38,967 nucleotides of DNA, taken from IMG/VR virus record IMGVR_UViG_3300044703_000136, positions 1 through 38,967 of that record. The stretch is one strand, 5' to 3'. The position numbers and the translations under genes are program-made. The notes beneath the pieces are model-generated. The model saw nothing but the letters and a program-made list of their open reading frames with translations, was not told the DNA's origin and did no database searches. Positions 1-38,967 of this stretch are shown here, piece by piece. This DNA comes from a virus. How positions within the stretch are numbered: position 1 is the stretch's first letter; every line of letters begins with the position of its first letter.

Positions 1-15
1 CGCATGCGCTTCCAT
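1..15 (-). CDS. Start of a further leftward gene, cut by the window edge
   Basis: Only five codons are present: an ATG at 15-13 followed by GAA GCG CAT GCG. The start lies two bases after the TGA of the preceding gene (20-18), the close spacing seen throughout this operon. By position it should be a tail fibre, lysis or other late gene, but nothing in five codons identifies it. Confidence 0.45.
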
Positions 16-17
16 AC

Positions 18-263
18 TCACGTAGTCACCTCTTCCTTGTAGCCAGTCCGGCCGTCAGCCAGCGCCACACTGAATCGCACCGAGGTGCCGGCGGCCACAT
101 CGAGCGTCCCTGCAGCAATGTGACCATCCACGTCGCTGGTTAGATCGTCGAGAGCTTCATCATTCGTGACGTCGTAGACAGTGACAGTTTCGCTGGCAAC
201 CGGCGTGGTCGTGCCGTCGTCGTTATCAATCTTCACTTCGAAGGATGCGTAGTTTGAGGGCAT
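18..263 (-). CDS. Small Ig-like/beta-rich tail-associated protein, 81 aa
   Basis: The product is an 81-aa acidic, Thr/Val-rich protein beginning MPSNYASFEVKI with alternating hydrophobic residues typical of a small beta-sandwich. The segment VTVYDVTNDEALDDLTSDV is like short Ig-like or carboxypeptidase-regulatory-like domains on phage tail tips. An in-frame extension upstream exists, but ATG 263 is preferred because upstream codons would overlap the neighbouring membrane-protein gene. It lies last in the tail region after the hub and holin candidate, so a role at the tail tip or as a fibre adaptor is inferred. No catalytic motif is seen. Confidence 0.6.
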   Translation of the reverse strand: MPSNYASFEVKIDNDDGTTTPVASETVTVYDVTNDEALDDLTSDVDGHIAAGTLDVAAGTSVRFSVALADGRTGYKEEVTT

Positions 264-268
264 AGCAT

Positions 269-538
269 TCAGCTTTCTGTGGCGGGCGGGCGCGGGGCGT
301 CTTTTCCCGTGCCCGTCGCATTCCCCTGCGGCTTTCTCGATTCGTTGACCCGTCTTAGACCGTCCCCGATCGCGGTACATACGAGGGTGAAGAATCCAAA
401 CATTAGTTTCTCAAGGACTGGCTCTCTGGTGAACAGATAGCAGCCCAACAGCAGCACAAAGCCACCAATCGCGAGATATTTGTCAGGGATATACTTCCAT
501 CCCCATCCCCTTTTCACCTCATTCGAGTGTGATTCCAT
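269..538 (-). CDS. Putative holin-like protein with two membrane segments, 89 aa
   Basis: The 89-aa protein starts at ATG 538, preceded by AAAGGAG six bases upstream; the longer in-frame reading to 619 lacks such a site and overlaps the hub gene. A charged N-terminus with tryptophans is followed by two hydrophobic segments (around residues 24-40, YLAIGGFVLLLGCYLF, and 48-62, MFGFFTLVCTAIGDG) and a hydrophilic tail with RR and K residues. Small size, two membrane segments, a charged C-terminus and the position after the tail genes fit a class II-like holin. No recognisable endolysin is adjacent in the window, so the lysis role is inference. Confidence 0.55.
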   Translation of the reverse strand: MESHSNEVKRGWGWKYIPDKYLAIGGFVLLLGCYLFTREPVLEKLMFGFFTLVCTAIGDGLRRVNESRKPQGNATGTGKDAPRPPATES

Positions 539-548
539 CTGGACTCCT

Positions 549-3500
549 TTAAACCGCTTCGCGGCCAATCTCAAAAAGTATCTGATCGTCATTGTGGCCA
601 ACGCTGTCGAGCGGAACATTGAAAGGTAGCCGGCGCCGCGGGTCTCCAGGAGAGTCAGGGTCTTCCGGATCGTGGTCTATCGGGCCGGTTGGCGTTATCG
701 GCGGGCCCTGAGTGAGCAGCTCGAGGCGCTCATAGTATTCGACCGGATAAGCCTGGCAGGTAACCTCCACTTTCAGATCGGGCATGCGCTTCAGCGAGCG
801 GATGCGGAAATAGGTAAACGGCTCCAGGCCCTTAACGAGGCGCGCGGTATTGATGACGTCGAGCTTGGCGCAGTCGATCTTGATAATTCGATAAGGATGA
901 AGGCCGACCGTCTCGAGATACCAGGTAGTAAATTTCCATCGCAGATTGTTCTGTAGTCCGCCTTCGTCAAACTCACCCAGATCCAGAAGCAGGTTCCCCA
1001 GCCGCCCGCCCTCGCCCATGTCTGTAACTCCGAAAGCGTTGTATTCCTTTTGCACCGCGCGCTTCGAGGTGTCGCCAAAGGCGCGGCCGGCCCGGAGTTG
1101 CTGTTCGACGCTCTCAAACGTGAGCGGCACTTGCTTGTTTTCGTGAGCAGCGTCGTCGACCGTGAGAATCACTCGATTGGGCAACTCAGCATCGCTCTGC
1201 TGGGAATAGCTGAGAGTAGACTTTCCCTCCTCGAGACAAACATTGCGATCGTCGCCGCGGTCAGTGAAGGTGGGCACTTCGCCGTCAGAGCAGTCAGCGG
1301 CAAACTCAGTCGAAGCCGCAAAGGCCTGCAGGATGTGCTCACGCGCCAGCTCCGGAGGCGAGAAGGTCGCCAGGTCGTTCAGCCAGAAAGCCGCGCCGGC
1401 CGGATCCGCTGCAGCGTCGCGCCGGAGATAGGCCGTGTAGCAGTCGCTGATAAACTCTTCGTCGGTCCGGGTGCGGTCGTCATACTCGTCGGAAGTAAAC
1501 AGTCCGGAGACGCGTTCCTTACACTCGGCCAGCAACTCCGCCGGCGAGAGCGCCCGCGCGTCGAGCAACGCCTCAAACCACCCCTCGCGCTCGTCGTTAT
1601 CGGCCGGCCGCGCCAGCGCGCCGAAGAATGCCTTGTCGGTGAACACGGCCGTGGAAAACAACTCTGCCGCGCGCCGAAGAGGCACCACGCGAAGCTTGCC
1701 CTTGTCCGGAAACGGCAGACTGAGCCGGCCACTGCGACAGATGTCTTCTACCTGCTGTTGCGCGGAGCGTTCAATCAGCTCGGCGTTAAACTGAGAACGC
1801 GGACCCGTGAAGATGTTGCCGTCCTTGTCCTTCACGCTGACGATTTCCTTGAACCATGCAGCTATCTCAATCCAGTCGGGAATGTAAGCCCGCCGGGCGT
1901 CGAGCCCATAACCCCAACGCTTGTTTCGCAGACAGTGAAGCAGCCACCACCCACGCTCCGACGTGTACTCGAGCGTATAGGTCTCAGCGTCCGAATACAC
2001 GCGCACATCGTTAAGGCCCTCAACTTCAACCGCGCCTCTCAAGTCATCAGCGCCGGCTTTAGTAAAGTCGCCCTGGGCCACTCCCAAAAAGAGCGCCGTG
2101 CTCGAGTAGCTCAGAATGTTTGGCGAAAAAGATGTTGGGGGCTGGCGTTTGGCGCCGATGCGATAATTGGAATGTTCCGGCGCGATGGTTTGATCGTTTA
2201 TCTTGCCGCCGCTTACAGACTGATTCGGCCCCTCGGCGACGCCGAAGAGGCCTTTGACGGAACCCTGGTCCGGATGCTTCGTGTTGGGCTCGACCACGTA
2301 GGCCAGCAGGTCGAGATCAGAAACGTGGCGCCGGCCGGCAATCACCCGCAGCGCCCGCTTGAGGTTTGTCTCGTTGCCGCGCGAGGTTACGGTGATGTTT
2401 GGCCCCTTGGTTTCGTGGACAGTATGCGATTCGACAATGGTATCGAAAGCCAGGAAGGAGCGATCGTCTCCGAGCCGTGCGATGGAGGCGGCGCGACTGT
2501 TGCGCGGGCAACTGGTGTAAGGCAGTCCGGTGTCAGGATCCAGATTGCCGAAGCCAACCCCTTCAACTCCGGAGCTGAGCACCGCCAGCAGCCCGCCCGG
2601 GCTGGGAACGTTGCCGTCGATAGCCGCGCCGTTTACAACTCGCGCCGCAATTACATAAGTTTCCCCAACCTCCAGCGTCAGCACGGCCGAGTACGACTGG
2701 CGCCAGTCGTCACCGAAAACAATCTGCTGGCCATTGAGAAAGGCACTAAAGGAATTGTCGCCGGTGAGCACGAGAATCGCTTTGGTGTCGGCCGCGACAA
2801 AGCTCTTGCGGAAATAAACGGTCGCATTGTCGAAGTTGGCCCGCGCTCTCGAGTCGTGGCTCCATATCCACTTGGCCACTGCGCTCGGAGGGAAAGGCGA
2901 CGGGTTATCGCCCCAGGTCCAGGGCGTCTCCCCAATTGAGGACTGCTCGACGGCCGAGGCCCACCCGCTGTCGTCGAAGTCTGCATCCGCCCAATTGTCC
3001 GCCGGGGCCATCGCCGTCTGCAGCCAGGTAGTGTCGGTGCCGAAGCTGTCTTCGCTTGGAGTGCCCCCAAGATGACGAGAATAGGGACAGCCGCCCTCGT
3101 CGATTTCCGCTTGCGTGCCGAGTAGGCCGCCAAAGACATTTTGGCAGCCGCTATAAAATCCGCGCGCCGGCAGCGACAGCTTACTGGAACGGAAGCCCGA
3201 CTGTGCGGTCGTCTTAAAACGTTCTAAGTTGCCCTCGTCCGGCGGCTGCAGGTGACCCCACCATTCTGTGACCAGCAAGTCCACTTCCGGGAAGTAGTAG
3301 AACACTTCAACCCTGATGCCAGGGCCGTGCGTTTGAAAAAGGCGAGTAAGTTCGTGGTCGCCGTCCCAGAAATCCAGGTCGATCTTGTCGTCACCAATCC
3401 CGGCCTCCTGGGGCACCTCGAGGAAGACTCCGGAGCCGAGTCGCAACTCAATCTCCGCGCCGTCGAGACGGTCAAGCAGTGCCAGGTTATCCAGGAGGTC

Positions 3501-3650
3501 CACCGCGACGCGGGTGGCGTAATAAACCGGGCCGTCCGGAGATGGCCAGTCGCCGAGCAGCAGCTCCGCCACACGCGGGCTTGCGCCCTCGCGCTGCATC
3601 GTGCGCAGCGTCGCCAGCTTTGTCGACAATTGTGGATCTTCGATCGGCAT
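549..3650 (-). CDS. Tail tip/central hub protein with embedded carbohydrate-binding-like and DUF4214-like domains, 1033 aa
   Basis: This is the largest tail-tip gene and follows the tape measure and the SGNH tail protein, the usual place for the lambda gpJ-like hub. Residues 1-190 form a beta-rich N-terminal part with a Cys pair (YSGCQNVFGG, EGGCPYS). Residues about 205-365 resemble a galactose-binding-like jelly roll (DNWADADFDDSGW, VYFRKSF, GDNSFSAFLNGQ). Residues about 380-640 look like hub core. Residues about 670-790 hold two DUF4214-like units, the second with EEFISDCYTAYLRRD and ASTEF. The last 200 residues return to hub-like sequence and a Pro/Asp tail. It sits three bases after the SGNH gene. 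The hub role is inferred from size, order and core pattern; the inserted domains are the unusual part. Confidence 0.75.
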   Translation of the reverse strand: MPIEDPQLSTKLATLRTMQREGASPRVAELLLGDWPSPDGPVYYATRVAVDLLDNLALLDRLDGAEIELRLGSGVFLEVPQEAGIGDDKIDLDFWDGDHELTRLFQTHGPGIRVEVFYYFPEVDLLVTEWWGHLQPPDEGNLERFKTTAQSGFRSSKLSLPARGFYSGCQNVFGGLLGTQAEIDEGGCPYSRHLGGTPSEDSFGTDTTWLQTAMAPADNWADADFDDSGWASAVEQSSIGETPWTWGDNPSPFPPSAVAKWIWSHDSRARANFDNATVYFRKSFVAADTKAILVLTGDNSFSAFLNGQQIVFGDDWRQSYSAVLTLEVGETYVIAARVVNGAAIDGNVPSPGGLLAVLSSGVEGVGFGNLDPDTGLPYTSCPRNSRAASIARLGDDRSFLAFDTIVESHTVHETKGPNITVTSRGNETNLKRALRVIAGRRHVSDLDLLAYVVEPNTKHPDQGSVKGLFGVAEGPNQSVSGGKINDQTIAPEHSNYRIGAKRQPPTSFSPNILSYSSTALFLGVAQGDFTKAGADDLRGAVEVEGLNDVRVYSDAETYTLEYTSERGWWLLHCLRNKRWGYGLDARRAYIPDWIEIAAWFKEIVSVKDKDGNIFTGPRSQFNAELIERSAQQQVEDICRSGRLSLPFPDKGKLRVVPLRRAAELFSTAVFTDKAFFGALARPADNDEREGWFEALLDARALSPAELLAECKERVSGLFTSDEYDDRTRTDEEFISDCYTAYLRRDAAADPAGAAFWLNDLATFSPPELAREHILQAFAASTEFAADCSDGEVPTFTDRGDDRNVCLEEGKSTLSYSQQSDAELPNRVILTVDDAAHENKQVPLTFESVEQQLRAGRAFGDTSKRAVQKEYNAFGVTDMGEGGRLGNLLLDLGEFDEGGLQNNLRWKFTTWYLETVGLHPYRIIKIDCAKLDVINTARLVKGLEPFTYFRIRSLKRMPDLKVEVTCQAYPVEYYERLELLTQGPPITPTGPIDHDPEDPDSPGDPRRRLPFNVPLDSVGHNDDQILFEIGREAV

Positions 3651-3653
3651 TGT

Positions 3654-5972
3654 TTATGGTAGTGAATCGATTGCGGCCGCTACCATTGGGGCGACGATCG
3701 CGTGGCCGGCTTTCGTCAGGTGGATCTTGTCTCCGAAATAATAGGTTGTGTTGTTTTGATCGCCGGGTTCGCCGATCGTAGCGTTGGTGCCGACGTCGGC
3801 CAGCGCGTCATAGAATGAAGCGTCGCCGAGAATCGCCGCGTTGAAGGCCTGCCGGTCTGTTTCAAACTGGCCCGCTGTGCCGCGGGGAAGACAGGTCAAC
3901 ACAACGACTTTCCAGCCGACCGCCCGCCGGGCCAGGCAATAGCTCTTCAGGGCGTTAAAAGGCGCGGTCGGGTTGGAAGCGACTAACGTCATGTCGTTAG
4001 TGCCGCCCCAGACGACAAGCACATTACGATCGTGACCGGCGTCGAAGAACGGATCCACCTGCGTCGCGGCATCCGCAGCCATCTGCGTGCAGGTCTGTCC
4101 ACTAACACCAAAGTTATAAGCGCGGGTACGGTTCGCCTGGGCCAACAGAACCACTTCACTAAATGTCTTCGCGTCTGCAAAGACGTTGCCCACCAGTCCG
4201 GCCGTCAACGAGTCGCCCTCGAAAACAAACGTCTGCTCCGGCTCGAGCTCCGGCACCGTCGAAAGGTAGCGCTCCCTCAGATAGTCAGTGATGAGAGTTA
4301 ACTCGCTCGCAGTAAGTACGCGATTGAAAATAAGCAGCGCCTTAAGGTCGCCGAGGAACGGATAGTTGGCTTGACCGTTGCCGGTGCCCAGCCAGCCGGT
4401 GGACCACGTAGCGCCATTCCAAACTCCGGAGTTAACATTCTGGTTTCGGAAACTCTCGCGGCCATTCGCAATCGCGCGCACTCCGGAGCCCCGCGCGCTC
4501 GAGGCTGGATCGAACACCCATGTCAGTAGATCGAAACCCGAGGAAGGTGCGATGCCGGTGGGGAACGCCACACTGTTCCGAGAACTCGCAACCATTCCCT
4601 GGTTAAAGCCAATTGCAAAGTCTGAGAAGTTTGGCAGCGACATGATAAAACCTGGATCGGTGTCCGCCGGCGTCGTCTTACGCGCCACGACAAGCATGGT
4701 GTATTTCCCGTTTGAGGTTGTGGGCAGCGTCAGCACCATGTTGTCCAGGCCGCTCCCACCGTTGATGAACTTCACAAACGGATCGCCATCATTGGCCACA
4801 TATTGAGGGGCCCATTCAGCGTTGGTTTGAATTGCCGTGCCCGCGGCACCGGCGACGCTGTTGGGCCAGTCGACCACTCCGCTGCCGTCGATAACGCCAC
4901 CCTCGAGCGCGGCAAAGCTGCTAACTCGCGCCGCCGTGCTAACCAGGCGGATTCCCGCGCGCGTCCTCGCGCCAAAGATTGCCTGGTCGCCGCCGCTAAG
5001 AGTGACACGAAAGACGCGCGCGCCATTGACGATATAATCAATCCCGTTGCCGGCCGAGCGCGCGGTGAGTGTGAGCAGCACGCCATTAGGAGTGGGTGTA
5101 GCCAGCGCCCCGCTGTATCCGGTGTCCACTCCGGCAACCATCTTGCCGGCACTAAAGAATCCGTTCGTCAGCCGGAAATACAGATAGTTGTCCTCGTCGA
5201 GAGCCCGAAAGATCAGCGCGACCTCTCCGCCTGAAACCCATATCAACGACGTCTGGAAGAAGCCGTCCGCAAGGCCCGTGTCGATAGTGGCCACGGCTTC
5301 ACTGCTGGCCAGCGCTGACGCGTACAGCTTGCCTCCGGAGATGCCCATCGTCCCGGCGTGCGTGGCCCACGCCTTCGAGCCTGTAGGCGTGGTTCCGATT
5401 ACGCTCGCGCTGTCGGCCCGCGAGAAGAAGTCGCTGGCGATAGTGGTCTGAGGGACGGCCGGCAGTGCTCTTGCGTCCAGACGGAAGATGAGATCGGAAA
5501 TGTCCGGGAATGCAAGCACGGGCGACGCGACGTCCCGGAGCCTGCGTTGTTCCAATGCTAGCCCGGTCGAATAAATCTTTGCTCTCAGCATTTCATAGCT
5601 GAGCCGGTTGTCGACAAAGCTCGCCAGGAAGAGCTTGCGATCGCCGTCTTCCGGATCTTCCACTTCGATCCAAAACGGCCGGTTGCCATTCTCTTTGCTG
5701 GCGCGAAAGAATCTCCAGAGATACTCGGCTCGCGTCGACTGCCCGGCCTCGGTCAGCGTTAGGCTTTCGTCAACGTCGTCCGGAATGAACCCGCCATGGA
5801 CAGCCTCTCCAGGGAGCACGTCGACCTTCATCGACCATGCTCGGGTCCCTGCTGGGTGGCCCACCGTGGCGCCAACCTTAAATCCATCACCGTAGTCTGC
5901 GCCAAGCACGTTCCATTCGCCCGCGATCTCGGTGAAAAAGAATCCTGTTGTGTTGAGTGTAAAAAGGTCCAT
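3654..5972 (-). CDS. Tail protein with LamG-like domains and a C-terminal SGNH hydrolase, 772 aa
   Basis: Residues 1-165 look like a tail-tip adaptor (FFFTEIAGEWNVLGADYGDG, then a FWIEVEDPEDGD segment), fitting distal-tail/gpM-L-type proteins that follow the tape measure. Residues about 170-345 and 350-570 resemble two concanavalin/LamG-like modules. Residues 582-772 are an SGNH/GDSL hydrolase: GDSL with S588, a glycine in NFGVSG, N659 in WGGTND, and D748-x-x-H751 in FGDKIH, so all four blocks are present. Such domains deacylate or deacetylate polysaccharides, and on a virion would act on a surface glycan receptor. The start ATG 5972 lies 28 bases past the tape measure stop, and a 15-nt palindrome covers the ribosome-binding region. 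Confidence 0.8.
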   Translation of the reverse strand: MDLFTLNTTGFFFTEIAGEWNVLGADYGDGFKVGATVGHPAGTRAWSMKVDVLPGEAVHGGFIPDDVDESLTLTEAGQSTRAEYLWRFFRASKENGNRPFWIEVEDPEDGDRKLFLASFVDNRLSYEMLRAKIYSTGLALEQRRLRDVASPVLAFPDISDLIFRLDARALPAVPQTTIASDFFSRADSASVIGTTPTGSKAWATHAGTMGISGGKLYASALASSEAVATIDTGLADGFFQTSLIWVSGGEVALIFRALDEDNYLYFRLTNGFFSAGKMVAGVDTGYSGALATPTPNGVLLTLTARSAGNGIDYIVNGARVFRVTLSGGDQAIFGARTRAGIRLVSTAARVSSFAALEGGVIDGSGVVDWPNSVAGAAGTAIQTNAEWAPQYVANDGDPFVKFINGGSGLDNMVLTLPTTSNGKYTMLVVARKTTPADTDPGFIMSLPNFSDFAIGFNQGMVASSRNSVAFPTGIAPSSGFDLLTWVFDPASSARGSGVRAIANGRESFRNQNVNSGVWNGATWSTGWLGTGNGQANYPFLGDLKALLIFNRVLTASELTLITDYLRERYLSTVPELEPEQTFVFEGDSLTAGLVGNVFADAKTFSEVVLLAQANRTRAYNFGVSGQTCTQMAADAATQVDPFFDAGHDRNVLVVWGGTNDMTLVASNPTAPFNALKSYCLARRAVGWKVVVLTCLPRGTAGQFETDRQAFNAAILGDASFYDALADVGTNATIGEPGDQNNTTYYFGDKIHLTKAGHAIVAPMVAAAIDSLP

Positions 5973-5982
5973 GGTAAATTTT

Positions 5983-5997
5983 CGGGATAATATCCCG
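5983..5997. repeat. 15-nt palindrome between tape measure and SGNH tail genes
   Basis: CGGGATA and TATCCCG flank a single A. In leftward RNA it can fold as a 5-bp stem (CGGGA/TCCCG) with a 5-nt loop, 11 bases upstream of the ATG at 5972 where the Shine-Dalgarno would lie. It may tune translation of the tail gene or bind a protein. The role is unknown. Confidence 0.5.
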
Positions 5998-6000
5998 CGA

Positions 6001-8799
6001 CTACGCCAGCCGGTGGCGCTGGCTGCTCAGTCGAATCAAACTTGCATCCTGATCGTAGGCGTCAATCAGTCCACGTGCGCCAAACCTAACAACATCGTGC
6101 GGCCGCATCCCCTCGAGCCGTGCGAGGAAGCTGTTCAATCGATCGAGCGCGGCGATGTGCTGATCCGAAGCGCCGCCGCCGCCCATTGCCGACATGGCAT
6201 CGCGATGGTTAAGGAAGTAGCCGTTGGCCGGTGCGATGAATGGCTCCGGCCCGTTTTCACCTGTCCAATAAGCGCGACCTCGTATTCCTGGTCCGCCTGC
6301 AGCGCGCGGCGGTAGTCCGGCGCCCACGCCCGGGCCCGTCCGCGTCGGGGCAGACGGCGCACCGCTGCCCCTGAACACGCCGCCCGGAGACAGTCCGGAC
6401 GCAAGGCCCGTAACCACTCCGCCCCAATTGCCTGCGGCCGCGTTGCTGGCCATGCCGGCTATCTGCGAAAGAATCGGACCCACGCCGGGAATAAACGATA
6501 GGAAGGGCGCTGCCACGCCAAGCAGCTTTGAGAGGAATCCGCGCTTCTTGCCGACCTGCTGTTGCGGCATCATGCCGGAGACTTGACCGATAGCACTCGA
6601 GAGCTGGTCGAGAACGCTCATGCCGACAATGAGCTGCTCACGCGACGCCTTCTGGTATTCCTTGGTCAGCGCAATCGAAGTTGCTGCGTGCTCCTTCTGG
6701 GCATCGTTGAGCTGAGTGATTGGCCTCATCAGCGGCTGAGCATTCATCATCTGGTTGAATGCGGCCGTGCCTGGGCCAAGTGCGTCCGTGACCAATTCCT
6801 CCATCTGGACCTTGACGTCGACTACGGCGCCGTCTGCTTCACCGAGCACGAGTGTGAATTCCTTCAGGTCCTGGGTAGGCTTATCGAATACACCGGCCGC
6901 GCCGAACCTGGACGCTGTTGAAGCTCGCGAGCTGTGATTACCGAACACTGCCGCGGCGCCGCCGCGAGCATCCGCGCTGCCGACGAAGTAGACAGGCACC
7001 GGGGTTGCTTCCGAGATCGAAGCGCCGTTAGCCAGGGCCTGGTTGTAATAACCCATCCACTGTTGTCTAGATTTTTGGCGGCCGCCGCCAATCGTCGAAC
7101 CAGGCGTTGACGTCCAGTCCTTGGCCGTCAAGGCCATCATCTGGTCGACGTTCCCAGATTTCAGGGTTTGTAGTCCCCCCTGATGGCTGACCATCAACCA
7201 CAGCGCGACCAGCTTTTGGTCCTCTAGGTTAGAAAAGTTCAGCGGGCCAAAGACCGATTCCGCCTTCAGCCAGTTCGTAAGTGTCTCCTGATATAAACCT
7301 GACGCGGAGCTTCGGCCACGATCACCTTTGAACCACTGAGACTTCGGAACGATTTGGCCGGGATGCAATGCACCTGAGTTCACGCGGCGGCCACCCGCCA
7401 TTACGTTGATGCCCCCACCTTCAGCCTTCGCGAGAGTGTCAAGCAGCGCCTGGACTCGCGGGTCTTTCAGCAATTCACGAATGGTGGCGGCGATATCTTC
7501 ACCGCCCTGGCCCTGGATGAAGCTCCGGAGGCCACGCACAGCCCCGAGGCCAATACCCTCACCAATCGGCTCGCCTATCTCGCGCGCACTACGCCCGCTT
7601 GGAGATTTGATTTCGAAAACTGTTTTTAGTCCGGTTTCGACAAAGCCGCCTAGCTTCGTGAACGATTGCATCATCGACGTGGGGCTGAAGTTAATCAGAC
7701 CTTCAGCAATGCCGCCGCCGACGCTCACGCCGATCTTCAAACTCTTTTCGGTGAAGTCGAGTAACGTGCCGGAAAGCTTGTCAATGTAATCAACAACCTT
7801 TTTTGCCTGTGGACTGTCGAGGATCCGGTTTGCCTGTTCGTAGAAATCACCAATGCCGCGCGTTACGTTCTGGGTCCCTTCCGCCACGCGCAACTGTGAG
7901 AGCACTCCGAACTGGCGCTCGCGGCCGGAAACCGTCTGCGAGGTCTTGTAGGCAGCCAGGCCACCCTTGTCGCGCTCAATCCCTTCTGCAATCAATCTCG
8001 CGGCCACGTCGCCGCGTATGCGGCCCTCTCTCATCAACTGCTCGATCTGTTTCTCTTTGAGGCCGGTCGCTTCACTCAGGTACTTTTTTGCGTCGATGCC
8101 CACGCGATAGAGTTTCTTAAGTTCTTTGCTCCCGAGTTCGCCTTTCTCCGCAATCAGGCCCAGGGCTTCGGCTACCTTTTCGAACGTGCCCTCTTTGCCA
8201 AAGTCCGCCGCCTGGTCTGACGCCGCCTCGAGAATCTTTCGCGTGAGCCCTAGATTGCCCGTGAGATCAGAAACAGTTTCAGAGAGGTCGATGACACGTT
8301 GCGGCGCCTGGCCAATGTCCTTGGATATTCCCAGCAGATCAGCAATGTACTTGTCCGCTTCCTGCTTCGTGCCGGTTAGTTTGGTGTATTCGACGCGGGT
8401 GTCTTCAATGAGCTTATTGAGTGCGATGCCACTACTGATTTGATTGAGAATTATCGGCGCGACTGTCGACAGCGCAGTATCAATCCCGCCGCCGATCGCT
8501 GAACCGATGGTCGTGCCGATGCCGGGCGCAACGGCGGTGCCGATGAGACTGCCGAGAGTTGAGAGGTTGAATGAACTTCCAAGGGCCGCGACCGCAGACG
8601 TCCCGATATCGCTGCCGAACTTTTTGCCAACCGAAACACCGTCGAAAGCTTTGGCGGTTTCCTTGCCGACCTTCTGAATGGTCTTGCCGTACTTCTCGAC
8701 CGTCGTGTCAGCTTTCTTGAACTCAGACGTGTGCTTGGTGATGTCGGCGATCACCTCGGTGCGGTACTTGAAAGCGGTGATGGTTTTTGGTGTGGCCAC
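6001..8799 (-). CDS. Tape measure protein with an embedded lambda-R-like muramidase/transglycosylase domain, 932 aa
   Basis: Length, Gly/Ala-rich hydrophobic stretches (residues 65-120 and 755-800) and position between the tail chaperone region and tail-tip genes identify the tape measure. Residues about 150-285 match the tape-measure N-terminal domain pattern, ending in LSEATGLKEKQIEQLMREGR and KGGLAAY. Residues about 450-592 resemble lambda-R-type lytic transglycosylases: AEGGGINVMAGG, ALHPG, SSASGLYQETLTNW, DWTSTPG and a closing GYYNQAL. This would cut peptidoglycan during DNA entry. Residues 820-870 carry the Gly-rich tail segment common near tape measure ends (YWTGENGPEPFIAP). The start is GTG 8799, with a heptad repeat just upstream where a Shine-Dalgarno is expected. 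Confidence 0.88.
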   Translation of the reverse strand: MATPKTITAFKYRTEVIADITKHTSEFKKADTTVEKYGKTIQKVGKETAKAFDGVSVGKKFGSDIGTSAVAALGSSFNLSTLGSLIGTAVAPGIGTTIGSAIGGGIDTALSTVAPIILNQISSGIALNKLIEDTRVEYTKLTGTKQEADKYIADLLGISKDIGQAPQRVIDLSETVSDLTGNLGLTRKILEAASDQAADFGKEGTFEKVAEALGLIAEKGELGSKELKKLYRVGIDAKKYLSEATGLKEKQIEQLMREGRIRGDVAARLIAEGIERDKGGLAAYKTSQTVSGRERQFGVLSQLRVAEGTQNVTRGIGDFYEQANRILDSPQAKKVVDYIDKLSGTLLDFTEKSLKIGVSVGGGIAEGLINFSPTSMMQSFTKLGGFVETGLKTVFEIKSPSGRSAREIGEPIGEGIGLGAVRGLRSFIQGQGGEDIAATIRELLKDPRVQALLDTLAKAEGGGINVMAGGRRVNSGALHPGQIVPKSQWFKGDRGRSSASGLYQETLTNWLKAESVFGPLNFSNLEDQKLVALWLMVSHQGGLQTLKSGNVDQMMALTAKDWTSTPGSTIGGGRQKSRQQWMGYYNQALANGASISEATPVPVYFVGSADARGGAAAVFGNHSSRASTASRFGAAGVFDKPTQDLKEFTLVLGEADGAVVDVKVQMEELVTDALGPGTAAFNQMMNAQPLMRPITQLNDAQKEHAATSIALTKEYQKASREQLIVGMSVLDQLSSAIGQVSGMMPQQQVGKKRGFLSKLLGVAAPFLSFIPGVGPILSQIAGMASNAAAGNWGGVVTGLASGLSPGGVFRGSGAPSAPTRTGPGVGAGLPPRAAGGPGIRGRAYWTGENGPEPFIAPANGYFLNHRDAMSAMGGGGASDQHIAALDRLNSFLARLEGMRPHDVVRFGARGLIDAYDQDASLIRLSSQRHRLA

Positions 8800-8802
8800 G
8801 TC

Positions 8803-8833
8803 AGTAAGCAGTAAGCAGTGAGCAGTGAGCAGT
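8803..8833. repeat. 7-bp tandem repeat, four units plus AGT
   Basis: AGTAAGC, AGTAAGC, AGTGAGC, AGTGAGC, then AGT. It fills the gap between the tape measure start and the upstream gene and replaces the usual ribosome-binding site. A related array in the opposite orientation is at 32192-32221. Confidence 0.85.
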
Positions 8834-8838
8834 CATCT

Positions 8839-9447
8839 TCACTTCGCCGTTGCGATTGCGTTTGTAACCTCTCGCTGATAGAGCCCAAGCAGTTGCGCGT
8901 CTAAAGTTTTCTTCGCCGGACCAAACAACACGTCGCGCTCTTTAATTTTTGCTCGCGGGACCAGGAGATACAGCACCACGCGTTTGGCGTTGCGGCCGCG
9001 GCCCTGTTCCTGCAACAAGATCATGCCGCCGCCTTTGCGCATTGGCAGCACAACGTCGCGTTTGCCCCGCAGGTTTCGCGGACGCTGCGCCGCCCGGATG
9101 ATGTCGCGCTTCGTGCGGCGCACGTTCGTAGTCGGAATCGCGATGAAGTTACCGTGCGGCAACTTAATGACCGTCTGCCCTGCTGGTTCGCGGATGAACT
9201 TCTCAATGAAGTCGGCGCCGGTGCCTACGAGCGCTGTGATTGGATCGTCGGTTTTCTTGGCCGCCTGGACTTTAACCGCGTACGGTCCACGCTCATCCCA
9301 ATTCGTTCGGATCGTGAAAGCACTGCGCAGCGCTTTCTTGTTCGCCGCCTGGACTAACTTCGCGCCCTTGGTGAGCGCAGAGGCAACCGCGAAGCGGATT
9401 TGCTTCTCAGGGTTGCGCGCGCCAGTTTGGGTGGTCGTGAAGCTCAT
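8839..9447 (-). CDS. Minor tail protein candidate, 202 aa
   Basis: A 202-aa basic protein placed between the tail chaperone and the tape measure. It has a helical N-terminus (EKQIRFAVASALTKGAKLVQ), a basic middle with GNFIAIPTTNVRRTKRD, and a C-terminal strand-rich part (RVVLYLLVPRAKIKERDVLF) ending in a helix. This resembles gpZ/HK97 gp10-like or DUF6441-like minor tail proteins, but I cannot assign a precise family. ATG 9447 overlaps the TGA of the frameshifted chaperone extension (9446-9444) as ATGA, so its translation is probably coupled to the GT product. Confidence 0.65.
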   Translation of the reverse strand: MSFTTTQTGARNPEKQIRFAVASALTKGAKLVQAANKKALRSAFTIRTNWDERGPYAVKVQAAKKTDDPITALVGTGADFIEKFIREPAGQTVIKLPHGNFIAIPTTNVRRTKRDIIRAAQRPRNLRGKRDVVLPMRKGGGMILLQEQGRGRNAKRVVLYLLVPRAKIKERDVLFGPAKKTLDAQLLGLYQREVTNAIATAK

Positions 9448-9659
9448 TGCATGCCGACGTAAATCAGAAAGCGGTTTGTAATCGGCTCAGGTTCGTTATC
9501 GAGCATCTGCATTAACTCACTCACCGGCTTGCCAGTGTCGTACATCCATTGCAACCAGAACGACTCCGGAATCGGCAGGCCGCGGCGTTGGTCTACTGGC
9601 CCACCTCTGGTTTCGACCCAGAGTCGCCAGGCGCTGGCGGTGGCTGAGTCGAACTGGGA
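9444..9659 (-). CDS. T part of the tail assembly chaperone, read by -1 frameshift, 71 aa
   Basis: In the -1 frame relative to the G gene an open frame continues for 71 codons past the slippery heptamer, starting SQFDSATASAWRLWVETRGG and including GLPIPESFWLQWMYDTG. It has no plausible start codon near its 5' end but ends in a TGA overlapping the next gene's ATG. It would give a roughly 200-aa GT fusion (129 residues of G plus 71). Phages of this type commonly make G and GT chaperones from overlapping frames just upstream of the tape measure region, and the order fits. The frameshift is predicted, not shown. Confidence 0.72.
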   Translation of the reverse strand, partial: SQFDSATASAWRLWVETRGGPVDQRRGLPIPESFWLQWMYDTGKPVSELMQMLDNEPEPITNRFLIYVGMQ

Positions 9660-10045
9660 GGGTTTGCGTCGCGGTTGATGGCCTCCTTAATTGCGTCGCG
9701 GTCCTCAGGCACCAGGCTGAGAAAGAATTCAGCCGTCAGCTTCGCCGGCTCGCCGTCCTCTTCGGTTAGCGCGTTGCCTTCCGCGTCGATAATCCGCGTG
9801 ATTGATTGCGCCCAGAGTTCCGCAGTCTGGTGCTCATCGCCCATAAACGTGCGGCCTTCGATATGGTCGGCAATCATCTTCGTGAATCCATAGGCGGTGT
9901 AGCTCTTGAACTCGAGCGAGAAGTTTTCGACAACGAGGGCGCTGTTTGGATCTTCGGGGTCGCTCAGAAAGTGGAGCGGCACATCATCAACTCGCCGCAT
10001 AACAAATTGGGCTGGCTCGGGTCTTCGTCTGATTTTTCCTGACAT
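9593..10045 (-). CDS. Tail assembly chaperone G, 150 aa
   Basis: A 150-aa protein between the major tail protein and the tape measure, starting MSGKIRRRPEPAQ at ATG 10045, which has GAGAGGA seven bases upstream. The longer in-frame reading to 10207 is rejected because it lacks such a site and runs into the neighbouring gene. The N-terminal two thirds look folded and acidic (FVMRRVDDVPLHF, ELWAQSITRIIDAEG). The last 23 residues are a low-complexity Pro/Ser tail that would be bypassed when ribosomes slip at 9659-9665. Role: binds the tape measure and recruits tail tube subunits. Assignment rests on order, size and the frameshift layout. Confidence 0.72.
   Translation of the reverse strand: MSGKIRRRPEPAQFVMRRVDDVPLHFLSDPEDPNSALVVENFSLEFKSYTAYGFTKMIADHIEGRTFMGDEHQTAELWAQSITRIIDAEGNALTEEDGEPAKLTAEFFLSLVPEDRDAIKEAINRDANPPSSTQPPPAPGDSGSKPEVGQ
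9659..9665 (-). other. Predicted -1 ribosomal frameshift heptamer A AAC CCT
   Basis: On the minus strand the G reading frame contains AAACCCT with zero-frame spacing A AAC CCT, which fits the canonical X XXY YYZ pattern. Slipping back one base opens the 71-codon frame that ends in the ATGA overlap with the next gene. No strong downstream stimulatory hairpin was worked out by eye. Confidence 0.68.
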
Positions 10046-10134
10046 GAAATAGTCCTCTCTAAAAGGGTTTAGTGATTTAGTTTTGCGGACTCGCGGGCGG
10101 GCCGTGAAAGCGCCGTGCGCGTGGAAGGGGAAAA

Positions 10135-10464
10135 CTAGCGGGGTGAAAAGCGTAGCCAAAGAGTCATCGCGAGTTGCAACACCGCGAGAGCTCCGAAGGC
10201 AAACCACAAATAGTTGTTGAGCCGGTTGATTTGACGATCGCGCGCATCGAGGGCGTTTTGAAGCTTGTCTATTTCGCTTGCTGGGGCCTTCTGTTTTTCC
10301 AGTTGCTCGACCTTGCTTTCGAGCGTCGCCAGCTTCGAGGCAGTGCCATCCTTCACTTCGCGCACGTCACTGCTGATCGTCGTGACCCGTTCGTGGAGAA
10401 TGAGCAGTAACTCCCGATCGGTCAGTTTTGAAGTGTCGATGGTTTGCGCGAGCATTTCAGCCAT
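10135..10464 (-). CDS. Coiled-coil protein with C-terminal membrane segment, 109 aa
   Basis: Residues 20-80 are strongly helical with heptad-like charge patterns (KLATLESKVEQLEKQKAP, LQNALDARDRQINRL). A single hydrophobic segment, YLWFAFGALAVLQLAMTLW, lies near the end with Arg after it. The architecture resembles XhlA-type holin accessory or spanin-like proteins. It is the second of two such genes in a row between major tail protein and chaperone, an unusual place for lysis genes. No Shine-Dalgarno is evident before ATG 10464. Confidence 0.6.
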   Translation of the reverse strand: MAEMLAQTIDTSKLTDRELLLILHERVTTISSDVREVKDGTASKLATLESKVEQLEKQKAPASEIDKLQNALDARDRQINRLNNYLWFAFGALAVLQLAMTLWLRFSPR

Positions 10465-10525
10465 TAGTCCGTTCGCCGGTCAGAGAGAGAAAATTAAGAA
10501 TCAAAATCGTCCAGAGCAAATGATA

Positions 10526-10843
10526 TTAACCTTTGCTAAACAGCCTCATAATTACCGCGCCGATAAAACCGGCGAATAGTCCCAGCACAACGCCGATGCC
10601 AACGATTTTGGCTTGCCACTTTTCCAGCGCCGCGACGCGTTTCTCGACTGCGTCGAACTCTCCCTTGGAAATGACGTTGCCGCGAAGTTCATTCAGTTTC
10701 TCTAACCGAGATTCAAGTTGAACAGTGGCCAGGGTGAGCGCTTGCTCGCTGGCATCGTGCTGAATCTTGAGCGCTCGATCGCGAAGCTCGAAGTTCGTGT
10801 CGACGTACTGTCGAAGTGAAACGGTTTCGTCATTGCCATTCAT
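10526..10843 (-). CDS. Coiled-coil protein with C-terminal membrane segment, 105 aa
   Basis: It has the same layout as the next gene: a helical, charged N-terminal two thirds (LESRLEKLNELRG, EFDAVEKRVAALEKWQAK) and one hydrophobic C-terminal segment, IVGIGVVLGLFAGFIGAVIM, with a short basic tail. XhlA-like or holin-like is the nearest description. Sequence identity with the neighbour is too low to call them clear paralogues by eye, although architecture and adjacency suggest a functional pair acting at the inner membrane. Confidence 0.6.
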   Translation of the reverse strand: MNGNDETVSLRQYVDTNFELRDRALKIQHDASEQALTLATVQLESRLEKLNELRGNVISKGEFDAVEKRVAALEKWQAKIVGIGVVLGLFAGFIGAVIMRLFSKG

Positions 10844-10864
10844 CGCAAAGGAGCGGGCGAATTG

Positions 10865-11968
10865 TTACCAGCGGTCAATGTCACCAAACCCGGTGCCGTC
10901 CGGATCCAAAGCGGTTCCCTTAATCTCATACTCGTTGACTGAGTTTCCAGTGCCGCCGGATGAGCCGCTCTTGAGGGTCCATTTCGAACTCGGCGGAAAC
11001 GAGCAGTTCTTTAGGAACGCGCGAATGTTTTTCAGCGGCGCCGATGTCACCAGATTCTTGCCGGTAAAACGGAACGCCACGTTTCCCGGATTGTCGTCGG
11101 CGATGCCAACCTTCGCTGACACGCCATAGCTGTAGCTGATGAAGAAAGGTTGCACCAGCGCGGTGCCGTTAGCGCCACTGGCGAACGCCGTCTTGGTCAG
11201 GTGCGTGCCGTCAACCGTCAGCGTAATTGAATTGCCGGCGGTGCCGAAGTCATTGGCGGTTAGCGCCACGTCCGGCGAGGTCACTACAGCGGTGCAGAGG
11301 GTTGTTAATGAGTCCTCATTGATTTTGTTCGCCAGGTTGGCTGCGCTTATCGCAATCGTGCTGCCAATTTTGACTTCGTTAGCGAGCGTTGGCGTCACCC
11401 TCCACGTATAAGTCTTGCCGCCGACCGTGGTCGTCTCGGCCGCAGTGGGCTGGCTGGCAAGATGAAGGTTGCCGGTAGCTTTTACACCATCCGTCAGGTT
11501 GACGTTGAGCATGGTGATGGCGCCGGATTCTTTAGCCGCAAAGTGCGTTCCGTTCACCACCGGGTTTCCGTTAACATCGACCATAGTGGCGCCGGCGGCG
11601 ACAATGTTTGGCTTCTCGGTGAAATACTGCTGGCCAACTTCTAATCCGGCCGGGAGCTCTTCATTGACTACCGAACCGGCCGCCACATCGGAGGTCGTGC
11701 CGTGCAGCGCCATTTCCATGACGCGCTTTCCAACTTCCTTGCAGGTGATAGTGACGCCGATCGGACCGTCTTTGATTTTTATGTTCAGGTCCTGGCGGTT
11801 AGGGCTGTCCTCGGCGGTCGAAAAGTTGGTGGCGTATTCGGCCGCCTGATCGATTTCAACCATGACCGTTTCGCCAAGAGGGTCGTACGGGCCGGGATTG
11901 GCATTCGCGTCGAGAGTTGCTACCGAGGCGTTCCCAACATATAAGCCGTATTGTTTCTGTGTTGCCAT
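10865..11968 (-). CDS. Major tail (tube) protein with an inserted domain, 367 aa
   Basis: A 367-aa protein between tail terminator and chaperone, the expected place for the tail tube subunit. Residues 1-165 and 275-367 form the tube-like part (NRQDLNIKIKDGPIGVTITC, VAFRFTGKNLVTSAPLKNIR, NEYEIKGTALDPDGTGF). Residues about 170-265 look like an inserted surface domain found in several tail proteins (TTTVGGKTYTWRVTP, LANKINED, GTAGNSITLTVDGTHLT). Such insertions decorate the tail outside and may bind cells weakly. Tube proteins are usually 150-250 aa, so the extra length is explained by the insertion. Confidence 0.75.
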   Translation of the reverse strand: MATQKQYGLYVGNASVATLDANANPGPYDPLGETVMVEIDQAAEYATNFSTAEDSPNRQDLNIKIKDGPIGVTITCKEVGKRVMEMALHGTTSDVAAGSVVNEELPAGLEVGQQYFTEKPNIVAAGATMVDVNGNPVVNGTHFAAKESGAITMLNVNLTDGVKATGNLHLASQPTAAETTTVGGKTYTWRVTPTLANEVKIGSTIAISAANLANKINEDSLTTLCTAVVTSPDVALTANDFGTAGNSITLTVDGTHLTKTAFASGANGTALVQPFFISYSYGVSAKVGIADDNPGNVAFRFTGKNLVTSAPLKNIRAFLKNCSFPPSSKWTLKSGSSGGTGNSVNEYEIKGTALDPDGTGFGDIDRW

Positions 11969-12005
11969 TGTTGACCTCGCGAACGAATTGAAACTTTGCC
12001 TAAAA

Positions 12006-12662
12006 CTAGACCTCGTAAGGGTCGATTACGTGATGCACGTTCCAACCGATTGCCGAGGCTTCGATTGTGAAAACCTCAGATGGGACTACGAAGCCGTCAT
12101 CGGTGATTTCGGCGTGAACGCATAAGCCGCCCAAGGTGTAATCACGTTCGCCGGTGTCAGGGTCAGTAACTACAGCCTGGGCCATGTCGGCGAGATGCTT
12201 CCTGACCTCGGTCGGCGCTAAATCTCGAAAGTGAAACGCACGGGTTTGCACCGGCAAGGCAGCACTTACACCTTCTGAATCGGGTGTCTCTTTCGCCTCG
12301 CGCGTGCGCACCTGGTCGAAAACGGAAATGCGGGCCTGGCCCGCGGCCGATTTCAGCGAATCTTCATTCGAATGCGTCACCCATTCGTCGACGCCGTTCT
12401 TGCCGATGTCGGTTTGATATTGGTAGCCGTTCGCGAGCGGCGCCGCTGCGCTGTCAATCTTCGCCAGACGGCGTTTGAATTCGTTGACGATTTGCTGGCG
12501 GATGGTTGTTTGCGGAGAAGACATGAGTCTGGAGTCTGGAGCCTGGAGTCTAGTAGCAGAGACTGAAGGCGCGGGCATGGACGTAGCCGCACGCGCGTAA
12601 ATCGGTGTGGCCGCCAGCGCGATCGTCGACGCAATCATGAACAGCAAGGTAAGTCGTTTCAT
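12006..12662 (-). CDS. Tail terminator-like protein with an N-terminal signal-peptide-like leader, 218 aa
   Basis: From about residue 50 the protein matches the tail terminator pattern: TTIRQQIVNEFKRRLAKI, VFDQVRTREAKE, RKHLADMAQAV, the glycine pair in YTLGGLCVHAEI, and a terminal DPYEV. These proteins cap the tail tube and join it to the head. The start is ATG 12662 (MKRLTLLFMIAS), with AAGGAG nine bases upstream. Residues 1-25 look like a Sec signal peptide ending near YARA, followed by a linker encoded by four 7-bp repeats. An internal MSSPQTT start would give a normal-length protein but lacks a ribosome-binding site. A secreted tail terminator makes no obvious sense, so the leader is an oddity. 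Confidence 0.7.
   Translation of the reverse strand: MKRLTLLFMIASTIALAATPIYARAATSMPAPSVSATRLQAPDSRLMSSPQTTIRQQIVNEFKRRLAKIDSAAAPLANGYQYQTDIGKNGVDEWVTHSNEDSLKSAAGQARISVFDQVRTREAKETPDSEGVSAALPVQTRAFHFRDLAPTEVRKHLADMAQAVVTDPDTGERDYTLGGLCVHAEITDDGFVVPSEVFTIEASAIGWNVHHVIDPYEV
12525..12552. repeat. 7-bp tandem repeat inside the tail terminator gene, four units
   Basis: GAGTCTG, GAGTCTG, GAGCCTG, GAGTCTA. It lies inside the reading frame and encodes part of the linker between the signal-like leader and the terminator fold; 28 bp is not a multiple of three. Confidence 0.85.
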
Positions 12663-12682
12663 TGTCGGATTCTCCTTCAAGG

Positions 12683-12710
12683 GGTTTCAGGTTTCGCGTT
12701 TCAGGTTTCA
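12683..12710. repeat. 7-bp tandem repeat upstream of the tail terminator gene, four units
   Basis: GGTTTCA, GGTTTCG, CGTTTCA, GGTTTCA, lying in the gap between the terminator start (12662) and the stop of the 76-aa gene (12729). The unit sequence differs from the other arrays but length and position match. Confidence 0.85.
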
Positions 12711-12728
12711 AAATAAAATATCGAACCT

Positions 12729-12959
12729 TTAGGTGGATGCGGTTTGCGCCAGGTAGCCATCGATAATAGTTCGGATTGCGACCAGGGCTTTTCGTACCTT
12801 CGAATCATCGCCGGTAGTCATCGCTTCAATGGCAGGGCCGACGGCAATCAGAATGTTGCCAACGGCGTCATCGGCGCCGGTGTTGTTCGAGTCGCGCGAC
12901 TTCAAATAGGCTGCCGCACTCGGCAGGATCAAGGGCAGTAGGTTGAAAAAATACTTCAT
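12729..12959 (-). CDS. Small protein of unknown function in the neck region, 76 aa
   Basis: The likely start is ATG 12959 (MKYFFNLLPLIL), with AAGGA ten bases upstream. A GTG at 13013 would add 18 residues and run up to the previous stop. The N-terminal 17 residues are hydrophobic and could be a short membrane anchor. The rest is helical (DAVGNILIAVGPAIEAMTTG, KALVAIRTIIDGYL). The family is not recognised. By order it lies between head-tail joining and tail terminator genes. Confidence 0.5.
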   Translation of the reverse strand: MKYFFNLLPLILPSAAAYLKSRDSNNTGADDAVGNILIAVGPAIEAMTTGDDSKVRKALVAIRTIIDGYLAQTAST

Positions 12960-13014
12960 GTGGGTTGTTCCTTTCGGAGTTGATGGTTGTGTAGGTTTCG
13001 ATTTGAAACTCACC

Positions 13015-13377
13015 TTACAGCTTCTTCAAATAAACGCGCGTCGTGTTGACGCCGGCTGCGCTGATGCGCGGTGTTGTTTGGAACGTCTCGCCGTAGCCTT
13101 CCTCGCCTTCCAGCAGCCCGAGAAAGCGGACCGTGTACTTGACGTTCGGATCTAAATCTGCAACGTCTGGGGAGACGCAGAGTATCGACGGGGCCGAGGC
13201 TTCGATGTCGGTTTCGTAAACGCTCACCGATTGCGTGTTGCTCTGGAAGATGGCGGCGATTGTTTTTGCATAGCGCGTTGGTTCGCTGCCCGGTCCAACA
13301 ATCAGCGTCCGGATGGCCGGCCCATTGTCGATTGCAAAGAACGTCGAACGAAAATCGTCGATAGTCTCAAATGGCAT
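13015..13377 (-). CDS. Head-tail joining protein candidate (gpFII-like position), 120 aa
   Basis: A 120-aa protein starting MPFETIDDFRSTFFAID. The opening DDFRSTFF followed by beta-rich sequence is reminiscent of the FII/gp7-like head-tail attachment proteins. It lies after the capsid and the 147-aa head protein and before the tail terminator. No enzyme motif is present. Assignment is by order and fold impression only. Confidence 0.55.
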   Translation of the reverse strand: MPFETIDDFRSTFFAIDNGPAIRTLIVGPGSEPTRYAKTIAAIFQSNTQSVSVYETDIEASAPSILCVSPDVADLDPNVKYTVRFLGLLEGEEGYGETFQTTPRISAAGVNTTRVYLKKL

Positions 13378-13380
13378 AGA

Positions 13381-13401
13381 AGCTAAGAGCCAAGAGCGAA
13401 G
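13381..13401. repeat. 7-bp tandem repeat, three units
   Basis: AGCTAAG, AGCCAAG, AGCGAAG directly upstream of the start of the 120-aa joining protein gene. Degenerate but in register. Confidence 0.65.
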
Positions 13402-13431
13402 GGGATGAGAGCAGTGCGGTTTCCGCGTCGC

Positions 13432-13453
13432 TTTGCCCTTTGCCCCCTTGCCC
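13432..13453. repeat. 7-bp tandem repeat, about three units
   Basis: TTTGCCC, TTTGCCC, then CCTTGCCC, just beyond the end (13461) of the 147-aa head gene. It shares the same intergenic gap as the array at 13381-13401. Confidence 0.65.
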
Positions 13454-13460
13454 TGGGCAG

Positions 13461-13904
13461 CTAGACGAACAGCTCGCGCGTGTAACCGCGATCGGCGGCG
13501 GACCGAAGGAACGTCTCAGGCCGCGACAGACGGGCCTTCACATCGGCGAAAGTTCCCGCCGCTCCATCGCCAGCGGTGAAGACCAGTTTCAGATAACGCT
13601 TCTTACCGCCGCGCATGTCTACGTGGATGGCGAAGATTTTGCCGTCTTCGTCATCCTGGGGAACGGTCGAATCAACCGAAAAGTCCGCGCCGTCAACATC
13701 TGCATAGGCGTCATGGTCGCCGTCATCGTCCGAGTGCTGAAGCTTCAAAGCCGCCACGTCGACGTCGGTGGCGCCCAGCGAAATCTCGAACGTAATGAAT
13801 CGGAAGCCGAGCGTATCGACGGCCGCGACCGAAAAACTCGCGTTGTCTTTAATCGCGGCAGCCGGCGTGACGTTGATGGTTTTGATATTCAGCGCGTCAT
13901 TCAT
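13461..13904 (-). CDS. Head-associated structural protein, 147 aa
   Basis: Directly downstream of the capsid gene. The pattern FRFITFEISLGATDVDVAAL then LQHSDDDGDHDAYADVDGAD, with AAGTFADVKARLSRPETFLR near the end, is shared by many phage proteins that follow the major capsid gene. It is beta-rich and very acidic in the middle. Likely a capsid decoration or head completion protein. The exact role is not known from the sequence. Confidence 0.65.
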   Translation of the reverse strand: MNDALNIKTINVTPAAAIKDNASFSVAAVDTLGFRFITFEISLGATDVDVAALKLQHSDDDGDHDAYADVDGADFSVDSTVPQDDEDGKIFAIHVDMRGGKKRYLKLVFTAGDGAAGTFADVKARLSRPETFLRSAADRGYTRELFV

Positions 13905-14015
13905 GGTTTGTTCTCCCTTTTGGAGTGCGCCGGTTAGACGGCGCTTTGTTTTTCAATCAGGCAGACAACGAATCGAAACGGAGAAAGCGGCGACGAGGCC
14001 GCCGCACTCCAAAAA

Positions 14016-16352
14016 TTACGCAACCTCAGCGCTCGGCAGGTTCTGGCAGAACTCAACCGGGTAACCGCCGAACTGGAACGGACCGGCGCCCGCGAGGTCG
14101 CCCGGCGTCGCCCCGCCCGCGGCGATCAGAATCTTGCGCATGATTTGGTAGTAGAACGTCTGGTGGCAGAAGAACACTGGCCTGATGCCCTTGAAACGCG
14201 GCAATCTTCCCATCATCATGTTCAAGTCGTCGGAGGTCACTGCATCCCAATCGTCCGTAGCCAAGGCGATGATTGGACCGGCTTTGCGCTTTGTCGCGGT
14301 GCCGTCCGCATTGCCGACGCTGTGCGCGATAAAGTCCACACGAACGCGGCCCTTCAAATCAACGGTGTCGTTGCGGAAGGACGAGTGCTCGCTCATCGAG
14401 ATCGTCAGCGGCGAACGGTCGCCCAGCATGGTCGCCATGCGCAGGTCCCCAAGGATGAGCGGCACCTGTTCGGGTTTGGTCGGTGCACCGTTCGCAATCA
14501 CCAGTCCCGCAATGTTGGCCTTGGTTGCGCTGAGGCTCAGAAGTTTCGGAATGATTCCGATCACGCCCTGGTAGCCGGTTTCGTTTTGTTCGCTGCCGGT
14601 GCCGTCCGCGAGGAACCCGAGATCGTCTTCCAGCCGCGCTGCGGCCAGCGTCATCTCGTAGGCGAGGTCATCGGCCTGATTGACGGCAGAATCCTCGTTC
14701 AACTCGCTCGTGATGTTCGCCAGGCACAACCACTTTTTGGCGACTAGCTTGTTACCGCCCCACTTCTTTTTCTCGATTTCAACATCTTCGGCTTCGCCGG
14801 CGGCGTGGAATTGCAGCCCGCCTTCGCGACGGCGTACGTTCTTGGCCTCAGCGACCATCGGTTCAATCTTCGCGTAGCGACGAATCACACCAAAGTCTTC
14901 GTGAAGGTCGATGGTCTCAGGCGACCATTCTTCCGCAACGGTGAAGCCGCCCGCTTCCGGATCTCCCTCACTCTGGCCCTCAGCCGCGCGCTGCGCCTGA
15001 AGCAGTCCATTAGCCTTCGCGTACTCGAAAGCGCGGGCAATTGCCGGATTTCTCTCGGCGCCCTTTTGGCCATGAAACGCATTTGCTAGTAGCCCATTCC
15101 AGAACCGGTAGGCGCGCAAGTCGCCGCCTTCACCTTTGAACACTTTGAGCGAAGAGGTCCGACGGCCGGGAACAGTGACCAACCCCTGCGGCGGCTTCGC
15201 GGTATTCACTGCGGCGCGGGTGGCAGTCTTTGCTTTCTCGATCGCGGCCTTGAACATGTCGGTCACGGCCGGCATTTCAAGCGTCAGCTTCGTCGCGTCG
15301 CGCGCGTAATCTCGGGCGAGCTGCGTGTACGCCGCAACCTCTTCCGGCGTGTCGCCGAATACTCCGGCCCAGCCGATCAATTCAGCCTGGCGCGTGGCGA
15401 TGATTTGCTGAGGCGTCGGCGGTGTTTGCGCGGCGCGCTTGTCAGCGGCGGGGTGCAGAGTGCAGTTCTCGGTGTGGCACTCTCCAGCGGAGGTGGCGGT
15501 GCATCGCATGGTGTTCGTTCTCCTTCGTTCTCCGGTTTCAACGGGGTCTGATTGGCCAGTCGCGTCACAGCAGCAGCAACACGGCCTGGGGTAATAGGAT
15601 TGACAGCAAGCACAGTTACAACTGAGCGGCGCTGAGGTCAGATTAGGGCAGCAGCAGCAGCACGCCTGGGGATTGCCGGGCGTGCAGCACGCGCACGAAC
15701 AGCCCAATCCGCGTTGCTGGGCGCCTCCATGTTCATGGGCGCGACGATCGGGCCCGTGACCGACCGAGATGTCAGCGGCGTGAGTCTCGGTGCAGATTGA
15801 GAGCACGCGCCAGGCCATTGCCCGCAGCACCGGGAGGCCACTGATTTTCTTGCCAGTGTCGATATACGGCGCGGTCACCTCGTAATCGAAACTGAAGTTG
15901 CGACGCACGCCCTTGAGGACGTCGACGCGTTCTAACTGGGCTTCCGGCCGCTCCGAAAATCTGAGGTCAGCGCAACCCTTGCGGATGGCGCTATCGATTT
16001 TCGCGCTGCCATCCTCGACAACTCCCATCACCTGGTTAATGTCGTGATTGCGAATAAACTGACCGCCGCTGTTAAGCCTGCGGAAGTCGGCGGATGCCTG
16101 GGATGAGTGGTCAAGAATTTCGTAGAAACTGAAGCCGCCAATGTTCCGGTAGACCGGAGCATCGCTCGAGAAAGTCACCGAGATAACCTGGGCATCATCG
16201 GCGAGCTTCAACTCTCGCGCGTCAAACGTCGTGTCGCGGCGCTGGCTTACACCGATCAGACTGTCGCCTGGAGATGTCTGGGGCGTTGCATTGCGTCGCT
16301 GGTGTATGCCTACCAGTTTGTCGAGCGGAAATTGTTTGAGGGAACGCTTCAT
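14016..16352 (-). CDS. Prohead protease fused to HK97-type major capsid protein, with a cysteine-rich linker, 778 aa
   Basis: Residues about 50-205 are an S78-like prohead protease: H103 in RNHDINQVMG, S154 in GVRRNFSFDYEV, and a closing W-x12-D-x-SVG that aligns with the usual PADxSVG. Residues about 216-300 are a linker with a duplicated motif, CxCACC-x7-CCCCC (218-235 and 245-262), plus CTATSAGECHTENC. Residues about 300-430 are helical, like a scaffold/delta domain, and residues about 430-778 form the capsid (GGFTVAEEWSPETIDLHE, FLADGTGSEQNETGYQG, ending FQFGGYPVEF). Protease and capsid are separate genes in most phages. An internal AAGGAG with ATG 15509 (residue 282) could give a 497-aa capsid alone. 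Confidence 0.85.
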   Translation of the reverse strand: MKRSLKQFPLDKLVGIHQRRNATPQTSPGDSLIGVSQRRDTTFDARELKLADDAQVISVTFSSDAPVYRNIGGFSFYEILDHSSQASADFRRLNSGGQFIRNHDINQVMGVVEDGSAKIDSAIRKGCADLRFSERPEAQLERVDVLKGVRRNFSFDYEVTAPYIDTGKKISGLPVLRAMAWRVLSICTETHAADISVGHGPDRRAHEHGGAQQRGLGCSCACCTPGNPQACCCCCPNLTSAPLSCNCACCQSYYPRPCCCCCDATGQSDPVETGERRRTNTMRCTATSAGECHTENCTLHPAADKRAAQTPPTPQQIIATRQAELIGWAGVFGDTPEEVAAYTQLARDYARDATKLTLEMPAVTDMFKAAIEKAKTATRAAVNTAKPPQGLVTVPGRRTSSLKVFKGEGGDLRAYRFWNGLLANAFHGQKGAERNPAIARAFEYAKANGLLQAQRAAEGQSEGDPEAGGFTVAEEWSPETIDLHEDFGVIRRYAKIEPMVAEAKNVRRREGGLQFHAAGEAEDVEIEKKKWGGNKLVAKKWLCLANITSELNEDSAVNQADDLAYEMTLAAARLEDDLGFLADGTGSEQNETGYQGVIGIIPKLLSLSATKANIAGLVIANGAPTKPEQVPLILGDLRMATMLGDRSPLTISMSEHSSFRNDTVDLKGRVRVDFIAHSVGNADGTATKRKAGPIIALATDDWDAVTSDDLNMMMGRLPRFKGIRPVFFCHQTFYYQIMRKILIAAGGATPGDLAGAGPFQFGGYPVEFCQNLPSAEVA
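15507..15525 (-). promoter_or_regulatory. Internal ribosome-binding site and ATG for separate capsid protein
   Basis: Within the fusion gene AAGGAG (15525-15520) lies ten bases upstream of an in-frame ATG (15509-15507, residue 282), just after the cysteine repeats and before the capsid scaffold part. Internal in-frame starts making the more abundant partner are known in phages, as in lambda C/Nu3. Here it could provide excess capsid subunits over protease fusions. Confidence 0.5.
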
Positions 16353-16385
16353 TGCGGTTGAGAAGTTAATCCAAAACGTTTTGAG

Positions 16386-16408
16386 TAATGCTTTGAGGGT
16401 GCATTAAA
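16386..16408. repeat. 23-nt repeated hairpin element, copy 1
   Basis: A 23-nt sequence identical to 19535-19557, with arms TAATGC and GCATTA around the 9-nt loop TTTGAGGGT. It lies between the portal stop and the protease-capsid start, 34 bases from the latter. In leftward RNA the loop reads ACCCUCAAA. Confidence 0.85.
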
Positions 16409-16428
16409 TCTGCAACACAATCGTTAGA

Positions 16429-16456
16429 CATTTGCCATCTGTGACTCGTTATTTGT
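16429..16456. repeat. Degenerate 7-bp tandem repeat, four units
   Basis: CATTTGC, CATCTGT, GACTCGT, TATTTGT, possibly continued by GATTCAA. It lies next to the portal stop, in the same gap as the hairpin element. More degenerate than the other arrays. Confidence 0.5.
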
Positions 16457-16459
16457 GAT

Positions 16460-18175
16460 TCAACTGAGCAGGGGCGAATCGCCATTGGCGGGCGAAACCG
16501 GCGCCGGAAGTTGATTGATAACGACTATGATCGGTTGCCCGTTTGAATGCCGAGAAAGCGCGGGACGCAGTTGCGGCTCGAGCGCGCGCAGCACCCGGTT
16601 CGAGCCGTCGTCTTTGGCGTTCTCTTCGTCCGCGGGGCCGTCTGGCGTGTCGTCAGTTTTATCGTTCGCAACGGCTTTCGATCCGGGGCCGGCCGTCGGA
16701 AAATCAAAGCCGGCATCGTTCAGCACTTTTTTGATTTTCTTTAGCCGCTCGACCATCTCGTAAAAATTAGCGCCACGCTCCGCCGCATCCGTGATTGGAT
16801 CGTCGAGGTAGTTTTGAATCGCCAGAATCGTCGCCTGGATTTCTTTCAGCGGCTCGATTGAGGGCCAGCCGCGGCCTTGCCAGTCCAGACGCACCCGGGA
16901 GAAATCCTGGAGCGAAATCTTTATCCGGCCGGCAAGCACTGAGCAGCGCAGCCATTCGTAACCGACGATGCGGTTGAAGTGCTCGATCAGAAACGCCTGG
17001 CGCGCGCGGTAAGTGCTCTGGTCCTCAGAGCGGCCGATCTTAAAGCTGGAATAGCTGCCGCCCGAGAAATCACCTGATATCGAACAGTAAGCCGCATTGA
17101 GACCCGCGCACGCGCGCTGTAGTTGGTTCTTGGCAAACTCAGGCCAGTTCACGTTCGGATGTTCCGCTTTGAATTCCTGGACCTTCCAGCCGGCCGGCAG
17201 AATCTTTTGAATGCCGGGCTGCACTTCCTGCTCTACCGGGCGCGCGATAGCTTTCGTGGGGTCGCTTTCGTCCGCAGTCGGATTTACCTCTTCGTCTTCA
17301 TCGTCAGGCGGGCTCAGATACGGCAGATTGCACGCGGCGATGTGCGCGTTGATGAGCTCGGCGAAGTCCGCCTCGTCAAGCACCTTCAGCGTCAGGCCCG
17401 CAGTGTGAGTTTCCGGATAGCCGCGCACCTGGCTTTCATCGTCCTTGCAGACGAAGACGTGAAGCATTTCAGAGGCGGGCACGAACTGGCGCCGGCGGTC
17501 GCGCATCATCCGCGTCGAGCCGTAGAGATATTCCGTCGTCGGCATCGTCAGCCAGTAGCCGACCGGACGATCGTCGTCATCCACCTCGACGCCCATGATG
17601 ATGCGATTGCCAGTCGCGGGATTGACGGCGTTGTGAAATTCATCAAGCCAGGCGACGTCGATAATCTTCAGCGTGTAGCGGAATTTGTTTGTCGCGCCGA
17701 CTCGCCGGTGAATCAGCGACTCGCCGTCGCGATCGAGCTGGCGGCAAATCAGACGCTGCTGGTCCACGAACGAGAGCTTGCCTGATGCCGAAGCATTTTC
17801 CATGTGCGCCCACTCGGCAAAGGCGCGTTCAATTATCCGAACGACTTCAGCGTCATGATCAACTTGCAGTGGATCGTCGGAAATTGGTTCGAGACTGACC
17901 TGTAGCGTGAAGCCTGTCGGGCCGGGGATATTGTTTTCACGGAGATGCAGATAGCGAACAATGTAATCGTCGTTCTGGGCCAGATTCCGCGAACGGTTGC
18001 GCATCGTGCGCAGTTGCGTGCGCATCTCGCGGTTGACGGCGATCGGGAAGGCGGGCCAGTTACGCGTGAGGCGATTGTGTTGGGCCATCGCGAAGGCGCG
18101 CACGCCCATCAGGGTCGCGCCGAAAACTCGCGCGGCGCGTCGGGTGGCTTTCCAGAGTTTGAAGCGTTTCGCCAT
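16460..18175 (-). CDS. Portal protein, lambda gpB family, 571 aa
   Basis: Matches the lambda-type portal pattern: a basic N-terminus, NRLTRNWPAFPIAVNREMRT, RSRNLAQNDDYIVRYLHLRE with NNIPGPTGFTLQ, HVFVCKDDESQVRGYPETH, and AYCSISGDFSGGSYSSFKIG. The length is usual for the family. The portal forms the dodecameric ring at the packaging vertex and binds the terminase. It is followed by the protease-capsid fusion and preceded by small connector-like genes. The C-terminal 70 residues are acidic, Asp/Pro-rich and probably disordered (NDKTDDTPDGPADEENAKDD). Confidence 0.9.
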   Translation of the reverse strand: MAKRFKLWKATRRAARVFGATLMGVRAFAMAQHNRLTRNWPAFPIAVNREMRTQLRTMRNRSRNLAQNDDYIVRYLHLRENNIPGPTGFTLQVSLEPISDDPLQVDHDAEVVRIIERAFAEWAHMENASASGKLSFVDQQRLICRQLDRDGESLIHRRVGATNKFRYTLKIIDVAWLDEFHNAVNPATGNRIIMGVEVDDDDRPVGYWLTMPTTEYLYGSTRMMRDRRRQFVPASEMLHVFVCKDDESQVRGYPETHTAGLTLKVLDEADFAELINAHIAACNLPYLSPPDDEDEEVNPTADESDPTKAIARPVEQEVQPGIQKILPAGWKVQEFKAEHPNVNWPEFAKNQLQRACAGLNAAYCSISGDFSGGSYSSFKIGRSEDQSTYRARQAFLIEHFNRIVGYEWLRCSVLAGRIKISLQDFSRVRLDWQGRGWPSIEPLKEIQATILAIQNYLDDPITDAAERGANFYEMVERLKKIKKVLNDAGFDFPTAGPGSKAVANDKTDDTPDGPADEENAKDDGSNRVLRALEPQLRPALSRHSNGQPIIVVINQLPAPVSPANGDSPLLS

Positions 18176-18181
18176 TAGCGT

Positions 18182-18403
18182 TTATGGCAGCGGGCGGCCG
18201 GCGTCCTCCGGACGGAACTCGCTGCTTTCGATTTGCAGGATGATTATCGGCGGCCTGTCGCGGTGCGTGGCCGTGTGGCCATGCTCCAGCGCAACGTCGG
18301 TGACGTGCGCGTCCGGGGGAAGCTTCAGTTCTGTAATCAGCGCTTGGTTAGTCAGCGCGACCAAAACAACTGTTGGGTTGATTCTGAGTTCTCGAATCGG
18401 CAT
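18182..18403 (-). CDS. Small protein upstream of the portal, 73 aa, unknown function
   Basis: ATG 18403 (MPIRELRINPTVVLVALTNQ) is chosen because AGAGG lies about seven bases upstream; the in-frame extension to 18460 has no such site. It is beta-rich at the N-terminus, and its C-terminus has PPIIILQIESSEFRPEDAG. It ends six bases before the portal start. No family recognised. The position suggests a head or packaging accessory. Confidence 0.55.
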   Translation of the reverse strand: MPIRELRINPTVVLVALTNQALITELKLPPDAHVTDVALEHGHTATHRDRPPIIILQIESSEFRPEDAGRPLP

Positions 18404-18487
18404 TGAAAACCTCTTACAAGTGGAGCACTGAGAAGAGTGGTAACTCGGACGGCTGCGCACGCATTTAAGAACTCAGCGGAACGGCCT

Positions 18488-18913
18488 TTAGGTACCGACT
18501 TTCACCGTGCCGGTGTCGTTCCACAGCTTGCCGGCCCCTGGGTTACTGGTCGGCAGCGCAGCGTTGCTCCCGTCGGTGGCCATCTTTCCGGCGCCACTCA
18601 CAATGCCCGCGTCGCTGAGCGCCTTCGCGGTCGCAAACTTTGCATCGTCCGTGCCGGTCGTTACTTCCGCGCCCGATGCTTTCACCGGCGTTGCCACAAT
18701 GCCGGCGTCCTTGATTGCCTTCGCGGTCGCAAACTTTGCATCGTCCGTGCCGGTCGTTACTTCCGCGCCCGATGCTTTGACGGCAGCGTGTGAATCAGCC
18801 AGCCAGCCGCGCGCGTCAAAGGTCACAGGGGTGCCGGCCGTCAAGCCGAACAGATTGAAGAGCGCAGTGCAGAGCCTCTTTAGCCATGCCTTGTCTTTCA
18901 CACTTTGCGACAT
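18488..18913 (-). CDS. Tail-fibre-like repeat protein in the head region, 141 aa
   Basis: The protein carries two 32-residue repeats with VKASGAEVTTGTDDAKFATA, the same kind of module as the AxxAEVxxGTDDxKxVTP repeats of tail fibres. The repeats are encoded by two 62-bp identical stretches 96 bp apart. The N-terminus (WLKRLCTALFNLFGL) is amphipathic and the C-terminus is Gly/Asn-rich. Fibre repeats normally sit at the tail tip, so a gene next to the portal is out of place. It could be a head fibre or decoration, or a displaced fibre fragment. Confidence 0.6.
   Translation of the reverse strand: MSQSVKDKAWLKRLCTALFNLFGLTAGTPVTFDARGWLADSHAAVKASGAEVTTGTDDAKFATAKAIKDAGIVATPVKASGAEVTTGTDDAKFATAKALSDAGIVSGAGKMATDGSNAALPTSNPGAGKLWNDTGTVKVGT
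18621..18682. repeat. 62-bp direct repeat, copy 1
   Basis: Identical to 18717-18778, period 96 bp, within the 141-aa fibre-like gene. The absence of synonymous changes indicates a recent duplication or gene conversion. Confidence 0.85.
18717..18778. repeat. 62-bp direct repeat, copy 2
   Basis: Second copy of the repeat at 18621-18682, encoding the VKASGAEVTTGTDDAKFATA module. Confidence 0.85.
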
Positions 18914-18925
18914 GAATTGTTCTCC

Positions 18926-19498
18926 TTATCGAATAGTTGTCAGTGTCACTGGAATTGTTTGAAAGAACTCGCCGCCGGCAGCGACGCGTTTGCGGCGGCG
19001 TTCGCTGTTGACTTTGCGCTGATAGGTTTTGCGCAGCTCGAGCAGCTCCGTCCGCGTGTAGGTTTTCTTGCGGTGGCCTTCGACTTCGTATTCGAACGTG
19101 TCCCCGCCCGTGGACCTTTCAATCAGGTTGTCGATTTCAGCGACGATGCGTTCGGCCTGGCTGCGCAGGTCCACGTTCGCGCTTTCGGCGTCGAGACCGG
19201 GAACAATCTCCAGCTCGAGCATGTCGGGCGTGACTAGATGCTTCTCACCGTCGAGCTCGACGCGGCCCTGCATCCAGTAACGGCCGGGTTTCAGTTTTGC
19301 GGAATCAGCAGCGGCGATCGTCGCGACGAAATCATTCCCGTCAGCGGTGCACGTCACGTCGAGACGCGAGGGGCCGCGCAGGAAATACTTCAACACCCAA
19401 CCGTCAGACGCGGGAAAGTCGCTGAGCGATTTTTTCCAGGTGACGGTTGACCCGGCAACGAAGCGAGACGGTTCACGATTAGGGGTTTCCAGCGGCAT
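18926..19498 (-). CDS. Head-completion/connector candidate with Ig-like N-terminus and gpW-like C-terminus, 190 aa
   Basis: Residues 1-110 look like a beta-sandwich (GSTVTWKKSLSDFPASDGW, KLKPGRYWMQGRVELDGEKH). Residues about 130-190 are helical with a motif, TFEYEVEGHRKKTYTRTELL then RKTYQRKVNSE, that recalls gpW or DUF6148-type proteins, which usually read SYxIGGRSVTxxDLxELR. Those proteins lie between terminase and portal and complete the head connector. The position here fits. The fused Ig-like part is unusual. Confidence 0.6.
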   Translation of the reverse strand: MPLETPNREPSRFVAGSTVTWKKSLSDFPASDGWVLKYFLRGPSRLDVTCTADGNDFVATIAAADSAKLKPGRYWMQGRVELDGEKHLVTPDMLELEIVPGLDAESANVDLRSQAERIVAEIDNLIERSTGGDTFEYEVEGHRKKTYTRTELLELRKTYQRKVNSERRRKRVAAGGEFFQTIPVTLTTIR

Positions 19499-19534
19499 GA
19501 GTCCGCCGCAGAAGGTAACAAAGCACGCGCGGGT

Positions 19535-19557
19535 TAATGCTTTGAGGGTGCATTAAA
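19535..19557. repeat. 23-nt repeated hairpin element, copy 2
   Basis: Identical to 16386-16408. Here the stem is seven pairs, TTAATGC with GCATTAA, around the 9-nt loop TTTGAGGGT. It overlaps the stop codon of the 112-aa gene (19555-19553) and lies 36 bases upstream of the next start (19498). Confidence 0.85.
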
Positions 19558-19891
19558 ACTTCCCTGTGCCATATTCGGATGCCAACCCTTCGAAGACTTC
19601 AACTCCGTCAATGGTGATCTCGATTGGCCATTCACAATCAAACTTCTCAAGCCATTCTTTCAGAGGCAAAGGGCGCTTGCGCCACGCATCGTGAATAATT
19701 CCATCGACCATTACGACTGTATGGTATGTCCACGCTGTCGTGTCGAAAACTCCGATGCCGCTGACACTCACAAGCTGACTGTTCGGCGTAACTTTTTGCA
19801 ATTCGTTGGCCAACTCGCCGCACAGCCCAGGGAAGTCGCGCAGTGTTTGATTGCTGCTTTTAAGGTATTCGCGGGCAAGGTTTGCACTCAT
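19553..19891 (-). CDS. Protein of unknown function, 112 aa
   Basis: A 112-aa protein starting MSANLAREYLKSSNQTL. The central part, TTAWTYHTVVMVDGIIHDAW with an invariant-looking His-Asp-Ala-Trp, resembles transglutaminase-like or papain-like substrate-fold proteins that read HxVxxxxGxxxDA, where a Cys-His-Asp set would be expected. A Cys is present upstream (GLCGEL) but activity cannot be claimed. It starts four bases after the 58-aa gene and ends inside the hairpin element. Confidence 0.5.
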   Translation of the reverse strand: MSANLAREYLKSSNQTLRDFPGLCGELANELQKVTPNSQLVSVSGIGVFDTTAWTYHTVVMVDGIIHDAWRKRPLPLKEWLEKFDCEWPIEITIDGVEVFEGLASEYGTGKF

Positions 19892-19894
19892 TTG

Positions 19895-20071
19895 TCAGCC
19901 TATTTCATCTACGTTCAAAGTAAGCAAAATACCGTCGCAGCCAGCGGACACTTCGCCGACGCCGCAAGTATCCTCCGCGCCCGGATCGAGACAGCACCTA
20001 ACATCCGAGTCGAGCGACATTCCGCTTTGCTGTAGCGCGTTGATGAGTTCCCCTAAAGTCAAATTCTTCAT
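19895..20071 (-). CDS. Small acidic Cys-containing protein, 58 aa
   Basis: A short gene between the large terminase and the 112-aa gene. ATG 20071 (MKNLTLGELINALQQSG) has GGGGAG seven bases upstream, a strong site. The protein has four cysteines (RCCLD, EDTCGVG, SAGCDG) and is acidic. It stops three bases before the next start, as expected for a real operon member. Function unknown. Confidence 0.65.
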   Translation of the reverse strand: MKNLTLGELINALQQSGMSLDSDVRCCLDPGAEDTCGVGEVSAGCDGILLTLNVDEIG

Positions 20072-20089
20072 GTCATCTCCCCTTTTTTT

Positions 20090-22174
20090 CTAATACCGCC
20101 CACTCCCGCGCGGGATGCGAAAGCCTCCGCGCCCCGAACCGGAATCGGGAATGCGCGGCGCTGGTGGCGCGGGCGGTGGATTGTTGTTTGAATCGCTGCC
20201 GTCGCCATCATCATTGCGCGGCTCATCATCCTGCTGAGTTTCGATCTCGGCCTGAAGTTTCCTGGCGATTCTGGCTGCCTGCTGCGAGAGCGATTTGTGC
20301 AGCGCCGGCATCTTGCGGCCGTCGCCGAAACAGATCGCGAAGGCGGCCATCGCGTAGACGCGGCAGTCGAGCGCTTCGTTGCGCAGATGCTCGCGGATCT
20401 TCCGCCACACGCGCTTGCCTCGCTCCATCTTTGGCCGCTCTGACAGTAGCTGTTTGAAGTGGTCTTCACCGTAGAATATGCGCCCTTCGGTTCCCGACCG
20501 CTGTAGAGGGAAGTGGCAGTAACCCGGGCCGGGCTCGGTCAGGTTCAGGTTGGTGATGAACGTGTCCTTCGCCGCCTCGGTGCCAATCATGAAGAGCTTG
20601 ACTTTCGGACGGCCTTGCCAGGTGGGTTGGCCCACGATTGGTTTGCCGGTAACGTTCCAGCCCTTCACCGGGAACACGCGATAGCCGCGGTTGGCATAAG
20701 CAAATTTGTAGACTTCGTTGGTGAAGCCGCCGGCCGAATCGATGGCGGTGCATTGCACTTTGAGCGTGACGCCGTCGGCGCGGGTAAACTCGCGGGTCAC
20801 AACTTCGCGTTTCAGCTCTTCCCAGGTGGCGTCCTTGGTGGGGTCGCCGAAGACGACGACGTAATCGAGGGACCAGCTCTCGCGGTTCAATCCAACGCCC
20901 AGAAGTTCCGCCTCGAGGCGATCGGGGTGGACATCAACGCCGGCGACAATCAGACATACACCGACTGGAATCGGATCGTGGCCGCCTTCGTCGTTTGCCG
21001 CGCCATAGTCTTCGCGGCGATCGACAATCTCGCTGGTTTCGATTTTCGGCTCGGGCGGCTCCCAGCCTTCGGCGAGCCACATCGTGACGAAGGCTTTGAG
21101 TTGCCCCGGATCTCCGCTGCGCTTCGCGGCAACGAACGCCTCGCCCATCGCGCCCCAGGTGACGAACGGCGAATAGAGCTTGTTGAGGTGGAAGCCGGCG
21201 CGACCTTTCACCCGCGGGCCGTTTTTGTTTTCCTGGCGCCACTCGCCCCGGGCGAGCATCTTGGTTTTGTGGCGATGCTCAATGACGGCGCCGCAACCCC
21301 TGATTCGTCTAATCTTTTCTTTTCCGGATGATGTTGTCTCGGCCGTGTAGTCGCCGCAGACGTAATAGGCAGCAGACGGGTCCCTGTCCCATTTCAGATT
21401 TGCAAACTTCAGCGTCTGAAACTCGCCGCAGTGTGGGCAGGGAACATAGTACTTGCGCTGGTCGCTCTCGTGATACTCGCGCTCAATAGGCGAATACTTG
21501 GGAGCATCAACCGGCGTCCCGGCCGGATTGTCGAGACGATCGCCGGGAGTCGAAATCTTGACCATGAGCGTGTCTGGCTGCCAGGTGTCGAGCATCGGCT
21601 CAGCGACCTTGCAGTAATCACCGAGGTCCGTTTCTTTGTAGGCGTCGCGTTCGTCGAAGTATTCCGCGGCGACGGCGAACGAGGTTGCGGTGTTTGATGA
21701 GGTAGCCCACCCGCCCATCAGAAAACCGCCGGGATAGGACTTTGCTTGGATAGTGTTGTCGCTGCCACGAATCCGAGCATCGCGCACCAGCGCCCGCAAG
21801 ACCGGCGTGTCTCGCAGCATCAGCGCGAACCTTTTCTTGGACCACTCGTTAAATTTCCCTTCGTCTTCGCAGGCATAAAACTGCGGCACCGGCTCGACGT
21901 GAATCCTGCGGCCGATAATGTTGAGAATCGTCTCTGTCTTCGCAACTTGCCGGCAGGCTACCCAGACGATTTCCTTTATCTCCGGATCGCAGGCAGCGTC
22001 CATGATGTCTCGCGTGTAAGGGACCAGGTCTGTGCGCCAGGGACCGGGGCGCGAGCTGCTGCCTTTCGAGACCACCCTAAAACGATCGGCCCACTCGGCG
22101 CCCCTTATGAGCGGCGGCGGGATGGCCAGCTCAATTGCTTCGGAGAAGGCGCGAGATGTGATTTCGGACGTCAT
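20090..22174 (-). CDS. Terminase large subunit, GpA family, 694 aa
   Basis: A GpA-type packaging ATPase/nuclease. The N-terminus has IPPPLIRGAEWADRFRVVSK and the PW in RPGPWRTDLVPYTRDIMDA. A Walker A-like CRQVAKTE follows IKEIVWVA, the acidic EYFDERDAY is Walker B-like, and a zinc-like CPHC lies in VPCPHCGEFQTLKF. The C-terminal nuclease half contains VGVCLIVAGVDVHPDRLEAE and TAIDSAGG. The C-terminal tail is Asp/Pro/Gly-rich. ATG 22174 overlaps the preceding stop as ATGA; the longer reading to 22225 is therefore rejected. It cuts concatemers and drives DNA into proheads through the portal. Confidence 0.92.
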   Translation of the reverse strand: MTSEITSRAFSEAIELAIPPPLIRGAEWADRFRVVSKGSSSRPGPWRTDLVPYTRDIMDAACDPEIKEIVWVACRQVAKTETILNIIGRRIHVEPVPQFYACEDEGKFNEWSKKRFALMLRDTPVLRALVRDARIRGSDNTIQAKSYPGGFLMGGWATSSNTATSFAVAAEYFDERDAYKETDLGDYCKVAEPMLDTWQPDTLMVKISTPGDRLDNPAGTPVDAPKYSPIEREYHESDQRKYYVPCPHCGEFQTLKFANLKWDRDPSAAYYVCGDYTAETTSSGKEKIRRIRGCGAVIEHRHKTKMLARGEWRQENKNGPRVKGRAGFHLNKLYSPFVTWGAMGEAFVAAKRSGDPGQLKAFVTMWLAEGWEPPEPKIETSEIVDRREDYGAANDEGGHDPIPVGVCLIVAGVDVHPDRLEAELLGVGLNRESWSLDYVVVFGDPTKDATWEELKREVVTREFTRADGVTLKVQCTAIDSAGGFTNEVYKFAYANRGYRVFPVKGWNVTGKPIVGQPTWQGRPKVKLFMIGTEAAKDTFITNLNLTEPGPGYCHFPLQRSGTEGRIFYGEDHFKQLLSERPKMERGKRVWRKIREHLRNEALDCRVYAMAAFAICFGDGRKMPALHKSLSQQAARIARKLQAEIETQQDDEPRNDDGDGSDSNNNPPPAPPAPRIPDSGSGRGGFRIPRGSGRY

Positions 22175-22425
22175 GAGGCGGCCTTGCTGAATCGACCTTC
22201 GATTCTGAGAAAGCCATCGCGCCACAGCTGCAGCATCTCTGCGTGAGTAAGTGAATCGGAGCGATCGCCAACCATCCCGAAAACCTCGCCTTGCTGATGT
22301 AGGAGTTGGTGAAGCTTCTTTGCTCGCGGTCTGCGTGCGTCGTAATTGATGATAGAAGTTCGAGGCCAGAATGGATCATCGAACAGCGGGCGCTTGATTG
22401 GTTTTAGAACCGTCACGCGAACCAT
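22171..22425 (-). CDS. Small protein before the large terminase, 84 aa, unknown function
   Basis: An 84-aa basic protein starting MVRVTVLKPIKRPLFDDPFW at ATG 22425, two bases after the methyltransferase stop, with GGGGA ten bases upstream. The C-terminal part, HAEMLQLWRDGFLRIEGRFS, is helical. Its TGA overlaps the terminase ATG. The family is not recognised. The coupling suggests a packaging accessory. Confidence 0.6.
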   Translation of the reverse strand: MVRVTVLKPIKRPLFDDPFWPRTSIINYDARRPRAKKLHQLLHQQGEVFGMVGDRSDSLTHAEMLQLWRDGFLRIEGRFSKAAS

Positions 22426-22427
22426 GC

Positions 22428-23639
22428 TTAAGTCCCCTGATGTAAGTCCGGCTGCAACCTCATGAATGCTTCGATGAAGGCTTGCGCGACCGGCGCAACA
22501 ATCGAATTACCATATCCGCGCAGCTTTCCCACTCGGTTGGTAACCCCTGTAGCCAGCACGGGAGTGCCGGGTTTAGTTGGCCGGTATTTCCCGTCGCGGC
22601 AGTAGAGCCATTCGGCGTCTCGCCAGAATCCGTTAGTCGGGCCTCGCCCAACATCGACAGAATCACCGTGCCGTCGCGTTGATTGTGTCTGTCTCGAGAC
22701 TGAGCATCCGCCGCCGTTGGGGTCTGCCAATTGGTCAGTTGGCTCTGAATCGCGATGCCCTGAATCTGGGTGCTCATGTTCGGGTTGCGATTCATGCGAG
22801 CAACGACAGTTTCCGGTGTCGTGTGAATCATCTCGGCATCGATCTTCTGTGGAGTGGACCATGCCGCGAGGCTCGCTTGCTGGGTGCAGAACGAGCCGCT
22901 CATTGCTTCCGTCATGGTGCCTGAGCGTTCGCCGTCTGTGGCTGAGGGCGTTGTCCAACTCGCCAAGTGCCGCATCTTCCTCAATCCGTCCGAGTCGCCC
23001 GCCGCGTTGTAATCGTCGGTTGCTGGACTCAAGCCTGTCGGACTGGGCCAACTCGCTAACGGTACTTGGTCTTCCAGCTTCCGCAATCCGCCGCCTTCTG
23101 TTGTTCGCGTTTCCTGTCCGCCGCCGGTCGGAGTCTTCGGCGTCTGCCACGAAGAACAATCGCTGCCTGATGTGCGGCGCCCCGACGCCCGCAGCGCAAA
23201 TATCCGCCGCCCCGAGGGCGTAACCCTTTCCTTCCAGGTCAGCCGAAACAACGTCGAGCCAAGCAAGTCCGTCTTTGCTCGCAACCTGTTCGCCAAAGAT
23301 TGTGTGAGGGCGGCACTTCTTAATGAGCCGGCACCATGCAGGCCATAGGTGACGCTTATCTGAGAAGCCGCCCCGCTTCCCGCTCGAACTGAAACCCTGG
23401 CACGGACACGAGCCTGTCCACACGGGAGTATCATCTGGCCAGCCAGCGTTTCTAAGCGCGTAGCTCCAGACGCCGATGCCCGCGAAGAAATGGCACTGCG
23501 TGAATCCTTTGAGGTCCGTGCTTTCGACATCTTCAATACTGCGCTCATCAACTTCGCCTGGGGCGATTAGGTTGGCTTTGATTAGTTCTCTCAGCCAGGC
23601 GGCGGCAAAGGGATCGTGTTCGTTGTAATAAGCTCCCAT
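22428..23639 (-). CDS. DNA (cytosine-5) methyltransferase, 403 aa
   Basis: C5-methyltransferase motifs in order: FFAGIG (motif I, residues 51-56), GSCPCQGFSSSG with catalytic C80 (motif IV), FGEQVAS with E117 (motif VI, GEQV in place of ENV as is common in phage enzymes), IRQRLFFVAD (motif VIII) and YGNSIVAPVAQAF near the C-terminus (motifs IX-X). The middle 190 residues are a low-complexity Asp/Arg/Ser-rich target-recognition region. It sits between a small-terminase candidate and the large terminase, abutting both neighbours. It probably protects phage DNA from host restriction. A second long frame overlaps it. Confidence 0.88.
   Translation of the reverse strand: MGAYYNEHDPFAAAWLRELIKANLIAPGEVDERSIEDVESTDLKGFTQCHFFAGIGVWSYALRNAGWPDDTPVWTGSCPCQGFSSSGKRGGFSDKRHLWPAWCRLIKKCRPHTIFGEQVASKDGLAWLDVVSADLEGKGYALGAADICAAGVGAPHIRQRLFFVADAEDSDRRRTGNANNRRRRIAEAGRPSTVSELAQSDRLESSNRRLQRGGRLGRIEEDAALGELDNALSHRRRTLRHHDGSNERLVLHPASEPRGMVHSTEDRCRDDSHDTGNCRCSHESQPEHEHPDSGHRDSEPTDQLADPNGGGCSVSRQTQSTRRHGDSVDVGRGPTNGFWRDAEWLYCRDGKYRPTKPGTPVLATGVTNRVGKLRGYGNSIVAPVAQAFIEAFMRLQPDLHQGT
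22460..23551 (-). CDS. Overlapping alternate-frame ORF with SW(P/T/Q)(T/S)P repeats inside the methyltransferase gene, 363 aa
   Basis: A 363-codon frame lies wholly inside the C5 methyltransferase gene on the same strand. Its product has recognisable family-like features: GSTLFRLTWKERVTPSGRR, ALRASGRRTSG, repeats LASWPSPTG, LASWTTPSATDG, LAAWSTPQ, LTNWQTP, and a closing LNPALPCWLQGLPTEWESCA. I recall database proteins with this pattern annotated beside phage methyltransferases. They may be translated overlapping genes or merely the conserved shadow of the methyltransferase frame. No clear ribosome-binding site precedes the first ATG. Low confidence as an expressed gene; listed because the frame is long and its sequence is not random. 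Confidence 0.35.
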   Translation of the reverse strand: MMSAVLKMSKARTSKDSRSAISSRASASGATRLETLAGQMILPCGQARVRARVSVRAGSGAASQISVTYGLHGAGSLRSAALTQSLANRLRAKTDLLGSTLFRLTWKERVTPSGRRIFALRASGRRTSGSDCSSWQTPKTPTGGGQETRTTEGGGLRKLEDQVPLASWPSPTGLSPATDDYNAAGDSDGLRKMRHLASWTTPSATDGERSGTMTEAMSGSFCTQQASLAAWSTPQKIDAEMIHTTPETVVARMNRNPNMSTQIQGIAIQSQLTNWQTPTAADAQSRDRHNQRDGTVILSMLGEARLTDSGETPNGSTAATGNTGQLNPALPCWLQGLPTEWESCADMVIRLLRRSRKPSSKHS

Positions 23640-24239
23640 TCAATTGCTTCGGAGAACGTTCTTGCTGTTGTTTCGGACGTCGTTGAAAACTTTGCCAACC
23701 AGGCCGCGACATGGTTTGCACAACTCGCGGTTGACGGCGGTGCGCTGATAGAGAAGATGAATCACGCGCTGAATCCCGTCGACAACTTCCGCATACGGCA
23801 CCAGCTCGCGGCGGGCTTTCTGCACTTTGATTTCCTTCAGCTCAGCATCGGCCAGTTCAGCGCGCGTTTTTGAGTCGCTGGTTTTGACATCCCGGATTGA
23901 TTCGATTAGTTGCTTAACCGTTTTACCGGCGGCGTTCTTTTGGTCGAGGCGATACTGCTTTAGGTGACGCTTGTTGACTGCCGGCGTGATTCCCTTCAGG
24001 GCTTTCTTCACGGCGAGCGGATAGGTGCCGGTCATCTCAGCCAACGCGAGCTGGGAATAGAGCCCGTCAGGCGCTGGCTGCTGGCTGTCTGACGCGGACT
24101 GTTTCCGCATGTGCGCAACAAACGCCGCAACCACCTCTTCAACGCTCGGATCTGCGAGAGGTGAGACGACTTCTGAAACCGTCGCGCGTGGCAGACCGGT
24201 GAGCGATGCGGCTTTGCTGATAGAGAATTCAAGACTCAT
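23640..24239 (-). CDS. Terminase small subunit candidate, Nu1-like, 199 aa
   Basis: The N-terminal helix-turn-helix (ISKAASLTGLPRATVSEVV) is followed by a second HTH-like part (SQLALAEMTGTYPLAVKKAL) and a long charged helix, RAELADAELKEIKVQKARRE, with LVPYAEVVDGIQRVIHLL. That last pattern is typical of Nu1/DUF1441-type small terminases (AELELxxARxxLVxxxEV). The family pairs with GpA-type large subunits, present downstream. ATGA overlap with the preceding gene. The protein would recognise the packaging start site. Confidence 0.68.
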   Translation of the reverse strand: MSLEFSISKAASLTGLPRATVSEVVSPLADPSVEEVVAAFVAHMRKQSASDSQQPAPDGLYSQLALAEMTGTYPLAVKKALKGITPAVNKRHLKQYRLDQKNAAGKTVKQLIESIRDVKTSDSKTRAELADAELKEIKVQKARRELVPYAEVVDGIQRVIHLLYQRTAVNRELCKPCRGLVGKVFNDVRNNSKNVLRSN

Positions 24240-24655
24240 TTACGGATGTTGACGACGTTTGATTTCGCTGGTTGGTTCGGAAGCTTCTCTTCTGTCCGGG
24301 GAATCGTAGCGGGGACCCGTCGCGCGTGGTCACCGATACGGAGCATCTTGCTTCTTTCTTTCAGCACATCCAGCGCAACCTTCGTTTCCCCTTTGTCCTT
24401 AGCGTCCAGGTACAACTCTTCCAAACGGGCGAGCGCTTTGCCGAGTTCAGTATCGAGATTCAACGCCGCGCCGATGTCGATCACTCGCTGAGTCGCATCA
24501 TCGATCGCCTTGGACAATGCGCTCTGTGGCACGCCCCATTTCTCCGCCTTTGCGCGCGCCATGATGTCATCAGGCGTAAGGCCGCGAAGGAAGAGCCGCT
24601 CCACCTCGCGCGAAACCTCTTTTGGCGTGAGTTTTTTTTCCTCTTGTTGGCCCAT
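24236..24655 (-). CDS. HTH/helical DNA-binding protein in the packaging region, 139 aa
   Basis: ATG 24655 (MGQQEEKKLTPKEVSREVE) is chosen because the in-frame extension to 24925 has unlikely composition and overlaps the previous gene. The sequence is helical: FLRGLTPDDIMARAKAEKWG looks like an HTH, and LARLEELYLDAKDKGETKVA then KERSKMLRIGDH recall the C-terminal helices of small terminases. Either this or the next gene is the DNA-recognition subunit, or the two act together. The C-terminal tail is basic. Confidence 0.6.
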   Translation of the reverse strand: MGQQEEKKLTPKEVSREVERLFLRGLTPDDIMARAKAEKWGVPQSALSKAIDDATQRVIDIGAALNLDTELGKALARLEELYLDAKDKGETKVALDVLKERSKMLRIGDHARRVPATIPRTEEKLPNQPAKSNVVNIRK

Positions 24656-24687
24656 CGTTATTAAAATCAAAAAAACTTCTGATGTTA

Positions 24688-24705
24688 GCCACCCACCGGG
24701 GTGGC
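24688..24705. other. Intergenic hairpin before the packaging operon
   Basis: GCCACCC and GGGTGGC pair around a 4-nt loop, between the 185-aa gene stop (24709) and the 139-aa gene start (24655). On the minus strand a T7 run follows only 12 bases after the stem, so it is not a textbook terminator. It may be an attenuator or processing site. Confidence 0.45.
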
Positions 24706-24708
24706 GCG

Positions 24709-25266
24709 TTACCTGCGGACCGTCCGAGCCGCAGAAGGACCCGCGCCTAATTCGTAATACGTTCGCTCCGATGGGCGTCCAGGCCCGGCTGGGCGCGGCG
24801 GCTTCACCTCCCGAAGCTGACCGCCTCTCACCATCACCCTTACGTCCGAACGCACCACGGGGGGATCGTACAGCGTGCACTGAACTAGCCCCGCAATGTC
24901 GATTTGCTCTTCGCGCTCGACGCAAGCGCGAATCTCCGCACGACGCGCGGCTGGCCGAGTCAGTCTCTTCAATAGCCGGTAGCGCGGCACGTTGAGATGT
25001 TCCGCGTATCGCGGATACTGTTTCGCCAACAACCCGAGGACTCGAGCGAGGGACAACACCTCTAACTCGTCTTCGCTACGTTGGCGCCGCTGAGTCTTAG
25101 CCGCCGCAACGCGCGCGCTCGCAATGTCACGGTGTGTCTGAATGGTCTCGGCCACATCCTTCGCCATGGCCAATATGGCCAGTTCCGCAGCCGCACGTTC
25201 GACCCCACGCCTGCGATAGCGGCTCGCTTTGTTCTTTCGTTTAGGGGATTGACTTGGCATACTCAT
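24709..25266 (-). CDS. Basic protein of unknown function, 185 aa
   Basis: An Arg-rich (KRKNKASRYRRRGVERAAAE), largely helical protein with a Pro/Gly C-terminus (VKPPRPAGPGRPSERTYYEL). ATGA overlap with the HNH gene. It may bind DNA, but no motif supports a specific role. Last gene before the hairpin and packaging genes. Confidence 0.6.
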   Translation of the reverse strand: MSMPSQSPKRKNKASRYRRRGVERAAAELAILAMAKDVAETIQTHRDIASARVAAAKTQRRQRSEDELEVLSLARVLGLLAKQYPRYAEHLNVPRYRLLKRLTRPAARRAEIRACVEREEQIDIAGLVQCTLYDPPVVRSDVRVMVRGGQLREVKPPRPAGPGRPSERTYYELGAGPSAARTVRR

Positions 25267-25922
25267 TCCACAAACTCCGGCTTCATCATAATCACCGTCC
25301 CACCCATAGAATCACGCGCTTCCCTCAGAGGCCCGGCGCTGCTGGTCAGCTTCTTCAGATAACGATCCACTGTCGTAATCGATGCACCCGTAATCTCTGC
25401 CCCTGAGTAGATAGCATCCTCTTTCCCAACATGGTCCGTGCTTCTCAGCACTTGCATCAACCACCTGCGAAAAGGAAGCTCGTACAACTGAGCTGCCTGC
25501 ATCTCTGCGCTACCGCTTCGATAGTTAACTACAGCCTTACTCACCCGCGTGGCTGCACTCCCTTCCTGGCGCATCCGCTCTCTCACACACACACTCAGGT
25601 CACTCGGACGCTTTGACCGCGCTCGATTCTGTTTACTGACATTGCACGTTTTGCAAAGAAGCTGTTTGTTTTCGGGCCTCTCATCGTTTTTGTCCTCATT
25701 GATGTGGTCAATTTCAAGAGTGATGTCGCCCTTCTCTATGCGTCGTTTAGGCGCCGCCGAAGGGATATAGCTTACGCCCCCGGCTGCGCTGTTAAGTTCA
25801 GTGCGCACCGCCGAAATCGGGTTGGTCGGGACCGCCCCGCAACCTTGGCAATGTTCCCCGTCACGTTGACAAAGGAACTGATAATTCCAATACCGCGCGA
25901 CCTTAGAGAATCGCTTCGGCAT
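25263..25922 (-). CDS. HNH endonuclease-like protein with C-terminal winged helix, 219 aa
   Basis: Residues 18-100 form an HNH core with a zinc-binding frame: CQGCG, then LEIDHINEDKNDERPENKQL with the His pair and Asn, then LCKTCN. The C-terminal 60 residues, DAIYSGAEITGASITTVDRY followed by LKKLTS, look like a winged helix. Phage HNH proteins near terminase assist packaging in the HK97 gp74 style; others are mobile nickases. Start ATG 25922 immediately follows the stop of the upstream gene with no gap. Confidence 0.72.
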   Translation of the reverse strand: MPKRFSKVARYWNYQFLCQRDGEHCQGCGAVPTNPISAVRTELNSAAGGVSYIPSAAPKRRIEKGDITLEIDHINEDKNDERPENKQLLCKTCNVSKQNRARSKRPSDLSVCVRERMRQEGSAATRVSKAVVNYRSGSAEMQAAQLYELPFRRWLMQVLRSTDHVGKEDAIYSGAEITGASITTVDRYLKKLTSSAGPLREARDSMGGTVIMMKPEFVE

Positions 25923-26534
25923 TCAGGCGGCGGCCTCCGCCGCTTCCATCTCTAGCCGCTTGAATTCAACAACCCAGACCCATGGATTTGATTCCCATGA
26001 ATAGCCGCGCTTGGCGTTGAGACCGTCCCATCCCACGCGAAATAGCTTTCGATAGCAGTCGGGGTCGCCGTCCCATTGTGGATAGTCAGAGAGCCTTATG
26101 CCCGCACCTTCATCGCCCGCGTCCGCCTCGCTGATTTCTTGCAACCGTTCAACACGAACTTCCGTGATCTCAAGGGTGATGCGCGAAGCGTGGCGCGGTA
26201 GAAAAATGCAGGGATACCAACGCGCAACATCGGCATCCGCATCATCAGCGCGATAGACATAAGTAACGTTCTCACCGGTTTTCCAGTTTCCCGTTTGGCC
26301 TTGCGGCGCGTATGCGCTGAAAGTCTCGCGCACCCAAAGACGATCACCGGCCTTGCCATAGGGACAGCGATATGGCCCCGCCAACGGGTGAATCAACACC
26401 CCTTTATTGATGTACTCATCTCCTCGGTTGTTTGGGCCGCCAATAAGGTTTACTACGCGGCGCGTTTGCGTCTTGCGCCCTTCAAGAATTGCGCGGACCA
26501 TCGGGCCGCTAAACAGGATGGGTCGTTCTTTCAT
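25923..26534 (-). CDS. ASCH-type phage protein, 203 aa
   Basis: A well-known phage protein pattern: MKERPILFSGPMVRAILEGR KTQTRRVV, then GDRLWVRETF, YRADD, FLPRHASRITLEITEVRVER, and LQEISEADA. These match the ASCH-like domain proteins frequent in temperate phage early operons, with a predicted RNA-binding or nuclease-related fold. ATG 26534 is preferred over the GC-rich upstream extension (to 26561), which overlaps the RusA stop. The C-terminus ends in an Ala/Glu tail encoded by the hairpin repeat also found at the end of the next gene upstream. Confidence 0.75.
   Translation of the reverse strand: MKERPILFSGPMVRAILEGRKTQTRRVVNLIGGPNNRGDEYINKGVLIHPLAGPYRCPYGKAGDRLWVRETFSAYAPQGQTGNWKTGENVTYVYRADDADADVARWYPCIFLPRHASRITLEITEVRVERLQEISEADAGDEGAGIRLSDYPQWDGDPDCYRKLFRVGWDGLNAKRGYSWESNPWVWVVEFKRLEMEAAEAAA
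25926..25945. repeat. 20-bp GC hairpin repeat, copy 1
   Basis: GCGGCGG and CCGCCGC around the loop CCT, followed by TTC. It encodes the last residues (EAAEAAA) of the ASCH-type protein. Identical to 26541-26560. Confidence 0.7.
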
Positions 26535-26535
26535 T

Positions 26536-26925
26536 TCACGCGGCGGCCTCCGCCGCTTCAATCTTCACTTCCAGTCCGTATTCACGTTTGCCTGTGGCGC
26601 GTTGCTCATAGACCCAACGAACCTTTGATTGGTCGCCGTCATCAATGCCCAGCCGCTTTGCGATGGCATCCTGAACAGCCTTGAATGAATTAGCCAGATT
26701 GTCAGGGTCGAGCATCCGCGCCCCCACGCGCGTCAGAGTGATAACGCACGGCAACTGCACCTTCCGATTCCTCAGCGCCGCTGTCATGGCAAGATAAGTG
26801 TCCTGCTGCTGCTGGATTTTGCGGCGCTGCTTAATGGCCCAATGCTCGCGCAGGTTAGCCTCGCTAAGCAGTCGCACCGGCGCAAGGTGAGCGATGTAAT
26901 CATGCAGCCGCCCCCTCCGTTTCAC
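26536..26925 (-). CDS. RusA-like Holliday junction resolvase, 129 aa
   Basis: The RusA signature is present: RMLDPDNLANSFKAVQDAIA then LGIDDGDQSKVRW, with the catalytic Asp residues. The N-terminal VRLLSEANLREHWAIKQRRK matches the RusA variant that opens SEANxREHW. The start is uncertain. GTG 26925 gives 129 aa, close to the usual 120, overlapping the methyltransferase end by 26 bases; a longer reading reaches 27102. It cuts four-way junctions in replicating phage DNA before packaging. The C-terminus ends EAAEAAA, encoded by the hairpin repeat. Confidence 0.82.
   Translation of the reverse strand: MKRRGRLHDYIAHLAPVRLLSEANLREHWAIKQRRKIQQQQDTYLAMTAALRNRKVQLPCVITLTRVGARMLDPDNLANSFKAVQDAIAKRLGIDDGDQSKVRWVYEQRATGKREYGLEVKIEAAEAAA
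26541..26560. repeat. 20-bp GC hairpin repeat, copy 2
   Basis: Same 20 bases as 25926-25945, at the 3' end of the RusA-like gene. The stem is seven GC-rich pairs with a 3-nt loop, immediately before the stop codon. Confidence 0.7.
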
Positions 26926-29581
26926 CTTCCAGCACATCAAACAGCATCGGCATCGAAACTTGCTTTTCAGCCGCCGCGCAATACATCGCCCCATCGACAA
27001 AATACGAATGCGCCAACTCCCACCCGAGGCCTTTACGCCCCAAAGCCACCGCGCGCGATGGCACAGTGCCAATCCCCATGAACGGGTCGAGAACTGTTTC
27101 ACCAGGATTTGTGAGTTGATTGATCACCCGGTCCGCGATATCGAGTTGCAGCGGGCAAAGGTGCATCTGCCGCCCTTTCGCATACTGCGAGCTGTTCAGC
27201 GTCAGCATTCGCGTGATGTCGGTCCATACGTCAGGACTCCACGACACCGGCTGCAAAAGCATGAAGGTGACCGGCAAACGTCCTGACCCTTTGCATCCGC
27301 ACACGCAATCACCTGAGCCGAGAACGTGAATATGGCTACACTCGCCGCATGTCTCAAGACTCTCCGCCAGTCGCACATGCTCTTCGAAGTCGTAAACGTG
27401 CGTGCGGGAATATTCGCGAAACAGCTTGAAGATGGCCGAATGCGGCAGACTCGCTATCTCGCCAGGCGTCAGCGGCCGGTTGCCGTTAGACCTGGCGAAT
27501 CCATGTGCGTCCGTTTGCCAACGGCTGCGCGTGTATTTCTCTTTTGCTTTGACTACCGGCAAATCGGCGTAAGAGTTGGTGCTATCAGTCGGTGGCTTGC
27601 GAAACAGCAACAAGTATTCCGGCATCCCGACACCCATCTTCGTGCCATCCTTGCATTGCTCGCTCCAACCCAATCGATAGGTTTGATTATTCTCGCGCAC
27701 CACGTCGGTGACGATCGTCTTCATGCCGAGATAGCCAAACCCGTGCCGCGTGTAGTGCTCAATCACCCGGCAGTGAAACGGATAGACAGTCTGAAACCCA
27801 AGCCCCGTCAAGCCACCCGGGACAACCCGGTCCTTTACGTGAATCGCGGCGATGCGCCCCGGTTGCAGCATGCGCAGAAGGTTCGGCGTGAGGAAATCCA
27901 TCTGCTGAAAGAAATGTTCGTTCGTGTCCGAGTGGCCGAAGTCGGAGTAGTTCGGGCTGTATTCGTACTGAGTCGAAAAGGGAATCGAAGTCAGAATCAG
28001 GTGAACGCTATTGTCGGCGCCGCTCGCAGCTTCCAGCACCGCATCGTTATTAACCGTGGTCCAGTTCGCGCCGCTCAGTTCGACTCGCTCAATTCCCGAC
28101 TTGCGTCCCAACGCTTCCGCGCGCGCACTATGGGCCAACCCATACTGTTTGATAATCGCGCTCATCTTCGCGACCATCACCTCGTGTTGCTCCCACTTGC
28201 GTTCGAGGATCTGTAGCACGCGCCGCTCGCTCTCAGCATAGATGATGTGGATTTCAACCTCTTCGGTTTGCAGATAGCGCTGGATGCGATGAATCGCCTG
28301 GATGAAGTCGTTGAACTTAAAGCCTATGCCGAGAAAGATTGCCTTGTGACAGTAGCGTTGGAAGTTGCACCCACTGCCGGCTAATACTGGCTTAGCTGCG
28401 AGATATTGGATTTTCCCGTTGCTGAAATCGATGATAGATTGCTCGCGCTTTTCCAGATCCTGTGTGCCGTACACCGCAACCGCATCGGGCACCGCCGCGC
28501 TAATCGCATGACGTTCAGCTTCCAGGTCATGCCAGATTAGAAAGCGGTCACCGTCTCCACTCTCAAGAATCTCCGTCATCTTCGCGACTCGCTCTGTCAA
28601 GGTGTCGCGCTTCTCTCGAGCAGCTTCAACCACTCCGTGCATCGCTTCGCGAAACATCCGGTTCTGTCCGTTGCGATCGGGCGTGGCGTTCGCATGATTG
28701 ACCCTGACTTCATGCTTGATGACTTTGATTGGTGGCAGGTCATAGCCCTCGTCGGAGAATCCGAGGTCAGAAGGCTTTTGCAGAAACAGCGCCCAACTCG
28801 AAACCCACAACCAGAATTCCTCTTCTTTGTGCGGATGCAGCGTGAGGTTATCGGCCTTGGTCGAGTCGCGTTTGAAGAAGCGCGTCTTCGCCGCCGATAC
28901 ATCCATGATGCCCAGGAATGCGGCATAGGCTAGCAGCTCAATGTAATCGTTCGGACTCGGCGTCGCGGTGGCGACAAAGCGGAAGCGCGTGCCCTGGCTG
29001 CGCGTGCGCGAAGTGAAGGTCTTTCTATCACCGGCAAACAGGCTCATGAACTCGCGAAACGTTTTTGTGCCGCCAAAGCCGCGCAGACAGCTCGCTTCGT
29101 CCAGGCTAACGATTTCGAAGAGGCTAGGATCTAACTTGCCGTCGCGCACGCTTTCATAGTTCGTCAGAAATACGTTGGGTGAATCGGTCGGCGGTTTGGC
29201 CCGCAGAAGTTCTTCAGTTGTGCGAATGAATCGCGGCGCCAGTGACCACTGGAGTTTTTCCACCGCATCGCGTGTGAATTCCTGGCGCACGCCGAGAGGG
29301 CAGATAATGAGAGATCGCGCCCGCTGAATCGGATAGGTCGGCTGGCTATCATCGATGTGTTTCAACAGCAACCGGCAAATCTCAAGCTGCTGAATCGTCT
29401 TCCCGAGCCCGAACCGCTCAAACAGCGCCCGCCGGGCGCCGCGACAAGCCCACTGCACAGCCACGCGCTGATGAGGTTTCAGCACCGGATGAATCTCGCT
29501 ATCAGAGACTTCAATCCCACTCTCGCCCTCAATGGCGATTTTTGAATGGAGGAATTCTTCGTAGCGGGGGAGGTCGATCAT
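26900..29581 (-). CDS. SNF2/DEAD-type helicase fused to an adenine/N4-cytosine DNA methyltransferase, 893 aa
   Basis: Residues 30-480 form a superfamily 2 helicase: Walker A FGLGKTIQ (57-64), SLDEASCLRG (Walker B at about 161), TATPSPNDY (205-213), and motif VI-like FIQAIHRIQRYLQT. Residues about 540-880 form an amino-methyltransferase of the permuted type: TSIPFSTQYEY in place of (D/S)PP(Y/F), GFGYLGMKTIV, and GETVLDPFMGIGTV for the AdoMet site. SIPF instead of SPPF is shared by the phage helicase-methylase fusions I know. The start ATG overlaps the previous TGA. Likely a modification enzyme that tracks along DNA, counteracting host restriction. Confidence 0.85.
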   Translation of the reverse strand: MIDLPRYEEFLHSKIAIEGESGIEVSDSEIHPVLKPHQRVAVQWACRGARRALFERFGLGKTIQQLEICRLLLKHIDDSQPTYPIQRARSLIICPLGVRQEFTRDAVEKLQWSLAPRFIRTTEELLRAKPPTDSPNVFLTNYESVRDGKLDPSLFEIVSLDEASCLRGFGGTKTFREFMSLFAGDRKTFTSRTRSQGTRFRFVATATPSPNDYIELLAYAAFLGIMDVSAAKTRFFKRDSTKADNLTLHPHKEEEFWLWVSSWALFLQKPSDLGFSDEGYDLPPIKVIKHEVRVNHANATPDRNGQNRMFREAMHGVVEAAREKRDTLTERVAKMTEILESGDGDRFLIWHDLEAERHAISAAVPDAVAVYGTQDLEKREQSIIDFSNGKIQYLAAKPVLAGSGCNFQRYCHKAIFLGIGFKFNDFIQAIHRIQRYLQTEEVEIHIIYAESERRVLQILERKWEQHEVMVAKMSAIIKQYGLAHSARAEALGRKSGIERVELSGANWTTVNNDAVLEAASGADNSVHLILTSIPFSTQYEYSPNYSDFGHSDTNEHFFQQMDFLTPNLLRMLQPGRIAAIHVKDRVVPGGLTGLGFQTVYPFHCRVIEHYTRHGFGYLGMKTIVTDVVRENNQTYRLGWSEQCKDGTKMGVGMPEYLLLFRKPPTDSTNSYADLPVVKAKEKYTRSRWQTDAHGFARSNGNRPLTPGEIASLPHSAIFKLFREYSRTHVYDFEEHVRLAESLETCGECSHIHVLGSGDCVCGCKGSGRLPVTFMLLQPVSWSPDVWTDITRMLTLNSSQYAKGRQMHLCPLQLDIADRVINQLTNPGETVLDPFMGIGTVPSRAVALGRKGLGWELAHSYFVDGAMYCAAAEKQVSMPMLFDVLEGETEGAAA

Positions 29582-30768
29582 CAGGCGGGATACTCCAGGT
29601 GTTGATGGCCATCGAGAGTATTGCCGGCGGCTTTCTTGCCAAGCCGTCCGACTAGCGAACCTGCGGCTCCCGAGAGTCGGTCACCGCCTAACGCAAACAC
29701 TTCGAATTGCTGTGATTGATAAGTCGGCAGCGAAGGATGGTCCACGCCCCGCATTGAATAGTGAGTTACAGGCCCCCACGCGCCCCACTGTTTGAAGAAA
29801 AACGGCACGCCAGCTCTAGCACATTGGTCGCGAATCGACCGGACCCATTCCGGGTGCATCGGTCGCGCGCCCGAGCCTGACTCGCCGCCGACAACAACCC
29901 AATCGAGATGCGGACCGCCCGACGCGACGCCAGGGCCAAAGTGTTCTCGCCCTTCCAAGCAATCCATCCAGGTGACGCTAGGAGGCTTGAGTCTCGTTAG
30001 GTCAATTGCGCCAAGCAACGGCTCAGCCGATATCCATCTAACCGCGGCGGGCGTTTGGAGCAGCAGCGGGATTCGTTCGTCAGCCGTCTTTTGGTCTTCG
30101 ACTGACACGCCCAACCAAACGTTTCGCAGTGGCCACGGCCACCCTCGCGGCATTGTTTTGATTCGACTGCGGCGGCCGCCCTCAGAGTGAGTATTGGAGC
30201 CTTTGACAATCATCGCCGCCACGCAGGTTGAATGCTTAACTTTCGAAACGAAATCCAGCATCCGCTCTGGACGCTTTGTGAGGATTTGAAACGTGTGATG
30301 GCCCGCGGTCGCCATCACTCCGAAAATTGCTTCGATGTCGGAGTCCGGAACCGACTCGTGAAACAAGTCGCTCATCGAATTGACGAAGATGCGGCGCGGA
30401 CGTTTCCACCTGAGTGGATCTTCCAGGTGCTCTTCAATCAATCGAACCTTGCCGGTCCAGTGCGCTCCAGATGAATTTCGATAAGCCAGTCCTGCATAAG
30501 CCTGGCCCTCGCTCGACTCGCGCACCTCCATCACCACGCCGTTCCGAGCTTCGTTCGCAACTTTGTTTCGAGCCTCGGCTTCGGTAAGTTTCTGCTTAGC
30601 GCTGCAAATCAGCGTCGAACCCTGCCACACCTCCCAATAGCGCTGTGAGAACCGCGCGGCGACCTGCATCGCATAGCAGTTGCGACAGCCTTCCGAGACG
30701 ACTGAGCATCCGCGTATCGGATTCCACGTCGCATCGGTCCATTCGATTTTGGTCTTGTCGCCCATCAC
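29581..30768 (-). CDS. DUF5131 (phage Gp37/Gp68 family) radical-SAM-like protein, 395 aa
   Basis: The family opening is clear: KIEWTDATWNPIRGCSVVSE then GCRNCYAM, giving a C-x6-C-x2-C cluster (C21, C28, C31) like radical SAM enzymes. Further family blocks: FVNSMSDLFHESVPDSDIEA, FQILTKRPERM, NVWLGVSVEDQKTADERIPL, RWISAEPLLGAIDL, and WVVVGGESGSGARPM. The length is typical but there are insertions around residues 45-110. The first codon may be GTG 30768 or ATG 30765; both overlap the metallopeptidase stop. The biological role is not established. In phages it co-occurs with DNA modification genes. Confidence 0.85.
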   Translation of the reverse strand: MMGDKTKIEWTDATWNPIRGCSVVSEGCRNCYAMQVAARFSQRYWEVWQGSTLICSAKQKLTEAEARNKVANEARNGVVMEVRESSEGQAYAGLAYRNSSGAHWTGKVRLIEEHLEDPLRWKRPRRIFVNSMSDLFHESVPDSDIEAIFGVMATAGHHTFQILTKRPERMLDFVSKVKHSTCVAAMIVKGSNTHSEGGRRSRIKTMPRGWPWPLRNVWLGVSVEDQKTADERIPLLLQTPAAVRWISAEPLLGAIDLTRLKPPSVTWMDCLEGREHFGPGVASGGPHLDWVVVGGESGSGARPMHPEWVRSIRDQCARAGVPFFFKQWGAWGPVTHYSMRGVDHPSLPTYQSQQFEVFALGGDRLSGAAGSLVGRLGKKAAGNTLDGHQHLEYPA

Positions 30769-31397
30769 CCTCCCAAAAGCTCGTGCGCCTGCTCTTTGCT
30801 CTTCGCACCACGGATACGCCGCACCTTCGGAGTGCGCGTAGCGGCGCCGCCATTGCCAGCGGGCTCTGCCTCGCCGCTCGCAGATGGCCCGGTCGCTACC
30901 GCTCGCGGTTCTGACTCAAACGCGAGGCTCTGCTGTTTCGCGGCTTTGAAGAATTTATCCAGGTCGGATTTCCACGCGCCGTGACGCTTCACGATCGCCG
31001 TGAACTCTTCTACGTCATGGTCCACCATCGAATACTTGTCTTTCGTCGAATCGTATTCACAGTGCGACAGCTCGTGGTCAATCAACGCCTCCTTGAATTC
31101 TTTCGCGGCGCCATCCCAGAAGTGCTTTGTAATGACGATGACAAAGAACGGCTGCGGGTCGTCTGCATCATTTGCCGTCGCCCCGAGAAACGCATTCAAC
31201 CCCGTGACCAGCTTCGCCTTGCCATAGAGGCTGTGACTTCCCCCGCCCGTCGTAATTGCCTGCGACTTCCCTTTTTTGTCCAGCCGCTCGATGAAGAGAA
31301 ACTCAACCCGCCGCCCGAGCAGATGGTCGTGATGCTGTTTGATAATCGGCCTTGCGATGGCCGCGGCTTCCGTCGAGAGTGAATAGTTGTCTGACAT
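30765..31397 (-). CDS. Phage metallopeptidase-like protein (HELSH), 210 aa
   Basis: ATG 31397 has AAGGAG six bases upstream, so the TTG at 31400 is not used as start. The zinc motif H108-ELS-H112 lies in KEALIDHELSHCEYD, followed by MVDHDVEEFTAIV with the Asp/Glu that complete the site. The pattern matches the putative phage metallopeptidase family, usually 150-180 aa. The extra 60 residues form an Ala/Gly/Pro-rich C-terminal tail with basic residues. Substrate unknown. Host-protein cleavage or anti-repressor roles are possible. Confidence 0.8.
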   Translation of the reverse strand: MSDNYSLSTEAAAIARPIIKQHHDHLLGRRVEFLFIERLDKKGKSQAITTGGGSHSLYGKAKLVTGLNAFLGATANDADDPQPFFVIVITKHFWDGAAKEFKEALIDHELSHCEYDSTKDKYSMVDHDVEEFTAIVKRHGAWKSDLDKFFKAAKQQSLAFESEPRAVATGPSASGEAEPAGNGGAATRTPKVRRIRGAKSKEQAHELLGG

Positions 31398-31444
31398 CAA
31401 TGACTCCTTTTCGGCATCTTCGTCCTCTGTGGTTGGATGTTCAC

Positions 31445-31765
31445 TTATGCTGCGCTCCTTTCGCGCTTCTCGGACCCGTCACGCGGTGCGCGCTCGCGGT
31501 CGGGACAGGTCGCCAAATGGTTCGTGTGCAAATCGAAGTTGCGCGCTCTCGCATTCTCTGCCACTTCCGGCTCAAGAATGTGATACGTGTGGCCTGCGCC
31601 CTCGCTTACCAGCCAAATGTTTCCGTAGTCCTTGCCGTCTTTCCTCATCGGCTCTGCGTCGATCGGGGCCGGCTTGTGCGGCGGCTCGCGATACTTCGCC
31701 CAGATAATTTCCGCGCCGCAATATCTGCAGCGCGATTTCATCGAGACGTCCTTGGGGTGCGCCAT
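31445..31765 (-). CDS. Zinc-ribbon-like early phage protein, 106 aa
   Basis: A CRYCGAEIIWAKYREPPHKP opening with PIDAEPM, and a closing LHTNHLATCPDR. The set CxxC ... HxxxCP is common in small phage early proteins that read CRxCxAxIxWxxTxxGKxxPVD. It probably binds one zinc. Its start directly abuts the stop of the preceding gene. Function unknown. Confidence 0.65.
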   Translation of the reverse strand: MAHPKDVSMKSRCRYCGAEIIWAKYREPPHKPAPIDAEPMRKDGKDYGNIWLVSEGAGHTYHILEPEVAENARARNFDLHTNHLATCPDRERAPRDGSEKRERSAA

Positions 31766-32116
31766 TCACGCTACCCTCCGATTCGCACAATACGATTGCT
31801 GACATCCCCCACAACCAACGTGCCCTTCGACCAACTCCGCGAACTGCGCTTCAACCTCTTCCTGCACGTAGCTCAGTGTGCGCACTCGCAAAGTCGGGCG
31901 CTTCAACTCGCGGTACTCTTTCACATCGGCGATGACTCGCAAGGGAATGGCGAGCGGCACGCCCCACTCGTACCACTTCGAAATCAACGCCAAATCGAGT
32001 GCGGACAAGTCAAAGCCGCTCGCGCGCAACTGGATAAATTCGTCACCAATTTGCTGCGCGAATACCGGTTCGGTCGTTTCTGACCGCTGATTTCTGATTT
32101 CTGAGGTCATTTCCAT
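31766..32116 (-). CDS. Early protein with a DNA-binding-like helical core, 116 aa
   Basis: The core FDLSALDLALISKWYEWGVP then LAIPLRVIADV resembles the (S/D)xxDxxLIxxWxxxGIPLxxVLxxI pattern of small replication-associated proteins. A C-terminal VGCGGCQQSYC could bind zinc. The first 15 residues (MEMTSEIRNQRSETT) are encoded by a 7-bp repeat array, so the N-terminus probably grew by repeat insertion. Confidence 0.6.
   Translation of the reverse strand: MEMTSEIRNQRSETTEPVFAQQIGDEFIQLRASGFDLSALDLALISKWYEWGVPLAIPLRVIADVKEYRELKRPTLRVRTLSYVQEEVEAQFAELVEGHVGCGGCQQSYCANRRVA
32077..32104. repeat. 7-bp tandem repeat, four units
   Basis: TTTCTGA, CCGCTGA, TTTCTGA, TTTCTGA. It overlaps the 5' end of the 116-aa gene and codes for its N-terminal residues. 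Confidence 0.85.
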
Positions 32117-32168
32117 GTGTGTGCTACCCTGTCACAACTTTCGATTTGCCTTGCCGCTACTCAGCCCT

Positions 32169-32444
32169 TCAAACCGCCGTTTTGGTTCTTCCTGCCGCTG
32201 CCTGCTGCTTACTGCCTACTGAATTTTTTGCGGGTCGTCCGCAGAGCCGGCAGTCCTTGCTCGCGCGATAGTTCTTGCGCTCGCGCAAGTCAGCATCGCG
32301 GTGCGCGGTCGAGCAGAAAAATGTTTTGTTCATTACTCGCTTTCGCGTCAGACGCTTGCGACAGCGCGTGCAGTAGCGAATCGGCGGCGCGGGTGGACCA
32401 GTCGGCTTTCGTCGGCGTCGGGGTTTCATTCGGTGAATCGTCAT
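32169..32444 (-). CDS. Small basic zinc-finger protein, 91 aa
   Basis: Two pairs of cysteines and a Cys-His pair: YCTRCRKRLTRK, FFCSTAHRDAD, KDCRLCGRP. The N-terminus is very basic (MKPRRRRKPTGPP). Likely nucleic-acid binding. ATGA overlap with the preceding gene. The last 15 residues (GSKQQAAAGRTKTAV) are encoded by a 7-bp repeat array, so the C-terminus may be a read-through of inserted repeats. Confidence 0.65.
   Translation of the reverse strand: MTIHRMKPRRRRKPTGPPAPPIRYCTRCRKRLTRKRVMNKTFFCSTAHRDADLRERKNYRASKDCRLCGRPAKNSVGSKQQAAAGRTKTAV
32192..32221. repeat. 7-bp tandem repeat, four units
   Basis: On the minus strand AGTAGGC, AGTAAGC, AGCAGGC, AGCGGC. It is in the same unit family as 8803-8833 but the opposite orientation, and lies inside the 3' end of the zinc-finger gene. 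Confidence 0.8.
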
Positions 32445-32641
32445 TGCTTTCTCACCACTGCGACGGCAATGGGATAATTCGGGTCGTTGGCAAACTCGCG
32501 TCGCTGTTTCTCCAACTGCACGTTGAATTCGTTTGCTTGGCGTAGTGCGGTAAGTTCATCCGGCGCGGCAATTAAATCGTCTGGACCAACAAGATGAATC
32601 CAGTAGCCCTCAGCGATACCATCTGGCAGTTCGTCCTTCAT
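32441..32641 (-). CDS. Small acidic early protein, 66 aa
   Basis: ATG 32641 (MKDELPDGIAEGYWIHLVGP) overlaps the upstream stop as ATGA, which fixes the start; a longer frame to 32683 is not needed. It contains a helix, ELTALRQANEFNVQLEKQRR. The family is not recognised. Part of the coupled early operon. Confidence 0.6.
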   Translation of the reverse strand: MKDELPDGIAEGYWIHLVGPDDLIAAPDELTALRQANEFNVQLEKQRREFANDPNYPIAVAVVRKQ

Positions 32642-32949
32642 GCCGCTTCCCTCGCCGCTTCTTGCCAATAGAGCCGTAGCCACTGCATCCGCACCGCTCC
32701 ATGCGCACCGTCGCTGGTCTTGACGAGATAGATGTCGTCCGAAGGGTTTGAGCCTTTGCTAACCAGTTGCTCAACGGAAAGAGATTGTGAGCGTCTCGCC
32801 AACTCGGTTGACGGGCGACCATGATCATCGCTCGGCATGTCTAATGGATCGAACATTCGCCCGCAGCGATCGACGCCCGGGCGCGGCACGAATAGCTTGT
32901 GCAGGAACTGTTGAGCAGCAAAATCGACCCAGCGCGGGGAATTGTTCAT
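32638..32949 (-). CDS. Early protein of unknown function, 103 aa
   Basis: Starts MNNSPRWVDFAAQQFLHKLF, with GAGAGGA five bases upstream of ATG 32949. Contains a central PSDDHGRPSTELARRSQSLS and a C-terminal MQWLRLYWQEAAREAA. No domain recognised. Both ends are consistent with operon membership. Confidence 0.6.
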   Translation of the reverse strand: MNNSPRWVDFAAQQFLHKLFVPRPGVDRCGRMFDPLDMPSDDHGRPSTELARRSQSLSVEQLVSKGSNPSDDIYLVKTSDGAHGAVRMQWLRLYWQEAAREAA

Positions 32950-32970
32950 GCTTTTCCTCTCTTTGAGTGG

Positions 32971-33324
32971 TTATCGCTGGGCCAGCCGTTCGCGCGAGCG
33001 GTCGCAGAGTTCCTGCACAAAGGCCACGCGCTTCTCGCGGATGGTTGGTTCTGGCGGCGGTGTAGGCTTCGTGAACAGTTTCCGCAGCAAGCGGGCAAGC
33101 CTTTGCTGGTTGCGCCGTCCCCAGGTGGAGCGTCGCCATTGCCGCTCGAATTCGTCGGCCATGGTCTGAGCTACCTTCGAATCCGCCGTGCAGATAATTG
33201 CCTGGCGCTTCTGGCGATCGTAGACGCGATGCGGGCGTAACCCCGTGCCGCCCTCGTCGGTGATGTAGCGGCGCTCCTTAGCGTTCGAAGTTGGCAGGGT
33301 CAGATTGAAGTTTAAGAGACTCAT
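32971..33324 (-). CDS. Basic early protein of unknown function, 117 aa
   Basis: Highly charged: RPHRVYDRQKRQAIICTADS, then EFERQWRRSTWGRRNQQRLA and a long basic helix. Probably nucleic-acid associated by composition. ATGA overlap with the excisionase-like gene. Family not recognised. Confidence 0.6.
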   Translation of the reverse strand: MSLLNFNLTLPTSNAKERRYITDEGGTGLRPHRVYDRQKRQAIICTADSKVAQTMADEFERQWRRSTWGRRNQQRLARLLRKLFTKPTPPPEPTIREKRVAFVQELCDRSRERLAQR

Positions 33325-33695
33325 CCTGTTTTCCTCGGTCTTGAAACATCTTCCAGATGTGCACCGCGTTTTGGCTTCTCTGCCGGCGACGGCACTCTCG
33401 CCAGATGTGCCACATGCGCGCTCGAGTATCGAATCGGACTACTGATGCACGGCGTCAAGTCGCCTGCCTTGCGCATGCGCTCGATCGTCTTCTGACTTAC
33501 GCCCACTCGCTGGGCCAATTGCTTCTCGGTGAAAAACTGCACGTCACGCTTCAGCGCTTCGCGCCGCAGCTCGCGGGCCTCTTCCTCAATCTCGCCCAGC
33601 GCCTTGCGCGCCAGGGCCACGCTCTGCGTGTGCTGCGCCTCGATCTGCAAAAGCAGGTGGCGCGTTGAGTCGATCTTGTTTTCCAGAGTGCTCAT
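33321..33695 (-). CDS. MerR/excisionase-type HTH protein with N-terminal coiled coil, 124 aa
   Basis: Residues 1-50 are a charged helix (RKALGEIEEEARELRREALK). Residues 53-95 are a HTH_17/MerR-like winged helix: FFTEKQLAQRVGVSQKTIER then MRKAGDLTPC and IRYSSAHVAHL, the usual excisionase layout. It may direct excision with the integrase or act as an early regulator. Start and stop overlaps (ATGA) on both sides show tight coupling. Confidence 0.7.
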   Translation of the reverse strand: MSTLENKIDSTRHLLLQIEAQHTQSVALARKALGEIEEEARELRREALKRDVQFFTEKQLAQRVGVSQKTIERMRKAGDLTPCISSPIRYSSAHVAHLARVPSPAEKPKRGAHLEDVSRPRKTG

Positions 33696-34225
33696 GCGAC
33701 TTCTCGTTTTGCAGGGACCACCTGGGCCTTGCGCCGGAAGTAAACGTTTTGACCGAGAGACTCGACGTATCGGCTTTTCACCGTTCGACGTTCCACCATC
33801 AGCCCGGCCAGGCCCAGCCCAAGGTCCTCTCGCGAGAGTCGTGTTTCCCGAAGGATTTGGCGCTGGGTAAGCGCGTTTCCTTTGAGCGCGCGCAGAATCT
33901 TTTCGCTGGGACTCAAAGCAGTGAATGCTCTAACATCAGGCTTGCGAGCGGGTAGCAGCTGTATTGGCGAACCAGCGCTCAGCAATGCCCTGCGAGTGTC
34001 TCTCCGCTCTCGCATTCTCAGACGGCCTTCAAGAACCTTCCGGTTAACACACACCTTGCAATAGAGATTGTGACCATCAGGCCGGGATCTGGAGATGCCG
34101 AAGTTATCGATTGACTGTTCGCCGACTTCGGGCGGACAGCAAGGGCAAGTCTTAGTAGCGCCGGCTCTCTCGCCTGGCAGAGATAGCTGCTTGGTTTCCG
34201 GTTTGGTTTCGGATTCTGTTGTCAT
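33692..34225 (-). CDS. Zinc-finger and winged-helix protein, 177 aa
   Basis: The N-terminal half has TCPCCPPEVGEQSIDNFGIS then GHNLYCKVCVNRK, matching the C-x2-C ... F ... C-x2-C zinc module seen in phage HNH-associated proteins. The C-terminal half is winged-helix-like: SPSEKILRALKGNALTQRQI, RLSREDLGLGLAGLM, and a closing strand pair ending NVYFRRK. Probably a DNA-binding regulator of the early or replication genes. Confidence 0.65.
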   Translation of the reverse strand: MTTESETKPETKQLSLPGERAGATKTCPCCPPEVGEQSIDNFGISRSRPDGHNLYCKVCVNRKVLEGRLRMRERRDTRRALLSAGSPIQLLPARKPDVRAFTALSPSEKILRALKGNALTQRQILRETRLSREDLGLGLAGLMVERRTVKSRYVESLGQNVYFRRKAQVVPAKREVA

Positions 34226-34317
34226 GAGATTCTCCAGGCAAAGGCGGCTATCAGGATCACCAGCAAGAGGGTGAGCAGCGCGGCCGCCAGCAATTGGTTT
34301 TTCGACGGTTCAGGCAT
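34222..34317 (-). CDS. 31-aa single-pass membrane microprotein
   Basis: The sequence opens MPEPSKNQLLAAALLTLLLV and ends FAWRIS, with one hydrophobic segment from residue 9 to 27 and a hydrophilic N-terminus. The TGA (34224-34222) overlaps the next ATG as ATGA, the same coupling used through this operon, which is why I accept so short a gene. GGAGG lies about 15 bases upstream, farther than ideal. Possible roles: membrane regulator, early toxin or superinfection factor. Confidence 0.5.
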   Translation of the reverse strand: MPEPSKNQLLAAALLTLLLVILIAAFAWRIS

Positions 34318-34326
34318 TGGTCGGAT

Positions 34327-34352
34327 TTAACACCTCCGACCCCTTGTGTTGA
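34327..34352. promoter_or_regulatory. Inverted repeat TTAACAC-N12-GTGTTGA
   Basis: Six of seven pairs match, and a third half-site-like GTGTTAG is at 34362-34368. It lies between the Ner-like gene and the microprotein. Could be an operator or an RNA stem. Weak evidence. Confidence 0.3.
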
Positions 34353-34394
34353 GGCTGGGCCGTGTTAGCCTCTGCTTCGCTCTTCAAGTCGCTG

Positions 34395-34634
34395 TTATTC
34401 TTCTCCTCTGGGTTTCTCTCCCCAGAGCTTTTCATAGGAGATGTTCAGGTGAGCCGACAGCTTCTCTCGAATCCGTCTGTTAGCCCGGCCTCCGCTGATG
34501 GTTTCAGCTATCCGGTTAGGCGCTTCGCCGAACACCACTCCCAGTCCCGTAACCGTCTCTTCGCGCAAGTCGAGCATCGCCCTTATCTGCGCCGGAGGGA
34601 TTCCTTTTTCTTCTGTGTCTAATGAGGCAGTCAT
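34395..34634 (-). CDS. Ner/Cro-like early regulator, 79 aa
   Basis: The 79-aa protein contains LGVVFGEAPNRIAETISGGR then ANRRIREKLSAHLNISYEKL W, which resembles Ner/HTH_35 proteins of Mu-like phages, where a HTH is followed by IWPSRY-type ends. It is the first leftward gene downstream of the consensus promoter at 34683-34711 and faces the repressor, the usual Cro/Ner place. GGAAG lies six bases before ATG 34634. It would repress the repressor or its own promoter. Confidence 0.68.
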   Translation of the reverse strand: MTASLDTEEKGIPPAQIRAMLDLREETVTGLGVVFGEAPNRIAETISGGRANRRIREKLSAHLNISYEKLWGEKPRGEE

Positions 34635-34682
34635 GCTATCTTCCGAGCGGTTGCGATAAACGTCGCATTGGTGACGGGCGGG

Positions 34683-34711
34683 ATATTAAGGTAACGCCTA
34701 AGACCTGTCAA
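34683..34711 (-). promoter_or_regulatory. Early leftward sigma70-type promoter
   Basis: On the minus strand a consensus TTGACA (34711-34706), 17 bases, then TAATAT (34688-34683). It lies between repressor and Ner-like gene, directed into the early operon. It is the strongest promoter match seen and the natural target of the repressor. Confidence 0.72.
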
Positions 34712-34720
34712 GCAAAATCT

Positions 34721-35218
34721 TTGGTGGCAACTAAACCCCAGTCGAACAGAGATTTTGGACAACGCCTCAAGGAAGCGTTCGGCGGGGACAACCAAGCTAA
34801 AATTGCTGAGAAATTGGGAATTTCGGACGCGAGCGTCAGTGCCTACATCAAGGGCGAAAGCCTTCCGAGCTTAGACAACCTAAAGAAAATTTCAGCGTTG
34901 ACTAAACGATCGCTGCACTGGCTGCTCACCGGCGAAGGCGAAGCAGACCTCGACCCCTATCGTTTTCTGAACGAAAAGGTCCGGGCGCTGGTCGAGCGCA
35001 TGGCCGCAAACGATAACGTTGACTTTGGGAAAGCGCTGGAGTTGCTGGTAGTCGACGCACTGGTGAGGCGCGGATCCTATTTGTTCACTCTTTACCCCCG
35101 GCTTCGAGGACGTGAGATGGATGAGCTTCGTTTATTGTTTTCGCTGATTCAGGAAGGGGCTGAAAATGATGATGTCGAAGTTCAGAAGCCCGCGACTAAA
35201 GGGCAGAACGTCGCTTAA
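34721..35218 (+). CDS. CI-like repressor, XRE-type HTH without protease domain, about 165 aa
   Basis: The HTH is FGQRLKEAFGGDNQAKIAEK, LGISDASVSAYIKGESLPS, then the CI-type segment SLHWLLTGEGE. The C-terminal part is helical (KALELLVVDALVRRGSYLFT) with no S24 Ser-Lys peptidase, so SOS-driven self-cleavage is not expected. Starts at TTG 34721 or GTG 34724 leave almost no leader. An ATG at 34622 would run through the early promoter and overlap the Ner start, so it is rejected. The mRNA could be leaderless, as for lambda CI made from PRM. It converges on, and overlaps by 23 bases, the TPR regulator. Confidence 0.72.
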   Translation: MVATKPQSNRDFGQRLKEAFGGDNQAKIAEKLGISDASVSAYIKGESLPSLDNLKKISALTKRSLHWLLTGEGEADLDPYRFLNEKVRALVERMAANDNVDFGKALELLVVDALVRRGSYLFTLYPRLRGREMDELRLLFSLIQEGAENDDVEVQKPATKGQNVA

Positions 35219-36527
35219 CTGCGGCAAGGCTCGTCTGGCGCGCTTTCCGCTTATTCTCCGGCTTTAGGTCCTTATGCCGGGTTTTCAAAATTGCACTTAG
35301 ATTCTGCTGGCTGAGTCCCAGCCGCATCGCCGTTTCTGTAACCCTGTTTCCGGTCGCTACCAATCCCGCGCTGATAATGCTCGCCTCAAGCCGGTCGACC
35401 GCCGTGTCCATGGTGACGTGACCCGTGAGACATGCTTCGCCGGCGCACTCGCTAATTATCTCCAGCGCAATTCGCCCCGCTCTCTCGCTGCCAATCTTTT
35501 CCGCCGCTAACTCATAAGCCCGCACGTAGGTTGGCAGAGCATCGTTGTCGCGGAGGCGGGCCAGAGATCGCGCGTGAGTAACGAGGGAGTCAACCAACAG
35601 AGAATGCTCATCACCCTTTCCAAGGATGGCGACGGACTGCCGCGCTGCGCGTTCCGCCCCTTCGAAGTTGCGGTCAGACAGATGGACCAGCGCCCTGGAA
35701 TCAAGCACCTGGGCCAGAGACTCAGCATCGCCTATTTGCCGGGCCAGCCGTTCGGCACTCTTGAGATGAGCATGAGCGTCGTCATGTTGGCCTGCCCTTG
35801 CCAGTGCGTTTGCCAGGTTGTTTTCGGTGTGAATCTGGTAGCGCGAATGGCCGGATTGCTGGAAGTAATAACTGGCGGCCGTCAGCTCGATGATTGCCCG
35901 GTCTGTGTCACCCGTCCTCTTCAGCGTCATACCGCGGCCGTTATGAAACTTTGCTTTCAGCAACTGGTCGGAAGTGGCGTCAACCGCGGCGGCAACGGTC
36001 CTGTAAATGCCCAGGCAGACATCGAACCTCAACTCACAGCCTTCTGCCACAGCCAGGTTCAGATGTAGGTCAAGCCAGCGATCGCTACCCACGTCGGCGC
36101 GTTTGATGGTTTCGGAAAAGACTGCCCGCGCTTCATCAAAGGCGCCTTCTCGCCGGTAACAGATTCCGAGATGCCTTCGCGCTTCAATCCATCCATCAAG
36201 GTTGCCGGCACGCTGGCTTAGATCCGCCGCCTCGCTCAGTAAGTTTTTGGCAGCTTCCTGCCACCCGGCAATCTGTTTCTTGCTTCCGATCCATGCCGTG
36301 AGACTTCCAACGCGGAGCATCACCAAAGCCGCAACGGCAGGTAAGAGCCCTTCGGTCACGGGGCGCGTAACCGAGCCAGACCAGAACGGAGCTAGCGCCT
36401 CAATTGCTCGTTCGTATTCGCCGCGCTCTTCATGTCTGAGGGCAACGCGAGCGCAGACGATCGCCCGATCGTTTAGCTCCTGCGGAAGTTCGAGGACGGG
36501 TACTTCTCTTTGTTGGTGCGCTGGCAT
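35196..36527 (-). CDS. TPR-repeat regulator with C-terminal Fis-type HTH, 443 aa
   Basis: Residues 15-370 are built of helical pairs with TPR-like signatures: RRHLGICYRREGAFDEARAV, GRGMTLKRTGDTDRAIIELT, ENNLANALARAGQHDDAHAH, LDSRALVHLSDRNFEGAERA. The C-terminus (about residues 385-425) is a Fis-like HTH: LEASIISAGLVATGNRVTET, AMRLGLSQQNLSAILKTRHK, then a basic tail. TPR plus HTH is the layout of peptide-sensing regulators (Rap/NprR/PlcR/AimR, RRNPP class), although those have an N-terminal XRE-type HTH or none, not a C-terminal Fis type. Divergent from a short secreted peptide gene, convergent with the repressor. RBS GCGGGG lies seven bases upstream. Confidence 0.8.
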   Translation of the reverse strand: MPAHQQREVPVLELPQELNDRAIVCARVALRHEERGEYERAIEALAPFWSGSVTRPVTEGLLPAVAALVMLRVGSLTAWIGSKKQIAGWQEAAKNLLSEAADLSQRAGNLDGWIEARRHLGICYRREGAFDEARAVFSETIKRADVGSDRWLDLHLNLAVAEGCELRFDVCLGIYRTVAAAVDATSDQLLKAKFHNGRGMTLKRTGDTDRAIIELTAASYYFQQSGHSRYQIHTENNLANALARAGQHDDAHAHLKSAERLARQIGDAESLAQVLDSRALVHLSDRNFEGAERAARQSVAILGKGDEHSLLVDSLVTHARSLARLRDNDALPTYVRAYELAAEKIGSERAGRIALEIISECAGEACLTGHVTMDTAVDRLEASIISAGLVATGNRVTETAMRLGLSQQNLSAILKTRHKDLKPENKRKARQTSLAAVKRRSAL

Positions 36528-36552
36528 GAGTTACCCCGCTTAACAAAAAAAC

Positions 36553-36581
36553 TTGTAAACAAAGGATTAGGTCAATATGAT
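36553..36581 (+). promoter_or_regulatory. Promoter of the secreted peptide gene
   Basis: TTGTAA (36553-36558), 17 bases, TATGAT (36576-36581). It lies in the 91-bp gap between the TPR gene and the peptide ATG at 36619. A TTGACC facing left (36575-36570) directly abuts the -10 box, so the two directions may compete. A short dyad TTGT-AA-ACAA overlaps the -35 box. Confidence 0.62.
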
Positions 36582-36618
36582 GCGGCGCGAACTTAAATTC
36601 GTTTTGAGAGGATTCCCC

Positions 36619-36819
36619 ATGAAAACCTTTAGACATCTACTACTCGCAACGCTCTTGATCGTCGCCGTCAGCTCCGCAGCCTTCGCCGGCGACATGCCGA
36701 CAGACATCCCGGCGCCGCCACCGCCGCCGATCGGGATGAGCTCGCAATCTCTGCCGCAATTGATCGACGTTTCATTTTGGGACAGGACAACCACCGAGTT
36801 GCTCTCCTGGATGTTCTGA
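36619..36819 (+). CDS. Short secreted proline-rich peptide precursor, 66 aa
   Basis: ATG 36619 has GAGAGGA six bases upstream and lies after the promoter at 36553-36581; the ATG at 36577 is inside the -10 box and cannot be used. Residues 1-23 are a Sec signal peptide (MKTFRH, a hydrophobic core, AFA cleavage). The mature 43 residues start GDMPTDIPAPPPPPIG and end TTTELLSWMF, with a hydrophobic C-terminus. There is no enzyme motif and the size fits a signalling or exported peptide. The only neighbour sharing its intergenic region is the TPR-HTH regulator. Alternatively a small envelope peptide. Confidence 0.72.
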   Translation: MKTFRHLLLATLLIVAVSSAAFAGDMPTDIPAPPPPPIGMSSQSLPQLIDVSFWDRTTTELLSWMF

Positions 36820-37050
36820 GCAAAACCGCTTGAAAGAGAAAAGCTGGGGAGTAGTCCTTGAGCGATGGTGGAGGTGTGTCTGGCCTATGAGCTGAATTAC
36901 TTTGGTGAGCCGTGCACGCCCTCTGACCTTGATATAAAGCTCCGAGAAAATACGCTGCCTTCCAAAAAATAGCAAGGATTATTGCTACACTCCCGTCTCT
37001 CCCAGCCCCGGGAATAGTTAACGCCCGCTCACGTTAATCAGTCAAGACTC
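36820..37050 (+). promoter_or_regulatory. Intergenic region with two dyads upstream of the secreted tape-measure-like gene
   Basis: Dyad 1 is TAGCAA-N6-TTGCTA at 36970-36987 and dyad 2 is TTAACG-N8-CGTTAA at 37018-37037, 14 bases upstream of the -35 box. Both have perfect 6-bp arms and are candidate operators. No terminator was recognised after the peptide gene. A 35-codon ORF at 36865-36972 has no ribosome-binding site at a useful distance. Confidence 0.45.
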
Positions 37051-37079
37051 TTGCCAAACTTTTAACAGGGGCGTATAGT
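37051..37079 (+). promoter_or_regulatory. Promoter of the secreted protein and integrase
   Basis: TTGCCA (37051-37056), 17 bases, TATAGT (37074-37079), followed by AGGGGGAG (37093-37100) and ATG 37105. A good sigma70 match expected to drive both the 202-aa protein and the directly abutting integrase. Confidence 0.7.
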
Positions 37080-37104
37080 CCGCGCGTTCGTTAGGGGGAG
37101 AAAA

Positions 37105-37713
37105 ATGAAATTCCTTGCGCGTCTCTTCGCCGCCTGCATCCTCGCGGGCTCACTCGCCACCGTCTCTTACGCTCAAGCAACTAATACCCGGCCGCCAACG
37201 CCTGACGATGAGGCCGTGCGGGCCATCATCGTGTTCACCCGGATTCTCGATAGCAAAGAGAAGGCTTTGGACCATGTGGCCTATCTAGCTACGTACCGCA
37301 TGCGGGCGCCGTGGCAGTTTTCCACTCTTGTTGAAATCACCCAGCGACTGGCCGTGATGGGTTTTGACATTAAGGAAGTCGACGCGTCCCTCGTCCCGTG
37401 CGGAGATATGGCCGCGGCTCTCACTACAGAAGATGACGACGAGCGTTTTGCGCGAATTGTATTTTTGATTTTTGAATTAACCGCTGGCGACTTAGACGGC
37501 CAATTAGTCCGCGATTCTCTTTTGGGCCTTGAGGGCTTGGGAGTTCCGATTACCAAGCTTCTAAGTGAGGCCACGGGGTTGAAGCCAGCAAAGGTACGGG
37601 ATCTGATTATGAACGGACGTTTGCGCGGCGGTGTGGCGAAGCGCGTCCTGCTGGACGGCTTCACACGCCACTACGGTGGCCTCGCCGCCAAACTCGCAGA
37701 CGAGAAAGACTGA
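37105..37713 (+). CDS. Secreted protein carrying a tape-measure-type domain, 202 aa
   Basis: Residues 1-24 are a Sec signal peptide (MKFLARLFAACILAGSLATV then SYAQA). From about residue 75 to 196 the sequence has the tape-measure N-terminal domain pattern: a helical segment with CGDMAAAL, then LLSEATGLKPAKVRDLIMNG and YGGLAA. Residues 153-195 align without gaps to residues 241-283 of this phage's own tape measure protein, with 23 of 43 identical. The gene has its own promoter and its stop (37711-37713) directly abuts the integrase ATG. Location with the integrase suggests expression in the lysogen. A periplasmic mimic that interferes with incoming tape measure and DNA entry is a plausible inference. 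Confidence 0.8.
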   Translation: MKFLARLFAACILAGSLATVSYAQATNTRPPTPDDEAVRAIIVFTRILDSKEKALDHVAYLATYRMRAPWQFSTLVEITQRLAVMGFDIKEVDASLVPCGDMAAALTTEDDDERFARIVFLIFELTAGDLDGQLVRDSLLGLEGLGVPITKLLSEATGLKPAKVRDLIMNGRLRGGVAKRVLLDGFTRHYGGLAAKLADEKD

Positions 37714-38967
37714 ATGCCGCGCGGAACTAAAGACGGATCCATTGTTCGCCTCGACAAGAACGGCCGCGTTACGCAGTCGGCGAAAGACACTGTCCGCTTC
37801 GTCATCAAGAAACGCTACACCGACCTGCAGGGCCGCAGCCGCGAAAAGAAACGCATTGCCTACTCCGCGACTGAGTCTCTTCGCCAGAAGCGCGCGATCG
37901 ATCGGGAGATAGAAAACGAACTCGCCGGCGTTCCCAAACCAAACGCAAGTCGCACCGTCTCCGACGCTATCGCCTGGTGCAACAAACATCGATTCAAGCC
38001 GGCCGTCTACGTTGGCAGCGTGAAGGTCGCCGGGCAGCGAACCTGGAAGGCCACGCGAAACGCACTGAAACCGGTCGAGGCTTTCATGGGTGACATGGCC
38101 ATCATGAAAGTTACCTACGACGACTTCGCCGACTACAAGGAAGAGCGGCTACGCGCTCCGGTTGTTATTCCACGGGTGAAGTTCGAAGCGGTCGGCGGCG
38201 TCCGGACTCGAGTTGATTACATTGAAACTCGCCAGCGCGCGATCGGCACTGTCAATCGTGAACTGGCCTGGGCTCATTGCGTGTTTCAGGTGGCGCTCAG
38301 AAAGAAGTGGATTACTGAGAACCCGTTCGACCAGGGCGCGCCGCTGATTCAGGTCTCCATCGAGAGCAAGCATGAGCGGATACTTTCCTATCCGGAGCAG
38401 GTCCGGCTCTTTGCTGCCTTCGAAGCCCAGAAGCGCGGTCACCTTCCTTTTGCGGTCACCTTCGCCCTCGAGACGGCGATGCGCAAAGAGGAACAGTTTC
38501 GGCTCGATCGTTTTGAAGACGTCGACCTGGAGGGCCGGTTGCTGACGGCGCTTAGCTACAAAGGCAAGCGCACCATTCGCCGGCTGGTTCCCATCACCGA
38601 GGTTTTGATGCCGCAGCTCGTCGAGCATCTGGCCTCGCACAGCAACCAGCAGGTTTTTGAAATCAACGATCCGAAGAAGTCTTTTGCCAACTCATGTGAA
38701 GACGCCGGCATTGAGGGAGTAACCTGGCACTCACTGCGCCACACGGCCATCACCCGCATGGTCCACGTGTATAAGATTCCACCGATGGACGTCATGAAGA
38801 TATCCGGCCACACAAACTGGAAGACGTTTTTTGAAACTTATGTAAACGTCGACGAAGACATGGTCCGCTCCATCGGCGCCGCGATCGACTCCGCGCGCAC
38901 CGACCCGACCGTCGCTGACTTAGAACGTTTTGAGTTGAATCCCCTGGTAACCGAAACCCCACAATGA
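37714..38967 (+). CDS. int: Tyrosine recombinase integrase, 417 aa, complete
   Basis: The catalytic set is complete: R257 (AMRKEE), K283 (SYKGKR), H339-x-x-R342 (HSLRHTAITRM), H366 (SGHTNW) and the nucleophile Y376 (FFETYVNVD). Residues 1-70 are a basic arm-type N-terminus and 80-200 the core-binding domain. The stop codon is the last base of the window, so attP or attR should lie just outside. No ribosome-binding site of its own is apparent because it begins immediately after the upstream TGA, indicating coupled translation with the secreted tape-measure-like protein. Confidence 0.93.
   Translation: MPRGTKDGSIVRLDKNGRVTQSAKDTVRFVIKKRYTDLQGRSREKKRIAYSATESLRQKRAIDREIENELAGVPKPNASRTVSDAIAWCNKHRFKPAVYVGSVKVAGQRTWKATRNALKPVEAFMGDMAIMKVTYDDFADYKEERLRAPVVIPRVKFEAVGGVRTRVDYIETRQRAIGTVNRELAWAHCVFQVALRKKWITENPFDQGAPLIQVSIESKHERILSYPEQVRLFAAFEAQKRGHLPFAVTFALETAMRKEEQFRLDRFEDVDLEGRLLTALSYKGKRTIRRLVPITEVLMPQLVEHLASHSNQQVFEINDPKKSFANSCEDAGIEGVTWHSLRHTAITRMVHVYKIPPMDVMKISGHTNWKTFFETYVNVDEDMVRSIGAAIDSARTDPTVADLERFELNPLVTETPQ

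Follow-up and report, generated by a model that had tools for sequence, protein, structure and literature searches.

A predicted exported tape measure module encoded beside a phage integrase: a candidate superinfection exclusion decoy

Why would a phage encode, directly next to its integrase, a small protein with a putative signal peptide that resembles a part of its own tape measure protein (TMP)? The gene in question lies in an IMG/VR virus record of 38,967 bases, hereafter called the window, whose final base is that of the integrase stop codon. The first-pass annotation had described the 202-aa product as an exported mimic of a domain of the phage's own TMP that could act in superinfection exclusion. 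The features relevant to this proposal are the following.

34622..35218, plus strand: HTH/CI-type repressor (HTH_3, E=3e-10; Phage_CI_repr, E=1e-7; PHROG repressors)
36619..36819, plus strand: second small predicted exported protein of the same cassette, 66 aa (signal-peptide anatomy)
37051..37079, plus strand: sigma-70-like promoter TTGCCA-17-TATAGT, 10/12 (consensus match only)
37094..37100, plus strand: Shine-Dalgarno sequence GGGGGAG (sequence)
37105..37713, plus strand: exported TMP-domain gene, 202 aa (ORF with Shine-Dalgarno sequence, TMP homology, AF2 fold; export predicted)
37105..37173, plus strand: predicted Sec signal peptide, residues 1-23, cleavage between VSYA and QA (sequence anatomy, crude hydropathy rule)
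37225..37701, plus strand: TMP N-terminal-type helical module, residues ~41-199 (homology, profile, AF2, BFVD)
37555..37698, plus strand: C-terminal third, residues 151-198, closest to the phage's own TMP (24/48 identities)
37714..38967, plus strand: tyrosine integrase (PF00589, E=5e-13), its start codon directly after the stop of the 202-aa ORF
6001..8799, minus strand: TMP, 932 aa, the sole intragenomic paralogue of the exported protein
7921..8412, minus strand: TMP_3-type module of the TMP, about residues 130-293, counterpart of the exported protein
8407..8598, minus strand: hydrophobic, Gly-rich stretch immediately ahead of the module in the TMP, residues 68-131 (hydropathy)

The structural genes are on the minus strand, and the repressor, the 66-aa ORF, the 202-aa ORF and the integrase gene are all on the plus strand. 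The gene of interest is located between the repressor-side genes and the integrase gene, which corresponds to a lysogeny module position. It starts with ATG, has a coding-like base composition, and its last base directly precedes the integrase ATG at 37714. The promoter of its own and the integrase adjacency claimed for it were both recovered, the former as the 10/12 match listed above, with three such sites in the 5-kb region versus 1.3 expected. The N-terminus (MKFLARLFAACILAGSLATVSYA followed by QA) has the anatomy of a Sec signal peptide with an SPase I-like site, in agreement with the earlier prediction; this call and those for the other cargo proteins described below were made with a home-made hydropathy and cleavage rule rather than a trained predictor. 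The protein is devoid of a usable lipobox, as its sole N-terminal Cys, residue 11 (FAAC), is too early and closely preceded by Arg-6. The predicted signal peptide is followed by essentially one domain (residues about 40-199); the protein is a single module coded in the lysogeny region and not a whole TMP, which would be a long, length-ruling protein of the tail cluster. No family match was found for the 66-aa protein in Pfam or PHROG, and PADLOC models gave no match for the 202-aa protein or the other integrase-adjacent cargo proteins tested.

Several products of the minus-strand structural genes have features of their own. The TMP harbours a lysozyme-like region behind its TMP_3 module (PHROG 17230, residues 437-591, E=6e-14). 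The tail cluster codes for a protein with a Laminin_G_3-like region and a C-terminal GDSL/SGNH esterase domain (3654-5972, E=3e-15), whose substrate is probably on the cell surface. A conserved hub-like protein has a DUF4214 domain at residues 716-786 (549-3650). In the structural region, the product of ORF 12006-12680 has a predicted signal peptide, and its homologues in relatives occur with or without a signal-like start. A large ORF of the capsid region (14016-16352) encodes a Cys cluster (CSCACCTPGNPQACCCCC...CCQSYYPRPCCCCC), and its counterpart in a close relative is 84% identical over its length.

Is the exported protein truly related to the TMP? The ungapped match initially reported between its residues 153-195 and TMP residues 241-283 (23/43 identities) was reproduced, and it is the most similar stretch, at the C-terminal end, of a longer BLASTP alignment of TMP residues 136-283 with residues 42-195 (51/158 identities, E=4e-14). 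The homology spans the whole mature exported protein, beyond these 43 residues. The region also falls, as proposed, within a known TMP N-terminal domain, since Pfam TMP_3 (PF20155) matches residues 138-292 of the TMP with E=1.4e-8 and 35.1 bits, under the curated cut-off of 41. Searched with the exported protein alone, TMP_3 gave no match at E<=1. The profile searches suggested by the first-pass annotation were otherwise positive: PHROG TMP family 12798 matches the exported protein with E=3e-4, and a profile of 11 other TMPs, built without the exported protein and hence non-circular, finds its residues 40-198 with E=3.2e-22 and 79.7 bits. With that profile, the window's own TMP scores lower (45.8 bits). 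A profile of own-family TMPs only retrieves the exported protein at 1e-13. Among GenBank phages, 17 records were matched; the proteins are TMPs wherever annotated, and two unannotated records examined have frames of 846 and 1,494 aa.

The AF2 model of the exported protein is a helical domain with a mean pLDDT of 86, with blocks at about 84-97 across most of the mature domain and low confidence at residues 6-25. Its best named matches in BFVD are TMP N-terminal domains, with TM scores up to 0.70 and an rmsd of 2.4 over 165 columns; the input alignment of the model included TMP rows. The corresponding region of the TMP, modelled separately, has the same order of helices, with long helices before and after it (flanks of low confidence). 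The Gly-rich hydrophobic segment precedes the module in the window TMP and in all five TMPs of relatives tested, and it is not present in the exported protein. The mature exported protein is thus the globular module cut out of the TMP, without the flanking long helices and the hydrophobic segment. Fold comparisons with the PDB gave no useful relative (best Z of 6.0 over 62 residues), and a match in a PDB sequence search (E=0.97) was discarded as due to chance.

The initial proposal named the existence of many secreted homologues outside phages as an outcome that would refute it. We looked for them with a nine-row profile, which gave 4 matches in 294 Planctomycetota, 11 in 385 Alphaproteobacteria and 28 in 398 Pseudomonadota genomes (~1,070 genomes and ~42 matches in all, the sets partly overlapping and the surveyed phyla possibly not including that of the host). 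All matches are in open, TMP-sized frames of 442-1,727 aa, and no stand-alone module was found in these genomes, so that the survey did not refute the proposal. Pattern scans of IMG/VR and GTDB genomes, which require near-exact 8-mers and hence miss distant orthologues, yielded no orthologue of the exported protein. Relatives with similar tail genes, some of whose records are fragments, did not yield a counterpart either.

The relationship of the exported protein to TMPs is mosaic, so that the description as a mimic of the phage's own TMP holds for one part of the protein and not for another. The C-terminal third (residues 151-198) is 38-50% identical to own-family TMPs, with the own TMP highest (24/48, 50%), and 13-35% identical to others. 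In contrast, residues 42-90 are only 10% identical to the own TMP and 10-20% to own-family TMPs versus 20-33% to other TMPs. Overall identity to any TMP is 27-35%. In a phylogenetic tree, the exported protein has a long branch and is a weak sister (89/86) of the own TMP family. Between the codons of the exported gene and the TMP gene, third positions are 34% identical and second positions 62%. With third positions saturated and second positions at that level, a recent copy or conversion did not take place, and the similarity has been kept at the protein level; recent gene conversion between the two genes is ruled out even for the best stretch, in which 14/43 third positions are identical.

Sequence replacement within a TMP was noted in another phage. 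In IMGVR 3300044750_000007 (L006/L020-L021), the portal-capsid genes are about 84-94% identical to those of the window, and the TMP matches the window TMP only in its C-terminal ~100 residues. The N-terminal part of the TMP has been swapped between these close relatives, which would fit exclusion pressure on that part.

We analysed the position next to the integrase gene in related phages. The five phages of this integrase family (the window and four others) all have one or more genes for predicted exported or membrane proteins just upstream of the integrase gene, and in three of the five an XRE-type HTH gene lies ahead of this cargo. In 3300044839_000061 (integrase 67% identical), the order is an exported 156-aa protein, an integrase-fragment/GIY-YIG ORF and the integrase; in 3300044841_000164 (64%), XRE, an exported 183-aa protein, a 169-aa ORF and the integrase; in 3300025324_000020 (44%), XRE, an exported 312-aa protein and the integrase; and in 3300011443_000043 (38%), XRE, a DUF4282 two-TM protein, a lipoprotein-like ORF (LILGC) and the integrase. 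The less related integrases of 3300005764_000069 and 3300036401_000265 have no exported cargo directly upstream, which indicates that the slot is tied to the integrase family of the window. The mature parts of the cargo proteins are mostly mutually unrelated, and the cargoes of 3300044839_000061, 3300044841_000164 and 3300011443_000043 have no sequence link to tails. A relative of the 156-aa cargo is present in 3300005764_000069, away from the integrase gene. The idea of a common promoter/signal-peptide cassette was rejected, as the window has no DNA similarity with the others in the slot.

Two of these loci deserve separate mention. The XRE, DUF4282 two-TM and lipoprotein-like genes before the integrase of 3300011443_000043 (L092:1215-3833) are candidate envelope-acting lysogeny cargo; kinship of the DUF4282 protein with HK97 gp15 was considered and rejected, gp15 being of the YebO type. 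In 3300044839_000061, the ORF between the cargo and the intact integrase (L022:1266-1925) joins a second N-terminus of an integrase to a GIY-YIG-like nuclease domain (E=0.0035), and it looks like a homing-type insertion with duplication.

A second case of tail copying was found in 3300025324_000020. Its 312-aa cargo aligns with residues 127-323 of a 473-aa ORF of its own tail cluster, with 95/203 identities and E=2e-53. The members of the pair are encoded as follows.

L036:5054-5992: integrase-adjacent cargo of 3300025324_000020
L088:4028-5446: tail-cluster ORF of 3300025324_000020, two genes after the TMP

The 473-aa protein is called fibre-like from its position and sequence style only, as it has no family match above cut-off. 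The pair shows 48% identity over 197 aligned residues and 32% identity at third codon positions, and the cargo domain was found in that contig only in the IMG/VR scan. As judged from the saturated third codon positions, this pair and that of the window are old, retained proteins. Comparison of ORFs within each genome gave exactly one paralogue pair for the window (45 ORFs) and one for 3300025324_000020 (48 ORFs), and both associate an integrase-adjacent exported protein with a tail-cluster protein. Other relatives have no paralogue pair or unrelated ones such as the integrase duplication, and the apparent pairs of G691 are overlapping extracts. The coincidence of these two sole pairs is the strongest argument that tail copying is meaningful in these phages. 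In yet another phage, IMGVR 3300005471_000041, a 508-aa fibre-like protein of the tail cluster with DUF5907 repeats (L025:7729-9252) has a signal-peptide-like start, which is odd for a virion protein.

What might the exported module do? The best explanation, whose chances we place a little below even, is that this lysogeny-cassette gene codes for a decoy of the TMP N-terminal module that acts in superinfection exclusion. The protein would be expressed in lysogens from its putative promoter, exported to the periplasm by the Sec pathway and active during TMP ejection by a superinfecting phage. As a free module, it might join the incoming TMP oligomer in place of that TMP's own module or, alternatively, occupy the host envelope partner of the incoming TMP; with either mixed assembly or partner occupation, the DNA conduit would fail. 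The position of the hydrophobic segment just before the module suggests that the latter would be near the membrane upon TMP ejection. As the N-terminal half of the protein resembles the TMPs of other phages, its targets likely include rival phages beyond close kin. This explanation is supported by the whole-length homology, the TMP fold, the lysogeny position, strand and promoter, the constraint at the protein level, the slot cargo, the second tail copy, the lack of stand-alone modules in the ~1,070 genomes surveyed, and the precedents of Ltp and SNIPE described below. Against it, no orthologue was found, the known exclusion protein Ltp binds the C-terminal end of a TMP, and three other cargoes have no sequence link to tails. 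A broader proposition, that the slot between repressor and integrase in this integrase family recruits signal-peptide-tagged modules of the phage's own tail (from the TMP in the window, from a fibre-like protein in 3300025324_000020) as exclusion decoys, with tail self-mimicry being a general lysogen defence, is tentative and rather doubtful at this stage.

The same data may be read otherwise. One alternative is lysogenic conversion with no role in exclusion: a TMP domain of old origin would have been repurposed for a periplasmic or secreted host function such as envelope binding, competition or adhesion, and the slot would be a general site for exported cargo. We consider this unlikely but not negligible: the tail-unrelated cargoes of the slot agree with it, and a domain with overall identities to TMPs of only 27-35% could have acquired a new function, but it leaves unexplained that two of five cargoes copy tail-region modules of their own phage, each as the sole paralogue in its genome, and that the last third of the protein resembles the own TMP more than any other.

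A structural or lytic role appears improbable, with a TMP fragment turned into a minor virion component, a TMP chaperone or a helper in assembly. The homology to a tail component would suit it, and the hydrophobic stretch at the N-terminus might stay uncleaved and serve as an anchor rather than a signal peptide; however, the SPase I-like site is good, the gene is on the strand opposite to the structural genes, beside the repressor and integrase genes, and relatives with similar tail genes lack a detectable counterpart, some of their records being fragments. We give equally little credence to the exclusion of heterologous rivals only, with a module from another phage's TMP masking a partner or TMP of that kind. 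Residues 42-90 are indeed nearer to other TMPs (20-33%) than to the own one (10%), and the canonical-TMP profile prefers the exported protein to the own TMP (79.7 versus 45.8 bits), whereas the C-terminal third has its nearest matches in the own TMP family and the tree, with its long branches, weakly places the protein as sister to that family (89/86). Finally, a decaying or accidental gene, i.e. a captured, functionless piece of a TMP that became joined to a signal sequence by accident, would fit the lack of a detected orthologue but is very improbable given the intact ORF with its Shine-Dalgarno sequence, promoter and coding-like composition, the domain boundaries that fit the module, and the protein similarity kept despite saturated synonymous divergence.

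If the exported decoy explanation is correct, copying a tail domain and adding a signal peptide would represent a simple evolutionary route to exclusion. The protein, being small and soluble, could also be used to address a standing question, namely which envelope components are contacted by the N-terminal module of the TMP as DNA is injected, and single-domain exported tail paralogues beside integrase genes would be a search rule for further cases.

HK97 gp15, the subject of work by Cumby in 2012 and 2015, is reportedly a prophage exclusion protein, with injection by its target depending on the TMP. It is a 62-aa membrane protein with a YebO match (E=1e-8), encoded beside the TMP gene and without a TMP domain. 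The window protein, a TMP-type module, has no YebO match in Pfam searches. The first-pass annotation had taken gp15 as its model, which proved a poor choice, and Ltp of phage TP-J34 is closer (PMC3952083). Ltp is an exported protein whose gene, part of a lysogeny module, is transcribed in the prophage, and it acts through the TMP to block the injection of DNA (PMC3952083). Both are thus phage-coded proteins of a lysogeny module, export being predicted for that of the window. In contrast with the latter, which lacks a usable lipobox and is itself a TMP-type module, Ltp is lipid-anchored, has repeat domains and binds the C-terminal end of the TMP. Glo of Vibrio phage K139 is described, in a source citing Nesper 1999, as a soluble periplasmic exclusion protein (PMC3952083), which is also the role proposed for the window protein. 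Unlike the latter, it has no known TMP homology. SNIPE is a defence that encounters the TMP at the inner membrane while DNA is being injected. It acts at residues 100-150 of the TMP of Bas14, and for lambda-type TMPs a region at 300-400 plays a part at this membrane (PMC13190303). N-terminal regions of TMPs are thus reachable there, but SNIPE is a membrane nuclease and not a tail-derived decoy. Regarding TMP_3 (PF20155), the exported protein is the same domain by profile and fold; TMPs contain it as one inner part of a long tail protein, whereas in the window protein it stands alone behind a predicted signal peptide. In the open-access literature searched, we found no exported exclusion protein derived from a TMP or constructed from another tail module. 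Exported exclusion proteins acting on the TMP are known, as exemplified by Ltp, and the tail-module construction would be a new building principle.
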